From contig MEOG01000105.1 of the NCBI GenBank assembly GCA_001769125.1, positions 124,001 to 188,000 on the forward strand: a DNA stretch of 64,000 bases, in the 5' to 3' direction. The notes beneath the pieces were generated by a model. It ran no database searches. It saw nothing but the letters and a program-made list of their open reading frames with translations, and was not told where the DNA came from. Made by a program: the position numbers and the translations under genes. Within the stretch, counting starts at the first letter, position 1. Each line of letters begins with the position of its first letter. This DNA comes from Bacteroidetes bacterium GWF2_35_48. Lineage in GTDB: Bacteria > Bacteroidota > Bacteroidia > Bacteroidales > GWF2-35-48. This document shows, piece by piece, positions 1-64,000 of this stretch.

Positions 1-2744
1 TCTCTGATTTCGCAACCAAACTCAATACTGCCTTCTTTAGTAAACTTTACTGCATTGCCGAGTAAATTTGCCATTACCTGTTTTAAACGGATTTCATCAG
101 AAAGGATAATACACTTTTCACCAATAAATTCCCCTGAATGATTCAAATAAATATTATCCTTTCCTTTGGTAAATACTTCAGACTGGTATGACGCAAACAA
201 TTCTTTCATCATCTCGCTTAAATCAAAGGGTTTTTCAATAACATTCAACTGACCGACTTCAATTTTCGAGAAATCAATAATATCATTAATGATTGTCAGA
301 AGCTGATTTCCGCTGTTTTGAATAATCTGTATGAATTCGTCTTTTTGCACTTGTGAAAGATGTGATTCGCCTAACAAGTTTGAAAACCCTATAATTGCAT
401 TCATCGGAGTACGTATTTCGTGGCTCATGTTGGCCAGAAAAGCAGATTTCAACCTATCAGATTCTTCTGCTTTCGCTTTTGCCTCCTGCAAATCATGTTC
501 ATAATTTTTTTGCGATGTAATATCATGACATATAAATTGCAGAGCAGGCTTTCCCCTGAATTCCACTTTACTTATAACCGTAGAATGCCAGGACATAACG
601 CCATCTTTATTATAAAATCTGCTTTCAATGTTTTCCGAATATTTTTCATTCGATTTCATAAAAGCATAAATAAATTTAAAAACATTATCAATATCATCCG
701 GATGCACAAAACGGATATTGTCTTCAACAGCAATAAAATCATAAATAGTATACCCCGTCTGCCTTTCGAGCGATGGATTGGCATAAATCATTCGGTGGCT
801 GTAGTCGGTAATAAATACCATATCATGAAAAGACTCAACCAGATTTCTGTAGCGAATCTCAGATTCTTTAAGTTCAATTTCTGCTATTTTTCGTTCAGTT
901 ATATCAAGAAGAGATGCTACACTTTTTTTTGTTCCGGAAATCATATCAATGGATAGCAGAATTTCTTTTTTCTGTCCCTCTTTATTTACAAACCTGAATT
1001 CATATCTTTTTGAAACATTGTCAGGATTATCCCTTCTCTTATTATGACTTGTTTTCATTTGTTCCAGATAGACTTTATCAACAAATTCTGTCCAACTTTT
1101 TATGCCTTCTATTTCCTCTTTTGTATATCCGGATAGTTTTTCGAATTCAGAATTTGCAAGAGAAATAATAGTATTTTCTTCTATAATAACTGTTGCAGTA
1201 CCCGTATTTTCAAAAATGGAACGATAACGAGCTTCAGACTCTCTCATTTCTTTTTCAGCTTTTTTTCTCGCAGAAATATCAGTCATAAAAGCTTGGTATG
1301 TGCCGTATGGCATACGTCTGGAACGCATTTCAATAGGAATTTTCGATTTATCTTTCCTCGTAATAATTCTTTCATTCGTAATAATCTCGCCCTTCATGAG
1401 CAAGTCATAGCGCAGAGGAATTTCATCAAGAACTTTTTCAGAAAACAACTCTTTTATATTTTTTCCGATAAGCTCATCTCTGGAATAACCAGTAAGTTCA
1501 CATGCTTTTGAGTTTGCTTCAATAAAATTTCCGTTTTCGTCTCCGAGAAAAATTCCATCTACGGCTAATTCAATTGTGTTCCTATATTTTTCTTCGCTTT
1601 TACGCAAAGCAATTTCATCTATTTTGGATTTTGTTAATTCTGTAGTAAAAATATATCTTCGGTTACGATCACTATTTCCATCATCATTAATATAACGATT
1701 ATGAATATATTTTTCATTACCATTTTTTGTTAGTATCCAATATTCTATTTCATATTGTAGTAAATATGTAGAAACAGCTTCTTTGTGAAATTGCCTGACT
1801 CTTTCTTTGTCACTAGGTGCAACAAAATCAAATCCGTTAAAATTTCCGATTTCCGATTCTGATATTTCAAAAATTTCAAGAATTCGTTTATTCGCAAAAA
1901 CTACTTTTTTATTTTCAATAATAGCAATACCATCTTCAATATTTCCAACAAGGCTTCTGAAGCGGGATTCGCTTTCCCTGTTTGCATTCTCAGAATTCCG
2001 AACATGGGTAATATCTGAAATTATATGAATAGCACCAATGATATTATTGTTATTGTCAAATATCGGGTCGGCAATAATATTTATCCATTTATCATTATGA
2101 GGCATGACTAAAGATTCCCTTCTGAAACTTTTTTTCATTCTTACAACCGGACATTCATCAGTAGGCTGCTTTAGTTTATGTACAAGTTCCCAGCAATATT
2201 GTCCTACAATAGCTTCATGGGATCTGCCGGTAAATACACAAAACTCTCTGTTTGCAATAACAACCTTTCCTTCAGGACTGATAATACATATTGCATCATT
2301 TATAGCATCGAATGTCGTTTGCCACTGTTTTTCAGAAAAAGCAAGAAGCTCATCTGCTTTTTTTAAATAGGAAATATCAATAATCTGAGAAATAAAATGT
2401 AAGGGTTCGCCTGCCTCATTTCTAACAATGGTTGTAGTTATGCTGGCAGTAACTAAAGATTTATTTTTGTGAACATATTTCTTTTCCTGAGTAAATTTAT
2501 TTATCTCTTCTTTAAGAAGCTTTTCAATCCACTCAATATTTACAGAAACCTCCTCGGGTAAAGTAAATTCAGTAAATTTTCTTCCTTCAAGTTCATCATG
2601 AGAATAGCCCAGAATGTTACAAAACGATTCATTTACCATCATCATGGTACCATCAAGTGCTGTAAGACTCATTCCAATAGGGGCATGATCAAATGCAAGT
2701 CTGAATGCCATATCTGAATTAAAAAAATTGTTTTTAGTTTCCAT
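1..2744 (-). CDS. multi-PAS sensor histidine kinase (C-terminus off the left edge)
   Basis: Cytosolic sensor kinase, at least 914 residues. Reading from the ATG at 2744 the frame stays open to the window edge. I see about six PAS modules in series (roughly residues 10-130, 140-255, 260-380, 385-500, 510-620 and 635-755), each ending in a PAC-type tail such as DIT(E/S). A HisKA dimerisation helix follows with MSHEIRTPMNAIIGF, phosphoacceptor His near residue 775, then the start of the HATPase N box (QVMANLLGNAVKFT). No transmembrane segment is visible. The start lies 14 bp after the stop of the upstream endonuclease gene on the same strand, so the two are probably co-transcribed. A C-terminal receiver domain (hybrid kinase) cannot be excluded because the end is missing. 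The ligand is unknown. Confidence 0.9.
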   Translation of the reverse strand, partial: METKNNFFNSDMAFRLAFDHAPIGMSLTALDGTMMMVNESFCNILGYSHDELEGRKFTEFTLPEEVSVNIEWIEKLLKEEINKFTQEKKYVHKNKSLVTASITTTIVRNEAGEPLHFISQIIDISYLKKADELLAFSEKQWQTTFDAINDAICIISPEGKVVIANREFCVFTGRSHEAIVGQYCWELVHKLKQPTDECPVVRMKKSFRRESLVMPHNDKWINIIADPIFDNNNNIIGAIHIISDITHVRNSENANRESESRFRSLVGNIEDGIAIIENKKVVFANKRILEIFEISESEIGNFNGFDFVAPSDKERVRQFHKEAVSTYLLQYEIEYWILTKNGNEKYIHNRYINDDGNSDRNRRYIFTTELTKSKIDEIALRKSEEKYRNTIELAVDGIFLGDENGNFIEANSKACELTGYSRDELIGKNIKELFSEKVLDEIPLRYDLLMKGEIITNERIITRKDKSKIPIEMRSRRMPYGTYQAFMTDISARKKAEKEMRESEARYRSIFENTGTATVIIEENTIISLANSEFEKLSGYTKEEIEGIKSWTEFVDKVYLEQMKTSHNKRRDNPDNVSKRYEFRFVNKEGQKKEILLSIDMISGTKKSVASLLDITERKIAEIELKESEIRYRNLVESFHDMVFITDYSHRMIYANPSLERQTGYTIYDFIAVEDNIRFVHPDDIDNVFKFIYAFMKSNEKYSENIESRFYNKDGVMSWHSTVISKVEFRGKPALQFICHDITSQKNYEHDLQEAKAKAEESDRLKSAFLANMSHEIRTPMNAIIGFSNLLGESHLSQVQKDEFIQIIQNSGNQLLTIINDIIDFSKIEVGQLNVIEKPFDLSEMMKELFASYQSEVFTKGKDNIYLNHSGEFIGEKCIILSDEIRLKQVMANLLGNAVKFTKEGSIEFGCEIR

Positions 2745-2758
2745 AAAAAAAATAACTT

Positions 2759-3988
2759 TTAATCAAAATCATCATCGTCAATAAATTTCAAATCTTTATC
2801 TCTGCGAATATTCATGGATGGCACTCCTTTATTGAGTTCAACAAGACCTGTAACACAAATTTTTCTTCCGAGTAATTCTTTTTCCGGAGTATATTTAAAA
2901 TTAACGCGATCTTTCTTCCATATTGTTATAGTAAAAATCTGATTTGGGAATTTCTGATCAAGATTAATAAAAGTACCACCCGATTTTTCATGATATTTTG
3001 TTGAAACTACTGTACCGCAAACACAGGCTTTTTCTCCAATCAGAACCTTCGATTGAATTGTATTAAATGTTTTTTTGGGGAGCGTTTTTGGGTCAAGCGG
3101 TAATTCTTCATCTTTTTCTTTTTCTACCAGCCAATTTTTAATGTCGAAAACTGCTTCCATTTTATTCTCAAGGTCATCATCAAGAGTATGAAAAAAATCA
3201 ATCCCCGTGAGTTTTTCAACACTGTCAATACTGCATGCATACTGCATTACCAAAAATTCGCATTTGGTATTTGGCATGACGAAAGCAATGCCTTTCTTTT
3301 CATCACCCTCGTTGTCAATAACAACTTTATAATAATATTCAGGAATAGCGATTTTATTTTCCCCAAGCCGGGACAGATTTTTGGTAAGAATACCCCCTGT
3401 AACAACATAAAGCTGTTCTTTGTATTCCGCAACATAAGCTCTTAGTTTATCTTCAAGATCCGCCCATCGTTCCCTATTTAATTCTGGTCTTTGTGGGGAC
3501 ATGTTGGAGTAATAATACGATTCGCTTATTGCTCTTTTCGACCATTTAAAATCAGCAGACGGTGCCAGATGACCTCTGTCGTACCCGCTATACCAGTAAT
3601 CACTTTTTTCTCCGGTTACTTTTCTTAAAAGAGAATCTTTTCTGAAATCATTGGTTCGGGATTGCGATCCATGAAGAATATCCGGAGTAATAATATGAGC
3701 TACCCAATGCGCATGATTGTAGGCTTCATTCCAGCATATTGTCATTGCAGAGTGATTAACTAATAAATCTCCCTCGGTAATTTTAGGTAGCCCAAAAGCA
3801 TTGATATCTCTTCTGACCCGTTTAAGTTTTAAATCTTCTAAAATTTCCAACAGAGATTGCTCTTTTTTCTTAATAGAAAAAAGTTCCGTTTCATTTTCTT
3901 TGATTAATATATCAATATCTTTATTCTGCTGTGCAGATGCCGATGAAACCCAAAAACTAAAAATCAATATTACAGATAAAAACCTCAT
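2759..3988 (-). CDS. exported DNA/RNA non-specific endonuclease with C-terminal OB-fold
   Basis: 409 residues. The N-terminus is a signal peptide (hydrophobic to about residue 16, then SASAQ). Residues 75-280 match the NUC1/Serratia nuclease family: the DRGH motif lies at 137-140, with His140 the expected general base, and SNMSPQ near 161-166 supplies the Mg-ligand Asn of the family. Residues about 310-400 look like an OB-fold nucleic-acid-binding domain with a CVCGTV strand. Residues 25-60 are charged and helical, perhaps coiled coil. Likely role: nucleic-acid degradation outside the cytoplasm, for nutrition or biofilm remodelling. A copy of a structured repeat begins 32 bp upstream of the start, and the histidine kinase gene follows after 14 bp. 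Confidence 0.9.
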   Translation of the reverse strand: MRFLSVILIFSFWVSSASAQQNKDIDILIKENETELFSIKKKEQSLLEILEDLKLKRVRRDINAFGLPKITEGDLLVNHSAMTICWNEAYNHAHWVAHIITPDILHGSQSRTNDFRKDSLLRKVTGEKSDYWYSGYDRGHLAPSADFKWSKRAISESYYYSNMSPQRPELNRERWADLEDKLRAYVAEYKEQLYVVTGGILTKNLSRLGENKIAIPEYYYKVVIDNEGDEKKGIAFVMPNTKCEFLVMQYACSIDSVEKLTGIDFFHTLDDDLENKMEAVFDIKNWLVEKEKDEELPLDPKTLPKKTFNTIQSKVLIGEKACVCGTVVSTKYHEKSGGTFINLDQKFPNQIFTITIWKKDRVNFKYTPEKELLGRKICVTGLVELNKGVPSMNIRRDKDLKFIDDDDFD

Positions 3989-4020
3989 CTCAAAAAAAAT
4001 ATAGAGTTTACAAGAAAATT

Positions 4021-4166
4021 CAGTGTCAGATAAGAAAACGTCAAGTTCAATGCCTGCCCCGCTTTGCGGGGGCTTTCGAAGACCTGAAAATCAGGAGTGT
4101 ACTAATGTACATGACTGTTTTCAGGTCGAGTGTAACGCAGAAATTGATGTTTTCTTGCTGATACTG
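4021..4166. repeat. compound hairpin repeat, copy 1
   Basis: A long imperfect palindrome. The outer arms are 4021-4044 and 4144-4166, pairing over about 23 bp with one bulge. The inner helix GACCTGAAAA (4081-4090) pairs perfectly with TTTTCAGGTC (4118-4127). A terminal helix TGTAC (4098-4102)/GTACA (4107-4111) closes a TAAT loop. An extra GC-rich hairpin (CCCCGC/GCGGGG) at about 4055-4071 is absent from copy 2 at 20655-20781. It lies in the 5' flank of the endonuclease gene. I do not recognise the family. Confidence 0.8.
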
Positions 4167-4259
4167 TATAGAATATTCAAAAATAATAAAATTTAAGAAA
4201 CATTTATGTAATATTGACATTTTAAAATAAATTACAAAAATAAAAGATAAATTATTATT

Positions 4260-4339
4260 GGATTAAGGATTAAGAAGTAGGAGTAGGATTAAGGAGAAAA
4301 CCAAGAGGTTCTTTAATCTTTAATCCTCATCCTTAATCC
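4260..4339. repeat. GGATTAAGG inverted-repeat element, copy 1
   Basis: An imperfect palindrome that opens with GGATTAAGGATTAAG and closes with CTTTAATC, TTTAATCC and ATCCTTAATCC. Copy 2 lies at 4436-4519. Left-arm fragments reappear at about 7590-7618 and 10423-10446. Probably a MITE-like or simple-sequence-derived extragenic repeat. No coding potential. Confidence 0.7.
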
Positions 4340-4366
4340 TAAATCTATTTAAAAGAAAAAAGCAAT

Positions 4367-4413
4367 CCTGTGAGGTATCGCGAGTTGGCAAGAGTGCAAG
4401 CTATCCTCACAGG
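4367..4413. repeat. CCTGTGAGG hairpin between the two GGATTAAGG elements
   Basis: CCTGTGAGG (4367-4375) pairs perfectly with CCTCACAGG (4405-4413) around a loop containing GGCAAGAG. The 3' flank CTCACAGGTTTGCTG recurs at 10557-10571, where the 5' arm has been lost. No good U-tract follows, so a terminator role is doubtful. Confidence 0.65.
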
Positions 4414-4435
4414 TTTGCTGTGAATAAAAATTAAT

Positions 4436-4519
4436 GGATTAAGGAGTAGGAGTAGAATTAGGGAGGAATCCGAGAGATTCTTTAATCTTTAATCCTTAAT
4501 CTTTAATCCTCATCCTAAA
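4436..4519. repeat. GGATTAAGG inverted-repeat element, copy 2
   Basis: Second copy of the element at 4260-4339, in the same orientation and with the same arm sequences. The copies are 176 bp apart, with a hairpin between them. It ends about 20 bp before the start of the D-threonine aldolase-like gene, so it occupies that gene's leader. Confidence 0.7.
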
Positions 4520-4540
4520 TCTTAAATCTATTAAAAACAA

Positions 4541-5602
4541 ATGTTTTCCGTACCCACGTTAATTGTAAATGAGGCGCAATGCAAAGCCAACATTAAATTT
4601 ATGGCAAAAAAAGCTGCTGCAAATAATGTTGTTTTCCGCCCACATTTTAAAACCCATCAGGATATCCGTATTGGAGAATGGTTCAGGAACGAAAGTGTAA
4701 ACTGCATTACGGTCTCTTCAGTAAGAATGGCCATACTATTCGCTGACAATGGATGGAAAGATATTACGATTGCATTTCCTTTAAATTTTCATGAGATAGA
4801 TTCAATTAATGAACTTGCAGCAATCATCAATCTTAATATCATTATTACAAATGAAGAAAGTATTGATTTTCTGAAAACAAATCTGAAAACAAAAACAGGA
4901 GTATTCATTGAAACAGATTGCGGCTACCACAGAACAGGTGTTGATGTTGAAAAAACGGAAGTTTTCAAAAAAATGATAACTGAAATTTGTAAAATTGAAA
5001 ATTGCCGTTTCAAAGGATTGCTTGCACACTTCGGAAACACATACAGCGTAACAGGAAAGCAACAGGTATTGGATATTTATTCTCAATCGCTGAAAAAACT
5101 TAACAAACTAAAAGATGGATTAAAAAATGAATATGAAAACATTTTGATATCAATAGGCGATACTCCTTCTTGCAGTCTTACGGATTCATTTGAAGGCGTT
5201 GATGAAATTCGTCCGGGTAATTTTGCATTTTATGATGTTCAGCAATTGTTTATTGGCTCTTGTGTTCAGGAGCAAATTGCGCTGTACCTATTGTGCCCTG
5301 TTGTTGACGTATTTCCGGAACGCGATGAAATAGTTGTATACGGAGGTGCAGTACATTTATCAAAAGACAGCGCAATGCTGAATAACGAACGTATTTTCGG
5401 GCTAACTGCCCGTTGGAACGGAAAAAAACGTGGATGCATTATTCCGGATTCTTTCGTAAAATCATTATCACAAGAGCATGGAATTATTAAAATGCCAAAA
5501 ACCGAAATTGCGAAAATAAAACCCGGTGATTTTATTGCTGTATTGCCTACTCACTCATGCCTTACTGCCTCTGAAATGAAACATAATTATTGCTTTGTTT
5601 GA
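4541..5602 (+). CDS. D-threonine aldolase / D-serine dehydratase-like PLP enzyme
   Basis: 353 residues, the usual length for the DSD1/low-specificity D-threonine aldolase family (alanine racemase N-terminal fold). The N-terminus reads VPTLIVN, and the motif RPHFKTH places the PLP lysine at Lys37. The C-terminal THSCLTAS supplies the family metal ligands His338 and Cys340, so both halves of the active site are present. Expected reaction: PLP- and divalent-metal-dependent cleavage of D-threonine or related D-3-hydroxy-amino acids, or D-serine dehydration. Substrate choice cannot be read from sequence. The leader is made of repeats. asnB follows 82 bp downstream behind its own promoter-like box. 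Confidence 0.88.
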   Translation: MFSVPTLIVNEAQCKANIKFMAKKAAANNVVFRPHFKTHQDIRIGEWFRNESVNCITVSSVRMAILFADNGWKDITIAFPLNFHEIDSINELAAIINLNIIITNEESIDFLKTNLKTKTGVFIETDCGYHRTGVDVEKTEVFKKMITEICKIENCRFKGLLAHFGNTYSVTGKQQVLDIYSQSLKKLNKLKDGLKNEYENILISIGDTPSCSLTDSFEGVDEIRPGNFAFYDVQQLFIGSCVQEQIALYLLCPVVDVFPERDEIVVYGGAVHLSKDSAMLNNERIFGLTARWNGKKRGCIIPDSFVKSLSQEHGIIKMPKTEIAKIKPGDFIAVLPTHSCLTASEMKHNYCFV

Positions 5603-5651
5603 AGTTATTCAACAACAAACTCATCATACATTTCATGAATACATATTTTAT

Positions 5652-5659
5652 TATCTTTG
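5652..5659 (+). promoter_or_regulatory. candidate -7 box before asnB
   Basis: TATCTTTG matches the Bacteroidota sigma-A -7 consensus TAnnTTTG and lies 25 bp before the asnB start codon. No TTG is seen at the ideal -33 distance, so the call rests on the -7 box and its position. Confidence 0.55.
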
Positions 5660-5684
5660 TTGCTTTATTTTTTAAGACATCGTC

Positions 5685-7574
5685 ATGTGTGGCATTGCAG
5701 GAATATATAGTTTTACTGAATCGGGAAAAGAGTCTTTTTCAAGGGTAAAAACAGCTATATCTGCGCTCTCCAAAAGAGGTCCTGATGGTAATGGTATTTT
5801 CATAAAAAACAATGTAGCATTAGGGCATGCGCGGCTTTCAATAATAGATACTTCAAATGCAGCATCGCAACCATTTACTGATATTTCCGGCAGATACACT
5901 ATTGTATTTAATGGCGAATTTTACAATTACAAATTTTTTAGAGAACAACTAAAAGAAAAAGGATACAACTTCAAATCTGACAGTGATACCGAAGTCCTGC
6001 TTAATTTATATATTGAATACGGCATTTCATTTTTTGAAAAAACAGATGGGGATTTTGCCTTTGCAATTTACGACAGCGCAGAGCAATCATTATTAATCGC
6101 AAGAGACAGAATGGGCGTTAAACCTCTTTTGTATTATCAGGATGAAAATAAATTTGTATTCGCTTCCGAAATGAAAGCAATAATACGCATGGAGATTCCT
6201 TTAGAGTTAGATGCTGCTTCCATGCAAATATATTTTCAGTTAAATTATATACCTCAGCCCTACTCGATTTTCAAAAATGTACACAAATTAAATCAGGGTG
6301 AGTATATTTTCATAAAAGGCTCAACAGTTAATAAAGCTTCGTATTATAAAATTCCTTATCAGAGTAATTCTATTTGTAGCGACAGCTATGAGCATGCTCA
6401 AAAAAAAGTGTATACATATCTTGAAAATTCTGTTCTAAAAAGATTGATGTCAGACGTACCCCTTGGCGCATTTTTAAGCGGAGGTATTGATTCAAGTATT
6501 ATAAGTGCACTTGCTTCATGTCATGTTAAAAAATTCAATACTTTTTCAATAGGATTTAAAGACGAACCTTTTTTTGATGAAACGCATTATGCAAAGCTGG
6601 TTGCAGATATGCATAAAACGGAGCATACTGTTTTTTCCTTATCAAATAATGATTTGTATGAAATCCTTTTTGATGTACTTGAATACTTTGATGAGCCTTT
6701 TGCAGATTCATCAGCTTTGGCGGTTTATATTCTCAGTCAGCAAACCAGAAAACATGTTACAGTAGCATTGTCAGGCGATGGCGCAGATGAATTATTTAGC
6801 GGGTATAACAAACATGCTGCGCATCTGAAAGCCATTGAGGGTGGCACTTTGAATTCATTAATTAAAGCAGGAAGTCCGCTTTGGGGTTTATTCCCTCAAT
6901 CCAGAAACAGCAAAACAGGAAATATTTTCAGGCAATTACAGCGCTTTTCAGAAGGCTTGAACATGAGTGATAAAGACAGATATTGGCGTTGGTGCAGTTT
7001 GGGTACAGATAATTTTTCAAAATCCCTTTTAAAAGAAAAATTTATTGTCGCAGAATATGAAGGAAGGAAAAAACAATTAATTTCATGTATAAATAATTCT
7101 AGTGATTTCAATGAGATTTTACTGGCAGACATGCAAATTGTATTGCCCGGAGATATGCTTGTCAAAGCAGACATGATGACCATGGCAAACAGTCTTGAAG
7201 TCAGAGTTCCTTTTTTAGACCATGAGCTTGTGAATTATATTTTTTCTCTTCCTGCTCATTATAAAATTGATAAAAATGCCCGCAAAAAAATATTGAAAGA
7301 TACTTTCCGTGGCATGTTGCCTGAAGAATTGTACAACAGACCAAAACATGGCTTTGAGGTTCCTCTGCTGAAATGGTTCAGGGGCGACTTAAAAACAATG
7401 ATTACAGAACAATTACTTGAAGATAATTTTATCGAAGCACAAAATATTTTTAATGTTGATGCTATTAAAAAACTTAAATCAAAATTATTTTCAGGAAACC
7501 CCGGTGATGTGCATGCAAATATCTGGGCGCTTATTGTTTTTCAGTATTGGTGGAAGAAGTATGTGGGAAAGTGA
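5685..7574 (+). CDS. asnB: asparagine synthase (glutamine-hydrolysing)
   Basis: 629 residues. It begins MCGIAGIYSF, so Cys2 is the class II glutaminase nucleophile once Met1 is removed, and this fixes the start. The N-terminal glutamine amidotransferase domain covers about residues 2-215 (GHARLSIID, FNGEFYNY). The C-terminal synthetase domain carries the ATP-pyrophosphatase loop SGGIDSS near residues 266-272 and a later LSGDGADELF motif. Expected reaction: aspartate + glutamine + ATP to asparagine + glutamate + AMP + PPi. In Bacteroidota, AsnB-like proteins of this size often sit in exopolysaccharide or capsule loci, where some amidate sugars or peptides instead. The two glycosyltransferases downstream fit that setting. 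Confidence 0.92.
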   Translation: MCGIAGIYSFTESGKESFSRVKTAISALSKRGPDGNGIFIKNNVALGHARLSIIDTSNAASQPFTDISGRYTIVFNGEFYNYKFFREQLKEKGYNFKSDSDTEVLLNLYIEYGISFFEKTDGDFAFAIYDSAEQSLLIARDRMGVKPLLYYQDENKFVFASEMKAIIRMEIPLELDAASMQIYFQLNYIPQPYSIFKNVHKLNQGEYIFIKGSTVNKASYYKIPYQSNSICSDSYEHAQKKVYTYLENSVLKRLMSDVPLGAFLSGGIDSSIISALASCHVKKFNTFSIGFKDEPFFDETHYAKLVADMHKTEHTVFSLSNNDLYEILFDVLEYFDEPFADSSALAVYILSQQTRKHVTVALSGDGADELFSGYNKHAAHLKAIEGGTLNSLIKAGSPLWGLFPQSRNSKTGNIFRQLQRFSEGLNMSDKDRYWRWCSLGTDNFSKSLLKEKFIVAEYEGRKKQLISCINNSSDFNEILLADMQIVLPGDMLVKADMMTMANSLEVRVPFLDHELVNYIFSLPAHYKIDKNARKKILKDTFRGMLPEELYNRPKHGFEVPLLKWFRGDLKTMITEQLLEDNFIEAQNIFNVDAIKKLKSKLFSGNPGDVHANIWALIVFQYWWKKYVGK

Positions 7575-7656
7575 AAGGTAAATTTAGTGGATTAAGGATT
7601 AAGAAGTAGGAGTAGGAGTAATCCGATTAAATTCAATGGATGTACAATTATTATTT

Positions 7657-7911
7657 CAATAGATATTCAGTAGTGCAACGATAGATGTTCAGTAGTGCAA
7701 CGATAGATGTTCAATAGTGCAACGATAGATGTTCAATAGTGCAACGATAGATGTTCAATAGTGCAACGATAGATGTTCAATAGTGCAACGATAGATGTTC
7801 AGTAGTGCAACGATAGATGTTCAGTAGTGTTCAGTAGTGCAACAATAGATGTTCAATAGTGCAACAATAGATGTTCAATAGTGCAACAATAGATGTTCGG
7901 TAGATGTACAA
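7657..7911. repeat. tandem array of 22-bp units (about 10.5 copies)
   Basis: The unit is about CGATAGATGTTCARTAGTGCAA, with first or second base changes (CG or CA) and A/G variation at one later site. One unit (7811-7842) contains an internal 10-bp duplication. The array is flanked by similar GATGTACAATT sequences at about 7639 and 7904. There are no spacers, so it is not a CRISPR. It directly abuts an 11-bp array. The stretch 7575-7656 before it holds only a GGATTAAGG repeat fragment and nothing coding. Confidence 0.92.
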
Positions 7912-8076
7912 TTGTATTCCTACTGAATTCCTATTGTATTTCTATTGTATTTCTATTGTATTTCTATTGTATTCCTATTGTATTCCTATTGTATTTCTAT
8001 TGTATTCCTATTGTATTCCTATTGTATTCCTATTGTATTCCTATTGTATTCCTATTGTATTCCTATTGTATTCCTA
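7912..8076. repeat. tandem array of 11-bp units (about 15 copies)
   Basis: The unit is CTATTGTATTC with T/C variants, running almost uninterrupted up to 40 bp before the glycosyltransferase start. One frame (ATG at 7893, stop at 8118-8120) is open through it and would encode an 11-residue periodic hydrophobic peptide (CIPIVFLLYSY). That frame ends in an ATGA overlap with the glycosyltransferase start. Because 11 is not a multiple of three, a change of one unit shifts this frame. I list it as a repeat, not a gene. Confidence 0.9.
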
Positions 8077-8116
8077 CTAAAAGTAACATAAAAAACAAGT
8101 CCCAATCAAATTACAA

Positions 8117-9343
8117 ATGAAAAAAATTCTCTATATATCTTACGACGGAATGACAGACCCGCTTGGCCAGTCGCAGGTTATACCGTATCTTATGGGGCTA
8201 TCTGAACTTGGGTATATTGTTCATATTCTTAGCACTGAAAAACCAGAAAATTATCATAAAAATAAATTAAAAATTGCTCAATTACTTGCCGCGAAAAAAA
8301 TCAAATGGCATCCTGTTTTTTACACAAAAAAACCTCCGGTATTATCTACAATATTTGATATTTATAAGATAATAAGTATTGCAAAAAAACTTCATAAAGA
8401 AAATAATTTTCATATTGTGCATTGCCGAAGCTATATCAGTGCTTTTGCCGGATTATTTCTGAAGAAAAAATACGGAGTGAAATTTATTTTTGACATGCGC
8501 GGTTTTTATGCTGATGAAAGAGTAGATGGAAAAATTTGGAATTTAAAAAATCCAGTTTTTTATTTCGTGTATCATTATTTTAAAAAGAAAGAAATTACTT
8601 TTTTAAAACAAGCCGATCATGTTGTTTCTTTAACAAAAGCAGGAAAAAAAATAATTGAACAATGGGGAAAAGAAAAGAATTTTTCAACCCCTGTAACAGT
8701 AATTCCCTGTTGTGCGGATCTTGACTTTTTCTCTCCTGTTACTATTAATCCTGAAAAACAAAAACAATACAAAGATGAGTTAAAAATTCAGAATCACGAT
8801 TTCATTATTTCATATCTGGGCTCTGTAGGCACATGGTATATGCTGGAAGAGATGCTCGATTTTTTCAAAGTTTGTTTACATATAAAACCAGAAGCCAAAT
8901 TTTTATTTATAACAAAAGATAATCCTGTTGAAATCATAAAGGCAGCAAACAGAAAAAATATTCCGGAAACAAATATTTTAATCCGATCCGCAGAACGTGA
9001 GGAAATGCCTTCATTACTAGGATTGAGTAATTTTTCACTATTTTTCATCAAACCCGTTTTTTCAAAAAAAGCCTCATCTCCAACAAAAATGGGAGAAATA
9101 CTGGGACTTGGCATACCTGTAGTGTGCAATTCGGGTGTAGGCGATGTAGATGAAATAATAACAGAAAGCAAATCAGGAATACTGGTACAGGATTTTAATG
9201 AAAATTCATATAAGAATACTCTTTTGCAACTTGAAAATAATAAATTTGCATCCAATCAATTAATAAAAGCTGCGCATAAATATTATTCGCTGAAAGAAGG
9301 AATTACAAGATATAGTACTATTTACTCCATATTGTTAAAGTGA
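8117..9343 (+). CDS. family 4-type glycosyltransferase
   Basis: 408 residues, cytoplasmic, GT-B fold. The N-terminal acceptor half starts ILYISYDGMTDPLGQSQV, the phosphate/sugar-loop opening common in GT4 enzymes of polysaccharide loci. The C-terminal half has SPTKMGEILGLGIPVV followed by GVGDVDEII, the nucleotide-sugar-binding region, with Glu in the expected E(X)7E-like area. Expected role: transfer of a sugar from a nucleotide donor to a lipid-linked or saccharide acceptor; donor and acceptor are unknown. The stop overlaps the next gene's GTG start by four bases, indicating translational coupling. A long tandem repeat occupies its 5' flank. Confidence 0.87.
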   Translation: MKKILYISYDGMTDPLGQSQVIPYLMGLSELGYIVHILSTEKPENYHKNKLKIAQLLAAKKIKWHPVFYTKKPPVLSTIFDIYKIISIAKKLHKENNFHIVHCRSYISAFAGLFLKKKYGVKFIFDMRGFYADERVDGKIWNLKNPVFYFVYHYFKKKEITFLKQADHVVSLTKAGKKIIEQWGKEKNFSTPVTVIPCCADLDFFSPVTINPEKQKQYKDELKIQNHDFIISYLGSVGTWYMLEEMLDFFKVCLHIKPEAKFLFITKDNPVEIIKAANRKNIPETNILIRSAEREEMPSLLGLSNFSLFFIKPVFSKKASSPTKMGEILGLGIPVVCNSGVGDVDEIITESKSGILVQDFNENSYKNTLLQLENNKFASNQLIKAAHKYYSLKEGITRYSTIYSILLK

Positions 9344-10428
9344 AACGCGTTTTATACATTGTGCAACATCGCATGGGACGTTCGCCCGGTCAACGATTCC
9401 GTTGTGAACAATACCTTGAATACCTTGAACAAAATGGTTATGAAATTACCTATTCAAATTTAATCAATGAGCGTGAAGATGCTGTTTTCTACAGCAAAGG
9501 AAATTATCTGAAAAAATTACAATTCTTTATAAAAAGTTTCAGGCGAAGACTTCAAGATGTAAAACGAGCCGGAGATTTTGACATTATCTTTATTTATCGC
9601 GAAGCATTCATGATAGGAACAACCTATTTTGAGAAAAAAATTGCCCGCAAATGCAAAAATATCATTTTAGATTTTGACGATTCAATATGGCTGAATGATG
9701 TTTCTCTTGGTAACTCCAATCTTAAATGGCTCAAAAATCCGTTAAAAACAGATAAGATTATCAGTTTATCAAAGTGTATTTTTGCAGGAAATTCATATCT
9801 GGCAACGTACGCATTAAAATTTAATTATAATATTAAAATCATCCCAACAACTATTGATACAGATTACCATACATCAAAAATATGGGAAAAAGAAAAAAAA
9901 GGAGTCTGTATTGGATGGACAGGAACCGCCACAACACTTAAACATTTGGAAACGGCTATTCCGGTTTTGAATCGCATCAAGCAAAAGTTTAAAGAATCTG
10001 TTTATTTTAAAGTTATTGTAAATTTTGAATATCAAAATGAGTTGCTTGAAATATCTTCCACACCCTGGAAAAAAGAAACAGAAATTCAAGACCTTTGCGA
10101 AATTGACATAGGAATTATGCCGCTTCCTGACGATGAGTGGTCGAAAGGAAAATGTGGATTTAAAGGTTTGCAATACATGGCACTTGAAATTCCCACAATT
10201 ATGTCCCCGGTTGGTGTTAATTCCGAAATCATCTCAGATGGAGTAAATGGATTTTTGGCTGCTACCGAAGAAGAATGGGTGGAAAAAATATCTGCTTTGA
10301 TTGAATCGCGTGAATTACGAGAAAAATTAGGAAAAGCAGGCAGGCAAACAGTTGTGGAAAAATACTCTGTTGAGGCCTGGAAAGAGAGATACCTTTCCTA
10401 TTTTAATGAGATAGTGATATTGGATTAA
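9340..10428 (+). CDS. glycosyltransferase, GT4-like
   Basis: 362 residues, starting at GTG (9340-9342) overlapping the preceding TGA. The N-terminus RVLYIVQHRMGRSPGQRFRCEQYLEYL and the later DFDDSIW suit the acceptor half of a GT-B enzyme. The C-terminal CGFKGLQYMALEIPTIMSPVGVNSEI with GVNGFLA is the typical donor-binding and E(X)7E-like region. It is probably the second sugar-transfer step of the same polysaccharide as its upstream partner. The last codons (ILD, stop) lie inside a GGATTAAGG repeat, so the repeat supplies the stop codon and may have altered the original C-terminus. Confidence 0.85.
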   Translation: MKRVLYIVQHRMGRSPGQRFRCEQYLEYLEQNGYEITYSNLINEREDAVFYSKGNYLKKLQFFIKSFRRRLQDVKRAGDFDIIFIYREAFMIGTTYFEKKIARKCKNIILDFDDSIWLNDVSLGNSNLKWLKNPLKTDKIISLSKCIFAGNSYLATYALKFNYNIKIIPTTIDTDYHTSKIWEKEKKGVCIGWTGTATTLKHLETAIPVLNRIKQKFKESVYFKVIVNFEYQNELLEISSTPWKKETEIQDLCEIDIGIMPLPDDEWSKGKCGFKGLQYMALEIPTIMSPVGVNSEIISDGVNGFLAATEEEWVEKISALIESRELREKLGKAGRQTVVEKYSVEAWKERYLSYFNEIVILD

Positions 10429-10571
10429 GGATTTAGGAGTAGGAGTAGCACTTCGACTACGCTCATTTCGGCAAGCTCAATGCATCGCAGTGTGGCAGAG
10501 TAGGAGTAGGAGGTATCACGAATAGGAATGTGCGGGGGTTATCCCTTAAGGCAGGCTCACAGGTTTGCTGA
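10423..10571. repeat. repeat remnants downstream of the glycosyltransferase
   Basis: GGATTAAGG plus (GGAGTA)n fragments at 10423-10446 and about 10500-10510; a CTTCGACTACGCTCA fragment at about 10452, also seen near 43486; and GAGGTATCACG...CTCACAGGTTTGCTG (about 10510-10571), a degenerate relative of the hairpin region at 4367-4420. No coding content. Confidence 0.6.
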
Positions 10572-10635
10572 TGGTTTTTAAAGGAAATAATTACCCCTCA
10601 TATTAAAAATCCTTTTTTTTAAACAAAAAATAAAA

Positions 10636-10643
10636 TAAATTTG
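10636..10643 (+). promoter_or_regulatory. candidate -7 box before the sprE/porW-like gene
   Basis: TAAATTTG matches TAnnTTTG and lies 37 bp before the TTG start. The flanks are very A/T-rich and no clear -33 TTG is present. Confidence 0.45.
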
Positions 10644-10680
10644 TCTTTTTAAAGTTTATTGATAGACAAAAAATAAAAAA

Positions 10681-13374
10681 TTGAAGAAAAATTATTCAAA
10701 ATATACTGTTTTCCTACTGCTGGGCTTCTTTGTCTTTTTTCTTAGCTGCACAACAGAAAAAAATACGCTTGTTACCCGTACTTACCACAATCTTACAGCA
10801 AAATACAATGTATTTTTCAACGGTAATGAAAGTTTAAAAAAGGGGAATCTAAAGCTTTTAGACAGTTATAAAGACAACTATTCGAGAATTCTTCCGATTT
10901 TTGCTTCATCCGATGAAGCTGCGGCAAAAGCAGTTACTCCTGAAATGGACAAATCAATAAAAAAAGCCTCGAAGCTTATAAAATACCATTCCATTAAAGT
11001 TAAACCAAAAAAACAAGGAGGTAATTCAAAGCGCCGTAAAGCATTTATGGCTAAAAATGAATATTGCAACTGGGTTGATGATGCTTACCTGCTTATGGGA
11101 AAAGCACATTTTTTTAAACACGATTACTTTCAGGCACGTATTAATTTTGAATATGTCCTCAATCAGTTTAAAACGCAAGATATTCGATATGACGCCAATT
11201 TATGGCTTATCCGTACAATGATTGAAACCGCCCAGTACAACAAAGCGCGTGAAAGTCTTGATTTAATGGAGACCGATAAAAATCTGCCCAAAAGAATCAA
11301 AGGCGAATTTGCAGCTATTTATGCAGACTTATTTCTGAAACAAAAAAATTATGAGGATGCTGCATCTGAACTAAGAAAAGCAATTGACAAAACGCGGAAG
11401 AAAAAACTGCGCACACGCTATAAATTTATCCTTGCACAAATTTACCAGTATTTAAAAGAGTATAAAAACGCCAGCAATCTTTACGCGCAGGTTATTAAAA
11501 TGAACCCGCCCTACGATATGGCTTTCAATGCTAAAATTAACAGGGCAACCTGTTATGATGTTGAAACCGGCGATTCTAAAGGAATAAAAAAGCAGCTCGA
11601 AAAAATGCTGAAAGACGCAAAGAATAATGACTATCAAGATCAAATATATTTTGCGCTTGCAAATATTTATCTGAAAGAAAACATGATGGAGGAAGCAATG
11701 AAAAATCTTTTGCTTTCTGTTGAAAAAAGTGTCAGCAACAATGACCAGAAATCCATCTCCTATTTGACTATTGCAGATATACATTTCTCGAAACTTAGTT
11801 ATAAACCTGCTCAGGCATATTATGACAGCGCGGTTACACTGCTCGATAGTAAATATCCTGATTATGATAAAATATCATTAAAGGCTGCAAATCTTACAGA
11901 ACTCGTAGAATATCTAACAATTGTTGAAACAGAAGACAGTTTGCAGCGTGTTGCAAAAATGCCGGAAAAAGAAAGGTTTGCATTTATTGATAAACTTATT
12001 GAAAAAATAAAAGAAGAAGAAGCCCGTCAAAAAGAAGAAGAAAGACAGCATCAGATGAACATGGCATTCGACCAGCAACGACAAGGAGCAAATAACACAC
12101 AAAATCAAAATCAGGGCGGAAACTGGTATTTCTATAACACTGCTACTCTTAGCTACGGCTTTGCTGAATTTAAAAGAAAATGGGGCAACCGGAAAATGGA
12201 AGATAACTGGAGAAGAAAAAATAAAGCGATTGTTATTAGCGATGATTTAGCAGAGGACGAACAGGGAACTTCTCAGGATTCCACAAAAAAACCACTCAGC
12301 AATAAAAGCAGGGAGTATTATACAAAAGCACTTCCGCTTACAGATAGCCTCATGACAATATCTCACATTAAAATTAAAGATGCTTTGTATAAACTGGGAA
12401 AAACCTACAAAGAGAAGCTACAGGACTATCCAAAATCTCGTGAATCATTCGAGAGCCTGAACAAAAGATATCCGGAAAGTGAATACCAGTTAAATGCATA
12501 TTATGAATTGTATTTATTGGGAAATATCTCTAAAAATCAAAGCCTCGCGAATACATATAAAAATCTTATTACTTCAAAATATCCTGACAGTAAGTATGCG
12601 AAATTATTATTGAATCCCAATTATTTTAATGAGTTAATGACCAATTCAAAAATAATTGACGAGCTGTATATGCAAACTTTTGACTTTTTCAAAAAAGGAA
12701 ATTATCAGGAAGTACTGAATAATTGCCTTACAGCAGATGCTTCTTATCCTGAAAATAAACAAGTACATCAATTTGCATACATGAAAGCTGTTGCAACAGG
12801 GCGTACTTCAAATAATGAAACACTCAAAAAAGAATTAAACGAACTGATAAAAAAATATCCGAATACAGAAGTGATACAACCGGCTCAAGATATATTAACC
12901 TATCTGAAAAGAGGCAGTTTAAGCGATATTAAAGAAAAAATGACCAATTCAAAATTCTTTGCCGATACTGCGACCGTTACAGAAACTGAAAGCATGTTAT
13001 ATACTTTTAACGCGAATACGCCACACTTTTATGTTGTAATCGTTGCAAATAAAAAAGAAATTGACGCAAACAGGCTTTCATTTAATATTTCAAATTTCAA
13101 TATTGATTATTTTGGTATGGCAAACTACAGTGTCAGCTCTGTTATAATGAATAAAGACTTTAATTTAATTTCTGTAAAAACTTTTGAGAACAAAGCGCAG
13201 GCAATGTCTTACTTTACTTCTGTAAAAGCAAGTCAGGATATATTTAAAGATGTAAGCCCTGATGATTATAGGCATTTTGTTATCAATGCAGATAATTTTG
13301 CAGCATTTTATAAAGATCAGGATATTAATAAATACAACCTGTTCTTTACAAAAAAATACATTGAGCAGAAATAA
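10681..13374 (+). CDS. sprE: type IX secretion system lipoprotein, SprE/PorW-like (TPR)
   Basis: 897 residues from a TTG start, chosen because it opens directly onto a lipoprotein signal: a hydrophobic stretch, then FFLSCTTEKN with the lipobox Cys near residue 23. Mature residues 30-60 carry TRTYHNLTAKYNVFFNGNES, a signature I associate with the SprE/PorW family. TPR-like helical repeats cover about residues 120-440 and 535-740. A Glu/Arg/Gln-rich coiled coil lies at about 435-475. SprE (Flavobacterium, gliding) and PorW (Porphyromonas) are T9SS lipoproteins thought to link the periplasmic/outer-membrane ring to the motor. The next gene is porX, and T9SS cargo is encoded at 24551 and 35000. 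Family assignment is from memory of motifs. Confidence 0.8.
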   Translation: MKKNYSKYTVFLLLGFFVFFLSCTTEKNTLVTRTYHNLTAKYNVFFNGNESLKKGNLKLLDSYKDNYSRILPIFASSDEAAAKAVTPEMDKSIKKASKLIKYHSIKVKPKKQGGNSKRRKAFMAKNEYCNWVDDAYLLMGKAHFFKHDYFQARINFEYVLNQFKTQDIRYDANLWLIRTMIETAQYNKARESLDLMETDKNLPKRIKGEFAAIYADLFLKQKNYEDAASELRKAIDKTRKKKLRTRYKFILAQIYQYLKEYKNASNLYAQVIKMNPPYDMAFNAKINRATCYDVETGDSKGIKKQLEKMLKDAKNNDYQDQIYFALANIYLKENMMEEAMKNLLLSVEKSVSNNDQKSISYLTIADIHFSKLSYKPAQAYYDSAVTLLDSKYPDYDKISLKAANLTELVEYLTIVETEDSLQRVAKMPEKERFAFIDKLIEKIKEEEARQKEEERQHQMNMAFDQQRQGANNTQNQNQGGNWYFYNTATLSYGFAEFKRKWGNRKMEDNWRRKNKAIVISDDLAEDEQGTSQDSTKKPLSNKSREYYTKALPLTDSLMTISHIKIKDALYKLGKTYKEKLQDYPKSRESFESLNKRYPESEYQLNAYYELYLLGNISKNQSLANTYKNLITSKYPDSKYAKLLLNPNYFNELMTNSKIIDELYMQTFDFFKKGNYQEVLNNCLTADASYPENKQVHQFAYMKAVATGRTSNNETLKKELNELIKKYPNTEVIQPAQDILTYLKRGSLSDIKEKMTNSKFFADTATVTETESMLYTFNANTPHFYVVIVANKKEIDANRLSFNISNFNIDYFGMANYSVSSVIMNKDFNLISVKTFENKAQAMSYFTSVKASQDIFKDVSPDDYRHFVINADNFAAFYKDQDINKYNLFFTKKYIEQK

Positions 13375-13398
13375 TTTTCAACGCATATAAAATATTCC

Positions 13399-14952
13399 AT
13401 GAAGCAAATTTCAATTCTCTGGACAGACGATGAGATCGATCTGTTAAAGCCCCATATTATGTTTCTCGAAGCGAAAGGATACGCTGTAGTAACTGCAAAT
13501 AATGGCGATGATGCTATTGAACAAGTGAAGAAACATACTTTTGATATTATTTTTTTAGATGAAAACATGCCCGGATTGAGTGGCTTGCAGACATTAGCGA
13601 AAATTAAAGCAATTACACCTGAAGTTCCTGTAATAATGATTACAAAAAGTGAAGAAGAAGACATCATGGAAGAAGCCATCGGGTCAAAAATTGCTGACTA
13701 CCTTATTAAGCCTGTGAATCCAAACCAGATCTTACTTTCTATTAAAAAAAATATTGATGTCCGCCAATTAATTTCAAAAAAAGTAACTTCTGAATACCAA
13801 ACTGAATTTACAAAATTATCAATTCAGATAAATGATGCCCGCACACATGATGACTGGATTGATATTTATCGCAAGTTGGTTTTCTGGGAACTCGAATTTG
13901 AGGGATCGGATGATAATGCCATGGATGAAGTCCTGAAAATGCAAAAGAATGAGGCAAACAGTGCTTTTGCAAAATTTGTAAAAAAAAATTATTTATCATG
14001 GTTTGAAACAAAAAACGAATCAAGGCCGCTTCTTTCTCCAAGCCTTATTAAATCAAAAGTTTTTCCTCACATAGATAAAAACGAAAAGGTATGTCTTCTT
14101 TTAATAGATAATTTAAGATACGACCAATGGAAAGTGATACAACCTGTTATTTCAGAATTTTTCACAGTTGAAGACGATACTATATATTTCAGCATACTGC
14201 CAACCGCTACACAATACTCAAGAAATGCAATTTTTTCAGGTCTTATGCCCTCTGAAATAGGAAAGCTGCATCCTGATTTTTGGATTGATGAAAATGATGA
14301 AGAAGGAAAAAATATTCATGAAGAAGATTTACTTCGTAAGCAATTATCGCGCTCAGGAAAAAATATAAAATTATTTTTCACAAAAATATTTGAGAACAAA
14401 GATGCAGAAAAACTTATTGAGAACATTGATAATATTCTCTCAAACCAGCTTCTGGCAATCGTTTTTAATTTTGTAGATATGTTGTCTCATGCGCGCACTG
14501 AATCAAAAATGATAAAAGAACTTACCAATGATGAACCGGCTTATCGTTCTTTTGCCTTATCATGGTTTAAACATTCCCCTATTCTGGGACTCTTCAAAGA
14601 ACTATCGCAACATAATGTGAAAATTATTCTTACAACAGATCATGGTGCTATAAGGGTTTCCAATCCCATAAAAGTTATTGGAGATAAAAATATCAGTTCG
14701 AATCTTCGCTATAAACAAGGGAAAAGCTTAAATTACAATCCCAAAGAAGTATTTGAAATAACGCAGCCACAGAAAGCATTTCTCCCTTCGCAGAATGTCA
14801 GCTCCTCATATATTTTCGCAACAAATGATGATTTTTTTGCATATCCGAATAATTACAATCATTACGTGAAATATTATAAAGATACATTTCAGCATGGGGG
14901 AATTTCTTTGGAAGAAATGCTTATTCCAATAATAACCCTTAACCCGCGTTAA
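13399..14952 (+). CDS. porX: PorX: response regulator fused to a PglZ-type phosphatase domain
   Basis: 517 residues, normal PorX length. Residues 1-120 are a CheY-like receiver: acidic pair Asp10/Asp11, phosphoacceptor Asp54 in FLDENMPG, Lys in LIKPVNP near residue 108. A helical linker follows to about 200. Residues about 205-515 are a PglZ/alkaline-phosphatase-superfamily domain, with LLIDNLRYDQW near 235 and TTDHGAIRV near 415 carrying metal-ligand Asp and His. PorX, phosphorylated by PorY, controls T9SS genes and is a Zn-dependent phosphodiesterase on oligonucleotides. No PorY kinase is adjacent; the kinases at the window ends are not obvious candidates. It follows the SprE/PorW-like gene by 24 bp and precedes tsaE by 1 bp, so an operon is likely. 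Confidence 0.93.
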   Translation: MKQISILWTDDEIDLLKPHIMFLEAKGYAVVTANNGDDAIEQVKKHTFDIIFLDENMPGLSGLQTLAKIKAITPEVPVIMITKSEEEDIMEEAIGSKIADYLIKPVNPNQILLSIKKNIDVRQLISKKVTSEYQTEFTKLSIQINDARTHDDWIDIYRKLVFWELEFEGSDDNAMDEVLKMQKNEANSAFAKFVKKNYLSWFETKNESRPLLSPSLIKSKVFPHIDKNEKVCLLLIDNLRYDQWKVIQPVISEFFTVEDDTIYFSILPTATQYSRNAIFSGLMPSEIGKLHPDFWIDENDEEGKNIHEEDLLRKQLSRSGKNIKLFFTKIFENKDAEKLIENIDNILSNQLLAIVFNFVDMLSHARTESKMIKELTNDEPAYRSFALSWFKHSPILGLFKELSQHNVKIILTTDHGAIRVSNPIKVIGDKNISSNLRYKQGKSLNYNPKEVFEITQPQKAFLPSQNVSSSYIFATNDDFFAYPNNYNHYVKYYKDTFQHGGISLEEMLIPIITLNPR

Positions 14953-14953
14953 A

Positions 14954-15385
14954 ATGGGAAACATTAAAATCGCTTCTCTTGATAGAATTTCAATAGCAGC
15001 TGAAGAATTTATTTCGCAAACCTCCGGGTATAAAATTTTTGCTTTTTATGGAGAAATGGGAGTAGGAAAAACTACTTTAATAAAAGAAATCTGTAAAAAA
15101 CTACATGTTGTAAATATGGTGTCCAGCCCTTCTTTTTCAATAATAAACGAATACATAACAGATAAAGGAGATCGAATTTATCATTTCGATTTTTACAGAA
15201 TCAATAAAATTGAAGAGGCATTTGATCTTGGCATTGAAGAATATTTCTACTCAAACAACCTTTGCTTTATTGAATGGCCCGAAAAAATAGAAGCGCTTTT
15301 ACCGGTAAATACTCTTGCAGTAAAAATTCGAATCGGAATGAATAATGAAAGAATCATTGAAATGAATGATGATTTAAACCCTTAA
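14954..15385 (+). CDS. tsaE: tRNA threonylcarbamoyladenosine biosynthesis ATPase TsaE
   Basis: 143 residues, standard family size. Walker A is GEMGVGKTT near residues 34-42, and FDFYR near 78-82 plus FIEWPEK near 104-110 are characteristic. TsaE works with TsaB and TsaD in t6A37 tRNA modification. It starts one base after the porX stop. The last 20 or so codons (IRIGMNN... NDDLNP) may not be the ancestral C-terminus: a second tsaE-like 3' end lies 2.5 kb downstream (17826-17963), beyond hipBA. Confidence 0.92.
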   Translation: MGNIKIASLDRISIAAEEFISQTSGYKIFAFYGEMGVGKTTLIKEICKKLHVVNMVSSPSFSIINEYITDKGDRIYHFDFYRINKIEEAFDLGIEEYFYSNNLCFIEWPEKIEALLPVNTLAVKIRIGMNNERIIEMNDDLNP

Positions 15386-15772
15386 GATTCCTGCCGGGTC
15401 TGACGACTCCCCCAAAGTAATTAAGCAAAAGATTTTCAATAATGAACTGTTCTGGAAAGGGCGCTTATGCTCTGAAAAACCTCAAATGTTTGCTTTGCTT
15501 GCAGTTTTTGCTTGTTTAAATTATTTTTGCCATAAGCCAATATGATAAACATATTTTACCAATGCCAATTAAGGGCTGGAACAGATATGTTTTGCTACTA
15601 ACCTGCCATACTGCGTCAGCAGGCAGGGACACAAAGTCTCAAAGTCTCACTATATTGGAAGGAATGATTTGAAATTTATTTTGTGAAGCTTTGTGCCTTT
15701 GTGGCTATTGATTATCAAGTATCATCTTTTAACTCTTGATTAAATATAGGATTATAAAAACAGAAAATAATG
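15386..15772. other. intergenic region before hipBA, with dispersed repeats
   Basis: I see no gene here. At 15602-15627 is the palindromic CCTGCC...AGCAGGCAGG element, almost the same as 18806-18831. At about 15628-15712 a CACAAAG/CTTTGTG inverted repeat begins with ACACAAAGTCTCAAAG and closes with GCTTTGTGCCTTTGTGGC. The stretch 15400-15600 shows no recognised feature. It is the left part of the segment between the two tsaE 3' ends. Confidence 0.6.
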
Positions 15773-15826
15773 TTGTATATTATCGACAAATGAAATATAT
15801 TTGCTGCAAATAAGCGACAAATGAAA
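15773..15826 (+). promoter_or_regulatory. hipBA promoter with candidate HipB operators
   Basis: TTG (15773-15775), a 20-bp spacer, then TATATTTG (15796-15803): a near-ideal Bacteroidota promoter. A direct repeat CGACAAATGAAA occurs at 15784-15795, inside the spacer, and at 15815-15826, across the hipB start codon. Between them a palindrome TTTGCTGCAAA (15800-15810) overlaps the -7 box. This layout fits autorepression by HipB. The leader would be only about ten bases. Confidence 0.7.
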
Positions 15827-16114
15827 ATTAAGAATCAAATAATATTTCCGAAATACCAGAAAATATTCGACCAGCTTGGAGAAAATATTAAATTGGCTAG
15901 AAAAAGACGAAAGCTGACAATAATACAAGTATCGGAACGTGCAGGAATTCACAGAGCAACCCTTGACAAGATAGAAAAAGGCGAAGCAAGTGTTTCTTTA
16001 GGAGCATATTTTAATGTGCTCAGAGTATTAGGGCTTCAGAGTGATTTTTTAAAATTGGCAGCAGATGATGAGTTTGGAAGAAAATTACAAGACCTTAAAT
16101 TATTAGGAAAATAA
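15821..16114 (+). CDS. hipB: HipB-like XRE-family antitoxin
   Basis: 97 residues. A Cro/CI helix-turn-helix spans about residues 22-78 (IKLARKRRKLTIIQVSERAGIH, then RATLDKIEKGE). It is the expected DNA-binding antitoxin that neutralises HipA and represses the operon, possibly through the direct repeats around its promoter. Its stop overlaps the hipA start by one base (TAATG), so translation is coupled. The start is set by the ATG directly after the promoter; no other in-frame start would fit the -7 box. Confidence 0.88.
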   Translation: MKIKNQIIFPKYQKIFDQLGENIKLARKRRKLTIIQVSERAGIHRATLDKIEKGEASVSLGAYFNVLRVLGLQSDFLKLAADDEFGRKLQDLKLLGK

Positions 16115-17376
16115 TGGCTAAAGGGAAGTTCAACATATATGTTTATGCCGATTGGATTGGGCTTGGTGGTCCAACATTAATGGGTGTTCTCTCTGCTCAT
16201 TATGGAAAAGGCAGGAAGTCATTCTGTTTTGAATATGAACCCGGGTGGTTGAAGAATAAGAATAGAATTGTTTTTGATCCCGATATTGAGTGGTATAGTG
16301 GGACTCAATTTCCAAACAATAAAGAAAATTTTGGTGTTTTTCTTGATTCAATGCCGGATACTTGGGGAAGAACATTGATGAAACGAAGAGCTGCTCTGGA
16401 ATCTAACGAGAAAACCGGAAGAAAAATTTTGTATGATACTGATTATTTGCTAGGGGTATATGACGAAAGTAGAATGGGTGCTTTAAGATTTAAACTTGAG
16501 CCAAATGGTAACTTTTTAGATCATTCAAAAGTTTTTTCCATTCCGCCTTGGGCAAATATCAGGGAACTTCAACATGCAGCCAGTGTCGTTGAATCTGATA
16601 ATAGTCTTGATGATGTAAGAAAATGGCTGGCAGTATTGATTGCGCCGGGTTCTTCATTAGGTGGTGCACGTCCAAAAGCAAATATCATTGATGAAAAAGG
16701 AAATTTATGGATAGCAAAATTTCCATCTAAGAATGACATTATAGACAAGGCAAAATGGGAATTTCTGGCTTATTTGATTGCTTTGGATGCTAAAGTAAAT
16801 ATGGCAGAATCAGTAATTCAAAAGGTATCAGGAAAATATTCTACATTTTTCACCAAAAGATTTGATAGAATTGGTTCTCAAAGGATTCACTTTGCATCAG
16901 CTATGACAATGACAGGTTATAGTGAAGACATCTTAAGAGAAAAGGATTATATGCCAAGTTATCTTGAGATTGCTGACTTTATAAGTACTTATGGATTTAA
17001 TATAGATAAGAATCTACATCAGTTATGGAGAAGAATTATTTTTAACATTGCTGTTTCAAATACGGATGATCATTTAAGAAATCATGGATTTATACTTAAA
17101 GAAAAAGGATGGGAGCTTTCCCCCGCGTATGACATTAATCCTTCAACAGAAAAAAGCGGACTTGCATTAAACATTGATATGGATAGTAATGAATTGGATT
17201 ATAATTTGGCATTTAATGTTGGAAAATATTTTCGATTGAATAAATCTGAAATGGAAATAATTAAGGAAGAAGTTGTATCATCTGTTCAAAAATGGAAAGA
17301 AATTGCAAAAAAGCTGAATATCTCGAAGAGTGAAATTAATATAATGGAAGCTGCATTCAGAATAAAATTAAAGTAG
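16114..17376 (+). CDS. hipA: HipA-family Ser/Thr kinase toxin
   Basis: 420 residues, close to E. coli HipA (440). The N-terminal subdomain has VYADWIGLGGPTLMGVLSA. The kinase core carries PGSSLGGARPKA near residues 182-193 (the loop with the autophosphorylated Ser in HipA), IAKFPSKND with the ATP-binding Lys, NTDDHLRNHGF near 318-328 (catalytic Asp) and SPAYDINP near 339-346 (Mg-binding Asp). All key motifs are present, so it looks active. The known HipA target is GltX; targets vary within the family. It has no neighbour downstream on its strand and is followed by a palindromic element. Confidence 0.92.
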   Translation: MAKGKFNIYVYADWIGLGGPTLMGVLSAHYGKGRKSFCFEYEPGWLKNKNRIVFDPDIEWYSGTQFPNNKENFGVFLDSMPDTWGRTLMKRRAALESNEKTGRKILYDTDYLLGVYDESRMGALRFKLEPNGNFLDHSKVFSIPPWANIRELQHAASVVESDNSLDDVRKWLAVLIAPGSSLGGARPKANIIDEKGNLWIAKFPSKNDIIDKAKWEFLAYLIALDAKVNMAESVIQKVSGKYSTFFTKRFDRIGSQRIHFASAMTMTGYSEDILREKDYMPSYLEIADFISTYGFNIDKNLHQLWRRIIFNIAVSNTDDHLRNHGFILKEKGWELSPAYDINPSTEKSGLALNIDMDSNELDYNLAFNVGKYFRLNKSEMEIIKEEVVSSVQKWKEIAKKLNISKSEINIMEAAFRIKLK

Positions 17377-17536
17377 ATTTAATTGAGTAAAATAGCTGCA
17401 AAACAGACAATAATTGATATTTTCAGAAAAATTTTTGTCATGTATTTCCCAATAGTTACCTGACTTTTGTGTATTTTCAGGAGCAATTTTAATTGATTCT
17501 ATATGAAATCCTGTGGGTGAAAATTTATATAAAGAT
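17377..17536. other. intergenic region after hipA, nothing recognised
   Basis: A/T-rich DNA running into the palindromic element at 17537. I see no gene or terminator with a clear stem and U-tract. Confidence 0.4.
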
Positions 17537-17694
17537 AATATTTCGGTGCTCTGCACCTTTATAATACAATACAATAAATATTACTAATAATGTTATCGCA
17601 GCTCTGCTGCTATTATTGATTCAGCGGCATAGCCGCTTAATATTTGTAAAATATAAATAGCCATGAGACATTAAGGTGCAGCGCACCGGAATAT
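17537..17694. repeat. GC-stemmed compound palindromic element
   Basis: The outer arms 17537-17559 and 17673-17694 pair across GGTGC(T/G)CTGCACCTT-type sequence, and each arm contains its own small hairpin. Inside are GCAGCTCTGCTGC (17598-17610) and GCGGCATAGCCGC (17624-17636), two further short hairpins. GC-rich palindromes in A/T-rich spacer DNA suggest a mobile extragenic element. It lies in the segment bracketed by the two tsaE ends. Confidence 0.75.
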
Positions 17695-17825
17695 ATTTAC
17701 TATACAATCGCAAAATTATATGCAATGTTAATTTACCCACACAAAATCATATAGAACCTTTTAATTCTTAATTTATTAAGAAAGTTTAAAAAAAACAGGG
17801 GAAGTAATTTGCATTATGGATAAAT

Positions 17826-17963
17826 ATTAGCCTGATTGAACGACCCGAAAAAACAGAATCGCTTTTACCCGAAAATACTCTTTCATTAAAAATTACTGTT
17901 GAAGAAAATGAAGAAAGAATTATTTCATTTACATTCCAAAAACCTTTTTCAAAATCTCACTAA
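17826..17963 (+). pseudogene. tsaE 3'-end fragment
   Basis: The plus frame from 17826 reads SLIERPEKTESLLPENTLSL and continues to a TAA at 17961-17963. It matches the C-terminal part of TsaE (IEWPEKIEALLPVNTLAVKI at 15269-15328). Bases 17835-17894 and 15269-15328 match at 52 of 60 positions without gaps, counted by hand. The Walker A half is absent, so it is not a functional gene. Its last part overlaps the end of the DUF4197 gene on the other strand. It marks the right end of the hipBA segment. Confidence 0.85.
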
Positions 17964-18666
17964 CTCTTGCAACGGGATCTTTTCGGATTTTTGCTTCTTC
18001 CTGCGCTATTAGCTTGAACAAGCCTTCAATTGCTTTGTCTGTTATATAAGCATCCAGATCGGGATTGATTTTTTCTCCGCCTGTAAGTAAGCTTGCCTTG
18101 TTGTAATTATTGATAAGCGGCTCCCAGTATTTTGTTACCTGAACTTTCTGGGTTGCAGATTTTACAATAGGAGTAAATTTTTGGTTCAATTCCGATGAAG
18201 TGCTTGACTTCAAATATTCAGTTGCAGCATTATCTGCGCCTTTTAAAATTTTCATTCCATCGCTGACAGACATTCCCTTAACAGCAGTTATAAAAACATC
18301 TGCCGCTTCTTTAGCTGCCTCTTCAGCTGCATGGTTCATGGTCATTATAAACTCATCAACCTTTCCTTTCATTCCAACTTTTTCGGCAGCATTTTTTACT
18401 TTTATTGCTTCAGGAGGAAATGGAATAAAAATAAGTGTGTTTTTATAATATCCATCTGCTTTAGAAGCGAGTCCCGCCCCATTTCTTGCACCAACACTTA
18501 ATGCTTCTTTAAGTCCGGCAATGATTTCATCATTTGTTAATCCCGAACCAGTTCCGCCTCCTGTTGCTTTATTTTTTGCTTCCTTTAACTTATCCTGCCA
18601 GCCTTGCGCATGCGTAAAGTTTGTAGTTAAAAAAACGATTCCTAAAAGAAAAATAATGGTTTTCAT
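17929..18666 (-). CDS. DUF4197 family exported protein
   Basis: 245 residues with a signal peptide (LLGIVFLTTNFTHAQG, cleavage near residue 20). The mature part is mostly helical and matches DUF4197: LKEALSVGARNGAGLASKADGYY, then IPFPPEA, AAEKVG and KGADNAATEYL. Function unknown; members are periplasmic or surface proteins in many Gram-negatives. It stands alone on its strand, and its 3' end overlaps the tsaE remnant. Confidence 0.85.
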   Translation of the reverse strand: MKTIIFLLGIVFLTTNFTHAQGWQDKLKEAKNKATGGGTGSGLTNDEIIAGLKEALSVGARNGAGLASKADGYYKNTLIFIPFPPEAIKVKNAAEKVGMKGKVDEFIMTMNHAAEEAAKEAADVFITAVKGMSVSDGMKILKGADNAATEYLKSSTSSELNQKFTPIVKSATQKVQVTKYWEPLINNYNKASLLTGGEKINPDLDAYITDKAIEGLFKLIAQEEAKIRKDPVARVSEILKKVFGM

Positions 18667-18785
18667 ATTTTAAAGTTTATTAAATAAATATACTTATTTT
18701 TATCTGGCAATCATAAAATGTACGATTTTATCAACGCTCAACAACATGAAACATTAAACTTTATACCTGAAACACATCTTCAAAC

Positions 18786-18842
18786 CTGTCTGCCGTTAGC
18801 GTCAGCCTGCCAGACTGCATTAGCAGGCAGGTCAGGCAGGTC
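18786..18842. repeat. CCTGCC/GGCAGG palindromic repeat
   Basis: 18806-18831 reads CCTGCC, then AGACTGCATTAGC, then AGGCAGG, nearly the same as 15602-15627. Further CTGTCTGCC and GGCAGGTC arms lie on both sides. Related GC-rich arms occur near 49741-49795, 55968-56010 and 56258-56285. Extragenic repeat family; the rest of 18667-18865 is A/T-rich with no gene. Confidence 0.65.
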
Positions 18843-18865
18843 TTCAAATCATCAAATCATCAAAT

Positions 18866-19273
18866 CTAATATTCATAATTATATGCGCAAAGAAAATCCA
18901 CTACCCCATCTGCAAACATTTGCAAAGGTTTTTCCACCATGCTTTTCATCATAAAAGGAACATCTGCGTTAATATTAATCTGCACATTTGTCATTTGTGG
19001 AGCCTGTAGTTTCAGATTAACGACAATTGTAAATTTAATTGGACTTTGACCGTCTTCTGTTATTTTGATAAGATGATTCGGTTCAACGTCTGCAATTTTC
19101 AATCCTAAAACCGGATAATTCTGAACCTTAAACCTGCATGTTTTTTCGGTTGCTTCCCATTCGCTTACCTTGTCTTTAAACAACTGTCCAATGTTTCGGA
19201 AATCGGATAAAAAATTAAAAACTTTTTCATCCTGCTGTTGAATGAATCCTGATTTACTTGATATCTCCATCAT
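18866..19273 (-). CDS. SRPBCC-family (START/polyketide-cyclase-like) protein
   Basis: 135 residues, the size of a single helix-grip domain. N-terminal SKSGFIQQQDEKVFNFLSDFRNIGQLF is the usual opening of SRPBCC ligand-binding proteins; alternating strands follow to a C-terminal helix with MVEKPLQMFADGV. Cytoplasmic, ligand unknown. It follows pyrE by 8 bp on the same strand, an arrangement I recall from Bacteroidota pyrE neighbourhoods, so it is probably co-transcribed with pyrE. Confidence 0.78.
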   Translation of the reverse strand: MMEISSKSGFIQQQDEKVFNFLSDFRNIGQLFKDKVSEWEATEKTCRFKVQNYPVLGLKIADVEPNHLIKITEDGQSPIKFTIVVNLKLQAPQMTNVQININADVPFMMKSMVEKPLQMFADGVVDFLCAYNYEY

Positions 19274-19281
19274 AATATTGT

Positions 19282-19914
19282 TTATTTGCCCCAGCTTTCG
19301 GGCGCTTCACGCCAAGAGCGGAGTGTTTGTACATCATTTTGTGAAATAAAGCCTGTTTCAAGCGCAAAATCAATAAGTGATGAATAATTGCTTAATGTTA
19401 TCAGCTTACAATTCGCATTCGAAAAATTTTGTTTTGCATTTGGAAATTCGTAAGAAAAAATAGCTGCCATACCTAGTACATCACATGCTTCGTGGCGTAA
19501 AGCATCAACGGCTTTCAGGCTGCTTCCCCCTGTTGAAATCAAATCTTCAATTACAACAACTTTTTTATTCTTTGGAATTTCTCCTTCAATGAGATTTTCC
19601 ATTCCGTGTTCTTTTGGCGCAGAACGAACATATACAAAAGGAAGTCCGAGTTCCTGCGCAACAAGAGCACCATGAGCAATAGCGCCGGTTGCAACGCCCG
19701 CTATCACTTCGGTCTCGGGAAAATTTGTGCGGACAACATCGGCAAAAGTATTTTTTATATAGTCACGCACGTCAGGATATGAAAGGGTTTTACGGTTATC
19801 GCAATAAATCGGAGAATGCCATCCTGATGCCCAGGTAAATGGTTTTGCAGGTTGTAATTTTATTGCTTTAATTTGCAGGAGATATTCAGCAATTTTTTTA
19901 TTGACAGCATTCAT
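19282..19914 (-). CDS. pyrE: orotate phosphoribosyltransferase
   Basis: 210 residues. Family motifs: FTWASGWHSPIYCDNR near residues 22-37 and the PRPP loop VVVIEDLISTGGSS near 118-131. Catalyses orotate + PRPP to OMP + PPi in pyrimidine synthesis. The start codon (19912-19914) is one base from the ATG of the divergent Nudix gene, so its promoter must lie within that gene or the mRNA must be nearly leaderless. The Met gives the usual N-terminal distance to the first motif. Confidence 0.95.
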   Translation of the reverse strand: MNAVNKKIAEYLLQIKAIKLQPAKPFTWASGWHSPIYCDNRKTLSYPDVRDYIKNTFADVVRTNFPETEVIAGVATGAIAHGALVAQELGLPFVYVRSAPKEHGMENLIEGEIPKNKKVVVIEDLISTGGSSLKAVDALRHEACDVLGMAAIFSYEFPNAKQNFSNANCKLITLSNYSSLIDFALETGFISQNDVQTLRSWREAPESWGK

Positions 19915-19915
19915 A

Positions 19916-20524
19916 ATGTATAAGATCTATTTTAATGAACGAAAAATAATTTTAACAGAGGAAGATATTTCTTCTTCTACCCTACAAATTTATGAATTTA
20001 TCAATAAAAAAAACCTGCATCAGCAGATAAATAAATTTATTTCTGAAAATAAACCAAATGATATTACAATTTACAGCCCTGATACAGACAATCTCTTTAA
20101 AGAATTTTCATCCTTCTTTAAAATTATAAATGCTGCAGGGGGCGTTGTTTTTAATCAAAAAGAAGAATTCCTCGGCATAAAAAGACTTGGACGATGGGAC
20201 TTGCCAAAAGGAAAAGCAGAAAAAGGAGAATCTCCCGAGATTACTGCAATACGTGAGGTTTCAGAAGAATGTGGCATTAAAGAAAAGCATATAAAAATTA
20301 CCTGCGAATTATCTCCCACGTATCATACTTATTACGAAAAAGGAAGTTTAAAATTAAAAAAGACCCACTGGTTCAAAATGTGTTATACGGGAATAACAAG
20401 TCCCTATCCACAACTTGAAGAAGATATTGTAGAAACCCGATGGATAAAAAAGAAAGATGCTGATTTTTTCCTGAAAAACACCTATACTTCTCTTCATGAC
20501 GTTATTATTGAAAGTTTTAGCTAA
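19916..20524 (+). CDS. Nudix hydrolase
   Basis: 202 residues from the ATG at 19916, preferred over an upstream TTG at 19901 that would overlap pyrE. The N-terminal 65 residues (MYKIYFNERKIILTEED) precede the catalytic domain. The Nudix box G(x5)E(x7)REVSEECGI runs from about Gly99 to Ile121 with all catalytic Glu and Arg present, followed by FKMCYTG. It hydrolyses a nucleoside diphosphate linked to X; substrate unknown. It faces pyrE back to back with one base between the start codons, suggesting shared or overlapping promoters. Confidence 0.9.
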   Translation: MYKIYFNERKIILTEEDISSSTLQIYEFINKKNLHQQINKFISENKPNDITIYSPDTDNLFKEFSSFFKIINAAGGVVFNQKEEFLGIKRLGRWDLPKGKAEKGESPEITAIREVSEECGIKEKHIKITCELSPTYHTYYEKGSLKLKKTHWFKMCYTGITSPYPQLEEDIVETRWIKKKDADFFLKNTYTSLHDVIIESFS

Positions 20525-20654
20525 AAAGCTACTCCGAAATTTTAATTATCTTTACATGCCTGCCACCAAAAGTATGACAAAATCAAGCATAGGCACAGCA
20601 AAAATGAGTTTTCAGAAGGAATTCAATCAATAACTAGTGCCTGCAAGAAAACTC

Positions 20655-20781
20655 TATGTTTGATGAAGAAAACGTCAAATACAAGGCTTTCGCAGTCATG
20701 AAAATCAAGGAGTTTACTTTTGTAAATGACTGTTTTCATGACAAGAGTAACGCAGTAGTTGACGTTTTCTTGCAAACATTA
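20655..20781. repeat. compound hairpin repeat, copy 2
   Basis: The outer arms are 20655-20678 and 20759-20781. The inner helix GTCATGAAAA (20695-20704) pairs with TTTTCATGAC (20733-20742), and TTTAC (20713-20717) with GTAAA (20722-20726) around a TTTT loop. It shares AAGAAAACGTCAA, GGCTTTCG, GGAGT, ATGACTG and AGTAACGCAG-type blocks with copy 1 (4021-4166). It lacks copy 1's GC hairpin. It ends one base from the stop of the small Lys-tailed gene. Confidence 0.8.
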
Positions 20782-20782
20782 A

Positions 20783-20974
20783 CTACTTTTTCTTTTTTTT
20801 CTTTTTTGAAGAAGTTGGATTATGAGTACTTTTAAAGCTTGAAATAGCGCCTTTATTTGTTTCTTTCCATTTCATAAGCGTTTCCCCGTCAAGATTCTGA
20901 GGAAGTTCATAAATAATTCTGTTTGTTGAGGGATCGAGGTACATTTTTACCCCATTTACTTTTGCCTGATCCAT
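20783..20974 (-). CDS. small hypothetical protein with poly-lysine tail
   Basis: 63 residues, family not recognised. The body has a normal soluble composition (KMYLDPSTNRIIYELPQNL, then DGETLMKWKE), and the last nine residues are Ser-Ser-Lys7, encoded by an A-rich run on the coding strand. The basic tail could bind nucleic acid, or it may reflect slippage-prone sequence. It stands alone, with a structured repeat one base after its stop. A real small gene is more likely than not, because the codon pattern is sensible and the stretch is free of stops. Confidence 0.5.
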   Translation of the reverse strand: MDQAKVNGVKMYLDPSTNRIIYELPQNLDGETLMKWKETNKGAISSFKSTHNPTSSKKKKKKK

Positions 20975-21082
20975 ATTCGGTTTGATTTTTATATGTTAAA
21001 TCAATTGTTTAAATTTATTTTTTTCACTGATAGTGTATAACGCAAATGCTTATGCAAGTATCACTATTTTTGGTATAAAAGC

Positions 21083-21118
21083 AAGGCTGCCAAAACAAAA
21101 GGCAGCCTTGAACTTTTT
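21083..21118. terminator. intrinsic terminator after rocD
   Basis: AAGGCTGCC (21083-21091), a 9-base A-rich loop, then GGCAGCCTT (21101-21109): a perfect 9-bp stem. Read on the minus strand it is about 20 bp past the rocD stop and followed by CTTTTATA. On the plus strand it is followed by GAACTTTTT. It may act in both directions. Confidence 0.75.
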
Positions 21119-21130
21119 ATAATTATTTTA

Positions 21131-22360
21131 TTAACCTTCGCACTGTTTTAATGATTTTTCAAAGATGCTTACACATTCTCTAATCTGTTGCTCATTAATA
21201 ATTAACGGAGGAGCAAAACGAATAATATCGCCATGAGTAGGCTTAGCGAGCATGCCATTTTCAGCCATAGCAACGCACACATCCCATGCTTCCTTTCCAT
21301 CTTTAGGTTTAATAATAACTGCATTGAGCAAACCTTTTCCTCTGACAAGGGTAATCATATCCGTCTGTATTTTTGCTACTTCTTCGCGGAAAATTATACC
21401 CATTGCTTCAGCATTGTCAGCAAGCTTTTCTTCTTTTATTACATCCAGAGCAGCAATTGCAACTTTAGAAGCAAGAGGATTACCTCCAAATGTTGAACCA
21501 TGTTCTCCCGCTTTAATAGTAAGCATTATTTCATCATCTGCTAAAACACATGAAATAGGCATTGTTCCGCCAGAAATTGCTTTTCCTAAAATAAGAATAT
21601 CCGGACGAACCGCTTCATGATCACATGCAAGCATTTTTCCTGTTCTTGCAATACCTGTCTGTACTTCATCTCCAATAAATAAGACATGGTGGGATTTGCA
21701 CAATTGAGCAACTTTTTTCAGATAACCATCATCCGGAACAAAAACACCGGCTTCTCCCTGAATGGGCTCAACAAGAAATGCAGCAACATCAGCATAAGCA
21801 AGTTCTCTTTCGAGTGCTTCAATATCATTGTAAGGAATGGTAACAAAACCCGGAGTGAATGGACCATATTCTCTGTATGCATCTGGATCTGTTGACATGG
21901 AAATTATCGTAATCGTACGACCATGAAAATTGTTTTTACAAACAACTATTTTTGCATCGCTGGAACGAATATTTTTTACTTTGTAAGCCCATTTACGAGC
22001 AAGTTTCAATGCTGTTTCAACAGCCTCTGCGCCTGTATTCATGGGCAGAACTTTATCGTAACCGAATAATTTTGTTACATATTCTTCAAATTCGCCAAGC
22101 GTGTTATTATAAAAAGCGCGTGAAGTAAGCGTTAATATTGAAGCCTGTTCTTTCATTGCTTCAACAATTTTTGGATGACAATGACCCTGATTTACCGCCG
22201 AATAAGCAGATAAAAAATCATAATATTGTTTACCCTCAACATCCCATACATGAACGCCTTCACCTCTTTCTAAAACAACAGGTAGCGGATGATAATTATG
22301 TGCGCCGTATTTTTCTTCTCTCGCGATGTAGTCTGCTGAAGTCATTTTGATTGATTCCAT
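21131..22360 (-). CDS. rocD: ornithine--oxo-acid aminotransferase
   Basis: 409 residues from the ATG at 22358-22360, close to the family length of about 400. The open frame continues 60 codons further to 22540, but that part is hydrophobic and unlike the family, so I take the internal start ([20 protein letters not shown]). Motifs: [44 protein letters not shown], and PLP Lys260 in LGKAISGG. Transfers the delta-amino group of ornithine to 2-oxoglutarate, giving glutamate semialdehyde, in arginine/ornithine use or proline synthesis. A strong terminator follows. No neighbouring arginine genes. Confidence 0.92.
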
Positions 22361-22555
22361 AATATTTTTATTTAAGTTTTTTGAAATTCCTGCAAATGTG
22401 GAAATAAGTTTCTGATTTTTCAAAGGAAATAAAAATTTTATGTTTCTTAACATGTTTTTTGCCTGAAACGCTAAGTTATTCATAAATTGAAAGATAATAA
22501 ATAAAAAGAACAGATGTAGTAAAAATGAGTTATTCGACAAAATTTGTGAACGTTT

Positions 22556-22653
22556 AAATACCCGGCTATTTATGCAATGGGAACACCCTCGAGGTTTATT
22601 CCCGGCAGGAGCGCTGAAACCTCGAGGGTATTATCCGTTTGAAAATAGCCGGG
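22556..22653. repeat. nested perfect hairpin element
   Basis: The outer helix CCCGGCTATTT (22561-22571) pairs with AAATAGCCGGG (22643-22653), 11 bp. The inner helix ACCCTCGAGGTTT (22585-22597) pairs with AAACCTCGAGGGT (22617-22629), 13 bp. Both are perfect. A 19-base loop contains TTCCC (22599-22603), which could pair with GGGAA (22579-22583). It lies between rocD and a broken small ORF. No U-tract follows. I do not recognise it. Confidence 0.75.
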
Positions 22654-22704
22654 CTTCATTTGTCTTAGTCTTAAATAGTGTTTATTATTTATTATCCACT
22701 AATA

Positions 22705-22863
22705 ATGTCGAATAACCAATTAAATCTAATAAATGAATTTATCAAAGACGAAAAAATTGAAAAAATTTCGGATGAAAAATATGATTACATTGTTGATGCA
22801 ATAGACACAGTAGCAAAAAGTATTTTTCATTTATCATGCTGTGCAAAAAGGGCACAAAATTAG
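22705..22863 (+). pseudogene. possible N-terminal remnant of a regulator
   Basis: 52 codons beginning MSNNQLNLINEFIKDEKIEKISDEKYDYIVDAIDTVAKSIF. The acidic, helical start with YDYIVDAIDTVAKS resembles the N-terminal segment of some Bacteroidota PAS/LuxR-type regulators, after which the frame ends and nothing recognisable follows to 23080. It may be a remnant of a larger gene or a short real protein. An upstream in-frame ATG at 22678 also exists. Low certainty. Confidence 0.3.
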
Positions 22864-23080
22864 TCAGCTCATGGGTGCGTGAGGAAAATATAAATATCTT
22901 TTCCTTTATGTTTGTAATAAATAAGTATAGCTCCCTGCTGATTTATTGTTTTTGCTACAGGATACATAAGTTTCAGTTAATATTATATCATATTTTTATG
23001 CAAATAGAATATGAATTTTTTTTTTACCAGCCCTGCAAGTAACTATTTATGAAGTTCAACCCTGATTAGCAGAGAAAAAT

Positions 23081-24211
23081 TCAATAAAAACAATTCGGTT
23101 TTTTCGCATGTTTTTCAATTTCAACGCCCATGTCTATTGCTTTTTTGTAATCAACGCAGGCACCGTCGAGATTGCCTAAAGCATTACGTGCAAGCGATCT
23201 TTCATAATAAGCTTCTGCAAATTCCGGATCCAGCTCTATTGCTTTGCTTAAATCTATTTCAGAATTTTTAAAATTTTTGATTTCAAAATAGGCAAAGCCT
23301 CTTTCAAAATAGTAATCCGGATCATCGTTTTGCATTTCTATAGCTTTTGAAAAATCTTCGATTGCGCCTTTTAAGTTTTTCATTTCGAGTTTTGCAGAGC
23401 CTCTTTCAAAATAAGCGTCTGCGTATTTCGGATTGATTTCTATTGCTTTTGTGTAATCGTCTAATGCAGATTTATACTGCTTAAGCGCACTTTTAACAAT
23501 AGCTCTTCCGTAATACGCCTCAAAATGATTCGGAACGAGTTCTATAACTTTGTTAAAATCTTTGATGGCATTTTTAAAATTTTTCATTTCTGTTTTACAT
23601 AAAGCCCTGTTGAACCACGCATCTGGAAATGAAGGGTTAAGTTTTATGCTTTCAGAATAATCTTTTTCTGCTCCTTCAAAGTCCTGAAGCGCATCTTTAC
23701 AAAGCCCCCGGTTAAAATAGCTGGCATAAAAATCTGCTTTTTTTTCTATGGATTTATCGAACCAATCAATCGCTTCTTTAAAATTATTACTGCCAAACAT
23801 AGCTTTTCCCATTCCGTAATAAGGGAATGAGAGTTCCGGGCTGTCTTTAGGTATTAAATCTATACAATGCTGAAAACATTGCAACGCCTGTTTGTGTTTG
23901 TTTAAATCATCTGTATATGTAGCGCCAAGATAGTACCAGGCTTTATACAGGGACGAATCGAGTTTCAGGCATTTTCTGAATCCTACAATGGCTTGTTCTG
24001 TCATTCCCAGCTCTTTTTTACAAACAGCATTTTTCAGCAAGGCATCTTTATCATCCGGATTTTCAGCAATGATTTTTTCAAAAAGAGGAAAGGCTTTCTG
24101 ATAATCATTTTTATCATAAAATTCTGAAGCCTGCTTGTACAGCTCATCATTTTTTTGAGCGAACATTAAAATGGGAAGACATAATATTAATGAAAATAGT
24201 AAATTTTTCAT
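23081..24211 (-). CDS. exported tetratricopeptide-repeat protein
   Basis: 376 residues. Signal peptide at the N-terminus (LLFSLILCLPILMFAQ, cleavage near residue 18). Ten or so TPR units follow with regular A-Y-x-x-x-G/R-x-A motifs (WYYLGATYTD, WFNRALCKTEMKN, AYFERGSAKLEMKN). It acts as a protein-interaction scaffold, probably periplasmic. It stands alone on its strand, and the partner is unknown. The codon for the initial Met sits directly before the hydrophobic segment, which supports the start. Confidence 0.87.
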   Translation of the reverse strand: MKNLLFSLILCLPILMFAQKNDELYKQASEFYDKNDYQKAFPLFEKIIAENPDDKDALLKNAVCKKELGMTEQAIVGFRKCLKLDSSLYKAWYYLGATYTDDLNKHKQALQCFQHCIDLIPKDSPELSFPYYGMGKAMFGSNNFKEAIDWFDKSIEKKADFYASYFNRGLCKDALQDFEGAEKDYSESIKLNPSFPDAWFNRALCKTEMKNFKNAIKDFNKVIELVPNHFEAYYGRAIVKSALKQYKSALDDYTKAIEINPKYADAYFERGSAKLEMKNLKGAIEDFSKAIEMQNDDPDYYFERGFAYFEIKNFKNSEIDLSKAIELDPEFAEAYYERSLARNALGNLDGACVDYKKAIDMGVEIEKHAKKPNCFY

Positions 24212-24267
24212 GGGCTTTAATTTTCTATATTTTTGATATTTAGTTGTTTTTTATTTAATGATATTTG

Positions 24268-24390
24268 CCACAGATTCCACAGATTATCACAGATTTGGGT
24301 CGTAGATTTTTTTACAATAATTAACTCAAAAAAAGCAACCATTGCTTGCTTTTAATCTGAGTAAATTTGTGCAATTTGTGGCATAAAGTT
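24268..24390. repeat. GCCACAGATT...TTTGTGGCA inverted-repeat element
   Basis: It opens with TTTGCCACAGATTCCACAG and closes with AATTTGTGGCATAAA, arms inverted with respect to each other. A related full copy lies at 49684-49806 and a solo right end at about 56280-56309. An AGCAACCATTGCTTGCTTTT hairpin lies inside. It fills much of the 24212-24550 spacer. Confidence 0.6.
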
Positions 24391-24479
24391 TCTTAACAAT
24401 TATTTTCGATAAGTTACGAATAATCGAAATAAATTGGCTTTAATTTTTTACGTTTAGACATTTCATAATAATAATGTTT

Positions 24480-24508
24480 TTGCAAAAATAATGATTTTTT
24501 TATCTTTG
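24480..24508 (+). promoter_or_regulatory. promoter of the GH18 gene
   Basis: TTG (24480-24482), an 18-bp spacer, then TATCTTTG (24501-24508): both halves of the Bacteroidota consensus, 42 bp before the start codon. Confidence 0.65.
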
Positions 24509-24550
24509 TACTGGAAAGAATTTACTTCACATTTTTTAAACCCGTAAAAT

Positions 24551-27500
24551 ATGAGACATTTTATTATTTTATTTTTATTATTTACAGGGATTGCTGTGTA
24601 TGCGCAGCAATATAAATCAATACATCAAATAGAATCAGAATATTATAACAGTTTTGGCTTTACAAATGATTCGCAATGGGATTCGCTGTTTAATTTTAAA
24701 TCCATACCTTCCGTAAAATCAACACAGGCTTGTCCCCTTAACAAAATTGTTTTTGGATGGAATCCTTATTGGCAGTCCACTCAATACACGAATTTTCAAT
24801 GGGAGCAGCTTTCTGATTTGTGCTGGTTTTCTTATGAATTCAGTACTTCTACCGGAAATCCTACCAATACGCATAGCTGGAGTACCGCAGCCGCTGTAAC
24901 AGCTGCTTTAAATAATGGCAAACGTGTTCATTTGTGTGTTACTATGTTTTCAGATCATGCTACTTTCTTTGGAAGTTCCACGGCTCAAAATACACTTATA
25001 AGTAATCTTATTGCTGCTCTTCAACAAAGAAATGCGCATGGAATAAATATAGATTTTGAATCGGTTCCAAGTGCGCAGAAAGATAATATGACTGCTTTTA
25101 TGAAAAATTTAAGCCATCAGGTTCATACAGCGATTCCCGGTTCTTTAATTTCTATTTGTGTTCCTGCTGTTGACTGGAGCGGTACTTTCGATGTTATCAA
25201 TATGACCAACGACGCAACATCTACAAAAAATATTGACTGGATTACAATTATGGGATACGATTACTATTGGGATGGCAGTTCTCAGGCAGGTCCTTGCGAT
25301 CCCTTATATTCTCTTACTACAGGATACAATTATAACCTTACAAAAACACTGACTTACTATCTGAATAAAATACCTGCTTCCAAAATTATTCTTGGCTTAC
25401 CTTATTATGGAAAAGACTGGCCGACTGAATCAAGTACAGTTGTCTCAAATACCACTGATGATGCTGTTTCCCGCACATATAAATATGTAAGAGATAATGC
25501 TTCCACATTTGGAACAAAATTATGGAATAACACAACTTATACGCCGTATTACACATATCAGGTAAGCACGCAATGGCATCAATGCTGGATTGCCGATGCG
25601 TATGCTTACAGCAGGAGGCTTGATCTTGTAAACCAAAGAGGGGTTGCAGGTATAGGCATTTGGGCACTTGGTTATGATGATGGGTACAGCGATATGTGGA
25701 ACACGATTAAAAATAAATTTTCTTCCTGCGCTACGGTTAATTGTTCGGATACTATTTATGATATGGGAGGACCTGACAGAAACTATTATGATTACGAAAA
25801 TTATACCTATACCATTCAACCAACAGGAGCAACAGGATTATCATTAAATTTTTCTTCTTTTGACGTAGAAGCAAATTATGATACGCTATGGTTGTATGAT
25901 GGTGCAAATATAAGCGCTCCTTTAATTGGCAGCTATACTGGAACTAATAGCCCGGGTCAGGTTAATGCAACAGGGAGCGCCATAACATTGCGTTTTAAAT
26001 CTGACAATGCAACAAATAATACTGGTTGGATGGCTATCTGGCAGTGCAGTGTGGATAATGTTCCGCCTGTTACAGCTATTACCGCGCCTACCGATTGGGT
26101 AACTGATGATTTTACAGCAAGTTTTACAGATACGGATAATGGCACAGTTGAAAAGTCGTATTATCAGGTGCTCGATTACGATGGACAATATTGGGGCGCA
26201 AATGCAAATCGCGGTTTTTTTGGCGATAATTTTGATGTTCTGAATACTTCTGTATGGTCTGTTCCCGCATCTTCTGGAACATGGAGCGTTGTATCCGGAA
26301 ACTTATATCAGTCTGACAGCACTGTGAACAATACGAATATTTATGCCGCGTTGAATCAAAATTTATCAAATCGTTATCTGTATCATTTTACAGCCCGGCT
26401 TGAATCGCAGGCGTACAGCACAAATCAAAGGCGTTATGGATTCCATTTTCATTGCGATACAGGAAATGTGCCGCAACGTGGAAATTCTTATTTTGTTTTT
26501 TTTCGGCAGGAATTAAGCAGGCTTGAGTTTTATAAAGTAACAAACAGCAACGCAGTGCAGACAAAGATAATTGAAAATGTTTCTATTGTTGTTGGGCAGT
26601 GGTACGATATTAAAGTAATTCACGATCGTGTTACAGGAAAAATAGATGTTTACAGAGATGATGATTTTATTGGAACATGGACAGATCCCGCTCCACATGC
26701 TACTCCTGGCGATTATGTTTCATTCCGTACAGGCCACAGCAAGGTTTCGTTTGGAGAATTGAAAGTGTATCGCTCGCGTTATCCGAGTTTAACCATTAGC
26801 ATTGGAAATGCATCTGCTGATATACGTTATCAGAATCCAAACCCTACAACTCACGGAGCGAAAATAAAATCCATCTGCAATGATGCAGTAGGAAATTTAT
26901 CTGCTATTGCATATCACGATCTGAACATTGACTGGACAGCTCCAAATGCTGTAAGTGTTAATGACGGAGCAGGTTCTGATGCTGATGAAACGTATGATAA
27001 TACAACATTGTCTGCAAACTGGACAAATGCAACAGATGTAAATTCAGGTCTTGCAGAATATTTTTACGCCATCGGTTCAAGCTATGGAGGAACGGATATT
27101 ATTGGCTGGACAAGCAATGGATTGAATACCACGGCAACGGTTAATGGTTTAAATCTGACGTATGGAGAAATTTATTACATATCCGTAAAATCTTTAAATA
27201 ATGCAGGTCTTGAATCGCCGGTTTCTATTTCAGATGGAATTACAGTAATGCAGCAAGCTGTTACTCCAGTTGCAGATTTCACTTATTCTTCAGAATTTTT
27301 ATGCGACGGAGACTCCATTCTATTTATTAATAATTCTCAATATGCAGATTCGTATAAATGGTATTTTGAAAGCGTAGTGAATGATTCTTCTGTCGCTGCC
27401 AATCCTGTCTTGTATCCTGCTGTTTCCGGAAATTATAATGTTACTTTAATAGCAAATGGTATGGGAGGAAGTGATACAGTTTCACAAAATATAGATATTG

Positions 27501-28042
27501 TTGTTACGCCAGAAGTTTCTTCATTGTTTTCTGTAAATAATGATTCGGGGCAGGTTCCCTTTACAGCATTATTCACGAACAACTCTGTTAATGCGACTTC
27601 TTACCAGTGGAATTTTGGCGATGGATCAACATCTTCAGGAATGAATCCATATCATATTTATAGTGATACCGGATATTTTTCAGTTTCTTTAATTGCTTCC
27701 AATTCATGCGGTACTGATACTTTTGTTTTTGACTCTTTGTATGTTTATGATTTAACAGGTATAAATTCATTGTCATTTACAGAAGGCTTGATTGTATATC
27801 CAAATCCCGCTGCAGATAATATTACTATTGAATTAACTTTATCTTCAGCAGGTCAATTTCAATTATATTTTGAAAATATTTTATCTCAAAAAATATCTGT
27901 TTATTCAGGAGAACTGACTTCTGGAAAACATAGATTTAATGTGGGTATTGAATCAAAAAATATTTCTGCTGGCGCTTACAATCTGGTTTTGGAAAATCAG
28001 GAACAGGAGAAAAAAGTAGTGAGGGTTATGATTGAGAAGTAG
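24551..28042 (+). CDS. secreted GH18 (chitinase-like) multidomain protein with T9SS sorting domain
   Basis: 1163 residues. Signal peptide (FTGIAVYAQ, cleavage near 19). GH18 barrel at about 65-390 of the YaaH-like type: HGINIDFE, with catalytic Glu170 and Asp168; the first acidic position of the usual DGxxxDxE is His163. LPYYGKDWP and GIGIWALGYDDG also fit. A CUB-like domain follows at about 395-500 (CSDTIYDMGG, WLYDG), then a concanavalin/LamG-like domain at about 555-745, an FN3-like domain near 795-905, two PKD domains (second NFGDGSTSSG), and from about 1080 a type A T9SS sorting domain (IVYPNPAADN). Likely hydrolyses chitin, peptidoglycan or a similar N-acetyl glycan at the cell surface. 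Exact substrate uncertain. Confidence 0.88.
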   Translation: MRHFIILFLLFTGIAVYAQQYKSIHQIESEYYNSFGFTNDSQWDSLFNFKSIPSVKSTQACPLNKIVFGWNPYWQSTQYTNFQWEQLSDLCWFSYEFSTSTGNPTNTHSWSTAAAVTAALNNGKRVHLCVTMFSDHATFFGSSTAQNTLISNLIAALQQRNAHGINIDFESVPSAQKDNMTAFMKNLSHQVHTAIPGSLISICVPAVDWSGTFDVINMTNDATSTKNIDWITIMGYDYYWDGSSQAGPCDPLYSLTTGYNYNLTKTLTYYLNKIPASKIILGLPYYGKDWPTESSTVVSNTTDDAVSRTYKYVRDNASTFGTKLWNNTTYTPYYTYQVSTQWHQCWIADAYAYSRRLDLVNQRGVAGIGIWALGYDDGYSDMWNTIKNKFSSCATVNCSDTIYDMGGPDRNYYDYENYTYTIQPTGATGLSLNFSSFDVEANYDTLWLYDGANISAPLIGSYTGTNSPGQVNATGSAITLRFKSDNATNNTGWMAIWQCSVDNVPPVTAITAPTDWVTDDFTASFTDTDNGTVEKSYYQVLDYDGQYWGANANRGFFGDNFDVLNTSVWSVPASSGTWSVVSGNLYQSDSTVNNTNIYAALNQNLSNRYLYHFTARLESQAYSTNQRRYGFHFHCDTGNVPQRGNSYFVFFRQELSRLEFYKVTNSNAVQTKIIENVSIVVGQWYDIKVIHDRVTGKIDVYRDDDFIGTWTDPAPHATPGDYVSFRTGHSKVSFGELKVYRSRYPSLTISIGNASADIRYQNPNPTTHGAKIKSICNDAVGNLSAIAYHDLNIDWTAPNAVSVNDGAGSDADETYDNTTLSANWTNATDVNSGLAEYFYAIGSSYGGTDIIGWTSNGLNTTATVNGLNLTYGEIYYISVKSLNNAGLESPVSISDGITVMQQAVTPVADFTYSSEFLCDGDSILFINNSQYADSYKWYFESVVNDSSVAANPVLYPAVSGNYNVTLIANGMGGSDTVSQNIDIVVTPEVSSLFSVNNDSGQVPFTALFTNNSVNATSYQWNFGDGSTSSGMNPYHIYSDTGYFSVSLIASNSCGTDTFVFDSLYVYDLTGINSLSFTEGLIVYPNPAADNITIELTLSSAGQFQLYFENILSQKISVYSGELTSGKHRFNVGIESKNISAGAYNLVLENQEQEKKVVRVMIEK

Positions 28043-28097
28043 GTCTTTAATAATCTAACTTTTCTTGAATTTATTAAAAAGAAGAATTACATTTGTA

Positions 28098-28310
28098 TTA
28101 TTAACTCATGTTACGCAAATTGTGAAAATTGATGTTGGAAGTCAGAAGTCGGGAGTCAATGAGTCCACAGTCGGCAGTCGAAAAATCAACGGTTAAGAAG
28201 ACTGTAGTCTGTGGACTGTTGACTGTTGACTTGAGAACAAAGCAACTTCCGGCTTCGATCTTCGGTCTTCCGACAATTTACAAAAAACATTTTGCGTAAC
28301 GTCAGTTATT
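28098..28310. repeat. MITE-like long inverted repeat
   Basis: GTTACGCAAA (28110-28119) and TTTGCGTAAC (28291-28300) are perfect inverted ends. Pairing continues outward (ATTATTAACTCAT against the complement of GTCAGTTATTAATTAA) and inward (AATTGTGAAAATTG against CAATTTAC). The interior has GGAAGTCAGAAGTCGGGAGT and GGTCTTCCGACA arms plus repeats of ACTGTGGACTGTTGACTG type. No ORF. Probably a non-autonomous mobile element. Confidence 0.7.
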
Positions 28311-28371
28311 AATTAACACTTCGGTAAGTTTTTTAAAGACATTGATATACTGTTACTTAAAGTTAATATTT

Positions 28372-28437
28372 CTCGCCAAGCCGCAGAGTCGCAAAGAATT
28401 ATTTATCAAAGCTTTGCGATCTTAGCGCCTGCGAGAA
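28372..28437. repeat. CTCGCCAAG/TGCGAG hairpin
   Basis: TCGCAAAG (28389-28396) pairs with CTTTGCGA (28412-28419); outside this, CTCGCCAAG and CTTAGCGCCTGCGAGA pair imperfectly. It resembles the CACAAAG/CTTTGTG repeat near 15628-15712 in layout. With the MITE-like element and a short (AAAACC)n run (28467-28494) it fills the 28043-28628 gap, where I see no gene. Confidence 0.55.
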
Positions 28438-28466
28438 CAAAAAATTATCGAATTATTGATTAATGT

Positions 28467-28494
28467 AAAACCAAAACCAAAACCAAAACCAAAA
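28467..28494. repeat. AAAACC hexamer repeat
   Basis: Four to five head-to-tail copies of AAAACC, about 135 bp before the FISUMP lipoprotein gene. Short, possibly slippage-prone. Confidence 0.75.
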
Positions 28495-28628
28495 CAAATA
28501 ACGATGAACCTATTTTCAACTAACTGTAGCTCTCCTATCTGAGATATTTCTGTATCGGAATGAAGCAATTTATTATCCTTTCTTGAGTGGAATAATTATC
28601 AACAATAAATACTATTTATTTCAACGTT

Positions 28629-29681
28629 ATGAAATCAAAAATTTATTTTTTAGCTACAATTTTTATAATAACAGCTTTTTTGTATTTACTTTTTTCAGGA
28701 TGTGAGAAAGAAGAACCTGAGCCCATTTTTGAGACGGGTGTTGTATTTAATATTACTCAAACATCTGCATATTGCAGCACTAAAATGGATGATAGGGAGA
28801 TTGATGGCACTTTTGAAATTTCTGAAAAAGGTGTTTGCTGGAGTACCAATAATTCTCCTACTATAAATGATGGTCGCACGATTGATGGGAGCGGGATGGG
28901 AAATTATAACAGTTACATCAGCTCGTTAAAACCAAATACGTTGTATTCTTTACGCTCGTATGTGGTATATAAGGGAGAAGTTTTATACAGAGAACTTACT
29001 CAATTCTATACACTTTCGTTTGATACAATCAAATTTAACACACAACTGACGTATGGAATAATGAGTGACCCTGAAGGGAATAATTATAAAACAATTCAGA
29101 TTGGCTCTCAGAAATGGATGGCAGAAAATTTAAAAGTAAAAAAATATAAGGATGGTAGTGATATCCCTAATTTGTATGGGAATTACGATTGGAATAAAAC
29201 AGAATCTGGAGCATATTGTGATTATAAAAATATTTCAGATTATTCAGAAAAATTTGGACGAATTTATAACTGGGCTGCTGTTTCAAGCGGAAAACTGTGT
29301 CCGGCTGGATGGCATGTACCAAGCGATGCTGAATGGAAAACACTTGAGATAGCTGTAGGAATGTCGCCAGGTGCAGCAGATTATGAGAGCTGGAGAGGGA
29401 ATAATGAAGGTCTTGCTATGAAAGAAAATGGGGATAAACATTGGCAACATCCTTATAATATGGATCCCGCAAATGTTTCTGGTTTCACTGCGCTTCCAGA
29501 TGGGCAAAGATTAGCAGATGGTACTTATTTTTATGATGGATACATTTCAGGCTACTGGACTTCTACTGCATCAAATGATGAAAAAGCATGGTACAGGGGT
29601 TTCTCATCTTCAAAAAATACAATAAACAGGAGCGAAGTGGATAAGAAAAATGGTCATTGGGTTCGCTGCGTTCAGGATTAG
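28629..29681 (+). CDS. lipoprotein with FISUMP domain
   Basis: 350 residues. Lipoprotein signal with lipobox LFSGC (Cys about 25) followed by acidic EKEEPEPIFE. Residues about 35-130 hold one Cys-containing beta module (GVCWSTNNSPTIND). Residues about 150-350 form a FISUMP domain (Fibrobacter succinogenes major paralogous domain): GNNYKTIQIGSQKWMAENL, GRIYNWAAV, CPAGWHVPSDAEW, and a closing HWVRCVQD. Probably displayed on the outer membrane; function unknown, perhaps adhesion. It shares both domain types with the larger protein at 31903 and starts a four-gene same-strand run with gaps of 32, 5 and 24 bp. Confidence 0.88.
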   Translation: MKSKIYFLATIFIITAFLYLLFSGCEKEEPEPIFETGVVFNITQTSAYCSTKMDDREIDGTFEISEKGVCWSTNNSPTINDGRTIDGSGMGNYNSYISSLKPNTLYSLRSYVVYKGEVLYRELTQFYTLSFDTIKFNTQLTYGIMSDPEGNNYKTIQIGSQKWMAENLKVKKYKDGSDIPNLYGNYDWNKTESGAYCDYKNISDYSEKFGRIYNWAAVSSGKLCPAGWHVPSDAEWKTLEIAVGMSPGAADYESWRGNNEGLAMKENGDKHWQHPYNMDPANVSGFTALPDGQRLADGTYFYDGYISGYWTSTASNDEKAWYRGFSSSKNTINRSEVDKKNGHWVRCVQD

Positions 29682-29713
29682 AAAATTTAAAGAATTAATA
29701 AACTTATAAGATT

Positions 29714-30700
29714 ATGAGAATAAGATTAATTTTTTCGTTGCTCTTTCTGTTATTCCTTTATAACAGTTGTCGCAAAGAAGGAGTGGAACCCGATTCACCT
29801 TTTGTCTGGATTGGAGGCGATCGTACTTTGATGAAAAGCTGCGATGGAGGAAAATCATGGGAGAATTTTTTTCAATATAAATATTTTTATACAACTTCTT
29901 ACACAGAGGGGCTTGACCCCATGCAGGTAATAAGGGATATTTCTTTTTGCAATACGCATAAGGGAGTAATTTGTGGCGATTATGGTTTTTATGGAAAAAC
30001 AAATAATTCAATAGTATGGGAAGCGCATAATACATACGATTATTCTATTTTCAGTGCATTTATTTTCGATTCAACTTTTTGCTTTTTTAGTTCAGAAGGA
30101 TTTGCGTTCAAAGAACAAAACTTATGGGAAAAAAAACAATGGACAGCCGATAATTATTATAGTGCCGATTTTATTGATAAAAATACAGGTTGGCTGGTAG
30201 GCGATAATAATACTGTACAATACACAACAGACGGTACAAGTCATTGGACAAATCAAACCACAAGCCCTGGCAATGTTTATCGTGATGTTAAAATCTATCC
30301 TATGGGCAGTAATAAATATATGGTTTGGATCGTGGGAGATAAGGGTGTTATTTATAAAACTACAGATAATGGGCAGAACTGGTTGCATGTACCTTCAGGT
30401 GTTACAGAAGATCTTACTTCGATTTGCATTACATCAAATGGGAATGTTTTTATAACAGGAGATAAAGGTTTGATTTTGCAATCTACAAACTATGGCGCAA
30501 CTTTTCAAAAGATGAATACCGGAACTTCAGAGAAATTAAATTCTATAAGTTTTTTAGATGACGAAACTGGAATTGCAGTCGGAAATTTCGGGACTGTTAT
30601 TAAAACAGAAAATGCGGGTAAGACATGGTCTTATGAGCAATGGGACAAAGAAAAGCATTTGTATTGTGTAACTTTTGTTAAGCGTTTCCATCAAAATTAA
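29714..30700 (+). CDS. lipoprotein with YCF48/BNR-like beta-propeller repeats
   Basis: 328 residues. Lipobox LYNSC (Cys about 19). The mature part has at least five repeats ending in G(K/Q)xW-type strands: WIGGDRTLMKSCDGGKSW, NNTVQYTTDGTSHW, GDKGVIYKTTDNGQNW, GDKGLILQSTNYGATF, GNFGTVIKTENAGKTW. This is the YCF48/sialidase-Asp-box propeller pattern. In YCF48 the fold is an assembly factor; here it is more likely a surface protein-binding scaffold. It is followed after 5 bp by the outer-membrane protein gene, so co-expression is likely. Confidence 0.83.
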   Translation: MRIRLIFSLLFLLFLYNSCRKEGVEPDSPFVWIGGDRTLMKSCDGGKSWENFFQYKYFYTTSYTEGLDPMQVIRDISFCNTHKGVICGDYGFYGKTNNSIVWEAHNTYDYSIFSAFIFDSTFCFFSSEGFAFKEQNLWEKKQWTADNYYSADFIDKNTGWLVGDNNTVQYTTDGTSHWTNQTTSPGNVYRDVKIYPMGSNKYMVWIVGDKGVIYKTTDNGQNWLHVPSGVTEDLTSICITSNGNVFITGDKGLILQSTNYGATFQKMNTGTSEKLNSISFLDDETGIAVGNFGTVIKTENAGKTWSYEQWDKEKHLYCVTFVKRFHQN

Positions 30701-30705
30701 GTTTT

Positions 30706-31878
30706 ATGAAATATCTATTGACATTTATTTTAATAGTAATATATGCTGGCACATTTGCTCAGGATTATATTTCAGGTCCTCAATTTAAATCTGCTTCTGA
30801 GGGTTCAGTGGATATTTTGTCTTCTCACCTTACGCTTTTTCAGTCGCAAGCAAAATACAACAAAATTTTTAGCAATATTTCTTTGACAAGTCGTTTGTCT
30901 CCTGCAACTTTTTTAATCAATGACGGAGCCATAAAAAAAGGTTCTTTGCAACGTCACTTGTTTAATTTAGGCGGTGGTTTCGGGAAAGCATCTGAAGCAG
31001 GCATTTTTGCAGGTATGCAGGCTGATATGGCATTGGCTGGGCGTGAGGAGTGGGGAAGTAATTGCACACAGTATATTTTTTATCTGGGTTTTGCCCTAGC
31101 CGGTTTTCAGGCAGATGTTGGAGCGATGTTGGCATCACAGGGGGCTGAAGAACTCGATTTTAATAATGAATTTTCGTATATAAAACAACCCGATGATACC
31201 GTTTATCAAAGGGGGACAAGACATGGTACTGCTTTTTCTGTATACCACAAGTCTGGAGTTTATTTCATGGCGAATTTCACGAAAGTATGGATTAATGGAA
31301 CGGATTATTCTAAACTGGCCGATTATAAATTCAGCATACAGCCTTTGAAAAAATACCTGCCGGATATTTACGGTTTGCCTTTTATTGATTTGGTTGCTTA
31401 TACCCGGTTGAGTTCCTATTACAGTCAATACCAAGATTATTATAATTCAGCCTTTCAAATAAACGAATCTGAAATGAAAGATAAGGAATACGATATCAGC
31501 CCCGGTTCAGATGGTCTTTATAAAAAAGGGCTCAGGGCTTCTGTTACATTTCATGCTTATCCTAAAGTTTATTTCAAAAAAGCTGAGCTGGCTTATAATT
31601 ATTTTATTAACGACAAAGCACAGGTTTGTGGCGCAAGAACACAGTTTTACATGCGGGAACATAAACCCAACATTAGTTTTGATGCATTTGTGATGTTAAG
31701 CACCAAATCAAAAAAACAAACAATAAGTCTTTCTTATAGTTATAATAGCCCCGATAATACTACATTCCTTCCACTTCCAAAACTTCATGTTATAGGGGCT
31801 CAGTTAATTTTTGGACATCGCGAAACAGCAAAAGCGATTATTCCGTATGCTAATTCTATAATGGAAGAAGATGATTAA
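30706..31878 (+). CDS. exported protein of unknown family, probably outer-membrane beta-barrel
   Basis: 390 residues, family not recognised. Signal peptide with AGTFAQ cleavage near residue 19. The mature part is rich in aromatic and alternating polar/non-polar stretches (TAFSVYHKSGVYFMANFTKVWI, QTISLSYSYNS) and Gly runs (NLGGGFGKASEAGIFAGMQ), consistent with amphipathic strands of a barrel. The C-terminus is acidic (IMEEDD) and not the classical aromatic end, which weakens the barrel call. Its place between a propeller lipoprotein and a FISUMP lipoprotein suggests a joint surface complex. Confidence 0.6.
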   Translation: MKYLLTFILIVIYAGTFAQDYISGPQFKSASEGSVDILSSHLTLFQSQAKYNKIFSNISLTSRLSPATFLINDGAIKKGSLQRHLFNLGGGFGKASEAGIFAGMQADMALAGREEWGSNCTQYIFYLGFALAGFQADVGAMLASQGAEELDFNNEFSYIKQPDDTVYQRGTRHGTAFSVYHKSGVYFMANFTKVWINGTDYSKLADYKFSIQPLKKYLPDIYGLPFIDLVAYTRLSSYYSQYQDYYNSAFQINESEMKDKEYDISPGSDGLYKKGLRASVTFHAYPKVYFKKAELAYNYFINDKAQVCGARTQFYMREHKPNISFDAFVMLSTKSKKQTISLSYSYNSPDNTTFLPLPKLHVIGAQLIFGHRETAKAIIPYANSIMEEDD

Positions 31879-31902
31879 ACACAAAATAATTATTCTATTA
31901 CT

Positions 31903-34125
31903 ATGAAATTATCAGGGTTAAAATATATGGCTGAATTTCGAAGAAGAAAAAAAACAGGATTTGAAATAATTTCTCTTGTTTTCTTGTTCTGGATTGTAGC
32001 CGGGATTGTGTTTTACAGTTGCCGGAAAAATAAAAGTGTACCTGTGCTTACAACATATACTGTACAAACAACATCGTTAACTTCTGCAACCAGTGGAGGT
32101 AATATAACAGACGATGGGGGAAGTGACGTTAATGAAAGAGGCGTTTGCTGGAGTACATCAACAAATCCTACAATTTCCGATAATAAAACTTCTGATGGGA
32201 AAGGGGATGGATTATACAGCAGCACTATTTCCGGATTTTTACCGAACACTAAATATTACGTGAGAGCCTATGCTACCAATGATGAAGGTACAGCATACGG
32301 ACCTTTAGTAAGTTTTTTGATATCTGCAAGTGATTTGCCTTCTATTGAAACTGTAACTCCATCGTACATTACAACCTCAACAGCCAAGTGTGGAGGAAAA
32401 ATTCAAAGCGAGGGAAGCTCAAAAATTTCGGAATGTGGAATTTGCTGGAGTACAAATCAAAATCCTGATATTTCAGGAAATCACATTGTTGTTACAGGGA
32501 AATCTCTTTGGGTTTATGAATGCGGTATGAGTGGATTAAATGACACTACTGCTTATTTTGTGCGTGCTTATGCCACCAATAAATCAGGGACTGCTTATGG
32601 GAATGAGGTTAGTTTTATAACATTAAATCCACCTGTGGGTGTTCCTGCAACTGTTATTACAGATTCAATAACCGGAATAACACAAGGTTCTGCTGTTGGT
32701 TATGGAAGGGTTACGGATAGCGGAACAGCGCCTGTAACATTAAGAGGTTTCTGCTGGAGTACATCACCGAATCCTACTACTATTAATTCTACTTCCGCCA
32801 ATGGAAGCGGGCTAGGCTCTTTCATCGGTAATATTTCTAATCTGCTTTCAAATACAACTTATTATGTCAGGGCGTTTGCATGGAGTAGTGCTGGAGTATC
32901 CTACGGGAATGAAATCAGTTTTACAACGAGTTATTTTCAAATAACAACAACATCTGCTACGGGTATTACTTATGAATCTGCTATTACCGGTGGAAATATT
33001 ATTTTTGATGGAGGATCTCCTGTTACAGACCGCGGAGTGAATTATAGTACAAATTCAACTTTTACCGGGTTGTCATTAGATGTTCACAGTGGATCAGGTT
33101 CGGGAGTATTTACTGCCAATCTCCCGAATCTTAATGCAGGGGCGACCTATTATTTTCGTGCATTTGCTGTAAACAGCTCAGGCAGGGTATATGGAGATAC
33201 TTTAAGTTTTACTACCTTACCTATGCCTATTTTACCTACAGTAACAACATCTCCTGTTATAATTGATTCAGAAACTTCTGTTACATGCGGAGGGGAAGTA
33301 CTATCTGATGGAGGCGATCCGATAACAGCAAGAGGTGTATGCTGGAGCACAAATTCATCTCCTACAATAAGCGACGATCATACAACAGACGGAACCGGAA
33401 CAGGTAGTTTTGTAAGTAGTATCACCGGTCTTCAACCTGGATTAACCTATTATGTACGCGCTTATGCAACGAATAGTTCGACAGGTACCGGTTATGGGAA
33501 TGAAGTTTCTTTTATTACAGCTTGTCCTGTTTCAGTAAGCGATGTAGATGGAAATACATATAATGTTGTGAAAATTGGAAACCAATGCTGGATGAAAGAA
33601 AACCTTACTACTACAAAATATAAAAGTGGTTCAAGTATAACAAACGTTACAAGTAATTCAACGTGGACGGGCTTGAGCAGCGGAGCTTATTGTGATTACG
33701 ATAACAGTACTGCTAATTCGGCAGTTTACGGAAAACTATACAATTGGTATGCAGTAAACGATTCACGTAAGATTTGTCCTACAGGTTGGCATGTTCCTAC
33801 AGATGCAAATTGGAGTGAATTAATAAATTATTTAGGAGGAGAAGCCATAGCTGGTGGAAAATTAAAAGAAACAGGATTAATTCATTGGTATGGTCCAAAT
33901 ACAGGAGCAAATAATAGTTCAGAATTTACTGCTTTGCCAGGTGGTTTCCGGCTTGATATAACTGGAGCTTTCTCAAATTTAACGTCTGATGGTATGTGGT
34001 GGTCAGCAAGCCAATACAATACTGCCGATGCTAATAGCATCGGATTAATGTTTTATTCTGAAAGTGTTAATAGTGAGAACCAGAATAAGAAATATGGGTT
34101 ATCAGTTCGCTGTGTGAAAGACTGA
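31903..34125 (+). CDS. large repeat lipoprotein with five Cys-motif beta modules and FISUMP domain
   Basis: 740 residues. The N-terminal basic stretch and hydrophobic segment lead to FYSC (Cys about 46), a late lipobox; the Met at residue 9 is an alternative start. Five modules of about 95 residues follow. Each has a (G)xCWST strand, a Gly-rich turn and an NTxYYVRAYA(T)N strand ending YGNEVSF; they are like FN3-type beta sandwiches. Module 4 has lost the Cys (GVNYST). Residues about 545-740 are a FISUMP domain (GNTYNVVKIGNQCWMKENL, CPTGWHVPTDANW, closing SVRCVKD). Likely a long stalk holding the FISUMP head off the cell surface. Repeat homogeneity suggests copy-number change. Confidence 0.88.
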   Translation: MKLSGLKYMAEFRRRKKTGFEIISLVFLFWIVAGIVFYSCRKNKSVPVLTTYTVQTTSLTSATSGGNITDDGGSDVNERGVCWSTSTNPTISDNKTSDGKGDGLYSSTISGFLPNTKYYVRAYATNDEGTAYGPLVSFLISASDLPSIETVTPSYITTSTAKCGGKIQSEGSSKISECGICWSTNQNPDISGNHIVVTGKSLWVYECGMSGLNDTTAYFVRAYATNKSGTAYGNEVSFITLNPPVGVPATVITDSITGITQGSAVGYGRVTDSGTAPVTLRGFCWSTSPNPTTINSTSANGSGLGSFIGNISNLLSNTTYYVRAFAWSSAGVSYGNEISFTTSYFQITTTSATGITYESAITGGNIIFDGGSPVTDRGVNYSTNSTFTGLSLDVHSGSGSGVFTANLPNLNAGATYYFRAFAVNSSGRVYGDTLSFTTLPMPILPTVTTSPVIIDSETSVTCGGEVLSDGGDPITARGVCWSTNSSPTISDDHTTDGTGTGSFVSSITGLQPGLTYYVRAYATNSSTGTGYGNEVSFITACPVSVSDVDGNTYNVVKIGNQCWMKENLTTTKYKSGSSITNVTSNSTWTGLSSGAYCDYDNSTANSAVYGKLYNWYAVNDSRKICPTGWHVPTDANWSELINYLGGEAIAGGKLKETGLIHWYGPNTGANNSSEFTALPGGFRLDITGAFSNLTSDGMWWSASQYNTADANSIGLMFYSESVNSENQNKKYGLSVRCVKD

Positions 34126-34130
34126 TTAGA

Positions 34131-34670
34131 TTATTTCAGTTTAAAGCTGCTAATTATTTGTTCTCCTGTTTCACTGTAATCACTAAATTCTGATTCTTCG
34201 CAGGTAAGAGTTAAAACAATTGCTCTGGATTTTTCAACGCAGAAATAAGCCACAAACTTCATTTTTATATCACTTGATTTGCCGGTATAAATCATTTTTT
34301 GAAATGAGATTCCATTTAGAGTAATTCTTTTGCTTTCAATTAATTTTCCTTTTTCAATCATTTTTTCTATTTGAGCTTCTGATACGCTTGCGTACTTATC
34401 CAAATCAAAATTTTTACCGAAAAGGTCTTCTGTTACGATGTTCACATTTTCACGAAACTTGTCTTTGTTTGACTTAACTTTTGAAAATGCTGAAAAAATC
34501 AATCCTGTTTGAGAAGCATCTCCTGAATCCCAATCACCGGGATACTGAATGGAAAAATCTACATTGTCAAAAATCAGCCAGCCTGAAGGAGCTGTACTTT
34601 GAGCAAAGGAAAATGAATGGGACATTACTGTTACTAATGCAATTGCTAATACGATAAATATTTTTTTCAT
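34131..34670 (-). CDS. exported PsbP/DcrB-like protein
   Basis: 179 residues with a signal peptide (IVLAIALVTVMSHSFSFAQ). The mature part opens GWLIFDNVDFSIQYPGDWD, the PsbP/DcrB-like pattern in which a strand ends in YP.W, and closes with ISSFK. Single-domain size. Periplasmic or secreted; function unknown. It converges with the FISUMP gene with five bases between stops. Confidence 0.65.
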   Translation of the reverse strand: MKKIFIVLAIALVTVMSHSFSFAQSTAPSGWLIFDNVDFSIQYPGDWDSGDASQTGLIFSAFSKVKSNKDKFRENVNIVTEDLFGKNFDLDKYASVSEAQIEKMIEKGKLIESKRITLNGISFQKMIYTGKSSDIKMKFVAYFCVEKSRAIVLTLTCEESEFSDYSETGEQIISSFKLK

Positions 34671-34955
34671 AACTTTTGTTTTTAAATTATTAATTGGAAT
34701 GAGGTTTTTAACTTAAATAAAAACAAAGGTATTTATTTTTTATGATAATCTATCATTTTTTTCATTTGTTGAGTCTCCTCCCAAAAGTCTCTTTTTTTTA
34801 TTACTAATCTGCTTTGCTGGTAAGGCACAAGTACTAAAGCTTAATCACTCTGCGGGAATGTACTTAACAATTTTAATTCACATGATTTTTTGTGGTATTT
34901 CGTGATTTTGCTTTTCGTACCGAAAAATATACTTTTCAGAGTAGTCTCAATTCTG
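34671..34955. other. intergenic region, nothing recognised
   Basis: A/T-rich spacer between divergent genes. An open frame joining the SprB-repeat gene extends back to 34892, but the promoter-like box at 34956 and the signal peptide at 35000 argue against its use. No repeat or RNA was recognised. Confidence 0.4.
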
Positions 34956-34963
34956 TATATTTG
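34956..34963 (+). promoter_or_regulatory. candidate -7 box before the SprB-repeat gene
   Basis: TATATTTG fits TAnnTTTG. It lies inside the longer open frame but 36 bp before the ATG at 35000, which supports that start over the one at 34892. No clear -33 TTG. Confidence 0.5.
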
Positions 34964-34999
34964 CATTTTTATCTATGTAAAATAATTTACAAAAAGATT

Positions 35000-37753
35000 A
35001 TGAGAACATTTTTGTTTTTTACTTGCTTGTTAATGATATTAAATTCTTATGCAGAGTTTACTCCTTCAAAATCTGTTCTTTTCGACACAGCAACCGTTTT
35101 GGTTGTAAATGCATCGTGTTATGGTTTGCAGAACGGGAGCATTACAATTACTGCTACCGGAGATAATGGCCCTTATCAATTCTCAATTGATAGTGGTATC
35201 AACTGGTCTGTTAATAATGTTTTTACCAATCTTACTGCTGGGGAATATGATGTCATCGTGCTTAACAATGGCGCATCTGTTGTTATTGATACTGCTATAA
35301 TATTATCACAACCCAATGTTATCGCTGTAATCTGGGATATAACACCTGTTACATGTCATGGATTATCAGATGCAGTAATTGTAATGACCGTTACTACTCA
35401 GTTTTCGCCGCATACTTTTCTTTGGAATACAGGAGCAACAACGCAAAACCTGCAAGATATTCCCGCAGGAAATTATGCTGTTACTGTTACAAATAGTAAT
35501 GGTTGCATTGTGAATCATTCCATGAGTATTGACGATCCTGATACTTTGATTTTATCTTCAACTCAAACCGACATCGTATGTTCGTATGATTTGGGAAGCG
35601 TTAATTTATCAGATACCGGAGGGGTTTTACCTTATTCATACTTTTGGTCAAATGGCGCGCAAACACAGGATGTTACTGATTTAACTGCGGGAACACATAC
35701 GGTTACAGTTACGGATCATAACAATTGCAATGTTGTTCATTTGGTAACAATTTCACAACCCCCTTCTTTTCTTACAGTTGGGGGAATCGTAACAAATGTA
35801 AGTTGTAATGGCATGAGCGATGGAGAAGTTTTAATTACTGTTACTGGTGGACTTTCTTCTTATACCATAAACTGGTCAAACGATTCAACCGGATTAACGA
35901 ATACAAATTTGGTTGCCGGAATATATACGGTAACTGTGTCAGACCAGAATAATTGCCACGATACTGTGGATTTTCAAATTGTAGAACCTGCTGCGCTTGC
36001 TGTTATTCCAACTGTTTCGAATCCTTTATGTTTTTTTGACGTAAACGGCGCTGTAAATATTACTGTCAGCGGAGGAACGCAGAATTATTCTTATACATGG
36101 GAAAACAATGGGAGCATCATCAGCACAAATGAAGATATTGCAAATCTTGCTTCCGGCGTTTATTATCTTACGATTCAAGATGCAAATAATTGCTTGCTTG
36201 CTGATTCTTTTACTTTGTCTCAGCCACCGGCTTTGCAGATTTCATCAGCTATTACGTCGGTTACCTGTAAGGGAGGCAGCGATGGGGCAGTTCAAGCTAC
36301 AATTTCAGGAGGAACGGGAATTTATATCCAATATTTTTGGTATAATTCGCAAAATCAGGTTGTCGGTGTTATGCCCAGTGTTAGCGGACTTCAGGCAGGG
36401 AATTATTCTTTTTCTGTAACAGATAATAATAATTGTGTTTTAACGGAAAATTTTACAATTACAGAACCGGGTATTCAGACAAATTTTTTCATAAGCCATT
36501 TAACGTGTAATGGTGCAGGAAACGGAGCAATTGATCTTTTGGTTTCCAATGATACTTCTGCGCATTTGTTCCTGTGGTCAAACAATGCGGTAACAGAAGA
36601 TATTACGAATATTGATGCCGGAATGTATTCTATTACAGTAACCTATAATTCGATTTGTTCCATTATTGATAGTGTTTTAATATCGGAGCCACCTCCCGGA
36701 TCGCTTACCATTCAATCATCTCACGGTTTTGAAGTTTGTGGTTTTTCAGGACTGACTTTAACGGCGCAGGCGGGATTTGTTTCTTATTTGTGGTCAACAG
36801 GAGCAACAACGCAACAATTAGCAGTGAGTGATACCGGATTTTATTCTGTTATCGGAAGAGATGTCAATCAGTGTATTTTCACAGATACGGTTTATATTTC
36901 TTTACGTACAGCGCCCGACACACAAATTATTTGCATGGCAACGGTAGATACTTCTTCACAGAAAAATGTTTTAATCTGGACTCCTGATAACGATCCTGCA
37001 ATTGTTTATTACAATATTTATAAAGAAACAGAAACTCCCGATGATTTTGTTGTCGCGGGAACTGTGTCTTCATTAAACGCCGGATATTTTTCAGATAATG
37101 CATCAAGTCCCGCTATTAATAATGAAAGATATAAAATTACTGCGGTTGATTCTTGCGAAAATGAGTCTGATTTAAGCACCGCGCATAAAACAATTTTTCT
37201 GGATATTTCATCAACAGTTCCTGCAAATTCGCTTGCTATTGGCTGGTTTGACACGTATGAAGGGTTTGATTATTCACAATACGAAATTTACAGGAGCGCT
37301 GATAGCAGTCCATTTGAAACAATTGATGTGCTAAGTTATATGACTTTAAGTTATACGGATTATAACGTTCCTGCTAATGCTTTAAATGTTTGTTACAGGG
37401 TTGCCGCTATAATGTCATCCGGAAATTGTACAACTGGAACTCATAGTTATTCAAAATCATTTTCAAATAATGCTTGTTATGAATTTCCTAATACTATTAA
37501 TAAATATGAATGGGAGGAAGGTCTTGATATTTCACCGAATCCTTTAACTACTGAAGCTACTATTCGTATTAAAAATTATGACAACGAAACGTATTCATTA
37601 ATAGTAAAAGACATAACTGGTAAAACAGTTAGTATCATTGAAAATATTAAAGATGGAGCATTTATTTTTCAAAAAAATAATCTTCTTTCAGGAATGTATT
37701 TTCTGGAGTTGAGAGGCGTGAAAAATTATTTTGGAAAGATTGTTATTGAGTGA
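35000..37753 (+). CDS. SprB-repeat surface protein with T9SS sorting domain
   Basis: 917 residues from the ATG at 35000, which opens directly on a signal peptide (LFFTCLLMILNSYAEF). Residues about 35-570 are SprB-type repeats: NVSCNGMSDGEV, VTGGLSSYTINWSN, AGIYTVTVSDQNNC and similar, at least seven units of about 75 residues. Residues about 640-835 look FN3-like (IVYYNIYKETE, YEIYRSADSS). The C-terminal 75 residues (DISPNPLTTEA, SGMYFLEL) form a T9SS type A sorting domain. SprB in Flavobacterium is the mobile gliding adhesin; shorter relatives like this are surface adhesins of unknown target. Exported by the T9SS for which sprE/porW-like and porX genes lie upstream in this window. Confidence 0.87.
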   Translation: MRTFLFFTCLLMILNSYAEFTPSKSVLFDTATVLVVNASCYGLQNGSITITATGDNGPYQFSIDSGINWSVNNVFTNLTAGEYDVIVLNNGASVVIDTAIILSQPNVIAVIWDITPVTCHGLSDAVIVMTVTTQFSPHTFLWNTGATTQNLQDIPAGNYAVTVTNSNGCIVNHSMSIDDPDTLILSSTQTDIVCSYDLGSVNLSDTGGVLPYSYFWSNGAQTQDVTDLTAGTHTVTVTDHNNCNVVHLVTISQPPSFLTVGGIVTNVSCNGMSDGEVLITVTGGLSSYTINWSNDSTGLTNTNLVAGIYTVTVSDQNNCHDTVDFQIVEPAALAVIPTVSNPLCFFDVNGAVNITVSGGTQNYSYTWENNGSIISTNEDIANLASGVYYLTIQDANNCLLADSFTLSQPPALQISSAITSVTCKGGSDGAVQATISGGTGIYIQYFWYNSQNQVVGVMPSVSGLQAGNYSFSVTDNNNCVLTENFTITEPGIQTNFFISHLTCNGAGNGAIDLLVSNDTSAHLFLWSNNAVTEDITNIDAGMYSITVTYNSICSIIDSVLISEPPPGSLTIQSSHGFEVCGFSGLTLTAQAGFVSYLWSTGATTQQLAVSDTGFYSVIGRDVNQCIFTDTVYISLRTAPDTQIICMATVDTSSQKNVLIWTPDNDPAIVYYNIYKETETPDDFVVAGTVSSLNAGYFSDNASSPAINNERYKITAVDSCENESDLSTAHKTIFLDISSTVPANSLAIGWFDTYEGFDYSQYEIYRSADSSPFETIDVLSYMTLSYTDYNVPANALNVCYRVAAIMSSGNCTTGTHSYSKSFSNNACYEFPNTINKYEWEEGLDISPNPLTTEATIRIKNYDNETYSLIVKDITGKTVSIIENIKDGAFIFQKNNLLSGMYFLELRGVKNYFGKIVIE

Positions 37754-37825
37754 TATTTAAATCAGAGATAGTAAAAGCTCTAATTCTTTTCTTTTAGGTA
37801 ATATTTATTTTTTACATCAAATTAA

Positions 37826-40753
37826 ATGAATCAAGCATTAGGATTTAAAATACTGGAATTAAAAGAACACATAAAAGGAGATGTTTTTACAGATGTAATT
37901 TCAACAACCATATATGCAACAGATGCCTCTGTATATAAAGAAAAACCACTCGGTGTGGTACGTCCGAAAGATGCTGATGATATTCAGAAAATAATAATTT
38001 TCGCAAACGAAAAAAAAATCCCATTAATTCCGCGAACTGCCGGAACTTCGCTGGCAGGACAGGTTGTAGGGCAGGGACTGGTTGTTGATGTTTCAAAATA
38101 CATGACGCAGATTCTTGAGGTAAATAAAGAAGAACATTGGGTACGTGTGCAACCGGGCGTGGTTACTGATGAATTGAATAAATATCTTGAAGCTTATGGT
38201 TTGTTTTTCGGTCCTGAAACATCCACTTCTAACCGATGTATGATTGGTGGAATGGTGGGAAATAATTCCTGTGGTGCACATTCGCTGATATATGGCAACA
38301 CGAGAGATCATACGCTTGAAATAAAAGGTTTTTTAAGTGATGGTTCTGAAGTAATTTTTAATGCAATTTCTTCATCAGAATTTGAAAAAAAATGCGAAGG
38401 CGAAAATCTTGAAAATAAAATATACAGGCAGATAAAAAATACTCTTTCAGAAACAAGCAATCAAAAGGAAATTGAAGAACAATATCCTGATAAAAAACTG
38501 AAAAGGCGAAATACCGGATATGCCCTCGACCTGCTTCTCGATACACAGTTTTTTTCAAAAACCAAAGAGCCTTTTAATTTTTGTAAACTTATAGCAGGTT
38601 CAGAAGGGACGCTTGTTTTCATGACAGAAATTAAGCTGAATCTTGTTCCGCTGCCGCCAAAAGTAACAGGATTGATGTGTGCGCATTTTAATACCTTGCG
38701 TGAAGCTTTTCTTGGGAATCTTGTAGCCCTGGATCACAAACCCGGTGCTGTTGAAATGATGGACGATGTTATTATTGAGTGCGCAAAAAGCAGTGTTGAG
38801 CATAGCAAAAACAGTTTTTTTGTAAAGGGAAATCCGAAAGCAATTCTTGTAATTGAGTTTGTGCGCGATACCAAAGAAGAAATTTTAGAAATAGCACAAT
38901 CACTTGAGGAAGATTTTCGTGCTGCCGGTCTGGGCTATCATTTCCCTCTAATTTTTGGAACTGACACAAAAAAAGTATGGAACCTGCGTAAAGCCGGATT
39001 GGGCTTGCTTTCTAATGTTGTTGGCGATAAAAAGCCTGTTACCGTTATTGAAGATACAGCGGTAAATCCTGAGGTTTTACCTGATTATCTTGAAGAATTT
39101 GAAGGAATACTAAAAAAATATGGATTACGATGTGTTTACTATGCGCATATAGCAACAGGTGAGATTCATCTGAAACCGGAATTGAATCTGAAAGACCCTA
39201 AAGATGTTGAAATTTTCAGAGCTTTAGGTAAAGATGTTGCTTTATTAGTGAAGAAATACAGAGGTTCTTTAAGTGGCGAGCATGGCGATGGAAGGCTTCG
39301 CGGAGAATTTATACCATTGATGCTGGGGGAGAAAGTGTATCAATTGCTAAAAGAAGTAAAAAACACCTGGGATCCGCTTGGAATTTTCAATCCCGGAAAA
39401 ATTACCGATACGCCTCCAATGAACACTTCGCTGCGGTATAAAAGCGGACAGAAAACGAAAGAGCTGAAAACTTATTTTGATTTTTCTTCAACACAGGGAA
39501 TGATGCGTGCAATTGAAGCATGCAATGGTTCTGCTGATTGCAGGAAATCAGAATTGATTGGTGGCACGATGTGTCCCAGCTATATGGCAACAAAAAATGA
39601 AAACAGCACAACACGTGCCAGAGCTAATATTCTCAGAGAATTTATCAGTACTTCATTAAAATCAAATCCTTTTGACCATAAGGAAATTTATGAAGTTCTT
39701 GATCTTTGTCTGTCATGCAAGGGATGCAAATCAGAGTGTCCTTCAAATGTTGACATGACAAAATTGAAAGCAGAATTTTTGCAACATTATTATGAGTCTA
39801 ATGGTGTGCCTTTACGTTCAAAAATGGTTGCAACTTTTGGAAAGATCCATAAGCTTTTCAGCAAAACACCTTTTCTTTATAATCTGTTTGCCAGAGCGGG
39901 CTGGAGTGCTTCTCTTATAAAAAATATTTTGAACTTCGCACCTCAGCGAAAGCTTCCTTTTTTAAGCAAACAAACACTTTTAAGCTGGTGGCTGAAGCAT
40001 TGTGAGAATCCTGAAAATCCGATTAAAAAAATATATTTGTTTGCTGATGAATTTACAAATTATTCGGAGAGTGATATTGGAATTAAAACAATTCAATTGT
40101 TGCGTAAGCTGGGTTATGCAGTCATTATTCCGCAACATATAGAAAGTGGTCGTACCTATTTATCAAAAGGACTCGTTAAGAAAGCCAAAGCAATCGCAAA
40201 CAGAAATGTTGTGTTGCTGAAACATCTGATTACTGAAAAAACTCCTTTAATCGGCATAGAACCCTCTGCAATATTGACGTTTCGTGATGAGTACATCGAG
40301 CTGGCAGATAAAGATCTTGTTGCAGATGCAAAGAAAATTGCCGCACATACTTTTTTAATTGATGAGTTTATAGCAGCAGAAATTGAGATGGGAAATATAA
40401 AAGCATCTTCATTTTCAGACAAAGAAAAGCACATAAAATTACACGGACACTGTCATCAGAAATCACTTGCTTCGACTGCTTCAATCGTGAAAATGCTCAC
40501 GCTGCCTGTTAATTACAAGGTTGAAGAAATTAAGTCGGGATGTTGTGGTATGGCCGGTTCGTTCGGATACGAAAAAGAGCATTATGAATTATCAATGCAA
40601 ATTGGAGAACTTGTTCTTTTTCCTGAAGTAAGAAAAGCGAAATCGGAACAGATTATTTCAGCGCCCGGAACCAGTTGCAGGCAACAGATTCAAGACGGAA
40701 CAGGAAGAAAAGCTTTCCATCCGGTTGAGATTTTATTTGATGCCTTAACCTGA
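37826..40753 (+). CDS. FAD-linked oxidase with C-terminal Fe-S/CCG domains (D-2-hydroxyacid dehydrogenase type)
   Basis: 975 residues, similar in length to the YdiJ-like fused dehydrogenases. Residues about 15-265 are a PCMH-type FAD-binding domain (IPRTAGTSLAGQVVGQGLVVDVS, MIGGMVGNNSCGAHSL). Residues about 280-535 are the FAD-oxidase C-terminal domain, including SGEHGDGRLRGEF. A ferredoxin-like part has CLSCKGCKSECP with Cys628, 631, 634 and 638, and an upstream set around Cys571-586. The end has two CCG-type motifs (GHCHQKS and GCCGMAGSFGYE). Likely oxidises D-lactate, 2-hydroxyglutarate or glycolate and passes electrons to quinone. It stands alone. Confidence 0.87.
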   Translation: MNQALGFKILELKEHIKGDVFTDVISTTIYATDASVYKEKPLGVVRPKDADDIQKIIIFANEKKIPLIPRTAGTSLAGQVVGQGLVVDVSKYMTQILEVNKEEHWVRVQPGVVTDELNKYLEAYGLFFGPETSTSNRCMIGGMVGNNSCGAHSLIYGNTRDHTLEIKGFLSDGSEVIFNAISSSEFEKKCEGENLENKIYRQIKNTLSETSNQKEIEEQYPDKKLKRRNTGYALDLLLDTQFFSKTKEPFNFCKLIAGSEGTLVFMTEIKLNLVPLPPKVTGLMCAHFNTLREAFLGNLVALDHKPGAVEMMDDVIIECAKSSVEHSKNSFFVKGNPKAILVIEFVRDTKEEILEIAQSLEEDFRAAGLGYHFPLIFGTDTKKVWNLRKAGLGLLSNVVGDKKPVTVIEDTAVNPEVLPDYLEEFEGILKKYGLRCVYYAHIATGEIHLKPELNLKDPKDVEIFRALGKDVALLVKKYRGSLSGEHGDGRLRGEFIPLMLGEKVYQLLKEVKNTWDPLGIFNPGKITDTPPMNTSLRYKSGQKTKELKTYFDFSSTQGMMRAIEACNGSADCRKSELIGGTMCPSYMATKNENSTTRARANILREFISTSLKSNPFDHKEIYEVLDLCLSCKGCKSECPSNVDMTKLKAEFLQHYYESNGVPLRSKMVATFGKIHKLFSKTPFLYNLFARAGWSASLIKNILNFAPQRKLPFLSKQTLLSWWLKHCENPENPIKKIYLFADEFTNYSESDIGIKTIQLLRKLGYAVIIPQHIESGRTYLSKGLVKKAKAIANRNVVLLKHLITEKTPLIGIEPSAILTFRDEYIELADKDLVADAKKIAAHTFLIDEFIAAEIEMGNIKASSFSDKEKHIKLHGHCHQKSLASTASIVKMLTLPVNYKVEEIKSGCCGMAGSFGYEKEHYELSMQIGELVLFPEVRKAKSEQIISAPGTSCRQQIQDGTGRKAFHPVEILFDALT

Positions 40754-40779
40754 TTCATCGCTGTTAGCAAATGTGTAGC

Positions 40780-41730
40780 TTATTTCTTAATCTTTAATTT
40801 TTTTTGAAGTTCGTCTATAAGCTTGTCTTTGCTTTCAAGAAGTTTGTCTTTGTCTTGAATAGTTTTTTCTTTTTCAGCAATTAATTTTTCAGAATCTTCC
40901 TTTATTTTTTTTATTTCAATTTCTTTTTCCTGTTCTTTTTCTCTTTCTAATTCAGCCAATGCATCAAGAATTTCATCTTCTGCGTCCATTTTTTTTCTTA
41001 TCTCCGGTTCACTTACGGCTTTCTGTAATCTTCGGATTAAATTTCTATATTTTTCAGGAAAATCATTCTCGTTGACATTCAATATATGATCGTTGTTTGT
41101 TCTGCTGCTTTGATCAAATATACTTAATAATATTTCTAATTCATTTCTGCGTTTTTCTTTTAATTCAGGTATCGGTATTGTATAGCTTTCATGGTTTAAG
41201 CTATCTATAAAATATTCTTTCTGTTTTATTTCTTTTCCGTTGCTTACATCTATATATATTTTTTCTGATTTTATAACGGGTATTCCATGTATGTTATCTA
41301 ATTCATGACCTAAAAAATAAATACTGATAATCTCACATGCACGTTTTTCTTTTTTACCATTATTGTTTATGTAGTAGACATTATTTTTGTTACTGTATTG
41401 TTCTCCTAAATATTTTCTGAAACGAAGAATATCAGTTGCAAATTTGGCTTTTTGAATTTCAATGATAACTATTTTTTCACTATCATTTGTGCGTATTTTA
41501 GCTGTGAAATCTAATCTGTAAACAGTAAAAAAATTTGTTCTTTCAGTTTTCTTTTCAGATTGATTTTTCTTTTTTAAAGTTTTATCAATATTTGTAACAA
41601 ATTCTTTCGGGGAAAAATCCAATATTTCAATATCTTGTTTAATTATTGATGAAATTATTAATTTGGCTATTTTACTATCCTCCATCAAATATTTAAAAAC
41701 AACATCATATATTGGGTTTGCGATTTGCAT
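40780..41730 (-). CDS. PD-(D/E)XK nuclease family (Rpn/transposase-like) protein
   Basis: 316 residues. N-terminal IANPIYDVVFKYLMED is the usual opening of Rpn-like / 'PD-(D/E)XK nuclease family transposase' proteins. Candidate catalytic residues are Asp74 (RLDFTAKI) and Glu91-x-Gln93-Lys94 (IIEIQKAK). The last 70 residues are a strong charged coiled coil (KEQEKEIEIKKIKEDSEKL). Relatives promote RecA-independent recombination or are of unknown use. No inverted repeats bound it, so it does not look like an active transposon. It is convergent with the FAD/Fe-S gene. Confidence 0.78.
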   Translation of the reverse strand: MQIANPIYDVVFKYLMEDSKIAKLIISSIIKQDIEILDFSPKEFVTNIDKTLKKKNQSEKKTERTNFFTVYRLDFTAKIRTNDSEKIVIIEIQKAKFATDILRFRKYLGEQYSNKNNVYYINNNGKKEKRACEIISIYFLGHELDNIHGIPVIKSEKIYIDVSNGKEIKQKEYFIDSLNHESYTIPIPELKEKRRNELEILLSIFDQSSRTNNDHILNVNENDFPEKYRNLIRRLQKAVSEPEIRKKMDAEDEILDALAELEREKEQEKEIEIKKIKEDSEKLIAEKEKTIQDKDKLLESKDKLIDELQKKLKIKK

Positions 41731-41760
41731 ATTTTTAACTTTTATATTTTAATATTTAGA

Positions 41761-41768
41761 CAAAGATA
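41761..41768 (-). promoter_or_regulatory. candidate -7 box of the PD-(D/E)XK gene
   Basis: TATCTTTG on the minus strand, 30 bp before the start codon; no clear -33 element. Confidence 0.5.
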
Positions 41769-41945
41769 ATGAATTTAAGCGAATTGAATAATTTTTAGTT
41801 CTTGTTTTTTGAGATGCTTCGTTGCTATTATATATATAAGCTTAAGGAAAAAAAATAATAATTAAACGTTTAAGCCCTTGTCTGCCAAATTCTTAAATCT
41901 TTGTTAAAATCTATCATTATTATCTCTTTCTTTTTTAAATTTTGC

Positions 41946-41953
41946 TAAATTTG
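41946..41953 (+). promoter_or_regulatory. candidate -7 box of guaB
   Basis: TAAATTTG, 22 bp before the guaB ATG. It lies inside an imperfect palindrome AATTTTGCTAAATTTGGCA, which could be an operator. Confidence 0.4.
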
Positions 41954-41969
41954 GCAAATTTTAAAATAA

Positions 41970-43454
<1,485 letters not shown>

Positions 43455-43478
43455 GGTATTTCAGGGTAATTGTTTCAA

Positions 43479-43506
43479 GGGTAATTTCGACTCCGCTCAA
43501 TTACCC
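43479..43506 (+). terminator. hairpin after guaB
   Basis: GGGTAATT (43479-43486) pairs with AATTACCC (43499-43506); loop TTCGACTCCGCTC-type. No long U-tract follows (TAATATATAC), so termination would be weak. The loop sequence CTTCGACT(A/C)CGCTCA recurs near 10452, which points to a repeat as well. Confidence 0.45.
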
Positions 43507-43565
43507 TAATATATACTAAAATTTAGAATAAATCGTTTTTTAACTTTTAAAATAAAATTAGAGCT

Positions 43566-45584
43566 ATGAAAAGAGGATTATTTGTATTTGTTTTTGTATC
43601 ATTTTTTTCAACACTGTTTGGTGTAAATTTATTAAATAAAGATTCTGTGTTGTTGATTATTGATGGAAAAGATATTACAGTTGCCGAGTTTGAACGTATT
43701 TACAAAAAGAATAATTCCAAGGAAAGCCAGTTGGATGCAAAGTCTATGGAAGAATATCTGGAATTATTTATTAATTTCAAACTGAAAGTAATGGAAGCCG
43801 TGAAGCAGGGGTTAGATACTTCTAAATCTTTTAAAACAGAGCTTTCCGGTTACAGGAAACAGTTAACAAAACCTTATCTTGTAGATAAAGATATTGACGA
43901 AGCATTGATGAAAGAGGCCTATGATCGCATGAAGTATGATGTGGAAGCAAGCCATATTTTAATTAAATTAGATGCAAATGCTAGTCCTAAAGATACGCTT
44001 GATGCGTATAATAAAATTATGAAAGCCCGCAAAAGACTTATAGATGGAGAGGCTTTTGATGTTGTCGCAAAAGAAATGTCGGAAGATCCTTCTGCAAAAG
44101 ACAACGGTGGTTATCTGGGATATTTTACCGCATTTCAGATGGTGTATCCCTTTGAGTCAGCTGCATTCAATACAGAACCCGGAAAAATTTCAAATCCTTT
44201 TAAAACAAGTTTTGGATTTCATGTTGTAAAAGTTCTTAAGAAAAGACTTGCGGTAGGAGAGGTTAAGGTAGCGCATATCATGGTAACAACACCCAAGGGT
44301 ATTTCGCCAGATGATGAAGCTAAAGCAAAAACACGAATTTTTGAAGTTTATGAAAAATTAAAAGCTGGCGGCGATTTTGTAACACTTGCCCGTGAAAATT
44401 CTGATGATAAAGGAACTGCGTCAAGAGGGGGCGACCTTCCCTGGTTTGGAACAGGCAGAATGGTTCCTGAATTTGAAAAAGCTGCTTTCGCACTTGCAAA
44501 AAATGGTGATTATTCGGAACCTGTAAAAACATCATTTGGCTGGCATATCATTAAGAGAATCGAGAAAAAAGAAATCGGCGCTTACGATGATGTGAAAGCA
44601 GATATTAAAAATAAAATTTCTAAAGACGAACGTGCAGACCGTAGTCGTCAGGCTGTGATTGCAAAGCTTAAAACTGAATATGATTTCCGCGAATTTGGAG
44701 ATGAAGCTAAAACAAAGGGAAAGAAAAAGAAAGATCAGGAAATTGTTTTAAGCAGAAAAAATATTGAGGATTTTTATACCGTTGTTACAGATTCTATATT
44801 CCACGGAAAATGGCAGGAAAGTTTAGCTTCTGGTCTTACGAAAAATATTTTTTCAATTGGTGATTCTGTATATACTCAGAAAGATTTTACGGCTTTTATT
44901 ATGAAGTTTAACCGCAAGGGAACAAAGATGCCAATTCAGGAATTAGTAGACCAGAAATACAAAGAATTTATTGATAACAAAGTTATAAAGTATGAAGAAG
45001 ATAGATTGGAGCAAAAATATGCAGACTTCAAATATCTTATGAATGAATATCATGATGGCATTTTGCTTTTTGAATTAACAGACAGAATGGTCTGGTCTAA
45101 AGCAATGAAAGATACTATTGGTCTCAAAGATTTTTACGAGCAGAATAAAGCAAAGTATATGTGGGATACTAGATACGATTTAAGTGTTTATACTTGTAAA
45201 ACTGAAAAAATCCTGGCAAAAGCTTATGACAAAGTAAGCGATGCAAAGAAGCCTTTGTCTTTTGATGAAACCATGAAATTAATGAACAAAAAAGACACAA
45301 GCAATATGAAAATTGCTGAGAAGGGACGGTTCCTCAAAGGAGAGAATAAAATTGTGGATTTGAAAGTTGCAGAGCTGGCGCAAAAGAAATCTTTAATTTT
45401 TAAAAATGAGAATTTGCAGATTGTTGAAATAAAATTAATTGACCCTATGCCAAAATCAATAGATGAAGCGAAGGGCTTAATTACTGCTGATTATCAGACA
45501 TTTCTTGAAGATAAATGGATAAGCGAACTAAGAACAAAGTATAAACCTGTGGTTAATAAAGATGCACTGAAACTTGTGAAGTGA
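43566..45584 (+). CDS. periplasmic parvulin-type peptidyl-prolyl isomerase, two rotamase domains
   Basis: 672 residues with a signal peptide (VFVSFFSTLFGVN). A SurA-N/trigger-like helical segment covers about 25-115. Two PpiC domains follow: about 122-220 (EASHILIKLDA, GGYLGYFTAFQMV, FGFHVVKVLKK) and 226-325 (VAHIMVTTPKG, GGDLPWFGTGRMVPEFEKAAF, FGWHIIKRIEK). The last 340 residues are a charged, mostly helical region not recognised by me. It catalyses prolyl cis/trans isomerisation and chaperones exported proteins. It precedes two related genes; the set is typical of guaB neighbourhoods in Bacteroidota. Confidence 0.9.
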   Translation: MKRGLFVFVFVSFFSTLFGVNLLNKDSVLLIIDGKDITVAEFERIYKKNNSKESQLDAKSMEEYLELFINFKLKVMEAVKQGLDTSKSFKTELSGYRKQLTKPYLVDKDIDEALMKEAYDRMKYDVEASHILIKLDANASPKDTLDAYNKIMKARKRLIDGEAFDVVAKEMSEDPSAKDNGGYLGYFTAFQMVYPFESAAFNTEPGKISNPFKTSFGFHVVKVLKKRLAVGEVKVAHIMVTTPKGISPDDEAKAKTRIFEVYEKLKAGGDFVTLARENSDDKGTASRGGDLPWFGTGRMVPEFEKAAFALAKNGDYSEPVKTSFGWHIIKRIEKKEIGAYDDVKADIKNKISKDERADRSRQAVIAKLKTEYDFREFGDEAKTKGKKKKDQEIVLSRKNIEDFYTVVTDSIFHGKWQESLASGLTKNIFSIGDSVYTQKDFTAFIMKFNRKGTKMPIQELVDQKYKEFIDNKVIKYEEDRLEQKYADFKYLMNEYHDGILLFELTDRMVWSKAMKDTIGLKDFYEQNKAKYMWDTRYDLSVYTCKTEKILAKAYDKVSDAKKPLSFDETMKLMNKKDTSNMKIAEKGRFLKGENKIVDLKVAELAQKKSLIFKNENLQIVEIKLIDPMPKSIDEAKGLITADYQTFLEDKWISELRTKYKPVVNKDALKLVK

Positions 45585-45748
45585 TGCTTGTTTTCAAACT
45601 TAATAAACAGGACAATTTTGTCTTGCTGATCGCTGTGGCAATTCGTTGATTTTTTCTGATTGTATTATCTGCCTTCATCTTCGAAATCTACGGGAAACAA
45701 AAATGTAGCAGCTACACAATAAAAATTGACAAAATAATATTTTATAAA

Positions 45749-46687
45749 ATGAGGATATTTTTTCCTTATATTTTTCTTTTCTTATTATACCTTACTACTT
45801 CTTGTACGCAGCAGGAGCAATCTGTAGATACAACAAATGCTATTGCCCGTGTTGGTGATAAATATCTTTTTTTTGACGATATCCGTTCCGTATTTCCAGA
45901 AAACATGAGTACCGAAGACAGCATTGTTTTTTTGAAAAATTATATTGACCGTTGGATAAGAAAACAGGTGTTGCTTTCTCAATCTGAAAAAGAATTGACT
46001 GAAAAGCAGAGAGATTTTTCAAGTCAGCTTGAAGAATATAAAAACACGATGCAGATTCATAAGTTTGAACAACTAATCGTTTCTAAAAATCTTGATACCC
46101 TCATTTCTGACGAAGAATTGCAAACATTTTATGAAGCGCATAAAAACGATTTCAGATTAAAAGAAAGTATTTTGAACCCTTTGTTTGTAAGGATACCAAA
46201 GACTGTTAAAAATCTCGCTCAGGTCAGAATGTGGTACAAATCATCAAAGGAAGAAGATTTTGAAAGATTAGTGAAATTTGCATTTAATAACAAAGGCGAT
46301 TTTTTTTATGAAAATGATGAATGGTACGATTTCTCAGATTTTTTCAAGAAAATTCCTATAGAGACCGGTCCGTCAGATGAACAATTTCTTTTGTACAACA
46401 AAAATATCGAATTGCAGGATTCTGTTGACTATTACTTTATTTCAATAAAGGATTTCAAACTGAGAAAAGACGTACCACCTCTGGCTTACGCAAAAAATCA
46501 GGTAAGGTCAATGATACTGAATAAAAGAAAAATAAATCTTATTAATGATTTGCATATTCGCGTAAGTAATGAAGCAATAAATGAAAAGTTTGCAGAGATT
46601 TATTCCAAAGAAATTAATGCATTGAATGAGGTAGAAGATGCGTATAAGGATAGTATTAAAAAAATATCATTAAAAAATAAAAAATAG
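45749..46687 (+). CDS. lipoprotein related to PpiC/SurA N-terminal domains
   Basis: 312 residues. Lipobox TTSC near residue 19. The sequence NAIARVGDKYLFFDDIRSVFP resembles the N-terminal chaperone segment of parvulin/SurA proteins (VGxxxLxxxDI), then SEKELTEKQRDFSSQLEEYK helices. I see no clear rotamase core with paired catalytic His, so it may be a chaperone without isomerase activity. It precedes surA by five bases, so the two are co-translated or at least one operon. Confidence 0.75.
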   Translation: MRIFFPYIFLFLLYLTTSCTQQEQSVDTTNAIARVGDKYLFFDDIRSVFPENMSTEDSIVFLKNYIDRWIRKQVLLSQSEKELTEKQRDFSSQLEEYKNTMQIHKFEQLIVSKNLDTLISDEELQTFYEAHKNDFRLKESILNPLFVRIPKTVKNLAQVRMWYKSSKEEDFERLVKFAFNNKGDFFYENDEWYDFSDFFKKIPIETGPSDEQFLLYNKNIELQDSVDYYFISIKDFKLRKDVPPLAYAKNQVRSMILNKRKINLINDLHIRVSNEAINEKFAEIYSKEINALNEVEDAYKDSIKKISLKNKK

Positions 46688-46692
46688 AAATT

Positions 46693-48048
46693 ATGTTTAA
46701 ACCTGTTATTGTAATAATAATTTTTTTCATACAGATTTCATCAACTCAGGCGCAGCCCCCGGAGGGAAAAGTGATAGATCAGGTCTTAGGAATTGTGGGA
46801 AACAAAATCATTTTAAAATCCGATATTGAAAACCAGTTTATTCAATATAAAGCACAAGGTTTGTCTGATGATGGAGATATTAAATGCCAGATTTTGGAAG
46901 AGATGTTATTTCAGAAGTTGTTAGTTACACAGGCTGATTTGGACAGTCTTGAGATATCCGATAAAGAGCTTGAAGGTGAATTAGATCACAGAATTAACAC
47001 CTTTATCACTCAAATCGGCTCTGAAGAAAAGCTCGAACAGTATTACAATAAATCAATTCGTGAGATTAAAGCCGATTTTAAAGAAATAATAAAAGATCAG
47101 TTGCTCGCGCAGAAAATGCAGCAGAAACTTACAAAGGACGTAAAGCTTACTCCTGCTGATGTTCAGAAATTTTACAGAAGTATTCCTACAGATAGTCTTC
47201 CGCAGGTAAATGGCTTCCACGAAATTTACCAGATTGTTAAATATCCTGCATTTACTGATGAAGAAAAACAATTGATACGTGAAAGATTAGAAGGTTTCAG
47301 AACAAGAGTTCAAGCTGGTGAAAAGTTTTCAACGCTTGCGGTTTTATATTCTGAAGACCCCGGATCTGCTAAAAGCGGAGGAGAACTTGGCTTTGTCGGA
47401 AGAAACGATCTTGTTCCCGAGTTTGCTGCTGTTGCTTTTAAAATGAAAAATCCGGGCGATGTTTCCCGAGTTGTTGAGACCGAATATGGATTTCATATCA
47501 TTCAGCTTATTGAGCGTAAAGGCGAGCGTATCAATGTTCGTCATATTCTTTTAAGTCCTAAGGTTTCGACGGATGAAGCTGTGAAGGCCGCTAATCTTAT
47601 GGACAGTGTTTACGTGCTTTTAACCAAAGATACGCTAAAATTTGAAGATGCCGTGCAAAAATTTTCTGAAGATGATCGTTCAAAAAATGCCAGTGGACTC
47701 ATGGTAAATCAGTATACCGGAAATACAAAATTTGAAGACGACCATATTGATCCAAAGACAAAATTTGTTATTCAAAATCTGAAAATCGGAGAGATTTCGA
47801 AGCCTTTTGAAACAAAGGATGACAGAGGGAAACAAGTTTACAAAATCGTCAGCGTGAAATCAAAAGTTAAAACACATGCTGCAAATTTAACAGACGATTA
47901 CAAGGAAATTCAGGATATGGCTGTTGCAATGGAAAAGCAAAAGACCGTGAAAAACTGGATTAACAAAAAAATTGAATCTACTTATCTTAAAATTGACGAA
48001 TCCTATAAAAATTGCACTTTTGAATACGGAAAGTGGAATAAGAAGTGA
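46693..48048 (+). CDS. surA: periplasmic chaperone/peptidyl-prolyl isomerase SurA
   Basis: 451 residues, near the E. coli SurA length. Signal peptide (FFIQISSTQAQ). SurA-N segment: VIDQVLGIVGNKIILKSDIE. Two parvulin domains: about 173-276 (EIYQIVKYPAF, GGELGFVGRNDLVPEFAAVAF, YGFHIIQLIERK) and 277-380 (NVRHILLSPKV, KFEDAVQKFSEDD). It escorts unfolded outer-membrane barrels across the periplasm. Last of the three-gene folding set after guaB. The next gene (48092) is unrelated. Confidence 0.9.
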   Translation: MFKPVIVIIIFFIQISSTQAQPPEGKVIDQVLGIVGNKIILKSDIENQFIQYKAQGLSDDGDIKCQILEEMLFQKLLVTQADLDSLEISDKELEGELDHRINTFITQIGSEEKLEQYYNKSIREIKADFKEIIKDQLLAQKMQQKLTKDVKLTPADVQKFYRSIPTDSLPQVNGFHEIYQIVKYPAFTDEEKQLIRERLEGFRTRVQAGEKFSTLAVLYSEDPGSAKSGGELGFVGRNDLVPEFAAVAFKMKNPGDVSRVVETEYGFHIIQLIERKGERINVRHILLSPKVSTDEAVKAANLMDSVYVLLTKDTLKFEDAVQKFSEDDRSKNASGLMVNQYTGNTKFEDDHIDPKTKFVIQNLKIGEISKPFETKDDRGKQVYKIVSVKSKVKTHAANLTDDYKEIQDMAVAMEKQKTVKNWINKKIESTYLKIDESYKNCTFEYGKWNKK

Positions 48049-48091
48049 TATCCTGAAATGTTTTTTTGACAAAATTTATAAATAATCAAAG

Positions 48092-49645
48092 ATGAAAAGA
48101 CTCCCGATTGGCAAACAGGATTTTAGCAGTCTGATAAATGAGGGATACATTTATGTAGACAAAACAGAATATTTGTATAAACTCATAACAACAGGGGCTT
48201 ATTATTTTTTATCCCGTCCGCGACGTTTTGGTAAATCGCTTTTGGTTTCCACGTTAAAAGAAATATTTCTTGGCAATAAAGAATTATTCAAGGGGCTTTG
48301 GATTCAAGATAAAGTTGAGTGGAAAAAACATCCGGTAATTCATATTGATTTTTCGGAACTGAGTTATAAAAACCAGTCATTAGATACTGCAATTAATAAG
48401 CAGTTAAATAAAATCATCAAATTATATTCTGTTGACAAATCATTATTAAAAGAGGATGACACAAAAGATAAATTTGTGGAACTTGTAAAACATTTGTCAG
48501 AACTGGGAAAAGTTGTAATTCTTATTGATGAGTACGATAAGCCAATTATTGATTATATTGATAATATTGAACGCGCAGAAGAGAACAGGGAAATTTTAAA
48601 AAACTTTTTTTCTGCGATTAAACCTTTAGATTCATATATCCAATTTGTTTTTATAACAGGTGTCTCAAAATTCAGTCATGTATCTGTTTTTTCCGATTTA
48701 AATCATCTTCTTGATATTTCATATCACATTGATTATTCAAAAATGCTGGGCTATACACAAAGCGAATTAGAAAAATATTTTCCCGATTATATTAATCAAT
48801 TAATTTGCGCCCAAAAGATTAGTGAAGAAGAGATTTTTGCTAAAATCAAAGAGTGGTATAATGGGTATAGCTGGGATGGGAGCAATTTTGTTTATAATCC
48901 GTTCTCTGTATTGAACCTTTTCAGTAATAAAGAATTTGCAGATTATTGGTTTCGTTCTGGAACTCCTTCCTTTTTAATCAAATTATTGAAAAGCAATAAC
49001 TACCCGGTTACAACATTAGCGAATCAAACCATAAATAGAAATCTTATTGATCGTTACGAAATTGACAAAATTGATATTACGGTACTTCTATTGCAAACAG
49101 GCTACCTTACTATAAAAAGGAAAGACAATGCTGAAAATACAATAACACTTGACTTTCCTAATTTTGAAGTTGAAAACTCTTTTGTAAATTATTTGTTTGC
49201 AGACTATATTGAGAAAAATTACACTCAAAATTTTGCCTTAATAAATAGTCTCTCTCAATTGCTTGATAAATGTAATATTGATGAGTTTGTTTCTTCTTTA
49301 AAATCTTTATTCGCAGGTGTAACTTATCAGCAGTTTAGAAACGATGAAGCTTACTTTCATTCCATTTTTTATTTAACACTAAAATTGCTTGGCTTTGCTA
49401 TCTATTGCGAAATACTTACCAATAGAGGCAGAATAGATGCAGTAATAAAGACTTCAAAAAATATATATATCATCGAATTTAAAATGACAAGTGCAGAAAT
49501 TGCCCTACAACAAATTAAAGATAATAAGTATCATGAAAAGTACTTAAATGATAAAAAACAAATAGTCTTGCTCGGTATAGGATTTAACGAAAAAGAAAAA
49601 AATATTCATGATTGGAAATTTGAAATGATAGATTCCAAAAAATAA
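48092..49645 (+). CDS. AAA-ATPase-like / PD-(D/E)XK superfamily protein (DUF1703 type)
   Basis: 517 residues. N-terminal LPIGKQDFSSLINEGYIYVDKTEY is the hallmark of the 'AAA-ATPase-like' family of Bacteroidota and Firmicutes. Walker A-like SRPRRFGKSLLVSTL near residues 42-56; Walker B-like VVILIDEYDKPI near 146-157. The C-terminal DUF1703 nuclease-like part has GRIDAVIKT and IYIIEFKM, matching the D...ExK core of PD-(D/E)XK nucleases. Members occur in many copies per genome and their function is not established. It may be an independent insertion after surA (43-bp gap, then repeats after its stop). Confidence 0.88.
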   Translation: MKRLPIGKQDFSSLINEGYIYVDKTEYLYKLITTGAYYFLSRPRRFGKSLLVSTLKEIFLGNKELFKGLWIQDKVEWKKHPVIHIDFSELSYKNQSLDTAINKQLNKIIKLYSVDKSLLKEDDTKDKFVELVKHLSELGKVVILIDEYDKPIIDYIDNIERAEENREILKNFFSAIKPLDSYIQFVFITGVSKFSHVSVFSDLNHLLDISYHIDYSKMLGYTQSELEKYFPDYINQLICAQKISEEEIFAKIKEWYNGYSWDGSNFVYNPFSVLNLFSNKEFADYWFRSGTPSFLIKLLKSNNYPVTTLANQTINRNLIDRYEIDKIDITVLLLQTGYLTIKRKDNAENTITLDFPNFEVENSFVNYLFADYIEKNYTQNFALINSLSQLLDKCNIDEFVSSLKSLFAGVTYQQFRNDEAYFHSIFYLTLKLLGFAIYCEILTNRGRIDAVIKTSKNIYIIEFKMTSAEIALQQIKDNKYHEKYLNDKKQIVLLGIGFNEKEKNIHDWKFEMIDSKK

Positions 49646-49683
49646 TTCTTGAGTTCACTCCGAAAAGTATCATTTTATTGAAT

Positions 49684-49806
49684 TGCCACCGATTTACAAA
49701 TTAACACAGATTTAATTCACTGATTAATAGAATTAATAACCTGTCTGCCACCAAGGCAGGTCTGTGAAAACCAGCTTGCGTCTGGCAGGTTGGCGTAATC
49801 TGTGGC
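49684..49806. repeat. TTGCCAC...GTGGCAA inverted-repeat element
   Basis: Left end ATTGCCACCGATTTAC, right end GTAATCTGTGGCAAAAG. The interior carries CCTGTCTGCCACCAAGGCAG then GTCTGTGAAAA, one base different from 56258-56287. Relative of the element at 24268-24390. It fills the gap between the AAA-ATPase-like gene and tatD. Confidence 0.65.
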
Positions 49807-49885
49807 AAAAGGGTTTTCGGAGGAAACTCAATTCTTACTTCCTATCAAAATAATCAAAAGAAAAAAATCAGGAGTTCTGCAATTA

Positions 49886-50653
49886 CTATTGTGTGCCAAA
49901 TATTTCTTCTGCAGCATCTGTAGTAATGCCCCAAACTTCTTTCTCAGAAATATTTTGCAGCTCAGCAATTTTCTTTGCAATGAAAGGAAGATAAGCCGGT
50001 TCGTTTCTTTTGCCACGGTAGGGAGAAGGTGCAAGAAAGGGAGCATCGGTTTCAAGAACTAAATCTTTAGTTTTGCATGCCTGAACAACTTTTTGTAAAC
50101 CGGAATTGTTAAAAGTAACAACACCGCCAATGCCCAATTTAAAGCCCATTAAAATTACTTTTTTTGCAATTTCTTCATTACCGGAATAACAGTGGAAAAT
50201 TCCTTTTGGCAGGTTTCCTGTAAATTGTTTCAACACTTCAAATGTTTCGTTGAATGCATTGCGGACATGAATAACAATGGGTAATTTCAGCGCAAGAGCT
50301 AATTCAATTTGATGAGTGAAAACTATTTTTTGTTGCTCAATAAATGTTTTGTCCCAATAGGTATCAAGCCCTATTTCGCCGATTGCGCAGTATTGAGAAG
50401 GGGTTTCTAATTCTTTCTCAATTATTGCCAGCTCTTCTTTGAAATTTTCTTTAACAGAACCTGGGTGCAGTCCCATCATCATAGGGCAGATATCGGGATG
50501 CTGCGCGTGTAGAGCTTTCATCCGTTCAATTGAGTTGCTGTCAATATTCGGAAGATAAATTTTTTCTACGCCTGCATTTTTTGTGCGCAGCAGCATTTCT
50601 TCACGGTCGCTGTCGAATTCTTCAAGATATATGTGAGAGTGGGTGTCTATCAT
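49886..50653 (-). CDS. tatD: TatD-family metal-dependent hydrolase
   Basis: 255 residues. TIM-barrel amidohydrolase with the metal-binding start DTHSHIYLEEF, then GEIGLDTYWD (metal Glu), PIVIHVRNA, GIFHCYSGN and LETDAPFLAPSPYRGKRNEP. All TatD motifs are present. The family consists of Mg-dependent 3' exonucleases acting on DNA or RNA and may take part in repair. It is 6 bp after the C1 peptidase on the same strand, so probably one transcript, though no functional link is apparent. Confidence 0.92.
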   Translation of the reverse strand: MIDTHSHIYLEEFDSDREEMLLRTKNAGVEKIYLPNIDSNSIERMKALHAQHPDICPMMMGLHPGSVKENFKEELAIIEKELETPSQYCAIGEIGLDTYWDKTFIEQQKIVFTHQIELALALKLPIVIHVRNAFNETFEVLKQFTGNLPKGIFHCYSGNEEIAKKVILMGFKLGIGGVVTFNNSGLQKVVQACKTKDLVLETDAPFLAPSPYRGKRNEPAYLPFIAKKIAELQNISEKEVWGITTDAAEEIFGTQ

Positions 50654-50659
50654 GCGGGG

Positions 50660-51919
50660 TTATTTTCCAAATTTTTTCAGCAACTCTTTCACAGCATCTT
50701 TATGCACGCAGAAGTCCATCATTTTTAGTTTTACATAATCTTCATGAAAAAAATAGTAGCCGAATTCGGGGGCTTTTTCATCAACATTTCGTGAACCGGA
50801 ACCTGAATCTTTAATAAGATACCAGTCTTTCCCGTTTTTTTCTATGTAGCCCACGAGGTGCATTCCGTGATCGTCTGTAGTTGTACTGTTTGAAAAGCGG
50901 AATTGCCGCGCATCATCATCAATATATTCTGAGGGGATGTCGAATGTGGGAATCATTGCAGCGTTGAACTGGCGCACAAAACCTGCTTCCGAAACATCAC
51001 CGCCGATGCTTATTGAATAACCGTTTCTGATTGCAGATTTTATGGCTTTCATATAATCATCAAGAGGAATATTATAATAATCTGCATTGTGCCACCAGTT
51101 GTCGGGAACTTTGTATTCCACTTGCTGCCAGAAAGGTTCCTGCTTGTATGATAAAATATCTGCATAGTCATCGGGATTCATTTGCAGATACTCTTTCAGA
51201 AATGTTTTAGGCGTGTATTTTTTCCCTTCAAATTCAAATTCTGTAGGCGGTGTACCTATGTAATGATGCAGGATTTCTTTTACTGTATTAATAACTGTTA
51301 CTTCGCCCCATGCATTCGTGGTTTTAAGGTTTTTCAGATATTTTTCAATTTCTTCAAACATTTCTGCGTGTGTGTGATATTTTCTTTCGGCTGGTAATCC
51401 GCTGTAAATACTCAAAGGCATTGCTCCGTATTCCTTCATTACGCGTGTTACAGCATTTGCTTCAGAACCTTCACCGAATGCTGAATTTCCTCTTTGGCGG
51501 ATATATTGGCGTACTTTATCAAGATATTCATTATACACGATAAACATTTCAGAAAGCTTGACTTGTGTCTTGCCTTTTGATAAACGATATGCTTCTGATT
51601 CGAAAAAAGAAATCGTGCAGAACGACCAGCAGGTATTCGTGTTTCCTTGCGATACCGGAGGTAAATGCCATTGTGTGTTTTTATCGTACAAGGCTTTTTT
51701 GTTTGGAATATCTAGCCCTGACATATCCATCTGGAAGCGTTTGTCGACAGCTTTTTTTGTCTTTTTTTCTTCAACAAAACGAATATCTTTAAGAATAGAA
51801 TTCTGGTAAAAACCGGGTTCAAATTCTTTGAATTGAGATTTGTTTTTCGTGGGTTGGTTTTGTGCAAAAAGGCTTGCAGCGCCTATTGATAAAATGATTG
51901 CGAAAATTTTTGTTTTCAT
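50660..51919 (-). CDS. exported C1 family peptidase (bleomycin hydrolase/aminopeptidase C type)
   Basis: 419 residues. Signal peptide (IILSIGAASLFAQ). Papain-fold motifs: PPVSQGNTNTCWSF with the catalytic Cys near 97 and Gln before it, DDHGMHLVGY with the catalytic His near 355, and LIKDSGSGSRNV supplying the Asn/Asp region (KDS instead of the usual KNSW/KNP). The large helical insertion matches the C1B peptidases. Likely an aminopeptidase for peptide breakdown in the periplasm. The changed residue after Lys (Asp for Asn) is worth noting but may be tolerated. Its 5' flank contains REP palindromes. Confidence 0.87.
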   Translation of the reverse strand: MKTKIFAIILSIGAASLFAQNQPTKNKSQFKEFEPGFYQNSILKDIRFVEEKKTKKAVDKRFQMDMSGLDIPNKKALYDKNTQWHLPPVSQGNTNTCWSFCTISFFESEAYRLSKGKTQVKLSEMFIVYNEYLDKVRQYIRQRGNSAFGEGSEANAVTRVMKEYGAMPLSIYSGLPAERKYHTHAEMFEEIEKYLKNLKTTNAWGEVTVINTVKEILHHYIGTPPTEFEFEGKKYTPKTFLKEYLQMNPDDYADILSYKQEPFWQQVEYKVPDNWWHNADYYNIPLDDYMKAIKSAIRNGYSISIGGDVSEAGFVRQFNAAMIPTFDIPSEYIDDDARQFRFSNSTTTDDHGMHLVGYIEKNGKDWYLIKDSGSGSRNVDEKAPEFGYYFFHEDYVKLKMMDFCVHKDAVKELLKKFGK

Positions 51920-51937
51920 ATTTTTTTGTATGTATGT

Positions 51938-52078
51938 TCAAGATGTTCCACCACCAAGATGTTCCACCACCAAGATGTTCCACATCTTGAGATTGTCTAA
52001 TAGTATTCTATGTTTCAAGATGTGGAACATCTTGTTCGGAACATCTTGCGTCACTATCTCAAGATGTGGAACATCTTG
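51938..52078. repeat. REP palindrome cluster on the 3' side of the RAYT gene
   Basis: Perfect 19-bp palindromes CAAGATGT(TCC or GGA)ACATCTTG occur at 51971-51989, 52016-52034 and 52060-52078. Partial units CAAGATGTTCCACCAC lie in tandem at about 51939-51970, and a half-unit GGAACATCTTG lies at about 52038-52048. They lie between the RAYT coding region and the peptidase gene. Confidence 0.9.
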
Positions 52079-52093
52079 CGTGTGTACGCTGCG

Positions 52094-52648
52094 TTACTCA
52101 ATATCTATATCATGATAATGCATGATTTCTTGCTTATGGCAATAAAAGAAATTGTCCCTATTTTCGAACCAGTCAACTGTGTCGAATATATTTTCAAATG
52201 CTGGTTTGTTATTCAGAATATCAGAAAAGGATGAAAATTCCCAATCTTCAGGTTTCTTTTTTATTCCATGATGAATAGGGTTTCTGTGAATATATAAAAC
52301 AACTTGCCTTAGGTAGCTTTCAGAATCAACATGCAATCTTCTAAAGGGTTTTTCGAACAAACCACCATGCCTGCGTTCCTGATTGTTGATAGCTTTTGAA
52401 TAGCTTGTAAATAAACGCCGGAATGATTCTGCCGGTTTTGTGTTTTCTTTTATTTTTACCAGTAAATGAAAATGTGTTGGCATAAGGCAATAAGCGAAAA
52501 CATGCATGCTTTCTGGTAAAATTTCTTTACACCGCCGCATAAAAAAGAAATAGTTTGACTCGCATTTGAAAATCTGCTCGCTATTTATACCACGATTAAA
52601 AACGTGGTAAAATTTTTGTGCCTCCATATTTTGGCGATAGTCTTTCAT
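52094..52648 (-). CDS. REP-associated tyrosine transposase (RAYT, IS200-like Y1 family)
   Basis: 184 residues from the ATG at 52646-52648. The open frame runs 39 codons further upstream, but that stretch translates the REP palindromes, so I reject it. Motifs: FYHVFNRGINSEQIF at the start, YCLMPTHFHLLVKI carrying the HUH-type His pair, GLFEKPFRRLHV, and YLRQVVLYIHRNPI with the probable catalytic Tyr. The domain is complete. RAYTs cut and join single-stranded REP DNA and spread REPs. Both sides carry clusters of the same 19-bp palindrome (51938-52078, 52671-52763), so gene and target family are present as a unit. Confidence 0.92.
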   Translation of the reverse strand: MKDYRQNMEAQKFYHVFNRGINSEQIFKCESNYFFFMRRCKEILPESMHVFAYCLMPTHFHLLVKIKENTKPAESFRRLFTSYSKAINNQERRHGGLFEKPFRRLHVDSESYLRQVVLYIHRNPIHHGIKKKPEDWEFSSFSDILNNKPAFENIFDTVDWFENRDNFFYCHKQEIMHYHDIDIE

Positions 52649-52670
52649 TATATCTGTTTTGCAAGATGTT

Positions 52671-52763
52671 CCCCTAGACTGCACAGATGTTCCACATCTT
52701 GAGATAGAGAACAGTTTTACCCTAACACAAGATGTGGAACATCTTGGTGGTGGAACATCTTGC
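52671..52763. repeat. REP palindrome cluster on the 5' side of the RAYT gene
   Basis: A perfect palindrome CAAGATGTGGAACATCTTG at 52728-52746, a near copy with one base missing at 52684-52701, and half-units at 52671-52682 and about 52747-52763 (GGTGGTGGAACATCTTG). Same family as 51938-52078. Confidence 0.9.
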
Positions 52764-52769
52764 ACAGTG

Positions 52770-54842
52770 CTAGTTATACGTCGGTAAAAACGAATATTTT
52801 TTTGAATAATGCATCATCTGTTCTATATAATTATCGGGGTATTCTACTTTTACATCAATAATTTTATCGCTTTCCATAACGGGTTTCAACACTGGGTTTA
52901 TGAATCCTCCGTAAGGAGCGAGTTTTAATTTTTCGTAGCGTGTTTTTACTTCTTTATGCAATTCCGGATCAACTTTTACAGCATAAGTTTCAACAATTTT
53001 TTTACCGGCTTCAAAATCGCCTGTTGATTTGATACGTTGTATTTCTGCAAGCAATTTTCCGAATAAATTGCGTAATTTCTGGTAGTCGTTGATTACAAAA
53101 AAAGTTTTTCCATCTTTGGTTTTCTTTTCAATTACTTTGTCTTTTTCTCCTTTTTCAAAGCACCATTTGGCAATGAGCTGGCGGTTACGCATGTGTGCCT
53201 GTTCAATGTTTTTACCAAGTTCCACGCGTGTAAGTTGAGTCATCATGCCATTGCGGATATAACTGTTGTATTCGGCTTTGGCACATTCAAGAGAGGACAT
53301 TAGACCCAGGTCAACCATTTTTTGATCCATCATATAATACAATGCAAAAAGATCAGCGCGGGCTTCTTCAAGTGGGGAGTGATAATTTTTCATAGCATCG
53401 GTGCTAACACCCGGAAGCAATTGACCAGAGCCATGTCCAAGACATTCGTGTAAGTCCGTATGCAGGTTGCTTGCAAGAGAACCGTGTTTTTTTTGAAGCT
53501 CAATTTCTTCAGGGGAGAAGCAGAATTCTTCCATGAAGCCATTGCCCAAAGCTGCCTGATCATAAGCATAGGTGATATTATCCATAGTAACAGATTTTGA
53601 GCCGTGGTCTTTGCGGATCCAGTCAGCATTCGGAAGATTAATGCCAATGGGTGTGCTTGGATAGCAATCTCCACCAAGCTGCGCTACAGTTATAACTTTA
53701 GCTGTTACTCCTTTTACTTCTTTTTTCTTGAATTTTGAATCCACCGGCGAGTTGTCTTCAAACCACTGGGCATTGGCACTGATAGTCTGTGCGCGCTTCG
53801 TTGCATTTATATCTTTAAAGTTAACAACAGCCTCCCATGTTGCCTTCATTCCTAGAGGGTCGCCATACACTTCAATAAATCCGTTTACATAATCTATATG
53901 CGAATCATTATCTTTTACCCATAAAATATTGTAATCATCCCATGTTTGTAAATCTCCTGTTTTGTAGTATGCAATAAGTTTCTGAAGGTGATTTTTCATG
54001 ATGTCGTTTTCAGCAACAGTAGCTGCTTTTTCGAGCCAGTAAATAATTTTAGAAATGGCGTCTGAATACATGCCCCCTTCTTTATAAACTTTTTCAACTA
54101 ATTTACCATTTTCTTTTACAAGTTTTGAATTCAGACCGTAAGAGATAGGTTGAGGGTTGTCTTTTTTAATTATGTTTTTATAATAATCCTCAACTTCTTT
54201 TTCTGTTACACCTTCGTAGAAATTACTTGCAGATGATTTTACAAGGTCAATGCCTTCCTGTTGGTTTACTCTTTTAGCATCAATTTTCGGGTCGAACATT
54301 ACAGGGACAATTTTTGCGAGAAGATCATTAATATTTTGCCCTTTTTCAATTGGAAAATTTCCTTCTGTATTTTTTACAAGTTCTGTGAAATATTCGTTTG
54401 TAAATTCGGGAATAAATTTATCATTTGAATAGTGATGATGGATACCGTTTGAGAACCAGACACGCTTCATGTAGGTAACAAATTTGTTCCATTCCTCAGA
54501 GGTTTTATCTCCTTTGTAGCCGTCATAAATTGTTTCAAGAGTTCTTCTGATAAGAAGGTTGTGTTTATAATTCTGGTCGAATGTAATATCTCTTCCGCAC
54601 AAAGCAGCTTCGCTCAGATAATAAACCAACTCTTTTTGTTTTGCTGTGAGACTATCAAAACCCGGAATCTGATATCGCATGATTTTAATATCTGCAAATT
54701 GTTCTGCAAGGAATTTAAAAGATTCCCGCGATTTGTTTTGTTCTGCATCCTTTTTGTTTTCAGAGTTGCAGGAGATCATCATTGTGCTCATAATACCAAT
54801 GCTTAAGAATTTAATAACGATTTTGAAAATTTTTTGTTTCAT
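52770..54842 (-). CDS. M49 dipeptidyl peptidase III-like lipoprotein
   Basis: 690 residues. Lipoprotein signal ending MMISC (Cys about 25). The zinc motif HECLGH lies at residues 465-470 (family HExxGH with one extra residue), and EEARAD near 492-497 gives the second Glu ligand. Length and motif spacing fit M49 enzymes. Cuts dipeptides from peptide N-termini; being a lipoprotein it would act outside the cytoplasm, unlike eukaryotic DPP III. It follows holA by 32 bp on the same strand. REP palindromes lie directly after its stop. Confidence 0.9.
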   Translation of the reverse strand: MKQKIFKIVIKFLSIGIMSTMMISCNSENKKDAEQNKSRESFKFLAEQFADIKIMRYQIPGFDSLTAKQKELVYYLSEAALCGRDITFDQNYKHNLLIRRTLETIYDGYKGDKTSEEWNKFVTYMKRVWFSNGIHHHYSNDKFIPEFTNEYFTELVKNTEGNFPIEKGQNINDLLAKIVPVMFDPKIDAKRVNQQEGIDLVKSSASNFYEGVTEKEVEDYYKNIIKKDNPQPISYGLNSKLVKENGKLVEKVYKEGGMYSDAISKIIYWLEKAATVAENDIMKNHLQKLIAYYKTGDLQTWDDYNILWVKDNDSHIDYVNGFIEVYGDPLGMKATWEAVVNFKDINATKRAQTISANAQWFEDNSPVDSKFKKKEVKGVTAKVITVAQLGGDCYPSTPIGINLPNADWIRKDHGSKSVTMDNITYAYDQAALGNGFMEEFCFSPEEIELQKKHGSLASNLHTDLHECLGHGSGQLLPGVSTDAMKNYHSPLEEARADLFALYYMMDQKMVDLGLMSSLECAKAEYNSYIRNGMMTQLTRVELGKNIEQAHMRNRQLIAKWCFEKGEKDKVIEKKTKDGKTFFVINDYQKLRNLFGKLLAEIQRIKSTGDFEAGKKIVETYAVKVDPELHKEVKTRYEKLKLAPYGGFINPVLKPVMESDKIIDVKVEYPDNYIEQMMHYSKKYSFLPTYN

Positions 54843-54874
54843 GATATATTTTATTTATATGATTATTTGTGATG

Positions 54875-55906
54875 TCAATGTAATATTTTAAAAACAAGTT
54901 CCTGCATAAGTCCAAGTTCATCAACAGATGTTGTACCCACACCTTTTGCTTTCATGTCATAATTTCGTGTTTCTGATATAATCTGAATAACTTTTTGCAA
55001 TGAGTAATTTTTTGCTCCCGTTTTGTAATCATTTAAAAAGAAAGGGTTAATTCCTAATGCCGCTGCTATTGCATAATCATTAGGTCTTTCTGTTAAAGTG
55101 TGATAAATCAGAAGCCGGTTAAAATTCATGAAAATAGTATTAATAGTAATAATTATTGGATTTTCTTTAGGATTTTTACTCAAGTGCAGAATAATGCTGT
55201 TTGCTTTTAAAACATCTTTTAAATTTAAGGCTTTGCATAATTCAAATACATTGAAATCTTTACTTATGCCAATATTTTTTTCAATGTGTTCCGGTGTAAT
55301 GTTTCTTGAATCTTTTGGTAGTGTAAGAATCAGTTTTTTGAGCTCGTTTTGTATTTTTGATAAATCTGTTCCAAGAAAATCTGTGAGCAATTGCGCTGCT
55401 ATTGGCGATATAGTGCAATTTTCATTTTTGAGTTGGTTTTGAATCCATGCCGGAATTTGATTATCGTATAATTTTTTCGAGTCAAACAGAACGCCTGTTT
55501 TTTCTATCAGCTTACCAATTTTTTTTCTGCCATCAATGGTCTTGTATTTATAATTTATGACCAATAATGTTGAATTCAGTGGTTTTTCAACATAATGCGC
55601 AAGATTTTCTTCAAGTTCTTTTATATTCTGCGCTTCACGAATTACCACTACCTGATAATTCGACATCATTGGATATCTTTTTGCCAGATTGATAACTGTC
55701 CCGGCTTCTACATCTTTTCCATAAACTATAGTCTGATTAAAATCTCTTTCTGCGGGAGCTAATACATTTTCAAGAATATAGTCTGTAATTTCATCAATAA
55801 AATAACCTTCCTCACCCATTAAAAAATAAATCGGTTTATAGATTTTATTTTTCAGATCCGTCATTATTTGTTCGAAAGAAGGGCCGGTATTTTTTTTTGT
55901 TGCCAT
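54875..55906 (-). CDS. holA: DNA polymerase III subunit delta
   Basis: 343 residues, typical size. N-terminal FEQIMTDLKNKIYKPIYFLMGEEGYFIDEI and the internal VVVIREAQNIKELE, LLTDFLGTDLSKIQNELKKL and NVFELCKAL are HolA patterns. It is the clamp-loader subunit that opens the sliding clamp. No other replication gene is adjacent. The DPP III-like gene follows on the same strand. Confidence 0.9.
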   Translation of the reverse strand: MATKKNTGPSFEQIMTDLKNKIYKPIYFLMGEEGYFIDEITDYILENVLAPAERDFNQTIVYGKDVEAGTVINLAKRYPMMSNYQVVVIREAQNIKELEENLAHYVEKPLNSTLLVINYKYKTIDGRKKIGKLIEKTGVLFDSKKLYDNQIPAWIQNQLKNENCTISPIAAQLLTDFLGTDLSKIQNELKKLILTLPKDSRNITPEHIEKNIGISKDFNVFELCKALNLKDVLKANSIILHLSKNPKENPIIITINTIFMNFNRLLIYHTLTERPNDYAIAAALGINPFFLNDYKTGAKNYSLQKVIQIISETRNYDMKAKGVGTTSVDELGLMQELVFKILH

Positions 55907-56333
55907 TTAGTTTAATGATTCGGTATTAATTAATAAATGTTGCATGTTGCAGGTTTGACCGTAGACTGAGCGCCTGCCTGTCCGCCTGCCTGCCGGCGAG
56001 GCAGGGTAGGCAGGGAGTCGAAGTCAAGGCTGCATGTTGCAAGTTGCAAGGTTGAATTGATGCCTTCGATGCTGTTTCTTTGCTCAGCAACATCCGTTTT
56101 AGTTATTGGTTTTTCTTTCAACATTTATTGACAATTAATGTATAATCATTGTTAAATACGAGTCTTGTGATAAAAGTATATATTATTTTTACTATTGATT
56201 TCACGGAATGTCGTAGTTGTACTATTTATTTTATTATACTGGATAAATGAAAAATAACCTGTCTGCCGCCAAGGCAGGTCTGTGAAAATCTGTGCAATCT
56301 GTGGCATAAGTTTTTTTTGAAGCATGTTAAAAT
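55907..56333. other. intergenic region with GC-rich repeats
   Basis: I see no gene. A GC-rich block GCCTGCCTGTCCGCCTGCC...GGCAGGGTAGGCAGGG lies at about 55971-56010, flanked by GCATGTTGCAGGTTTG and GCATGTTGCAAGTTGCAAGG direct repeats. At 56258-56309 is CCTGTCTGCCGCCAAGGCAG followed by GTCTGTGAAAA and CAATCTGTGGCATAAG, a solo right end of the TGTGGCA element family. The middle (56110-56250) is A/T-rich with nothing recognised. Confidence 0.6.
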
Positions 56334-57104
56334 TTAAAATTTCAAATGTTTAACAGATTGCCCGTTGTTTTCAATTTCCATTAAAGCTTCAATTCCAATT
56401 TTAATATGGTCTTCTACAAACTGAGCCGTAACTTTTTTATCGCTATCAGCTGTTTTAACACCGTCTGCTATCATGGGTTGGTCAGAAACCAATAAGAGTG
56501 CGCCGGAAGGAATTTCATTATAAAAACCAACGATAAAAATTGTGGCTGTTTCCATATCTATAGCCATAGCTCTTGTTTTTTCAAGATATTTTTTGAAACG
56601 TTTATCGTATTCCCAAACACGTTTGTTTGTTGTCAAAACAGTACCTGTCCAGTAATCTCTTTTGTGGTCGCGTATAGCTGAAGAAACAGCGCGCTGAAGG
56701 TTAAAAGCAGGTAGAGCCGGAACTTCAGGCGGTAAATAGTCATTCGATGTTCCTTCGCTTCTTATAGCTGCAATGGGTAGTATTAAATCGCCAAGTTCAT
56801 TTTTTTTCTTTAAACCTCCGCATTTTCCCAAAAATAATACAGCTTTTGGCATAACAGCGCTAAGCAAATCCATAATTAATGCAGCATTCGGACTCCCAAT
56901 ACCAAAGTTAATCAGTGTAATTCCATTTGCTGATACATTTGGCATCATTTTCCCTTTTCCTAAAATAGGTGCATCGTACCATTCTGAAAATAAGTCAAGG
57001 TAATGTTGAAAATTTGTCAATAAAACATAAGGTGTAAAATCTTCAATAGCCCTGCCTGTGTACCTAGGCAGCCAGTTTTGTACAATTTCTTCTTTGGTTT
57101 TCAT
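56334..57104 (-). CDS. amn: AMP nucleosidase
   Basis: 256 residues from the ATG at 57104. The frame opens at 57140, but MKTKEEIVQNWLPRYTG is the usual family start. Phosphorylase-fold features: LINFGIGSPNAALIMDLLSAV, LGKCGGLK, EGTSNDYLPPEVPALP and AMAIDMETATIF, where Met-Glu contact the ribose. This short form, common in Bacteroidota, lacks the large N-terminal domain of the E. coli enzyme. Hydrolyses AMP to adenine and ribose 5-phosphate. A -7-like TAATTTTG lies at 57159-57166 on the minus strand in the short divergent gap to the next gene. Confidence 0.88.
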   Translation of the reverse strand: MKTKEEIVQNWLPRYTGRAIEDFTPYVLLTNFQHYLDLFSEWYDAPILGKGKMMPNVSANGITLINFGIGSPNAALIMDLLSAVMPKAVLFLGKCGGLKKKNELGDLILPIAAIRSEGTSNDYLPPEVPALPAFNLQRAVSSAIRDHKRDYWTGTVLTTNKRVWEYDKRFKKYLEKTRAMAIDMETATIFIVGFYNEIPSGALLLVSDQPMIADGVKTADSDKKVTAQFVEDHIKIGIEALMEIENNGQSVKHLKF

Positions 57105-57170
57105 GTGCTGTGTTATTAATTTTCTATCAAAATATCCCAAAAATATTTAATTTTATGACAAAATTAATTT

Positions 57171-57626
57171 ATGATACCATTAAATTATCCACAATATCAA
57201 TTTCGCCTTGAGGAAACGGATGGCAAAATTAAGATTTTTGACGAATTACGTAAATTGTGGTTAATTCTTACGCCAGAAGAATGGGTACGCCAACATGTGG
57301 TAAAATATCTGATTCAGGAAAAAAAATATCCGGCATCATTAATTGCAATTGAAGCAGGTATTGAGGTAAATAAATTAAAAAAGAGATGCGATATTGTTGT
57401 TTTTGATAACACTGGAACCCCAAAAATGATTGTTGAATGCAAGGCGCCTGAAATTAAAATAACACAAAAGGTCTTTGATCAGATAGCGTCTTATAATATG
57501 AAACTAAAAGTTGATTTTCTCCTCATAACAAATGGCTTGAAAAATTTTTGCTGCGAAATTGATTATGAAAAATCTGCGTATCGTTTTATTGAGGAGATAC
57601 CGGAGGTAGATTTTTTTAAGACTTAA
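57171..57626 (+). CDS. HsdR N-terminal-like PD-(D/E)XK protein
   Basis: 151 residues: a stand-alone type I restriction enzyme R N-terminal-like domain (HSDR_N_2). LTPEEWVRQHVVKYLI starts the fold; the nuclease core is Asp74 (KKRCDIVVF), then Glu89-Cys-Lys91 (MIVECKAPEI), with a following VFDQIASYN helix. No HsdM, HsdS or helicase is nearby, so it is not a restriction system here. Such orphan proteins are common next to holA/amn in Bacteroidota as far as I recall; their role is unknown, perhaps DNA repair. Confidence 0.87.
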   Translation: MIPLNYPQYQFRLEETDGKIKIFDELRKLWLILTPEEWVRQHVVKYLIQEKKYPASLIAIEAGIEVNKLKKRCDIVVFDNTGTPKMIVECKAPEIKITQKVFDQIASYNMKLKVDFLLITNGLKNFCCEIDYEKSAYRFIEEIPEVDFFKT

Positions 57627-57708
57627 TAAACATTATAAATAAATAAATATGCGAAAATTGAGTTAAATGAAATGCCGAAAGTGATGCAATTCGTATTCGT
57701 TGTTTTTT

Positions 57709-58083
57709 TTAGTATTCAATCATTTCAAAAGGAACTTCTACCATGTCGGCATATTCTTCTCCTGCTTCTTTCATGTCTTCATCATTGGAAGGATAATGCC
57801 AGCGTATCGTTACTTTATCGTTGTCTTCGTTCATTTCTTCTAATTTCAGAAGTATATCAAGAATCATTTTAGATGATGCTGTGTTGAAATAATTCAGTTT
57901 AAAATCGAATGTAATTTTATCGGGTACAGTTTCTGCAAAGGCTTCCATCCATGATAAAATGGGCTTGTAAAAGGCGGCAACATCTTCTGGCAATGAGCGC
58001 CCTGAAAGTTCAAATTTAGAATTTGCAGCATCTAAAATTACATTTGGCGTATCGTCGGTACCAACAAGGTTCATTGTATCCAT
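57709..58083 (-). CDS. siaC: SiaC-family regulatory phosphoprotein (DUF1987)
   Basis: 124 residues, the length of SiaC. N-terminal TDDTPNVILDAANSKFELSG and SLPEDVAAFYKPILSWME are DUF1987 signatures. The segment LNYFNTASSKMILDIL carries Thr68, the same number as the regulated Thr of Pseudomonas SiaC. SiaC is a partner-switch protein phosphorylated by SiaB and dephosphorylated by SiaA, and binds an output enzyme when unphosphorylated (diguanylate cyclase SiaD in Pseudomonas). No SiaD is in the window, so the output is unknown. It lies 11 bp downstream of siaB. Confidence 0.92.
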   Translation of the reverse strand: MDTMNLVGTDDTPNVILDAANSKFELSGRSLPEDVAAFYKPILSWMEAFAETVPDKITFDFKLNYFNTASSKMILDILLKLEEMNEDNDKVTIRWHYPSNDEDMKEAGEEYADMVEVPFEMIEY

Positions 58084-58094
58084 ATTTTATCAAT

Positions 58095-58661
58095 TTATAA
58101 ACTAACTTTCGAAATTAAAATAAAAAATGAAAAATTATCATCAATGGGTAAAAAATGATATTCAAATTTATTTCCCGTTTTTTTTGCAATATCTATCAAA
58201 CCAAGTCCTGCTCCGCCTTTTGAGGAAAGTTCTCCCCCCATTATTTGTTTTTTATAGGCATCCTTTAAACCTTCTTTGTCGAGACTATTTACCAACTCCA
58301 GAGATTTTCGCAAACTTGCAGATTTTTCATTTGTGAGAATATTTCCTGTTGTTATGAAATAAGATTCTTTATTTCTGCTTACGATAAAAATGCCATGTGG
58401 CTCTTGTTCGTCATTAATTTTGTCTGTATGCTTGCTGATGTTTTGTAGGCATTCTACCATAACATGAAATACCTTTTTCTGAACCGAGCTGTCTACTTTT
58501 TGCGATTCCAGATTTTTTTCAGCCATCGCAGTAAATGCTTTTGTTATCTGATGAGTAATCTCTCCCTCGTAAACAAGGCTGATTTCATTTTCTTTCATTT
58601 TTTTATAGAAGTCGTAAACAAATTCCAGAAAAGTGCCTGTTTTTATATTTTCAAGAAGCAT
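58095..58661 (-). CDS. siaB: SiaB-family protein kinase
   Basis: 188 residues. GHKL/HATPase-like fold: N-box region VMVECLQNISKHTD near residues 69-82, then GGAGLGLIDIAKKTG near 150-165 as the G-box. EISLVYEGEITHQITKAF begins the fold. SiaB phosphorylates SiaC. The order siaB then siaC is conserved with other Sia loci, and the phosphatase gene lies upstream on the same strand with a 193-bp gap. A -7-like TATTTTTG lies at 58698-58705 on the minus strand, suggesting a separate promoter. Confidence 0.9.
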   Translation of the reverse strand: MLLENIKTGTFLEFVYDFYKKMKENEISLVYEGEITHQITKAFTAMAEKNLESQKVDSSVQKKVFHVMVECLQNISKHTDKINDEQEPHGIFIVSRNKESYFITTGNILTNEKSASLRKSLELVNSLDKEGLKDAYKKQIMGGELSSKGGAGLGLIDIAKKTGNKFEYHFLPIDDNFSFFILISKVSL

Positions 58662-58854
58662 ATATATTTTTGTTTTTCAGTACCTAGTGTTTTATTGCAA
58701 AAATATCTTTTATTTCAATTACTTGTATTGAGAAATATCAATAATATTTTTGATAGTGAAATAATAGGAGTCTCGACGTAATTTGATTAACAACCGACAT
58801 TCAATATTCTATAGGTAAATTTTCAAATTTTCAAATTAAATAATTATCACATTC

Positions 58855-60051
58855 CTAAACCTTCAACCCAATAACCAAAATATCATCAATTTGCTCCAAC
58901 TGCCCCTTCCATTCATTGTGTTTTTTTTCAAGAATAAATTTTTGATAATCCATTTTATATCCATGAATATTCGTTAAAATATTTTTAAAGTTTGTTTTGT
59001 TTAATTTTTTATTATCAGAGCCACCGAATTGGTCTGCATAACCATCTGTAAACATATATATGATATCTCCTTTTTGCAAATCAATGAAATTACTTGAATA
59101 AACATTTTTGTCTTCACAGGGTGTGCCAATTGGAATTCTTGTCCCTTTATATTCGGTAAGAATTGAATTATGAACATGATAAATAGAATTACAAGCACCC
59201 GAAAACTCAACACTCATTTCATCTTTATCAAAGCAACACAGCGATAAGTCCATGCCATCACTCATGGATGATTTAATTTTTTTATTCAGCAATTTGTGTA
59301 TTTCATCATTAAGATGATTCAATATATCATAAGGGTGGATAAATACTTCTGTTGCTTTTTCTAACTCTCCTTGTCCTAAAATGCTTAACAAAGCACCAGG
59401 AACCCCATGTCCTGTACAATCTGCTGCAACAATATATATTTGTCCCATCCTTTCTTTTATCCAGTAAAAATCACCACTTACAATATCTTTGGGCAATAAT
59501 AAAATAAAATAATCATCAAAATAGGTTGAGAGTGTTCTTGTAGGTGGTGTCAATGCATGCTGAATTCTTTTGGCATAACGAAGCGAATCTTCCCAGTCCT
59601 GATTTTTTTCTGTAATAATTTTTTTTTGTCGCAAAATTTCGCTTTTCTGGTTTTCGAGAATATTGTTCTGCTTATGTATGTTCAGGAATACTTTTGTTTT
59701 GCTTAGTATAATAAAAGGATTAAAAGGTTTTACAATAAAATCTGCTGCGCCTGCTTCATAACCTTCCTTAATTTTGGGATCATCGGTATATACGGCTGTT
59801 AGAATAATTATCGGGATATCTTTGGTTTTAGGATTTGATTTAAGCAGGCGCGTAACTTCAAATCCATTTATTTTTGGCATCTGAACATCCATATAAATAA
59901 GGGCAAGCTCATTTTCTTCTGCAATTTTTAAAGCCTCTGCTCCATTCATTGCATAGAGTGTTTGTACTTTCAGTTCACTTAAAATTTCTGAAAGATATTC
60001 AATGTTCAAAGAATGATCATCTACAATCAATATTTTTTCTTTACAACCCAT
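58855..60051 (-). CDS. response regulator fused to PP2C/SpoIIE-type phosphatase
   Basis: 398 residues, soluble. Receiver domain 1-125: acidic Asp11/Asp12, phosphoacceptor Asp55 (YMDVQMPK), Lys108 (VKPF). A coiled-coil linker covers about 130-165. The SpoIIE/PP2C phosphatase domain covers about 190-398: SGDFYWI, AADCTGHGVPGALLS, DGMDLSL and MFTDGYADQFGG hold the metal-binding Asp residues. In Sia loci the phosphatase SiaA is a membrane protein; here the sensor part is replaced by a receiver, so phosphorelay would control SiaC dephosphorylation. The divergent histidine kinase at 60266 is the natural candidate input. Inference from position and domains. Confidence 0.9.
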   Translation of the reverse strand: MGCKEKILIVDDHSLNIEYLSEILSELKVQTLYAMNGAEALKIAEENELALIYMDVQMPKINGFEVTRLLKSNPKTKDIPIIILTAVYTDDPKIKEGYEAGAADFIVKPFNPFIILSKTKVFLNIHKQNNILENQKSEILRQKKIITEKNQDWEDSLRYAKRIQHALTPPTRTLSTYFDDYFILLLPKDIVSGDFYWIKERMGQIYIVAADCTGHGVPGALLSILGQGELEKATEVFIHPYDILNHLNDEIHKLLNKKIKSSMSDGMDLSLCCFDKDEMSVEFSGACNSIYHVHNSILTEYKGTRIPIGTPCEDKNVYSSNFIDLQKGDIIYMFTDGYADQFGGSDNKKLNKTNFKNILTNIHGYKMDYQKFILEKKHNEWKGQLEQIDDILVIGLKV

Positions 60052-60064
60052 GGTTTTTTTTTGA

Positions 60065-60095
60065 CAAAAATAAGTGTTTCATTTGTCGCTACCAA
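60065..60095 (-). promoter_or_regulatory. promoter of the RR-PP2C gene
   Basis: On the minus strand: TTG (60095-60093), a 20-bp spacer, then TATTTTTG (60072-60065), only 13 bp before the ATG. A short or nearly absent leader follows. Spacing is near ideal. Confidence 0.6.
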
Positions 60096-60265
60096 AAGTT
60101 TATATTTCACGGAGAAAAGTCCTCTTTTAATTATGGATACGGCGTTTCTTATTGTTTTATTGTTTATTTTCAAGATACAATCAAGTTTGAAGTTGAGATA
60201 TATCAAACAGATTTTAACATAAAAATTCTTTTTAACAAAGTACTTTTATAATTCAAAATATTCAC

Positions 60266-63200
60266 ATGAACAAACAAACTAAAATAACAAAGAAAATAAC
60301 GCCGGAATCGAATGTAGATTCAAAGGATAAGCTGATCTCTGAACTTCAGGAAAGAATTTCTTATCTTGAAAATAATAACAAGGATTTAACAAAAAAACTC
60401 AATCTTTTGTATCCTTCTGTAACACAAAATGAAATAACGAATTCTCTTCACGACTTTGTTGCTATAGCTGATGTTGTTATTTCAATAATTTATATTGTTT
60501 CTGATCAGAAATTCAGTTATGTGAATCCTGCTTTTATTAAGTTTACAGGATACAGTCAGGAAGAAGTATTTGAAATGAATTTCTGGCATTTTGTCTATCT
60601 CGATGATAGAGATATGGTTAAAGAGAATGGTCTTCGCAGATTGAAAGGAGAGCCTGTTCCAAATGATTACGAGTTTCGGATTATTACGAAGCAAAATGAA
60701 GTAAAGTGGGTTCAGATTAATAACAGCCTTATCAGATATAAAGATAAAAATTCAATTATTGGAATAGCATTTGACGTAACAGAAAAAAAACATTTTGAGT
60801 TTTCTCTGAAAGAAAATGAAAAAAAATATAAGATTTCAGAGCAAATGGCTAAACTTGGGTGCTGGGAGCTGGATATCATTAACAATAAACTAACCTGGTC
60901 TGATGAAATTTTTAGAATTTTTGAGCTTGACGCAAGTAAATTTATTCCTACTTATGAAGCTTTTTTAACTTTTGTTCATCCCGACGACCGCAATTTTGTT
61001 AACAATGCCTACATAGATTCTATTAAAAATAAATCTTCCTACGATATATGCCACCGCTTGCTTCTTCTCGATGGAACCATAAAATTTGTGCAGGAAAAAT
61101 GTTACAGCGATTATGATAGCCTTGGAAATCCGGTTAAATCATTTGGAATGGTGCTTGATCAGACCGAACAGGACAGAGCAAGGCAGGATTTGATTGAGAG
61201 CAATGAAAAGTTTAGCGCCATTACCCAGTCTGCAAAAGATGCTATTATCATGATTGAAAATTCAGGTAAGGTTGTTTTCTGGAACAAAGCTGCTTTTACT
61301 ATTTTTGGCTGGTCGGCTGAAGAAATTACAGGGAAAAATTTGCATAAACTTTTGGTTTCACCTACTGATTTTAAAATGTTTTCTGAAAGATTTCCCGAAT
61401 TTATAGATAGTGGGAAGGGCAGAGCAATGGAACAAACATTAGAACTAAAAGCAATTAAAAAAGATGGTTCCTCTATTTTTATTGATTTGTCTTTATCTTC
61501 TCTATTAATAAAAAATCAAAGACATGCTATCGGAATAGTGAGAGATATTACCGAAAAGAAAATTCAGGAAGATTTTTTAAATAAGCAAAATATTTTTTTG
61601 AGTTCTATTATTGAATCGCTATCTCATCCATTTTATGTAATAAATGCTCACGATTTCTCAATAGAAATTGCGAATAAAGCTTTTCTTGATACTTATAATT
61701 TGAAAGAAATTAGTAAGGGTAAGCATTTTTGCTATGAAGTTACGCATAAACAAAAAACTCCGTGCGCTACTAAAGAGCATCCATGCCCTGTGCAAGCTGT
61801 TATTGAAACGAAAAAACCTTCGCATGCAGAGCATATACATTATAATAAACATGGATTTCCTGTTTATTTTGAATTACATGCTTTTCCGATTTTTGATGAT
61901 AAAGGTAAAGTTATAAAAGTGATTGAATACTCATTGGATATTACTTCCAGAAAAAATTATGAAGAGGATTTAAAACTAAATGAAAAGCGTTTTGAAAGCC
62001 TGCTTTCATTGTATCAGTTGCACGATGTTACACCACAGGACATACTTGATGTAACACTTGAGGAAGCAGTGAAATTAACACAAAGTAAAATTGGTTACAT
62101 TTATTTTTACGATGAGAATTCAAAATTATTTACACTAAATTCCTGGTCAAAAGATGTTTTGCCTGCATGCGCTGTAATGGAAAAGCAAATTGTTTATGAA
62201 CTTGATAAAATAGGTTTCTGGGGTGAGGCTGTCCGTCAGAAGAAGCCTGTTATTAATAATGACTTTAAACTTCATAATTCCTTAAAAAATGGAACTCCCG
62301 AAGGTCATGTTGAAATATCAAAGTTTTTAACAATTCCGGTTTTTTATTATGATAAAATAGTCGCGGTTATTGGAGTGGGGAATAAAGGAGATAATTATAA
62401 TGACGGAGATATACGACAGCTATCGCTTCTTATGGATTCTGTATGGAGTATTATTGAAAGAAAAAAAGCAGAAGATGCTTTAGTTCTTCATGAGCAGCGA
62501 TACAGGGTAATTGTGGAAAGTCTTAATGAAGGTATTTTTTCTACAGAAAAAGGCTTGTTTATTTTTGTGAATAATGCAATGGCAACTATTTTCGGTTATA
62601 CCCCCGATGAAATGTTAGGTATGTCGTCATGGGAACTGGCCATTGAAGAAGAACAGATTTCTATCAGAAATAAAATGACGCAATTGGCACATAACAGGGA
62701 TGTAACACCAGTAGAAGTGCTATGTAAAAGAAAAGACGGAGAACAGGTTCTGGTAGAAATTTCAATAAACTTTTCTTATACAGATTTTAAAGTGATAGGC
62801 GTAGTTCGTGATATTACTGGTATTCGCAGGGCAGAAAAAGAGATAACAGAAAAAAATCGTTTTAATGAATTATTGCTGAATGCGCTTCCCCATGTTGCAT
62901 ATCTTATTGGAAGAGATCGTAAAATTCTTGCATTTAATAAACAGGCAAAGGAACTGGGCGCAATGGTTGATGAATTTTGCTGGTGCGGTATTTACCATCA
63001 GGATAATATTTCGGAAGATGAAAAAGAATTCTATTTGAATTATAAACAACCACGTACTGGAACACGTTGTTCTTTTTGTCTGGCAGACGAAATGTTTAAA
63101 ACAGGCAAGACTCTGAATAAAGAAGTGGATGTTCATGGAAAAACATGGGACACCTTTTGGGTACCTATCAATGAGAATACCTATCTCCATTTTGCTATTG

Positions 63201-64000
63201 ATATTACAGAGCGCAAACAATTAAGCGAAAAGTTGGAGAAAATGATCATGGAGATGGAGGGAACCAACTGGGAGTTGAAAATGATGAATGATGAATTGCG
63301 CTTTGAAATTTCGGAGCGTCTGAAAGTGGAAGGAGAATTGAAACTTCAGAAAGAAATGTTGAATATTTTAAATGAAAGGCTCGAAAAACAGGTAGAAGAA
63401 GAAGTTCAAAAAAATAGAGAAAAAGACCATTTAATGATCAGCCAATCGCGACAGGCAGCCATGGGAGAAATGATTGGAAACATAGCGCACCAATGGAGAC
63501 AACCTCTGAATAATATTGGTCTTATGATTTACGATTTGCTCGATTTATACCGTAACAATGAGCTGACATTGGAGCAATTTGAGAAAAGAGAAGCCGAGTT
63601 TAGGTCTGTAATAAAGCAAATGTCGCATACAATTGATGATTTCAGGTATTTCTTCAAACCGGATAAAGAAAAACATAACTTTTCTCTTTTAGAAGTGATT
63701 GAAAAATCTAAAACTTTTGTTAATGCCGGGTTTTGCAATAATAGCATTGTGTTATCAATAGAAATGAACGAGGATTATATTATTAACGGTCTTCCAAATG
63801 AATTTGCCCAGGTTTTACTGAATATATTAAACAATGCTAAAGATGCCATTGCTGTTTCAAAACCAATAAATCCTAAAGTTAATATAACTGTAAGTGGAAA
63901 TGAAGAGCATCGTGTATACATTATAATTTGCGATAATGGAGGAGGAATTCCAGAGTCTCTGTTGTATAAAATTTTTGATCCTTATTTTACAACTAAAAGT
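60266..64000 (+). CDS. multi-PAS/GAF sensor histidine kinase (C-terminal end off the right edge)
   Basis: At least 1245 codons, open to the last base. After a short coiled coil (KLISELQERISYLENNNKDL), PAS domains lie at about 70-190, 195-310, 315-430 and 440-565, a GAF at about 580-735, and PAS at about 745-865 and 870-985. A coiled coil (to about 1065) leads to GNIAHQWRQPLNNI, an NtrB-type His box, and a HATPase with LLNILNNAKDAI and DNGGGIPESL. The fourth PAS has Cys489, Cys500 and Cys507; the sixth has Cys905, 907, 935 and 938. No membrane segment is seen. Divergent from the RR-PP2C gene with a 214-bp gap, so it may be the partner kinase. Confidence 0.92.
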   Translation, partial: MNKQTKITKKITPESNVDSKDKLISELQERISYLENNNKDLTKKLNLLYPSVTQNEITNSLHDFVAIADVVISIIYIVSDQKFSYVNPAFIKFTGYSQEEVFEMNFWHFVYLDDRDMVKENGLRRLKGEPVPNDYEFRIITKQNEVKWVQINNSLIRYKDKNSIIGIAFDVTEKKHFEFSLKENEKKYKISEQMAKLGCWELDIINNKLTWSDEIFRIFELDASKFIPTYEAFLTFVHPDDRNFVNNAYIDSIKNKSSYDICHRLLLLDGTIKFVQEKCYSDYDSLGNPVKSFGMVLDQTEQDRARQDLIESNEKFSAITQSAKDAIIMIENSGKVVFWNKAAFTIFGWSAEEITGKNLHKLLVSPTDFKMFSERFPEFIDSGKGRAMEQTLELKAIKKDGSSIFIDLSLSSLLIKNQRHAIGIVRDITEKKIQEDFLNKQNIFLSSIIESLSHPFYVINAHDFSIEIANKAFLDTYNLKEISKGKHFCYEVTHKQKTPCATKEHPCPVQAVIETKKPSHAEHIHYNKHGFPVYFELHAFPIFDDKGKVIKVIEYSLDITSRKNYEEDLKLNEKRFESLLSLYQLHDVTPQDILDVTLEEAVKLTQSKIGYIYFYDENSKLFTLNSWSKDVLPACAVMEKQIVYELDKIGFWGEAVRQKKPVINNDFKLHNSLKNGTPEGHVEISKFLTIPVFYYDKIVAVIGVGNKGDNYNDGDIRQLSLLMDSVWSIIERKKAEDALVLHEQRYRVIVESLNEGIFSTEKGLFIFVNNAMATIFGYTPDEMLGMSSWELAIEEEQISIRNKMTQLAHNRDVTPVEVLCKRKDGEQVLVEISINFSYTDFKVIGVVRDITGIRRAEKEITEKNRFNELLLNALPHVAYLIGRDRKILAFNKQAKELGAMVDEFCWCGIYHQDNISEDEKEFYLNYKQPRTGTRCSFCLADEMFKTGKTLNKEVDVHGKTWDTFWVPINENTYLHFAIDITERKQLSEKLEKMIMEMEGTNWELKMMNDELRFEISERLKVEGELKLQKEMLNILNERLEKQVEEEVQKNREKDHLMISQSRQAAMGEMIGNIAHQWRQPLNNIGLMIYDLLDLYRNNELTLEQFEKREAEFRSVIKQMSHTIDDFRYFFKPDKEKHNFSLLEVIEKSKTFVNAGFCNNSIVLSIEMNEDYIINGLPNEFAQVLLNILNNAKDAIAVSKPINPKVNITVSGNEEHRVYIIICDNGGGIPESLLYKIFDPYFTTKS

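Follow-up and report, generated by a model that had tools for sequence, protein, structure and literature searches.

A hairpin element of the ERIC kind in Bacteroidota, probably a MITE with a strand-specific RNA core and an ISNCY-type mover

Introduction

ERIC sequences have been known since 1990-91 and are widely used for fingerprinting. According to reviews, their range comprises the Enterobacteriaceae and Vibrionaceae, and in Yersinia they destabilise mRNA in an orientation-dependent manner via an RNase E site and the ribosome (PMC2229807, PMC10969869). The MITEs Correia/NEMIS and RUP, 100-160 bp in length, give transcripts that form long hairpins, and an insertion sequence is presumed to move these elements in trans (PMC2229807). 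In the literature searched, we found neither an account of the origin or the mover of ERIC nor an earlier report of ERIC relatives in Bacteroidota, most subscription papers lying outside the search.

Here, we analyzed a 64,000-nucleotide stretch of a Bacteroidetes genome (hereafter the window), in which a sequence-only reading had described a compound hairpin in two copies with compensating base changes, resembling no named family. We find it probable that these hairpins represent a non-autonomous transposon (MITE) of the ERIC kind that measures 140-190 bp, has a strand-specific RNA core and is moved by ISNCY insertion sequences; its mobility is deduced from the sequence.

Results

The two copies in the window

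Both hairpins lie where they had been described, and their stability is far beyond chance. RNA folding gave -72.0 kcal/mol (z -10.3) for 4020-4166 and -46.2 kcal/mol (z -5.5) for 20643-20785, and in each case 0 of 200 shuffles equalled the native sequence. The compensating changes quoted in the sequence-only reading are correct, with GACCTGAAAA/TTTTCAGGTC in copy 1 against GTCATGAAAA/TTTTCATGAC in copy 2 and the other helices likewise, whereas the limits of both copies had to be moved outwards to 4004-4164 and 20637-20779 (Table 1), with a target duplication bounding each. The matches of the covariance model R1 span 4021-4166 and 20654-20781. Copy 1 is the older one, with a decayed duplication, and the duplication of copy 2 is intact. 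In the core of copy 1, the stem TGTAC/GTACA is closed by a TAAT loop, and its nested GC-rich palindrome is missing in the alignment from copies such as L021.

Table 1. Features of the two window copies and their surroundings
Feature	Positions	Strand	Basis or remark
Copy 1, older, GAG...TAC	4004..4164	+	R1 91.2 bits, E 4e-23; end alignment to other copies
Decayed target duplication on the left of copy 1, AATATA	3998..4003		Direct reading; 4/6 bases identical to the right one
Decayed target duplication on the right of copy 1, TGTATA	4165..4170		Direct reading
Inner hairpin core of copy 1	4081..4127	+	GACCTGAAAA/TTTTCAGGTC helix, CAG-GAG / TGA-CTG internal loop
GC-rich small palindrome, about TGCCTGCCCCGCTTTGCGGGG, in internal loop of copy 1	4051..4071		Copy alignment
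Copy 2, GTGCCTGCAAGAAAAC...CAAACAT	20637..20779	+	R1 131.8 bits, E 1.1e-34 on +; 31.8 bits on -
Left target duplication of copy 2, TAACTA	20631..20636		Direct reading
Right target duplication of copy 2, TAACTA	20780..20785		Includes the stop of the 63-aa gene (- strand)
Inner hairpin core of copy 2	20695..20742	+	GTCATGAAAA/TTTTCATGAC helix, GGAG/TGACTG loop, TTTAC/GTAAA stem
Small 63-aa gene, TAG stop docked by right end of copy 2	20783..20974	-	ORF list; docking pattern elsewhere

The endonuclease flank of copy 1 is incidental, as copies adjoin many different genes. Two Endonuclease_NS (PF01223) genes of the own genome (L079:359-1384 and window 2759-3988) each adjoin a member of the transposon system, the former with an insertion sequence at its stop codon and the latter with copy 1 on its 5' side; both neighbourhoods are probably coincidence. 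The region 4258-4530 adjoining copy 1 is rich in GGATTAAGGA / TCCTTAATCC repeats, and similar sequence also flanks the L026 copy and a spacer of the sister species. The window spacer beside copy 1 holds a further inverted repeat at 4367-4412 (CCTGTGAGG ... CCTCACAGG). A short open reading frame with GGAG as ribosome site and ATGACTG as start was considered and rejected: one-base indels in the helices shift the frame between copies, and in copy 2 it reaches a stop after ten codons. The sister species G001 retains the gene neighbours and lacks the element; the spacers are too diverged for a base-exact empty site.

A large family with sharp ends and TANNTA duplications

The family is far larger than the two copies first recognised. 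BLAST with the first copy returned 45 matching pieces at about 40 places of this genome, an 18-base pattern of the type-A end (up to 2 mismatches) matched 196 times against 10 for a control, and a second, type-B pattern (up to 3 mismatches) 115 times against 6. Together, the pattern and BLAST counts suggest dozens of copies in the genome, more than 40 and, from the end counts, about 100. Alignment of the copies with their flanks revealed sharp ends, TAGTG(T/C)(C/T)(A/T)GCAAGAAAAC on the left and GTTTTCTTGCNNNCACTA on the right, and type-B copies carry TGTCCATAAAGT ... GACATTATGGACA around the same core. On both sides lies a 6-bp TANNTA target duplication with identical NN; in a first set of 113 copies the right-hand six bases recur at the left end of 82, against a mean of 19.7 with shuffled flanks. 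Since a second arm inside the left end pairs with the right end, the hairpin proper covers about 127 positions. Only 2 of 75 copies lie inside an open frame. Many copies, sharp ends and target duplications bear out the suggestion of a mobile structured element rather than a cis-switch.

Further forms were seen in passing. At G000:C27:31631-31670, two opposed type-A ends are separated by only 40 bases, so that nothing but the ends of an element is left. Small nested palindromes occur in L010-L018, L027, L028, L059 (1309-1458), L087 (2488-2635) and copy 1 (4051-4071), in forms close to CCTGCCTGTCCGGTAGGCAGG or GATACATTGAGCTTGCCGAAATG and as a 40-base CAGGGCAAACACCCTGTGAGTGTTTGAGCC; in the cases seen they sit at internal loops, as if the loops were the sole tolerated or the favoured sites.

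Covariation and strand polarity of the core

The core has the layout GGAG-stem-UGACUG (AAGGCUUNCG / GAGNGUAACGCAG), and the proposed arrangement of conserved GGAG and TGACTG opposite each other between helices is supported. For the covariation analysis we used 31 diverse copies that had been gathered by BLAST or sequence profile and not by structure. Over 40 pairs, 95.1% of the cells are standard pairs, compared with 75.2% in shuffles and at most 45.2% in slid structures, and the covariation score is 0.541 against 0.189 and at most 0.119, respectively. The further copies with paired substitutions that the sequence-only reading called for thus exist, with changes on both sides in 29 of the 40 pairs (20.2 in shuffles). 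Among private stem mutations of copies in the own genome, 10 were counted, of which 6 break a pair and none is compensated; the numbers are few and give no sign of upkeep of single copies. This count covers copies chosen by BLAST, and a second set (A6) was left aside since its members had been selected by their model score.

Wobble cells comprise 123 G-U and 14 A-C in the 31 copies, a count that is somewhat favoured by structure prediction on the plus strand, so that a restricted count and free folding are the fairer tests. When wobble-consensus columns were left out and at least two Watson-Crick types required, 32 G-U stood against 12 A-C cells (p 0.004, a guide only since the sequences are related). 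In free folding the plus strand is better in 31 of 31 copies, with a mean of -50.0 versus -37.4 kcal/mol, and the homologous strand folds better in 11 of 11 ERIC and 12 of 14 Chlorobiaceae loci. Selection on a folded RNA or single-stranded DNA, as originally proposed, is supported by these data, and the strand polarity favours RNA. Single-stranded DNA might be biased in the same way, but target duplications argue for transposition as double-stranded DNA; we therefore take RNA to be the most likely form in which the one fixed strand functions.

ISNCY insertion sequences share the ends

The own genome encodes a PF01609 protein of 443 aa (L079) that scores 332 bits, above cut-off, to the ISNCY family model (NCBIfam NF033593). 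Its gene lies between the inverted ends GTGTCTGTCCATAAACTC and GTGTCTGTCCATAATGTC, which are type-B ends, and is flanked by TAATTA. A family search in 99 related genomes yielded two further full-length ISNCY proteins with both ends (L357, L358), here in type-A form, GTGTCTGAAAGAAAACT and GTG(T/C)CTCTAAGAAAACTC, with the duplications TATATA and TATTTA. The element thus has its terminal inverted repeats in common with autonomous elements (L079 in the own genome, L357 and L358), and the target duplication is TANNTA in both. As the end types and duplications are the same, the ISNCY elements are the likely movers, and it is likely, judging from these common features, that an ISNCY transposase moves the small element in trans. 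The hairpin core was not found in any insertion sequence examined. Because the ISNCY elements share the ends without the core, the small element can be described as insertion-sequence ends joined to an RNA-like core. Against this assignment counts that ISNCY genes and elements were not found together in every genome. The presence of target duplications and terminal inverted repeats led us to set aside a HUH/IS200-like origin. Contigs C39, C57 and C72 (L082, L083 and L084) share a type-B right end, GACTGTATGGACAGACACTA, at their start, as though another multi-copy insertion sequence had broken the assembly there; its body was not found.

Docking on stop codons

Insertion sites were analyzed in 175 copies whose flanks reach 400 bases or more, and a TANNTA duplication is recognisable in 107 of them; genes were taken as the longest open frames and not from a trained gene finder. 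About one third of the duplication-bearing copies, including copy 2, lie exactly on the stop codon of a gene, mostly by the right end: in 33 of 107 the right end coincides with the stop codon of a gene directed towards the element, 32 of them at two exact in-frame distances, whereas the left end is so placed in 7 of 107 (right versus left, p 4e-5). Only 6.9% of non-coding TANNTA sites at this genome's loci fall at a stop codon. The genes are rarely shortened, since in the class whose last stop base comes from the element, the target had been a stop codon beforehand in 14 of 16 cases. The L079 insertion sequence, too, is docked on a stop codon, in this case with the left end, and the taste for stop codons, as distinct from the one-end bias of the small elements, therefore probably belongs to transposition and survival. 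Among the ERIC loci in annotated plasmids, eleven in all, right-end and left-end cases were about equal.

The core matches ERIC and is found in several phyla

The core CAGGAGTGTAC-TAAT-GTACATGACTG prompted a comparison with ERIC, for which enterobacterial copies from 11 loci were taken from public records. R1, which was trained without ERIC, matched 6 of the 11 loci at E <5e-4, all on the expected strand, with a best match of 39.8 bits (E 2.7e-9). Conversely, the covariance model R2, built from ERIC copies only, matched 24 of 51 Bacteroidota and Chlorobiaceae loci at E <0.001 (best 1.1e-8), and of its listed matches with E up to 1, all 26 fell on elements, with no other match in the 216 kb. 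R2 did not, however, report either of the window copies, which counts against the proposed explanation. By these reciprocal searches the core is the ERIC core, and the earlier statement that no named family resembles it does not stand. Core sequence and one-strand fold with the same polarity are common to both, as are the imperfect palindrome of about 127 bp, the many intergenic copies and the lack of a transposase gene. The terminal repeats differ, TAGTG... here and TATAC... in the fetched ERIC copies, and because ERIC termini are missing we speak of the same kind but a new branch and not of ERIC in the strict sense. Neither the window nor any of seven Chlorobiaceae loci, L139 and six ERIC loci matched an Rfam family above its gathering threshold; weak hits to one microRNA and one snoRNA family were taken as chance palindromes.

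R1 matches were obtained in 105 of 393 genomes of the order and in 41 of 395 genomes drawn from the phylum. Of the latter, 37 belong to one family, which we identify as Chlorobiaceae since the FMO bacteriochlorophyll protein is present in 5 of 5 genomes tested. On named contigs, the exact core pattern occurs among the matches listed in Bacteroidales, Vicingaceae, Saprospiraceae, Chlorobiota and others, and in single MAGs labelled Lentisphaerae and Thermoanaerobacterales, labels that may be wrong; of these two, the model also scores the Thermoanaerobacterales contig and one Lentisphaerae contig. As judged from these matches, the ERIC-like core spans several phyla. The Chlorobiaceae copies carry it in a G+C-rich form, and at L140-L157 many core copies lie between quite different ends, TAAAAA or TATTTA beside GAGGTGCC.

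Discussion

The combined data probably describe an ERIC-kind MITE with a strand-specific RNA core and ISNCY as mover. An ISNCY transposase of the DDE type would cut and insert the element in trans, as supported by the ends in this genome and two related ones. Between the ends lies a structured core that is absent from the autonomous elements and is kept by covarying changes across Bacteroidota, Chlorobiaceae and enterobacterial ERIC. One fixed strand seems to be the functional one, most likely as RNA from transcription of the element, for example from a neighbouring gene. In Yersinia, the orientation of ERIC, the ribosome and RNase cleavage are reported to determine mRNA stability (PMC2229807, PMC10969869). 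The hairpin may likewise act post-transcriptionally within a transcript, for which we see a little less than an even chance, and docking on a stop codon would set its end right next to the terminating ribosome. It counts against the proposal that docked copies place the less stable minus strand in the mRNA of the docked gene. Mobilisation in trans, transcription and action on mRNA are all steps that we infer.

The chief alternative holds that transposition, not the host, is what the fold serves: amplification would depend on the RNA of a source copy, or on a one-strand DNA hairpin, much as animal SINEs depend on their RNA, and copies once inserted would decay freely. It is in line with this idea that pair changes on both sides occur between subfamilies and not within recent copies, and that the core is kept with different ends, types A and B here and others in Chlorobiaceae and ERIC. 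The uncompensated private mutations lean the same way, but they are few, and the orientation bias at stop codons suggests some dependence on host genes. We regard this explanation as quite plausible, if clearly short of probable; it is compatible with an action on mRNA, and both can be true. It is, by comparison, very improbable that structure was never selected, the arms being kept alike by template switching or gene conversion in a core made of the joined ends of a decayed insertion sequence. The whole element is indeed an imperfect palindrome with insertion-sequence ends, but correction of arms would hit both strands alike, whereas the restricted wobble count (32 G-U versus 12 A-C) is strand-biased and the better-folding strand is the same in three groups. 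Moreover, conservation extends to asymmetric internal loops, and the core is absent from the insertion sequences.

The likeness to ERIC could also be convergent, both being long hairpins that occupy similar sites and have a short core in common by chance. Differing terminal repeats and the shortness of the conserved primary sequence would allow for this, but three places match in order and register (AAGGC on the left, GGAG-stem-TGACTG, and GNG-AACGCAG on the right), strand and architecture are the same in both groups, and Chlorobiaceae show the core again in G+C-rich form. We thus consider convergence unlikely. More speculative than the ERIC-kind MITE, and in our opinion rather doubtful, is a broader view in which the core is an RNA superfamily across several phyla, carried as cargo by different transposon ends and functional as RNA, either aiding transposition or controlling docked genes, with ERIC merely its enterobacterial branch.

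As strand-specific folding is common to three groups, it seems to be the RNA and not merely a palindrome that is conserved. Placing ERIC in a phylum-spanning family, with covariation data and a likely transposase in Bacteroidota, makes its origin and mover testable, and the exact, mostly one-orientation docking on stop codons is a checkable property that ties insertion to the end of translation. What is new here is an ERIC-type branch for which a likely mover can be named and whose insertion habit is reproducible.

Among described systems, Correia/NEMIS and RUP resemble the element as MITEs with long-hairpin transcripts and a presumed insertion-sequence mover in trans, but both their core and their movers differ, and they are set apart by description. 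The ISNCY elements (NF033593) resemble it in type A/B terminal repeats and TANNTA duplications; they differ in encoding a transposase, of 443-496 aa, and in lacking the RNA core, and their role here is that of the mover. ERIC (IRU, RU-1) differs in its ends, TATAC... instead of TAGTG..., and in its host phyla, and the TANNTA duplication and an ISNCY-type partner are established only for the Bacteroidota branch. Common to both are a 127 bp hairpin from a long imperfect palindrome, the non-autonomous nature, many intergenic copies, the core CAGGAG-N-NTAC-loop-GTAN-N-TGACTG with flanking AAGGC and AACGCAG blocks, and better folding of the same strand. The element is best read as a new branch of the ERIC kind, one that is much wider and lies far beyond the range known for ERIC.

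Follow-up and report, generated by a model that had tools for sequence, protein, structure and literature searches.

A hairpin-bearing MITE family, probably ISL3-dependent, in a Bacteroidales genome

The nested hairpin at positions 22556–22653 of the window (the whole 64,000-nucleotide stretch of Bacteroidetes bacterium GWF2_35_48 DNA analyzed here) is, with high confidence, passenger sequence carried inside a non-autonomous miniature inverted-repeat element (MITE). On sequence grounds, the enzyme that moved this MITE most likely belongs to a separate bacterial transposon. We class the element as a MITE because it has terminal inverted repeats (TIRs), here about 23 bp long, occurs in several copies and belongs to a family with 8-base duplications. 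Ends of full-length elements bearing the same TIRs are also present in the genome. The initial annotation had given 22556–22653 as the extent of the feature; the hairpin does lie there, but only as the middle of a 190–191-bp element at 22527–22717.

The element, its copies and their target sites

The element (22527–22717) was delimited by its paired TIRs and by alignment with six further copies, two of them in part; its plus-strand orientation is, by convention, that of the hairpin finding. The TIR pattern on both sides is GGTTATTCGACA-N4-TAGTGRA. The left TIR (AGTTATTCGACAAAATTTGTGAA, 22528–22550, plus strand) has two mismatches to this family pattern, and the right TIR (GGTTATTCGACATTATTAGTGGA, 22695–22717, minus strand) is an exact instance; over its 23 bases it does not differ from the right TIR that the full-length transposon has in contigs C10 and C62. 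A search of the window with the pattern gave two matches against 0.01 expected by chance, and the whole genome contains 56 matches at up to three mismatches, compared with one for the reversed-pattern control.

A homology search had been proposed initially, with further copies to decide on mobility, and it returned seven copies of the hairpin element in the genome (eight matches, two of which are the halves of a single copy, C123, split by an insertion). In the aligned part, identity between the window copy and each of the other six is 80–93%. Five of the seven copies measure 180–191 bp and two reach 435–436 bp through a nested insertion; these short, dispersed copies have no room for a transposase gene. 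The nested sequence is itself an element, found at different points of two hairpin MITE copies (L020:1088–1523 in C123 and L034:1089–1523 in C122). Its ends are GGGTCTGCTGAAAA...TTTTCAGCAGACCC, with GTGTCTGC as the first bases in C123, and it is flanked by duplications of about 6 bp (TAAATA; TACTTA/TAATTA), constituting a second MITE-like family. Both C122 and C123 entered the seven-copy alignment only with the part to the right of this insertion.

The TIR-bounded units are taken to be insertions because copies carry perfect 8-bp duplications. In the genome itself, all 8 bases agree in 6 of 18 TIR pairs and at least 7 of 8 in 9 of 18; in G149 (the Bacteroidales MAG of record RPRQ01), which has the same TIR with other interiors, the corresponding figures are 13/20 and 16/20. 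When right flanks were shuffled among elements, agreement at 7 or more bases was reached by means of 0.9 (own genome) and 0.8 (G149) pairs, with a maximum of 5. The 18 pairs are those read in the loci of the best 30 of the 56 TIR matches plus the hairpin copies, leaving out apparent pairs in C92, C121 and C126:77461. Where a G149 element had more than one candidate left end, the end giving the better duplication was counted, which slightly favors the counts of 13 and 16. The duplicated targets are mostly AT-rich.

Within the hairpin subfamily, C13 has a complete duplication (TGAATTTT on both sides) and C124 one of 7/8, while the five other copies match at only 1–4 of 8 bases. The window copy is among these five: its flanks agree at 3/8, which is no recognizable duplication, and its left end is mutated. 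Together with the four further copies at 1–4 of 8, this counts against the MITE reading; by their sequences, the hairpin copies lacking a duplication are old or recombined. The suggestion that the window holds a young element is thus doubtful, and the window copy is probably not young, because its duplication match is just 3/8 where two of the seven copies still keep theirs.

The likely full-length partner and its probable assignment to ISL3

In the assembly, the partner transposon is seen only through its ends. The left end, where an ORF starts (MEFIEA...), runs for 86 bases in C59 and 91 bases in C11 before the contig stops; the right end opens C10 and C62, with 95 and 87 bases, respectively, up to its outer edge. 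The 8 bases just outside the TIRs are ATTATTTT at C59 and C10 and ATAATTTA at C11 and C62. Since these 8-base duplications are identical within each contig pair, two full-length copies, collapsed by the assembler, likely lie at C59/C10 and C11/C62. The MITE interior is unlike that of the full-length element, and only the TIRs are alike, a point against the MITE reading.

The right end of the full-length element encodes a 25-residue tail, RGYKNIANFMNMIYFLGNEFKFSFH, with its stop codon inside the TIR. Compared with 1742 ORF fragments from ISL3 loci, the tail found its best two matches in the C-termini of L166 and L118 (52% over 25 residues; E values of 8.2e-5 and 1.3e-4, respectively); L166 is a match to an ISL3 transposase and L118 a match to PF01610. 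Among the seven ISL3 tails listed, four (L093, L144, L155 and L166) have a stop inside the right end, as does the tail studied here; L118, in spite of being a best match, and L121 lack this arrangement, and L145 is truncated at a contig end. The TIR of L155 agrees with that of our element at 18 of 22 bases. The ISL3 elements identified here in genomes of the same order and class likewise have TIRs that start with GG and 8-bp duplications, and the family described here combines 8-bp duplications with ISL3-like TIRs. A de novo TIR search of 60 ISL3 loci gave a pair in 16 of them, two of which (L104 and L163) are implausible; 16 of 60 is not usable as a rate, since a duplication of at least 7/8 was a precondition.

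The 25-residue tail alone matches no Pfam or NCBIfam model, the PF01610 profile has no match in the assembled genome or in G149, and a 404-residue ISL3 transposase used as query has none in the assembled genome. The absence of PF01610 from the assembly is to be expected if the body of the transposon is missing: the readable part of the transposase consists of the last 25 and the first 6 residues, with the middle absent. In another genome of the order, G170, ISL3 pieces lie at contig ends, but they are of a different ISL3 type. From the C-terminal tail, the TIRs and the duplication length, the transposase of the full-length elements probably belongs to the ISL3 family. We go no further than “likely” because the body is not assembled and the assignment draws on 25 residues, the TIRs and the duplication length, which weighs against the MITE reading as well.

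In the mechanism that we propose, the ISL3-family transposase of the full-length elements would act in trans on the TIRs of the MITE and insert it, making the 8-bp duplication in the process. The nested palindrome may be a by-product of how such elements form, and any effect on the neighboring aminotransferase gene would be incidental.

The hairpin and alternative explanations

The initial annotation described two perfect helices, of 11 bp outside and 13 bp inside, and both were recovered by folding and sequence inspection on the plus strand. The arms of the outer helix (CCCGGCTATTT) lie at 22561–22571 and 22643–22653, and those of the inner helix (ACCCTCGAGGTTT) at 22585–22597 and 22617–22629. 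The 131 bases from 22540 to 22670 fold at −50 kcal/mol on the plus strand (z = −5.44) and at −51.1 kcal/mol on the minus strand (z = −6.53), values equaled by 0 of 200 shuffles in either case. Perfect inverted repeats with arms of at least 13 bases and a spacer of 3–25 occur at two sites in the 64-kb window, this hairpin and 51978. The arms of the proposed pseudoknot, GGGAA at 22579–22583 and TTCCC at 22599–22603 (both plus strand), are also positioned as described. Other members of the family are less perfectly paired: the window copy alone has the outer helix complete at 11 pairs, column 43 of the alignment being unpaired in the other six, and all 13 inner Watson-Crick pairs form in 3 of 7 copies. 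In the pseudoknot, the window copy forms all 5 pairs and the other six form 1–4 of them; complete in one copy of seven, it is not conserved. The noted lack of a U-tract agrees with a search of 22300–23100 for intrinsic terminators (a G+C-rich stem followed by a T run), which found no site; the same interval has five promoter-like sites against 4.4 expected.

Strong folding varies within the wider family. Fifteen elements were compared, namely the window copy, four copies of the same subfamily, a hairpin-less 72-bp copy, six other elements of the genome and three from G149. As whole elements they have z values from −1.9 to −8.3; with 24 bases removed from each end, some of the other subfamilies fold no better than shuffles, and a strong internal hairpin is therefore not universal.

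A structured or cis-regulatory RNA under selection, whose functional part would be the hairpin and perhaps the pseudoknot, would account for the strong folding, which is present on both strands, and for the lower variability of the stems (86 differences in 973 compared sites, or 0.088, across the seven copies) relative to the hairpin loops (141/945, or 0.149). The TIRs, however, are about as conserved as the stems (0.100, with 0.132 in the stretches between hairpin and TIR). Double-sided changes affect three pairs, where shuffles average 1.0 (25 of 500 reach 3), and the covariation score is reached by 13 of 500 shuffles; yet one of the three lies in the pseudoknot helix, leaving two in stem pairs, and relatedness alone can yield such counts. 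Two Rfam 15 matches on 22300–22900 (E values up to 1) score far below their gathering thresholds, at 19.4 bits against 90 and 15.6 against 41. A DNA search of 149 genomes found relatives of the hairpin element in its own genome only, and the C122 and C123 copies are interrupted by another insertion. The 72-bp copy in C118 has the same ends and a perfect AATTATTA duplication and lacks the whole hairpin block. Because this copy carries a perfect duplication without the hairpin, movement does not require that structure. The structured RNA put forward initially is thus very unlikely, given the inconstant pseudoknot, the distance of the Rfam scores from any threshold and a perfectly duplicated copy without the hairpin. 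A milder proposal is that selection maintains the nested hairpin among these MITEs, where it might act as a DNA cruciform or a folded RNA, for instance, and aid copy survival or alter neighboring transcripts. It draws on the slower change of stems than of loops and on the two stem pairs changed on both sides; the evidence for stem upkeep is weak and does not outweigh the C118 copy, and we consider this proposal improbable as well.

The C118 copy also bears on the idea that the hairpin block is a separate mobile unit inserted into a 72-bp MITE. C118 is the element minus the block, and short direct repeats (TTTAAATA/TTAAATA) stand on either side of the block; against this, all seven copies of the block found in the genome sit inside the MITE, and deletion by slippage across the hairpin explains C118 more simply. 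We consider a separate unit a very doubtful explanation. C118 shares its ends and distinctive bases with C13, and the block was probably lost by replication slippage between the repeats, movement continuing afterwards; slippage would be the simplest route because these repeats bound the block. There remains the footprint of a single-strand transposon: either the end of an IS200/IS605 element or a REP/BIME unit mobilized by a Y1 transposase. Hairpins, including subterminal ones, are typical of IS200/IS605 and REP-type elements, and the genome has ten matches to PF01797 (Y1 transposase), one of them in the window at 52283–52609 (C105:176283–176609). REP/BIME elements with their RAYT transposases are, like the element described here, dispersed palindromes in spacers; our element differs in having TIRs and 8-bp duplications rather than single-strand hairpin ends. 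Y1 transposition is not known to involve TIRs or to produce a target duplication, and the duplications already contradict this explanation. The palindromes at 51940–52080, next to the Y1 gene of the window, differ in sequence from the hairpin. The initial suggestion of a single-strand transposon footprint was right in that seven copies mark a mobile element and wrong as to type, since the TIRs and the 8-bp duplications of the family are those of a DDE derivative; a Y1-moved unit is extremely unlikely.

The palindromic repeats at 51940–52080 are of the type CAAGATGTGGAACATCTTG and lie beside an ORF at 52094–52765 (minus strand) that contains the PF01797 match. Together with this neighboring Y1 gene they resemble an array of REP elements and the RAYT gene belonging to it.

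Distribution, genomic setting and known counterparts

Outside its own genome, the family is known from its TIRs. The exact TIR pattern occurs in 17 stretches of the GTDB genome collection, all in the one Bacteroidales MAG (G149), and in none of the viral contigs; phages and plasmids gave no match to the hairpin element (in all four collections, records of the genome itself or of very near ones may be absent). A relaxed pattern is found in 7 of 393 genomes of the order, the source genome included, with three sites in G170 and one in each of five others; these single hits may be chance, since the reversed control gives one over all 393 genomes. Three loci of G149 (L062, L082 and L085) contain compound MITEs of about 390 bp in total, with an extra outer TIR about 110 bp beyond the usual left TIR, and that of L082 has a perfect 8-bp duplication at its outer end.

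On one side of the element is a class-III aminotransferase gene (PF00202; ORF 21131–22540, leftwards, likely with a later start), and on the other a TPR gene (23081–24211, also leftwards), which faces it with its 3′ end. In G001, a genome of the same genus, the aminotransferase region is 74% identical, and the spacer beyond the end of this gene is unalignable. No TIR with up to three mismatches occurs anywhere in G001, and its spacer has one site with four mismatches and no partner (the best candidate has nine). A precise empty site was not found in G001, which counts against the MITE reading. An ORF of 52 codons at 22705–22863 (plus strand; MSNNQLNLINEF...) begins at an ATG within the right TIR, extends past the edge of the element and has no Pfam match; it is possibly a gene remnant given a start by the insertion. 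Elsewhere in the window, at 15821–17376 (plus strand), a small helix-turn-helix-like ORF is followed by one of 420 residues, a pair which we take to resemble a toxin-antitoxin pair of the HipB/HipA type.

Among published elements, the nearest to ours is a 187-nt MITE of Microcystis aeruginosa PCC 7806 that depends on ISL3, described in PMC11448079 as having a stem-loop, 8-nt direct repeats and ends (GGCTCTTCG) that match the ends of an ISL3 transposase in the same genome. Our element resembles it in length, stem-loop core, 8-nt repeats and ISL3-matching ends (GGTTATTCG); it differs in organism and sequence, and the partner ISL3 element is whole there and represented here by its ends alone. Two putative open frames are reported for the Microcystis MITE in the same text. 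A 179-bp MITE paired with ISMac21 (ISL3) in Methanosarcina acetivorans is likewise similar in size, number of copies (several) and partner, although it is archaeal; its line in a table of PMC3852290 also gives 22 and 7, which we take to be the repeat and duplication lengths. Among ISL3-family elements proper, Tn7546 has the inverted repeat GGGTCTTCGGA and an 8-bp duplication (PMC9782665), and ISPpu12a is listed in a table of PMC4133298 with an 8 that we take to be its duplication length. Unlike these, our element has no transposase, and the TIRs are all that it has in common with the full-length element of its own genome. Passages of PMC9208149 add nothing on MITEs, and a literature search, judged largely without full texts, found no publication naming this MITE sequence family.

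To judge from sequence comparison, this is a new MITE family, probably ISL3-dependent and of a kind already published. ISL3-dependent MITEs being in print, its interest is modest. The 8-bp duplications can be used to pair up contigs broken by a collapsed transposon. An eye-catching structured element can be explained without a new class of RNA, the dispersed copies, TIRs and duplications being what decides. The finding adds a MITE family whose several subfamilies differ in their interiors, present in this genome and in a Bacteroidales MAG.
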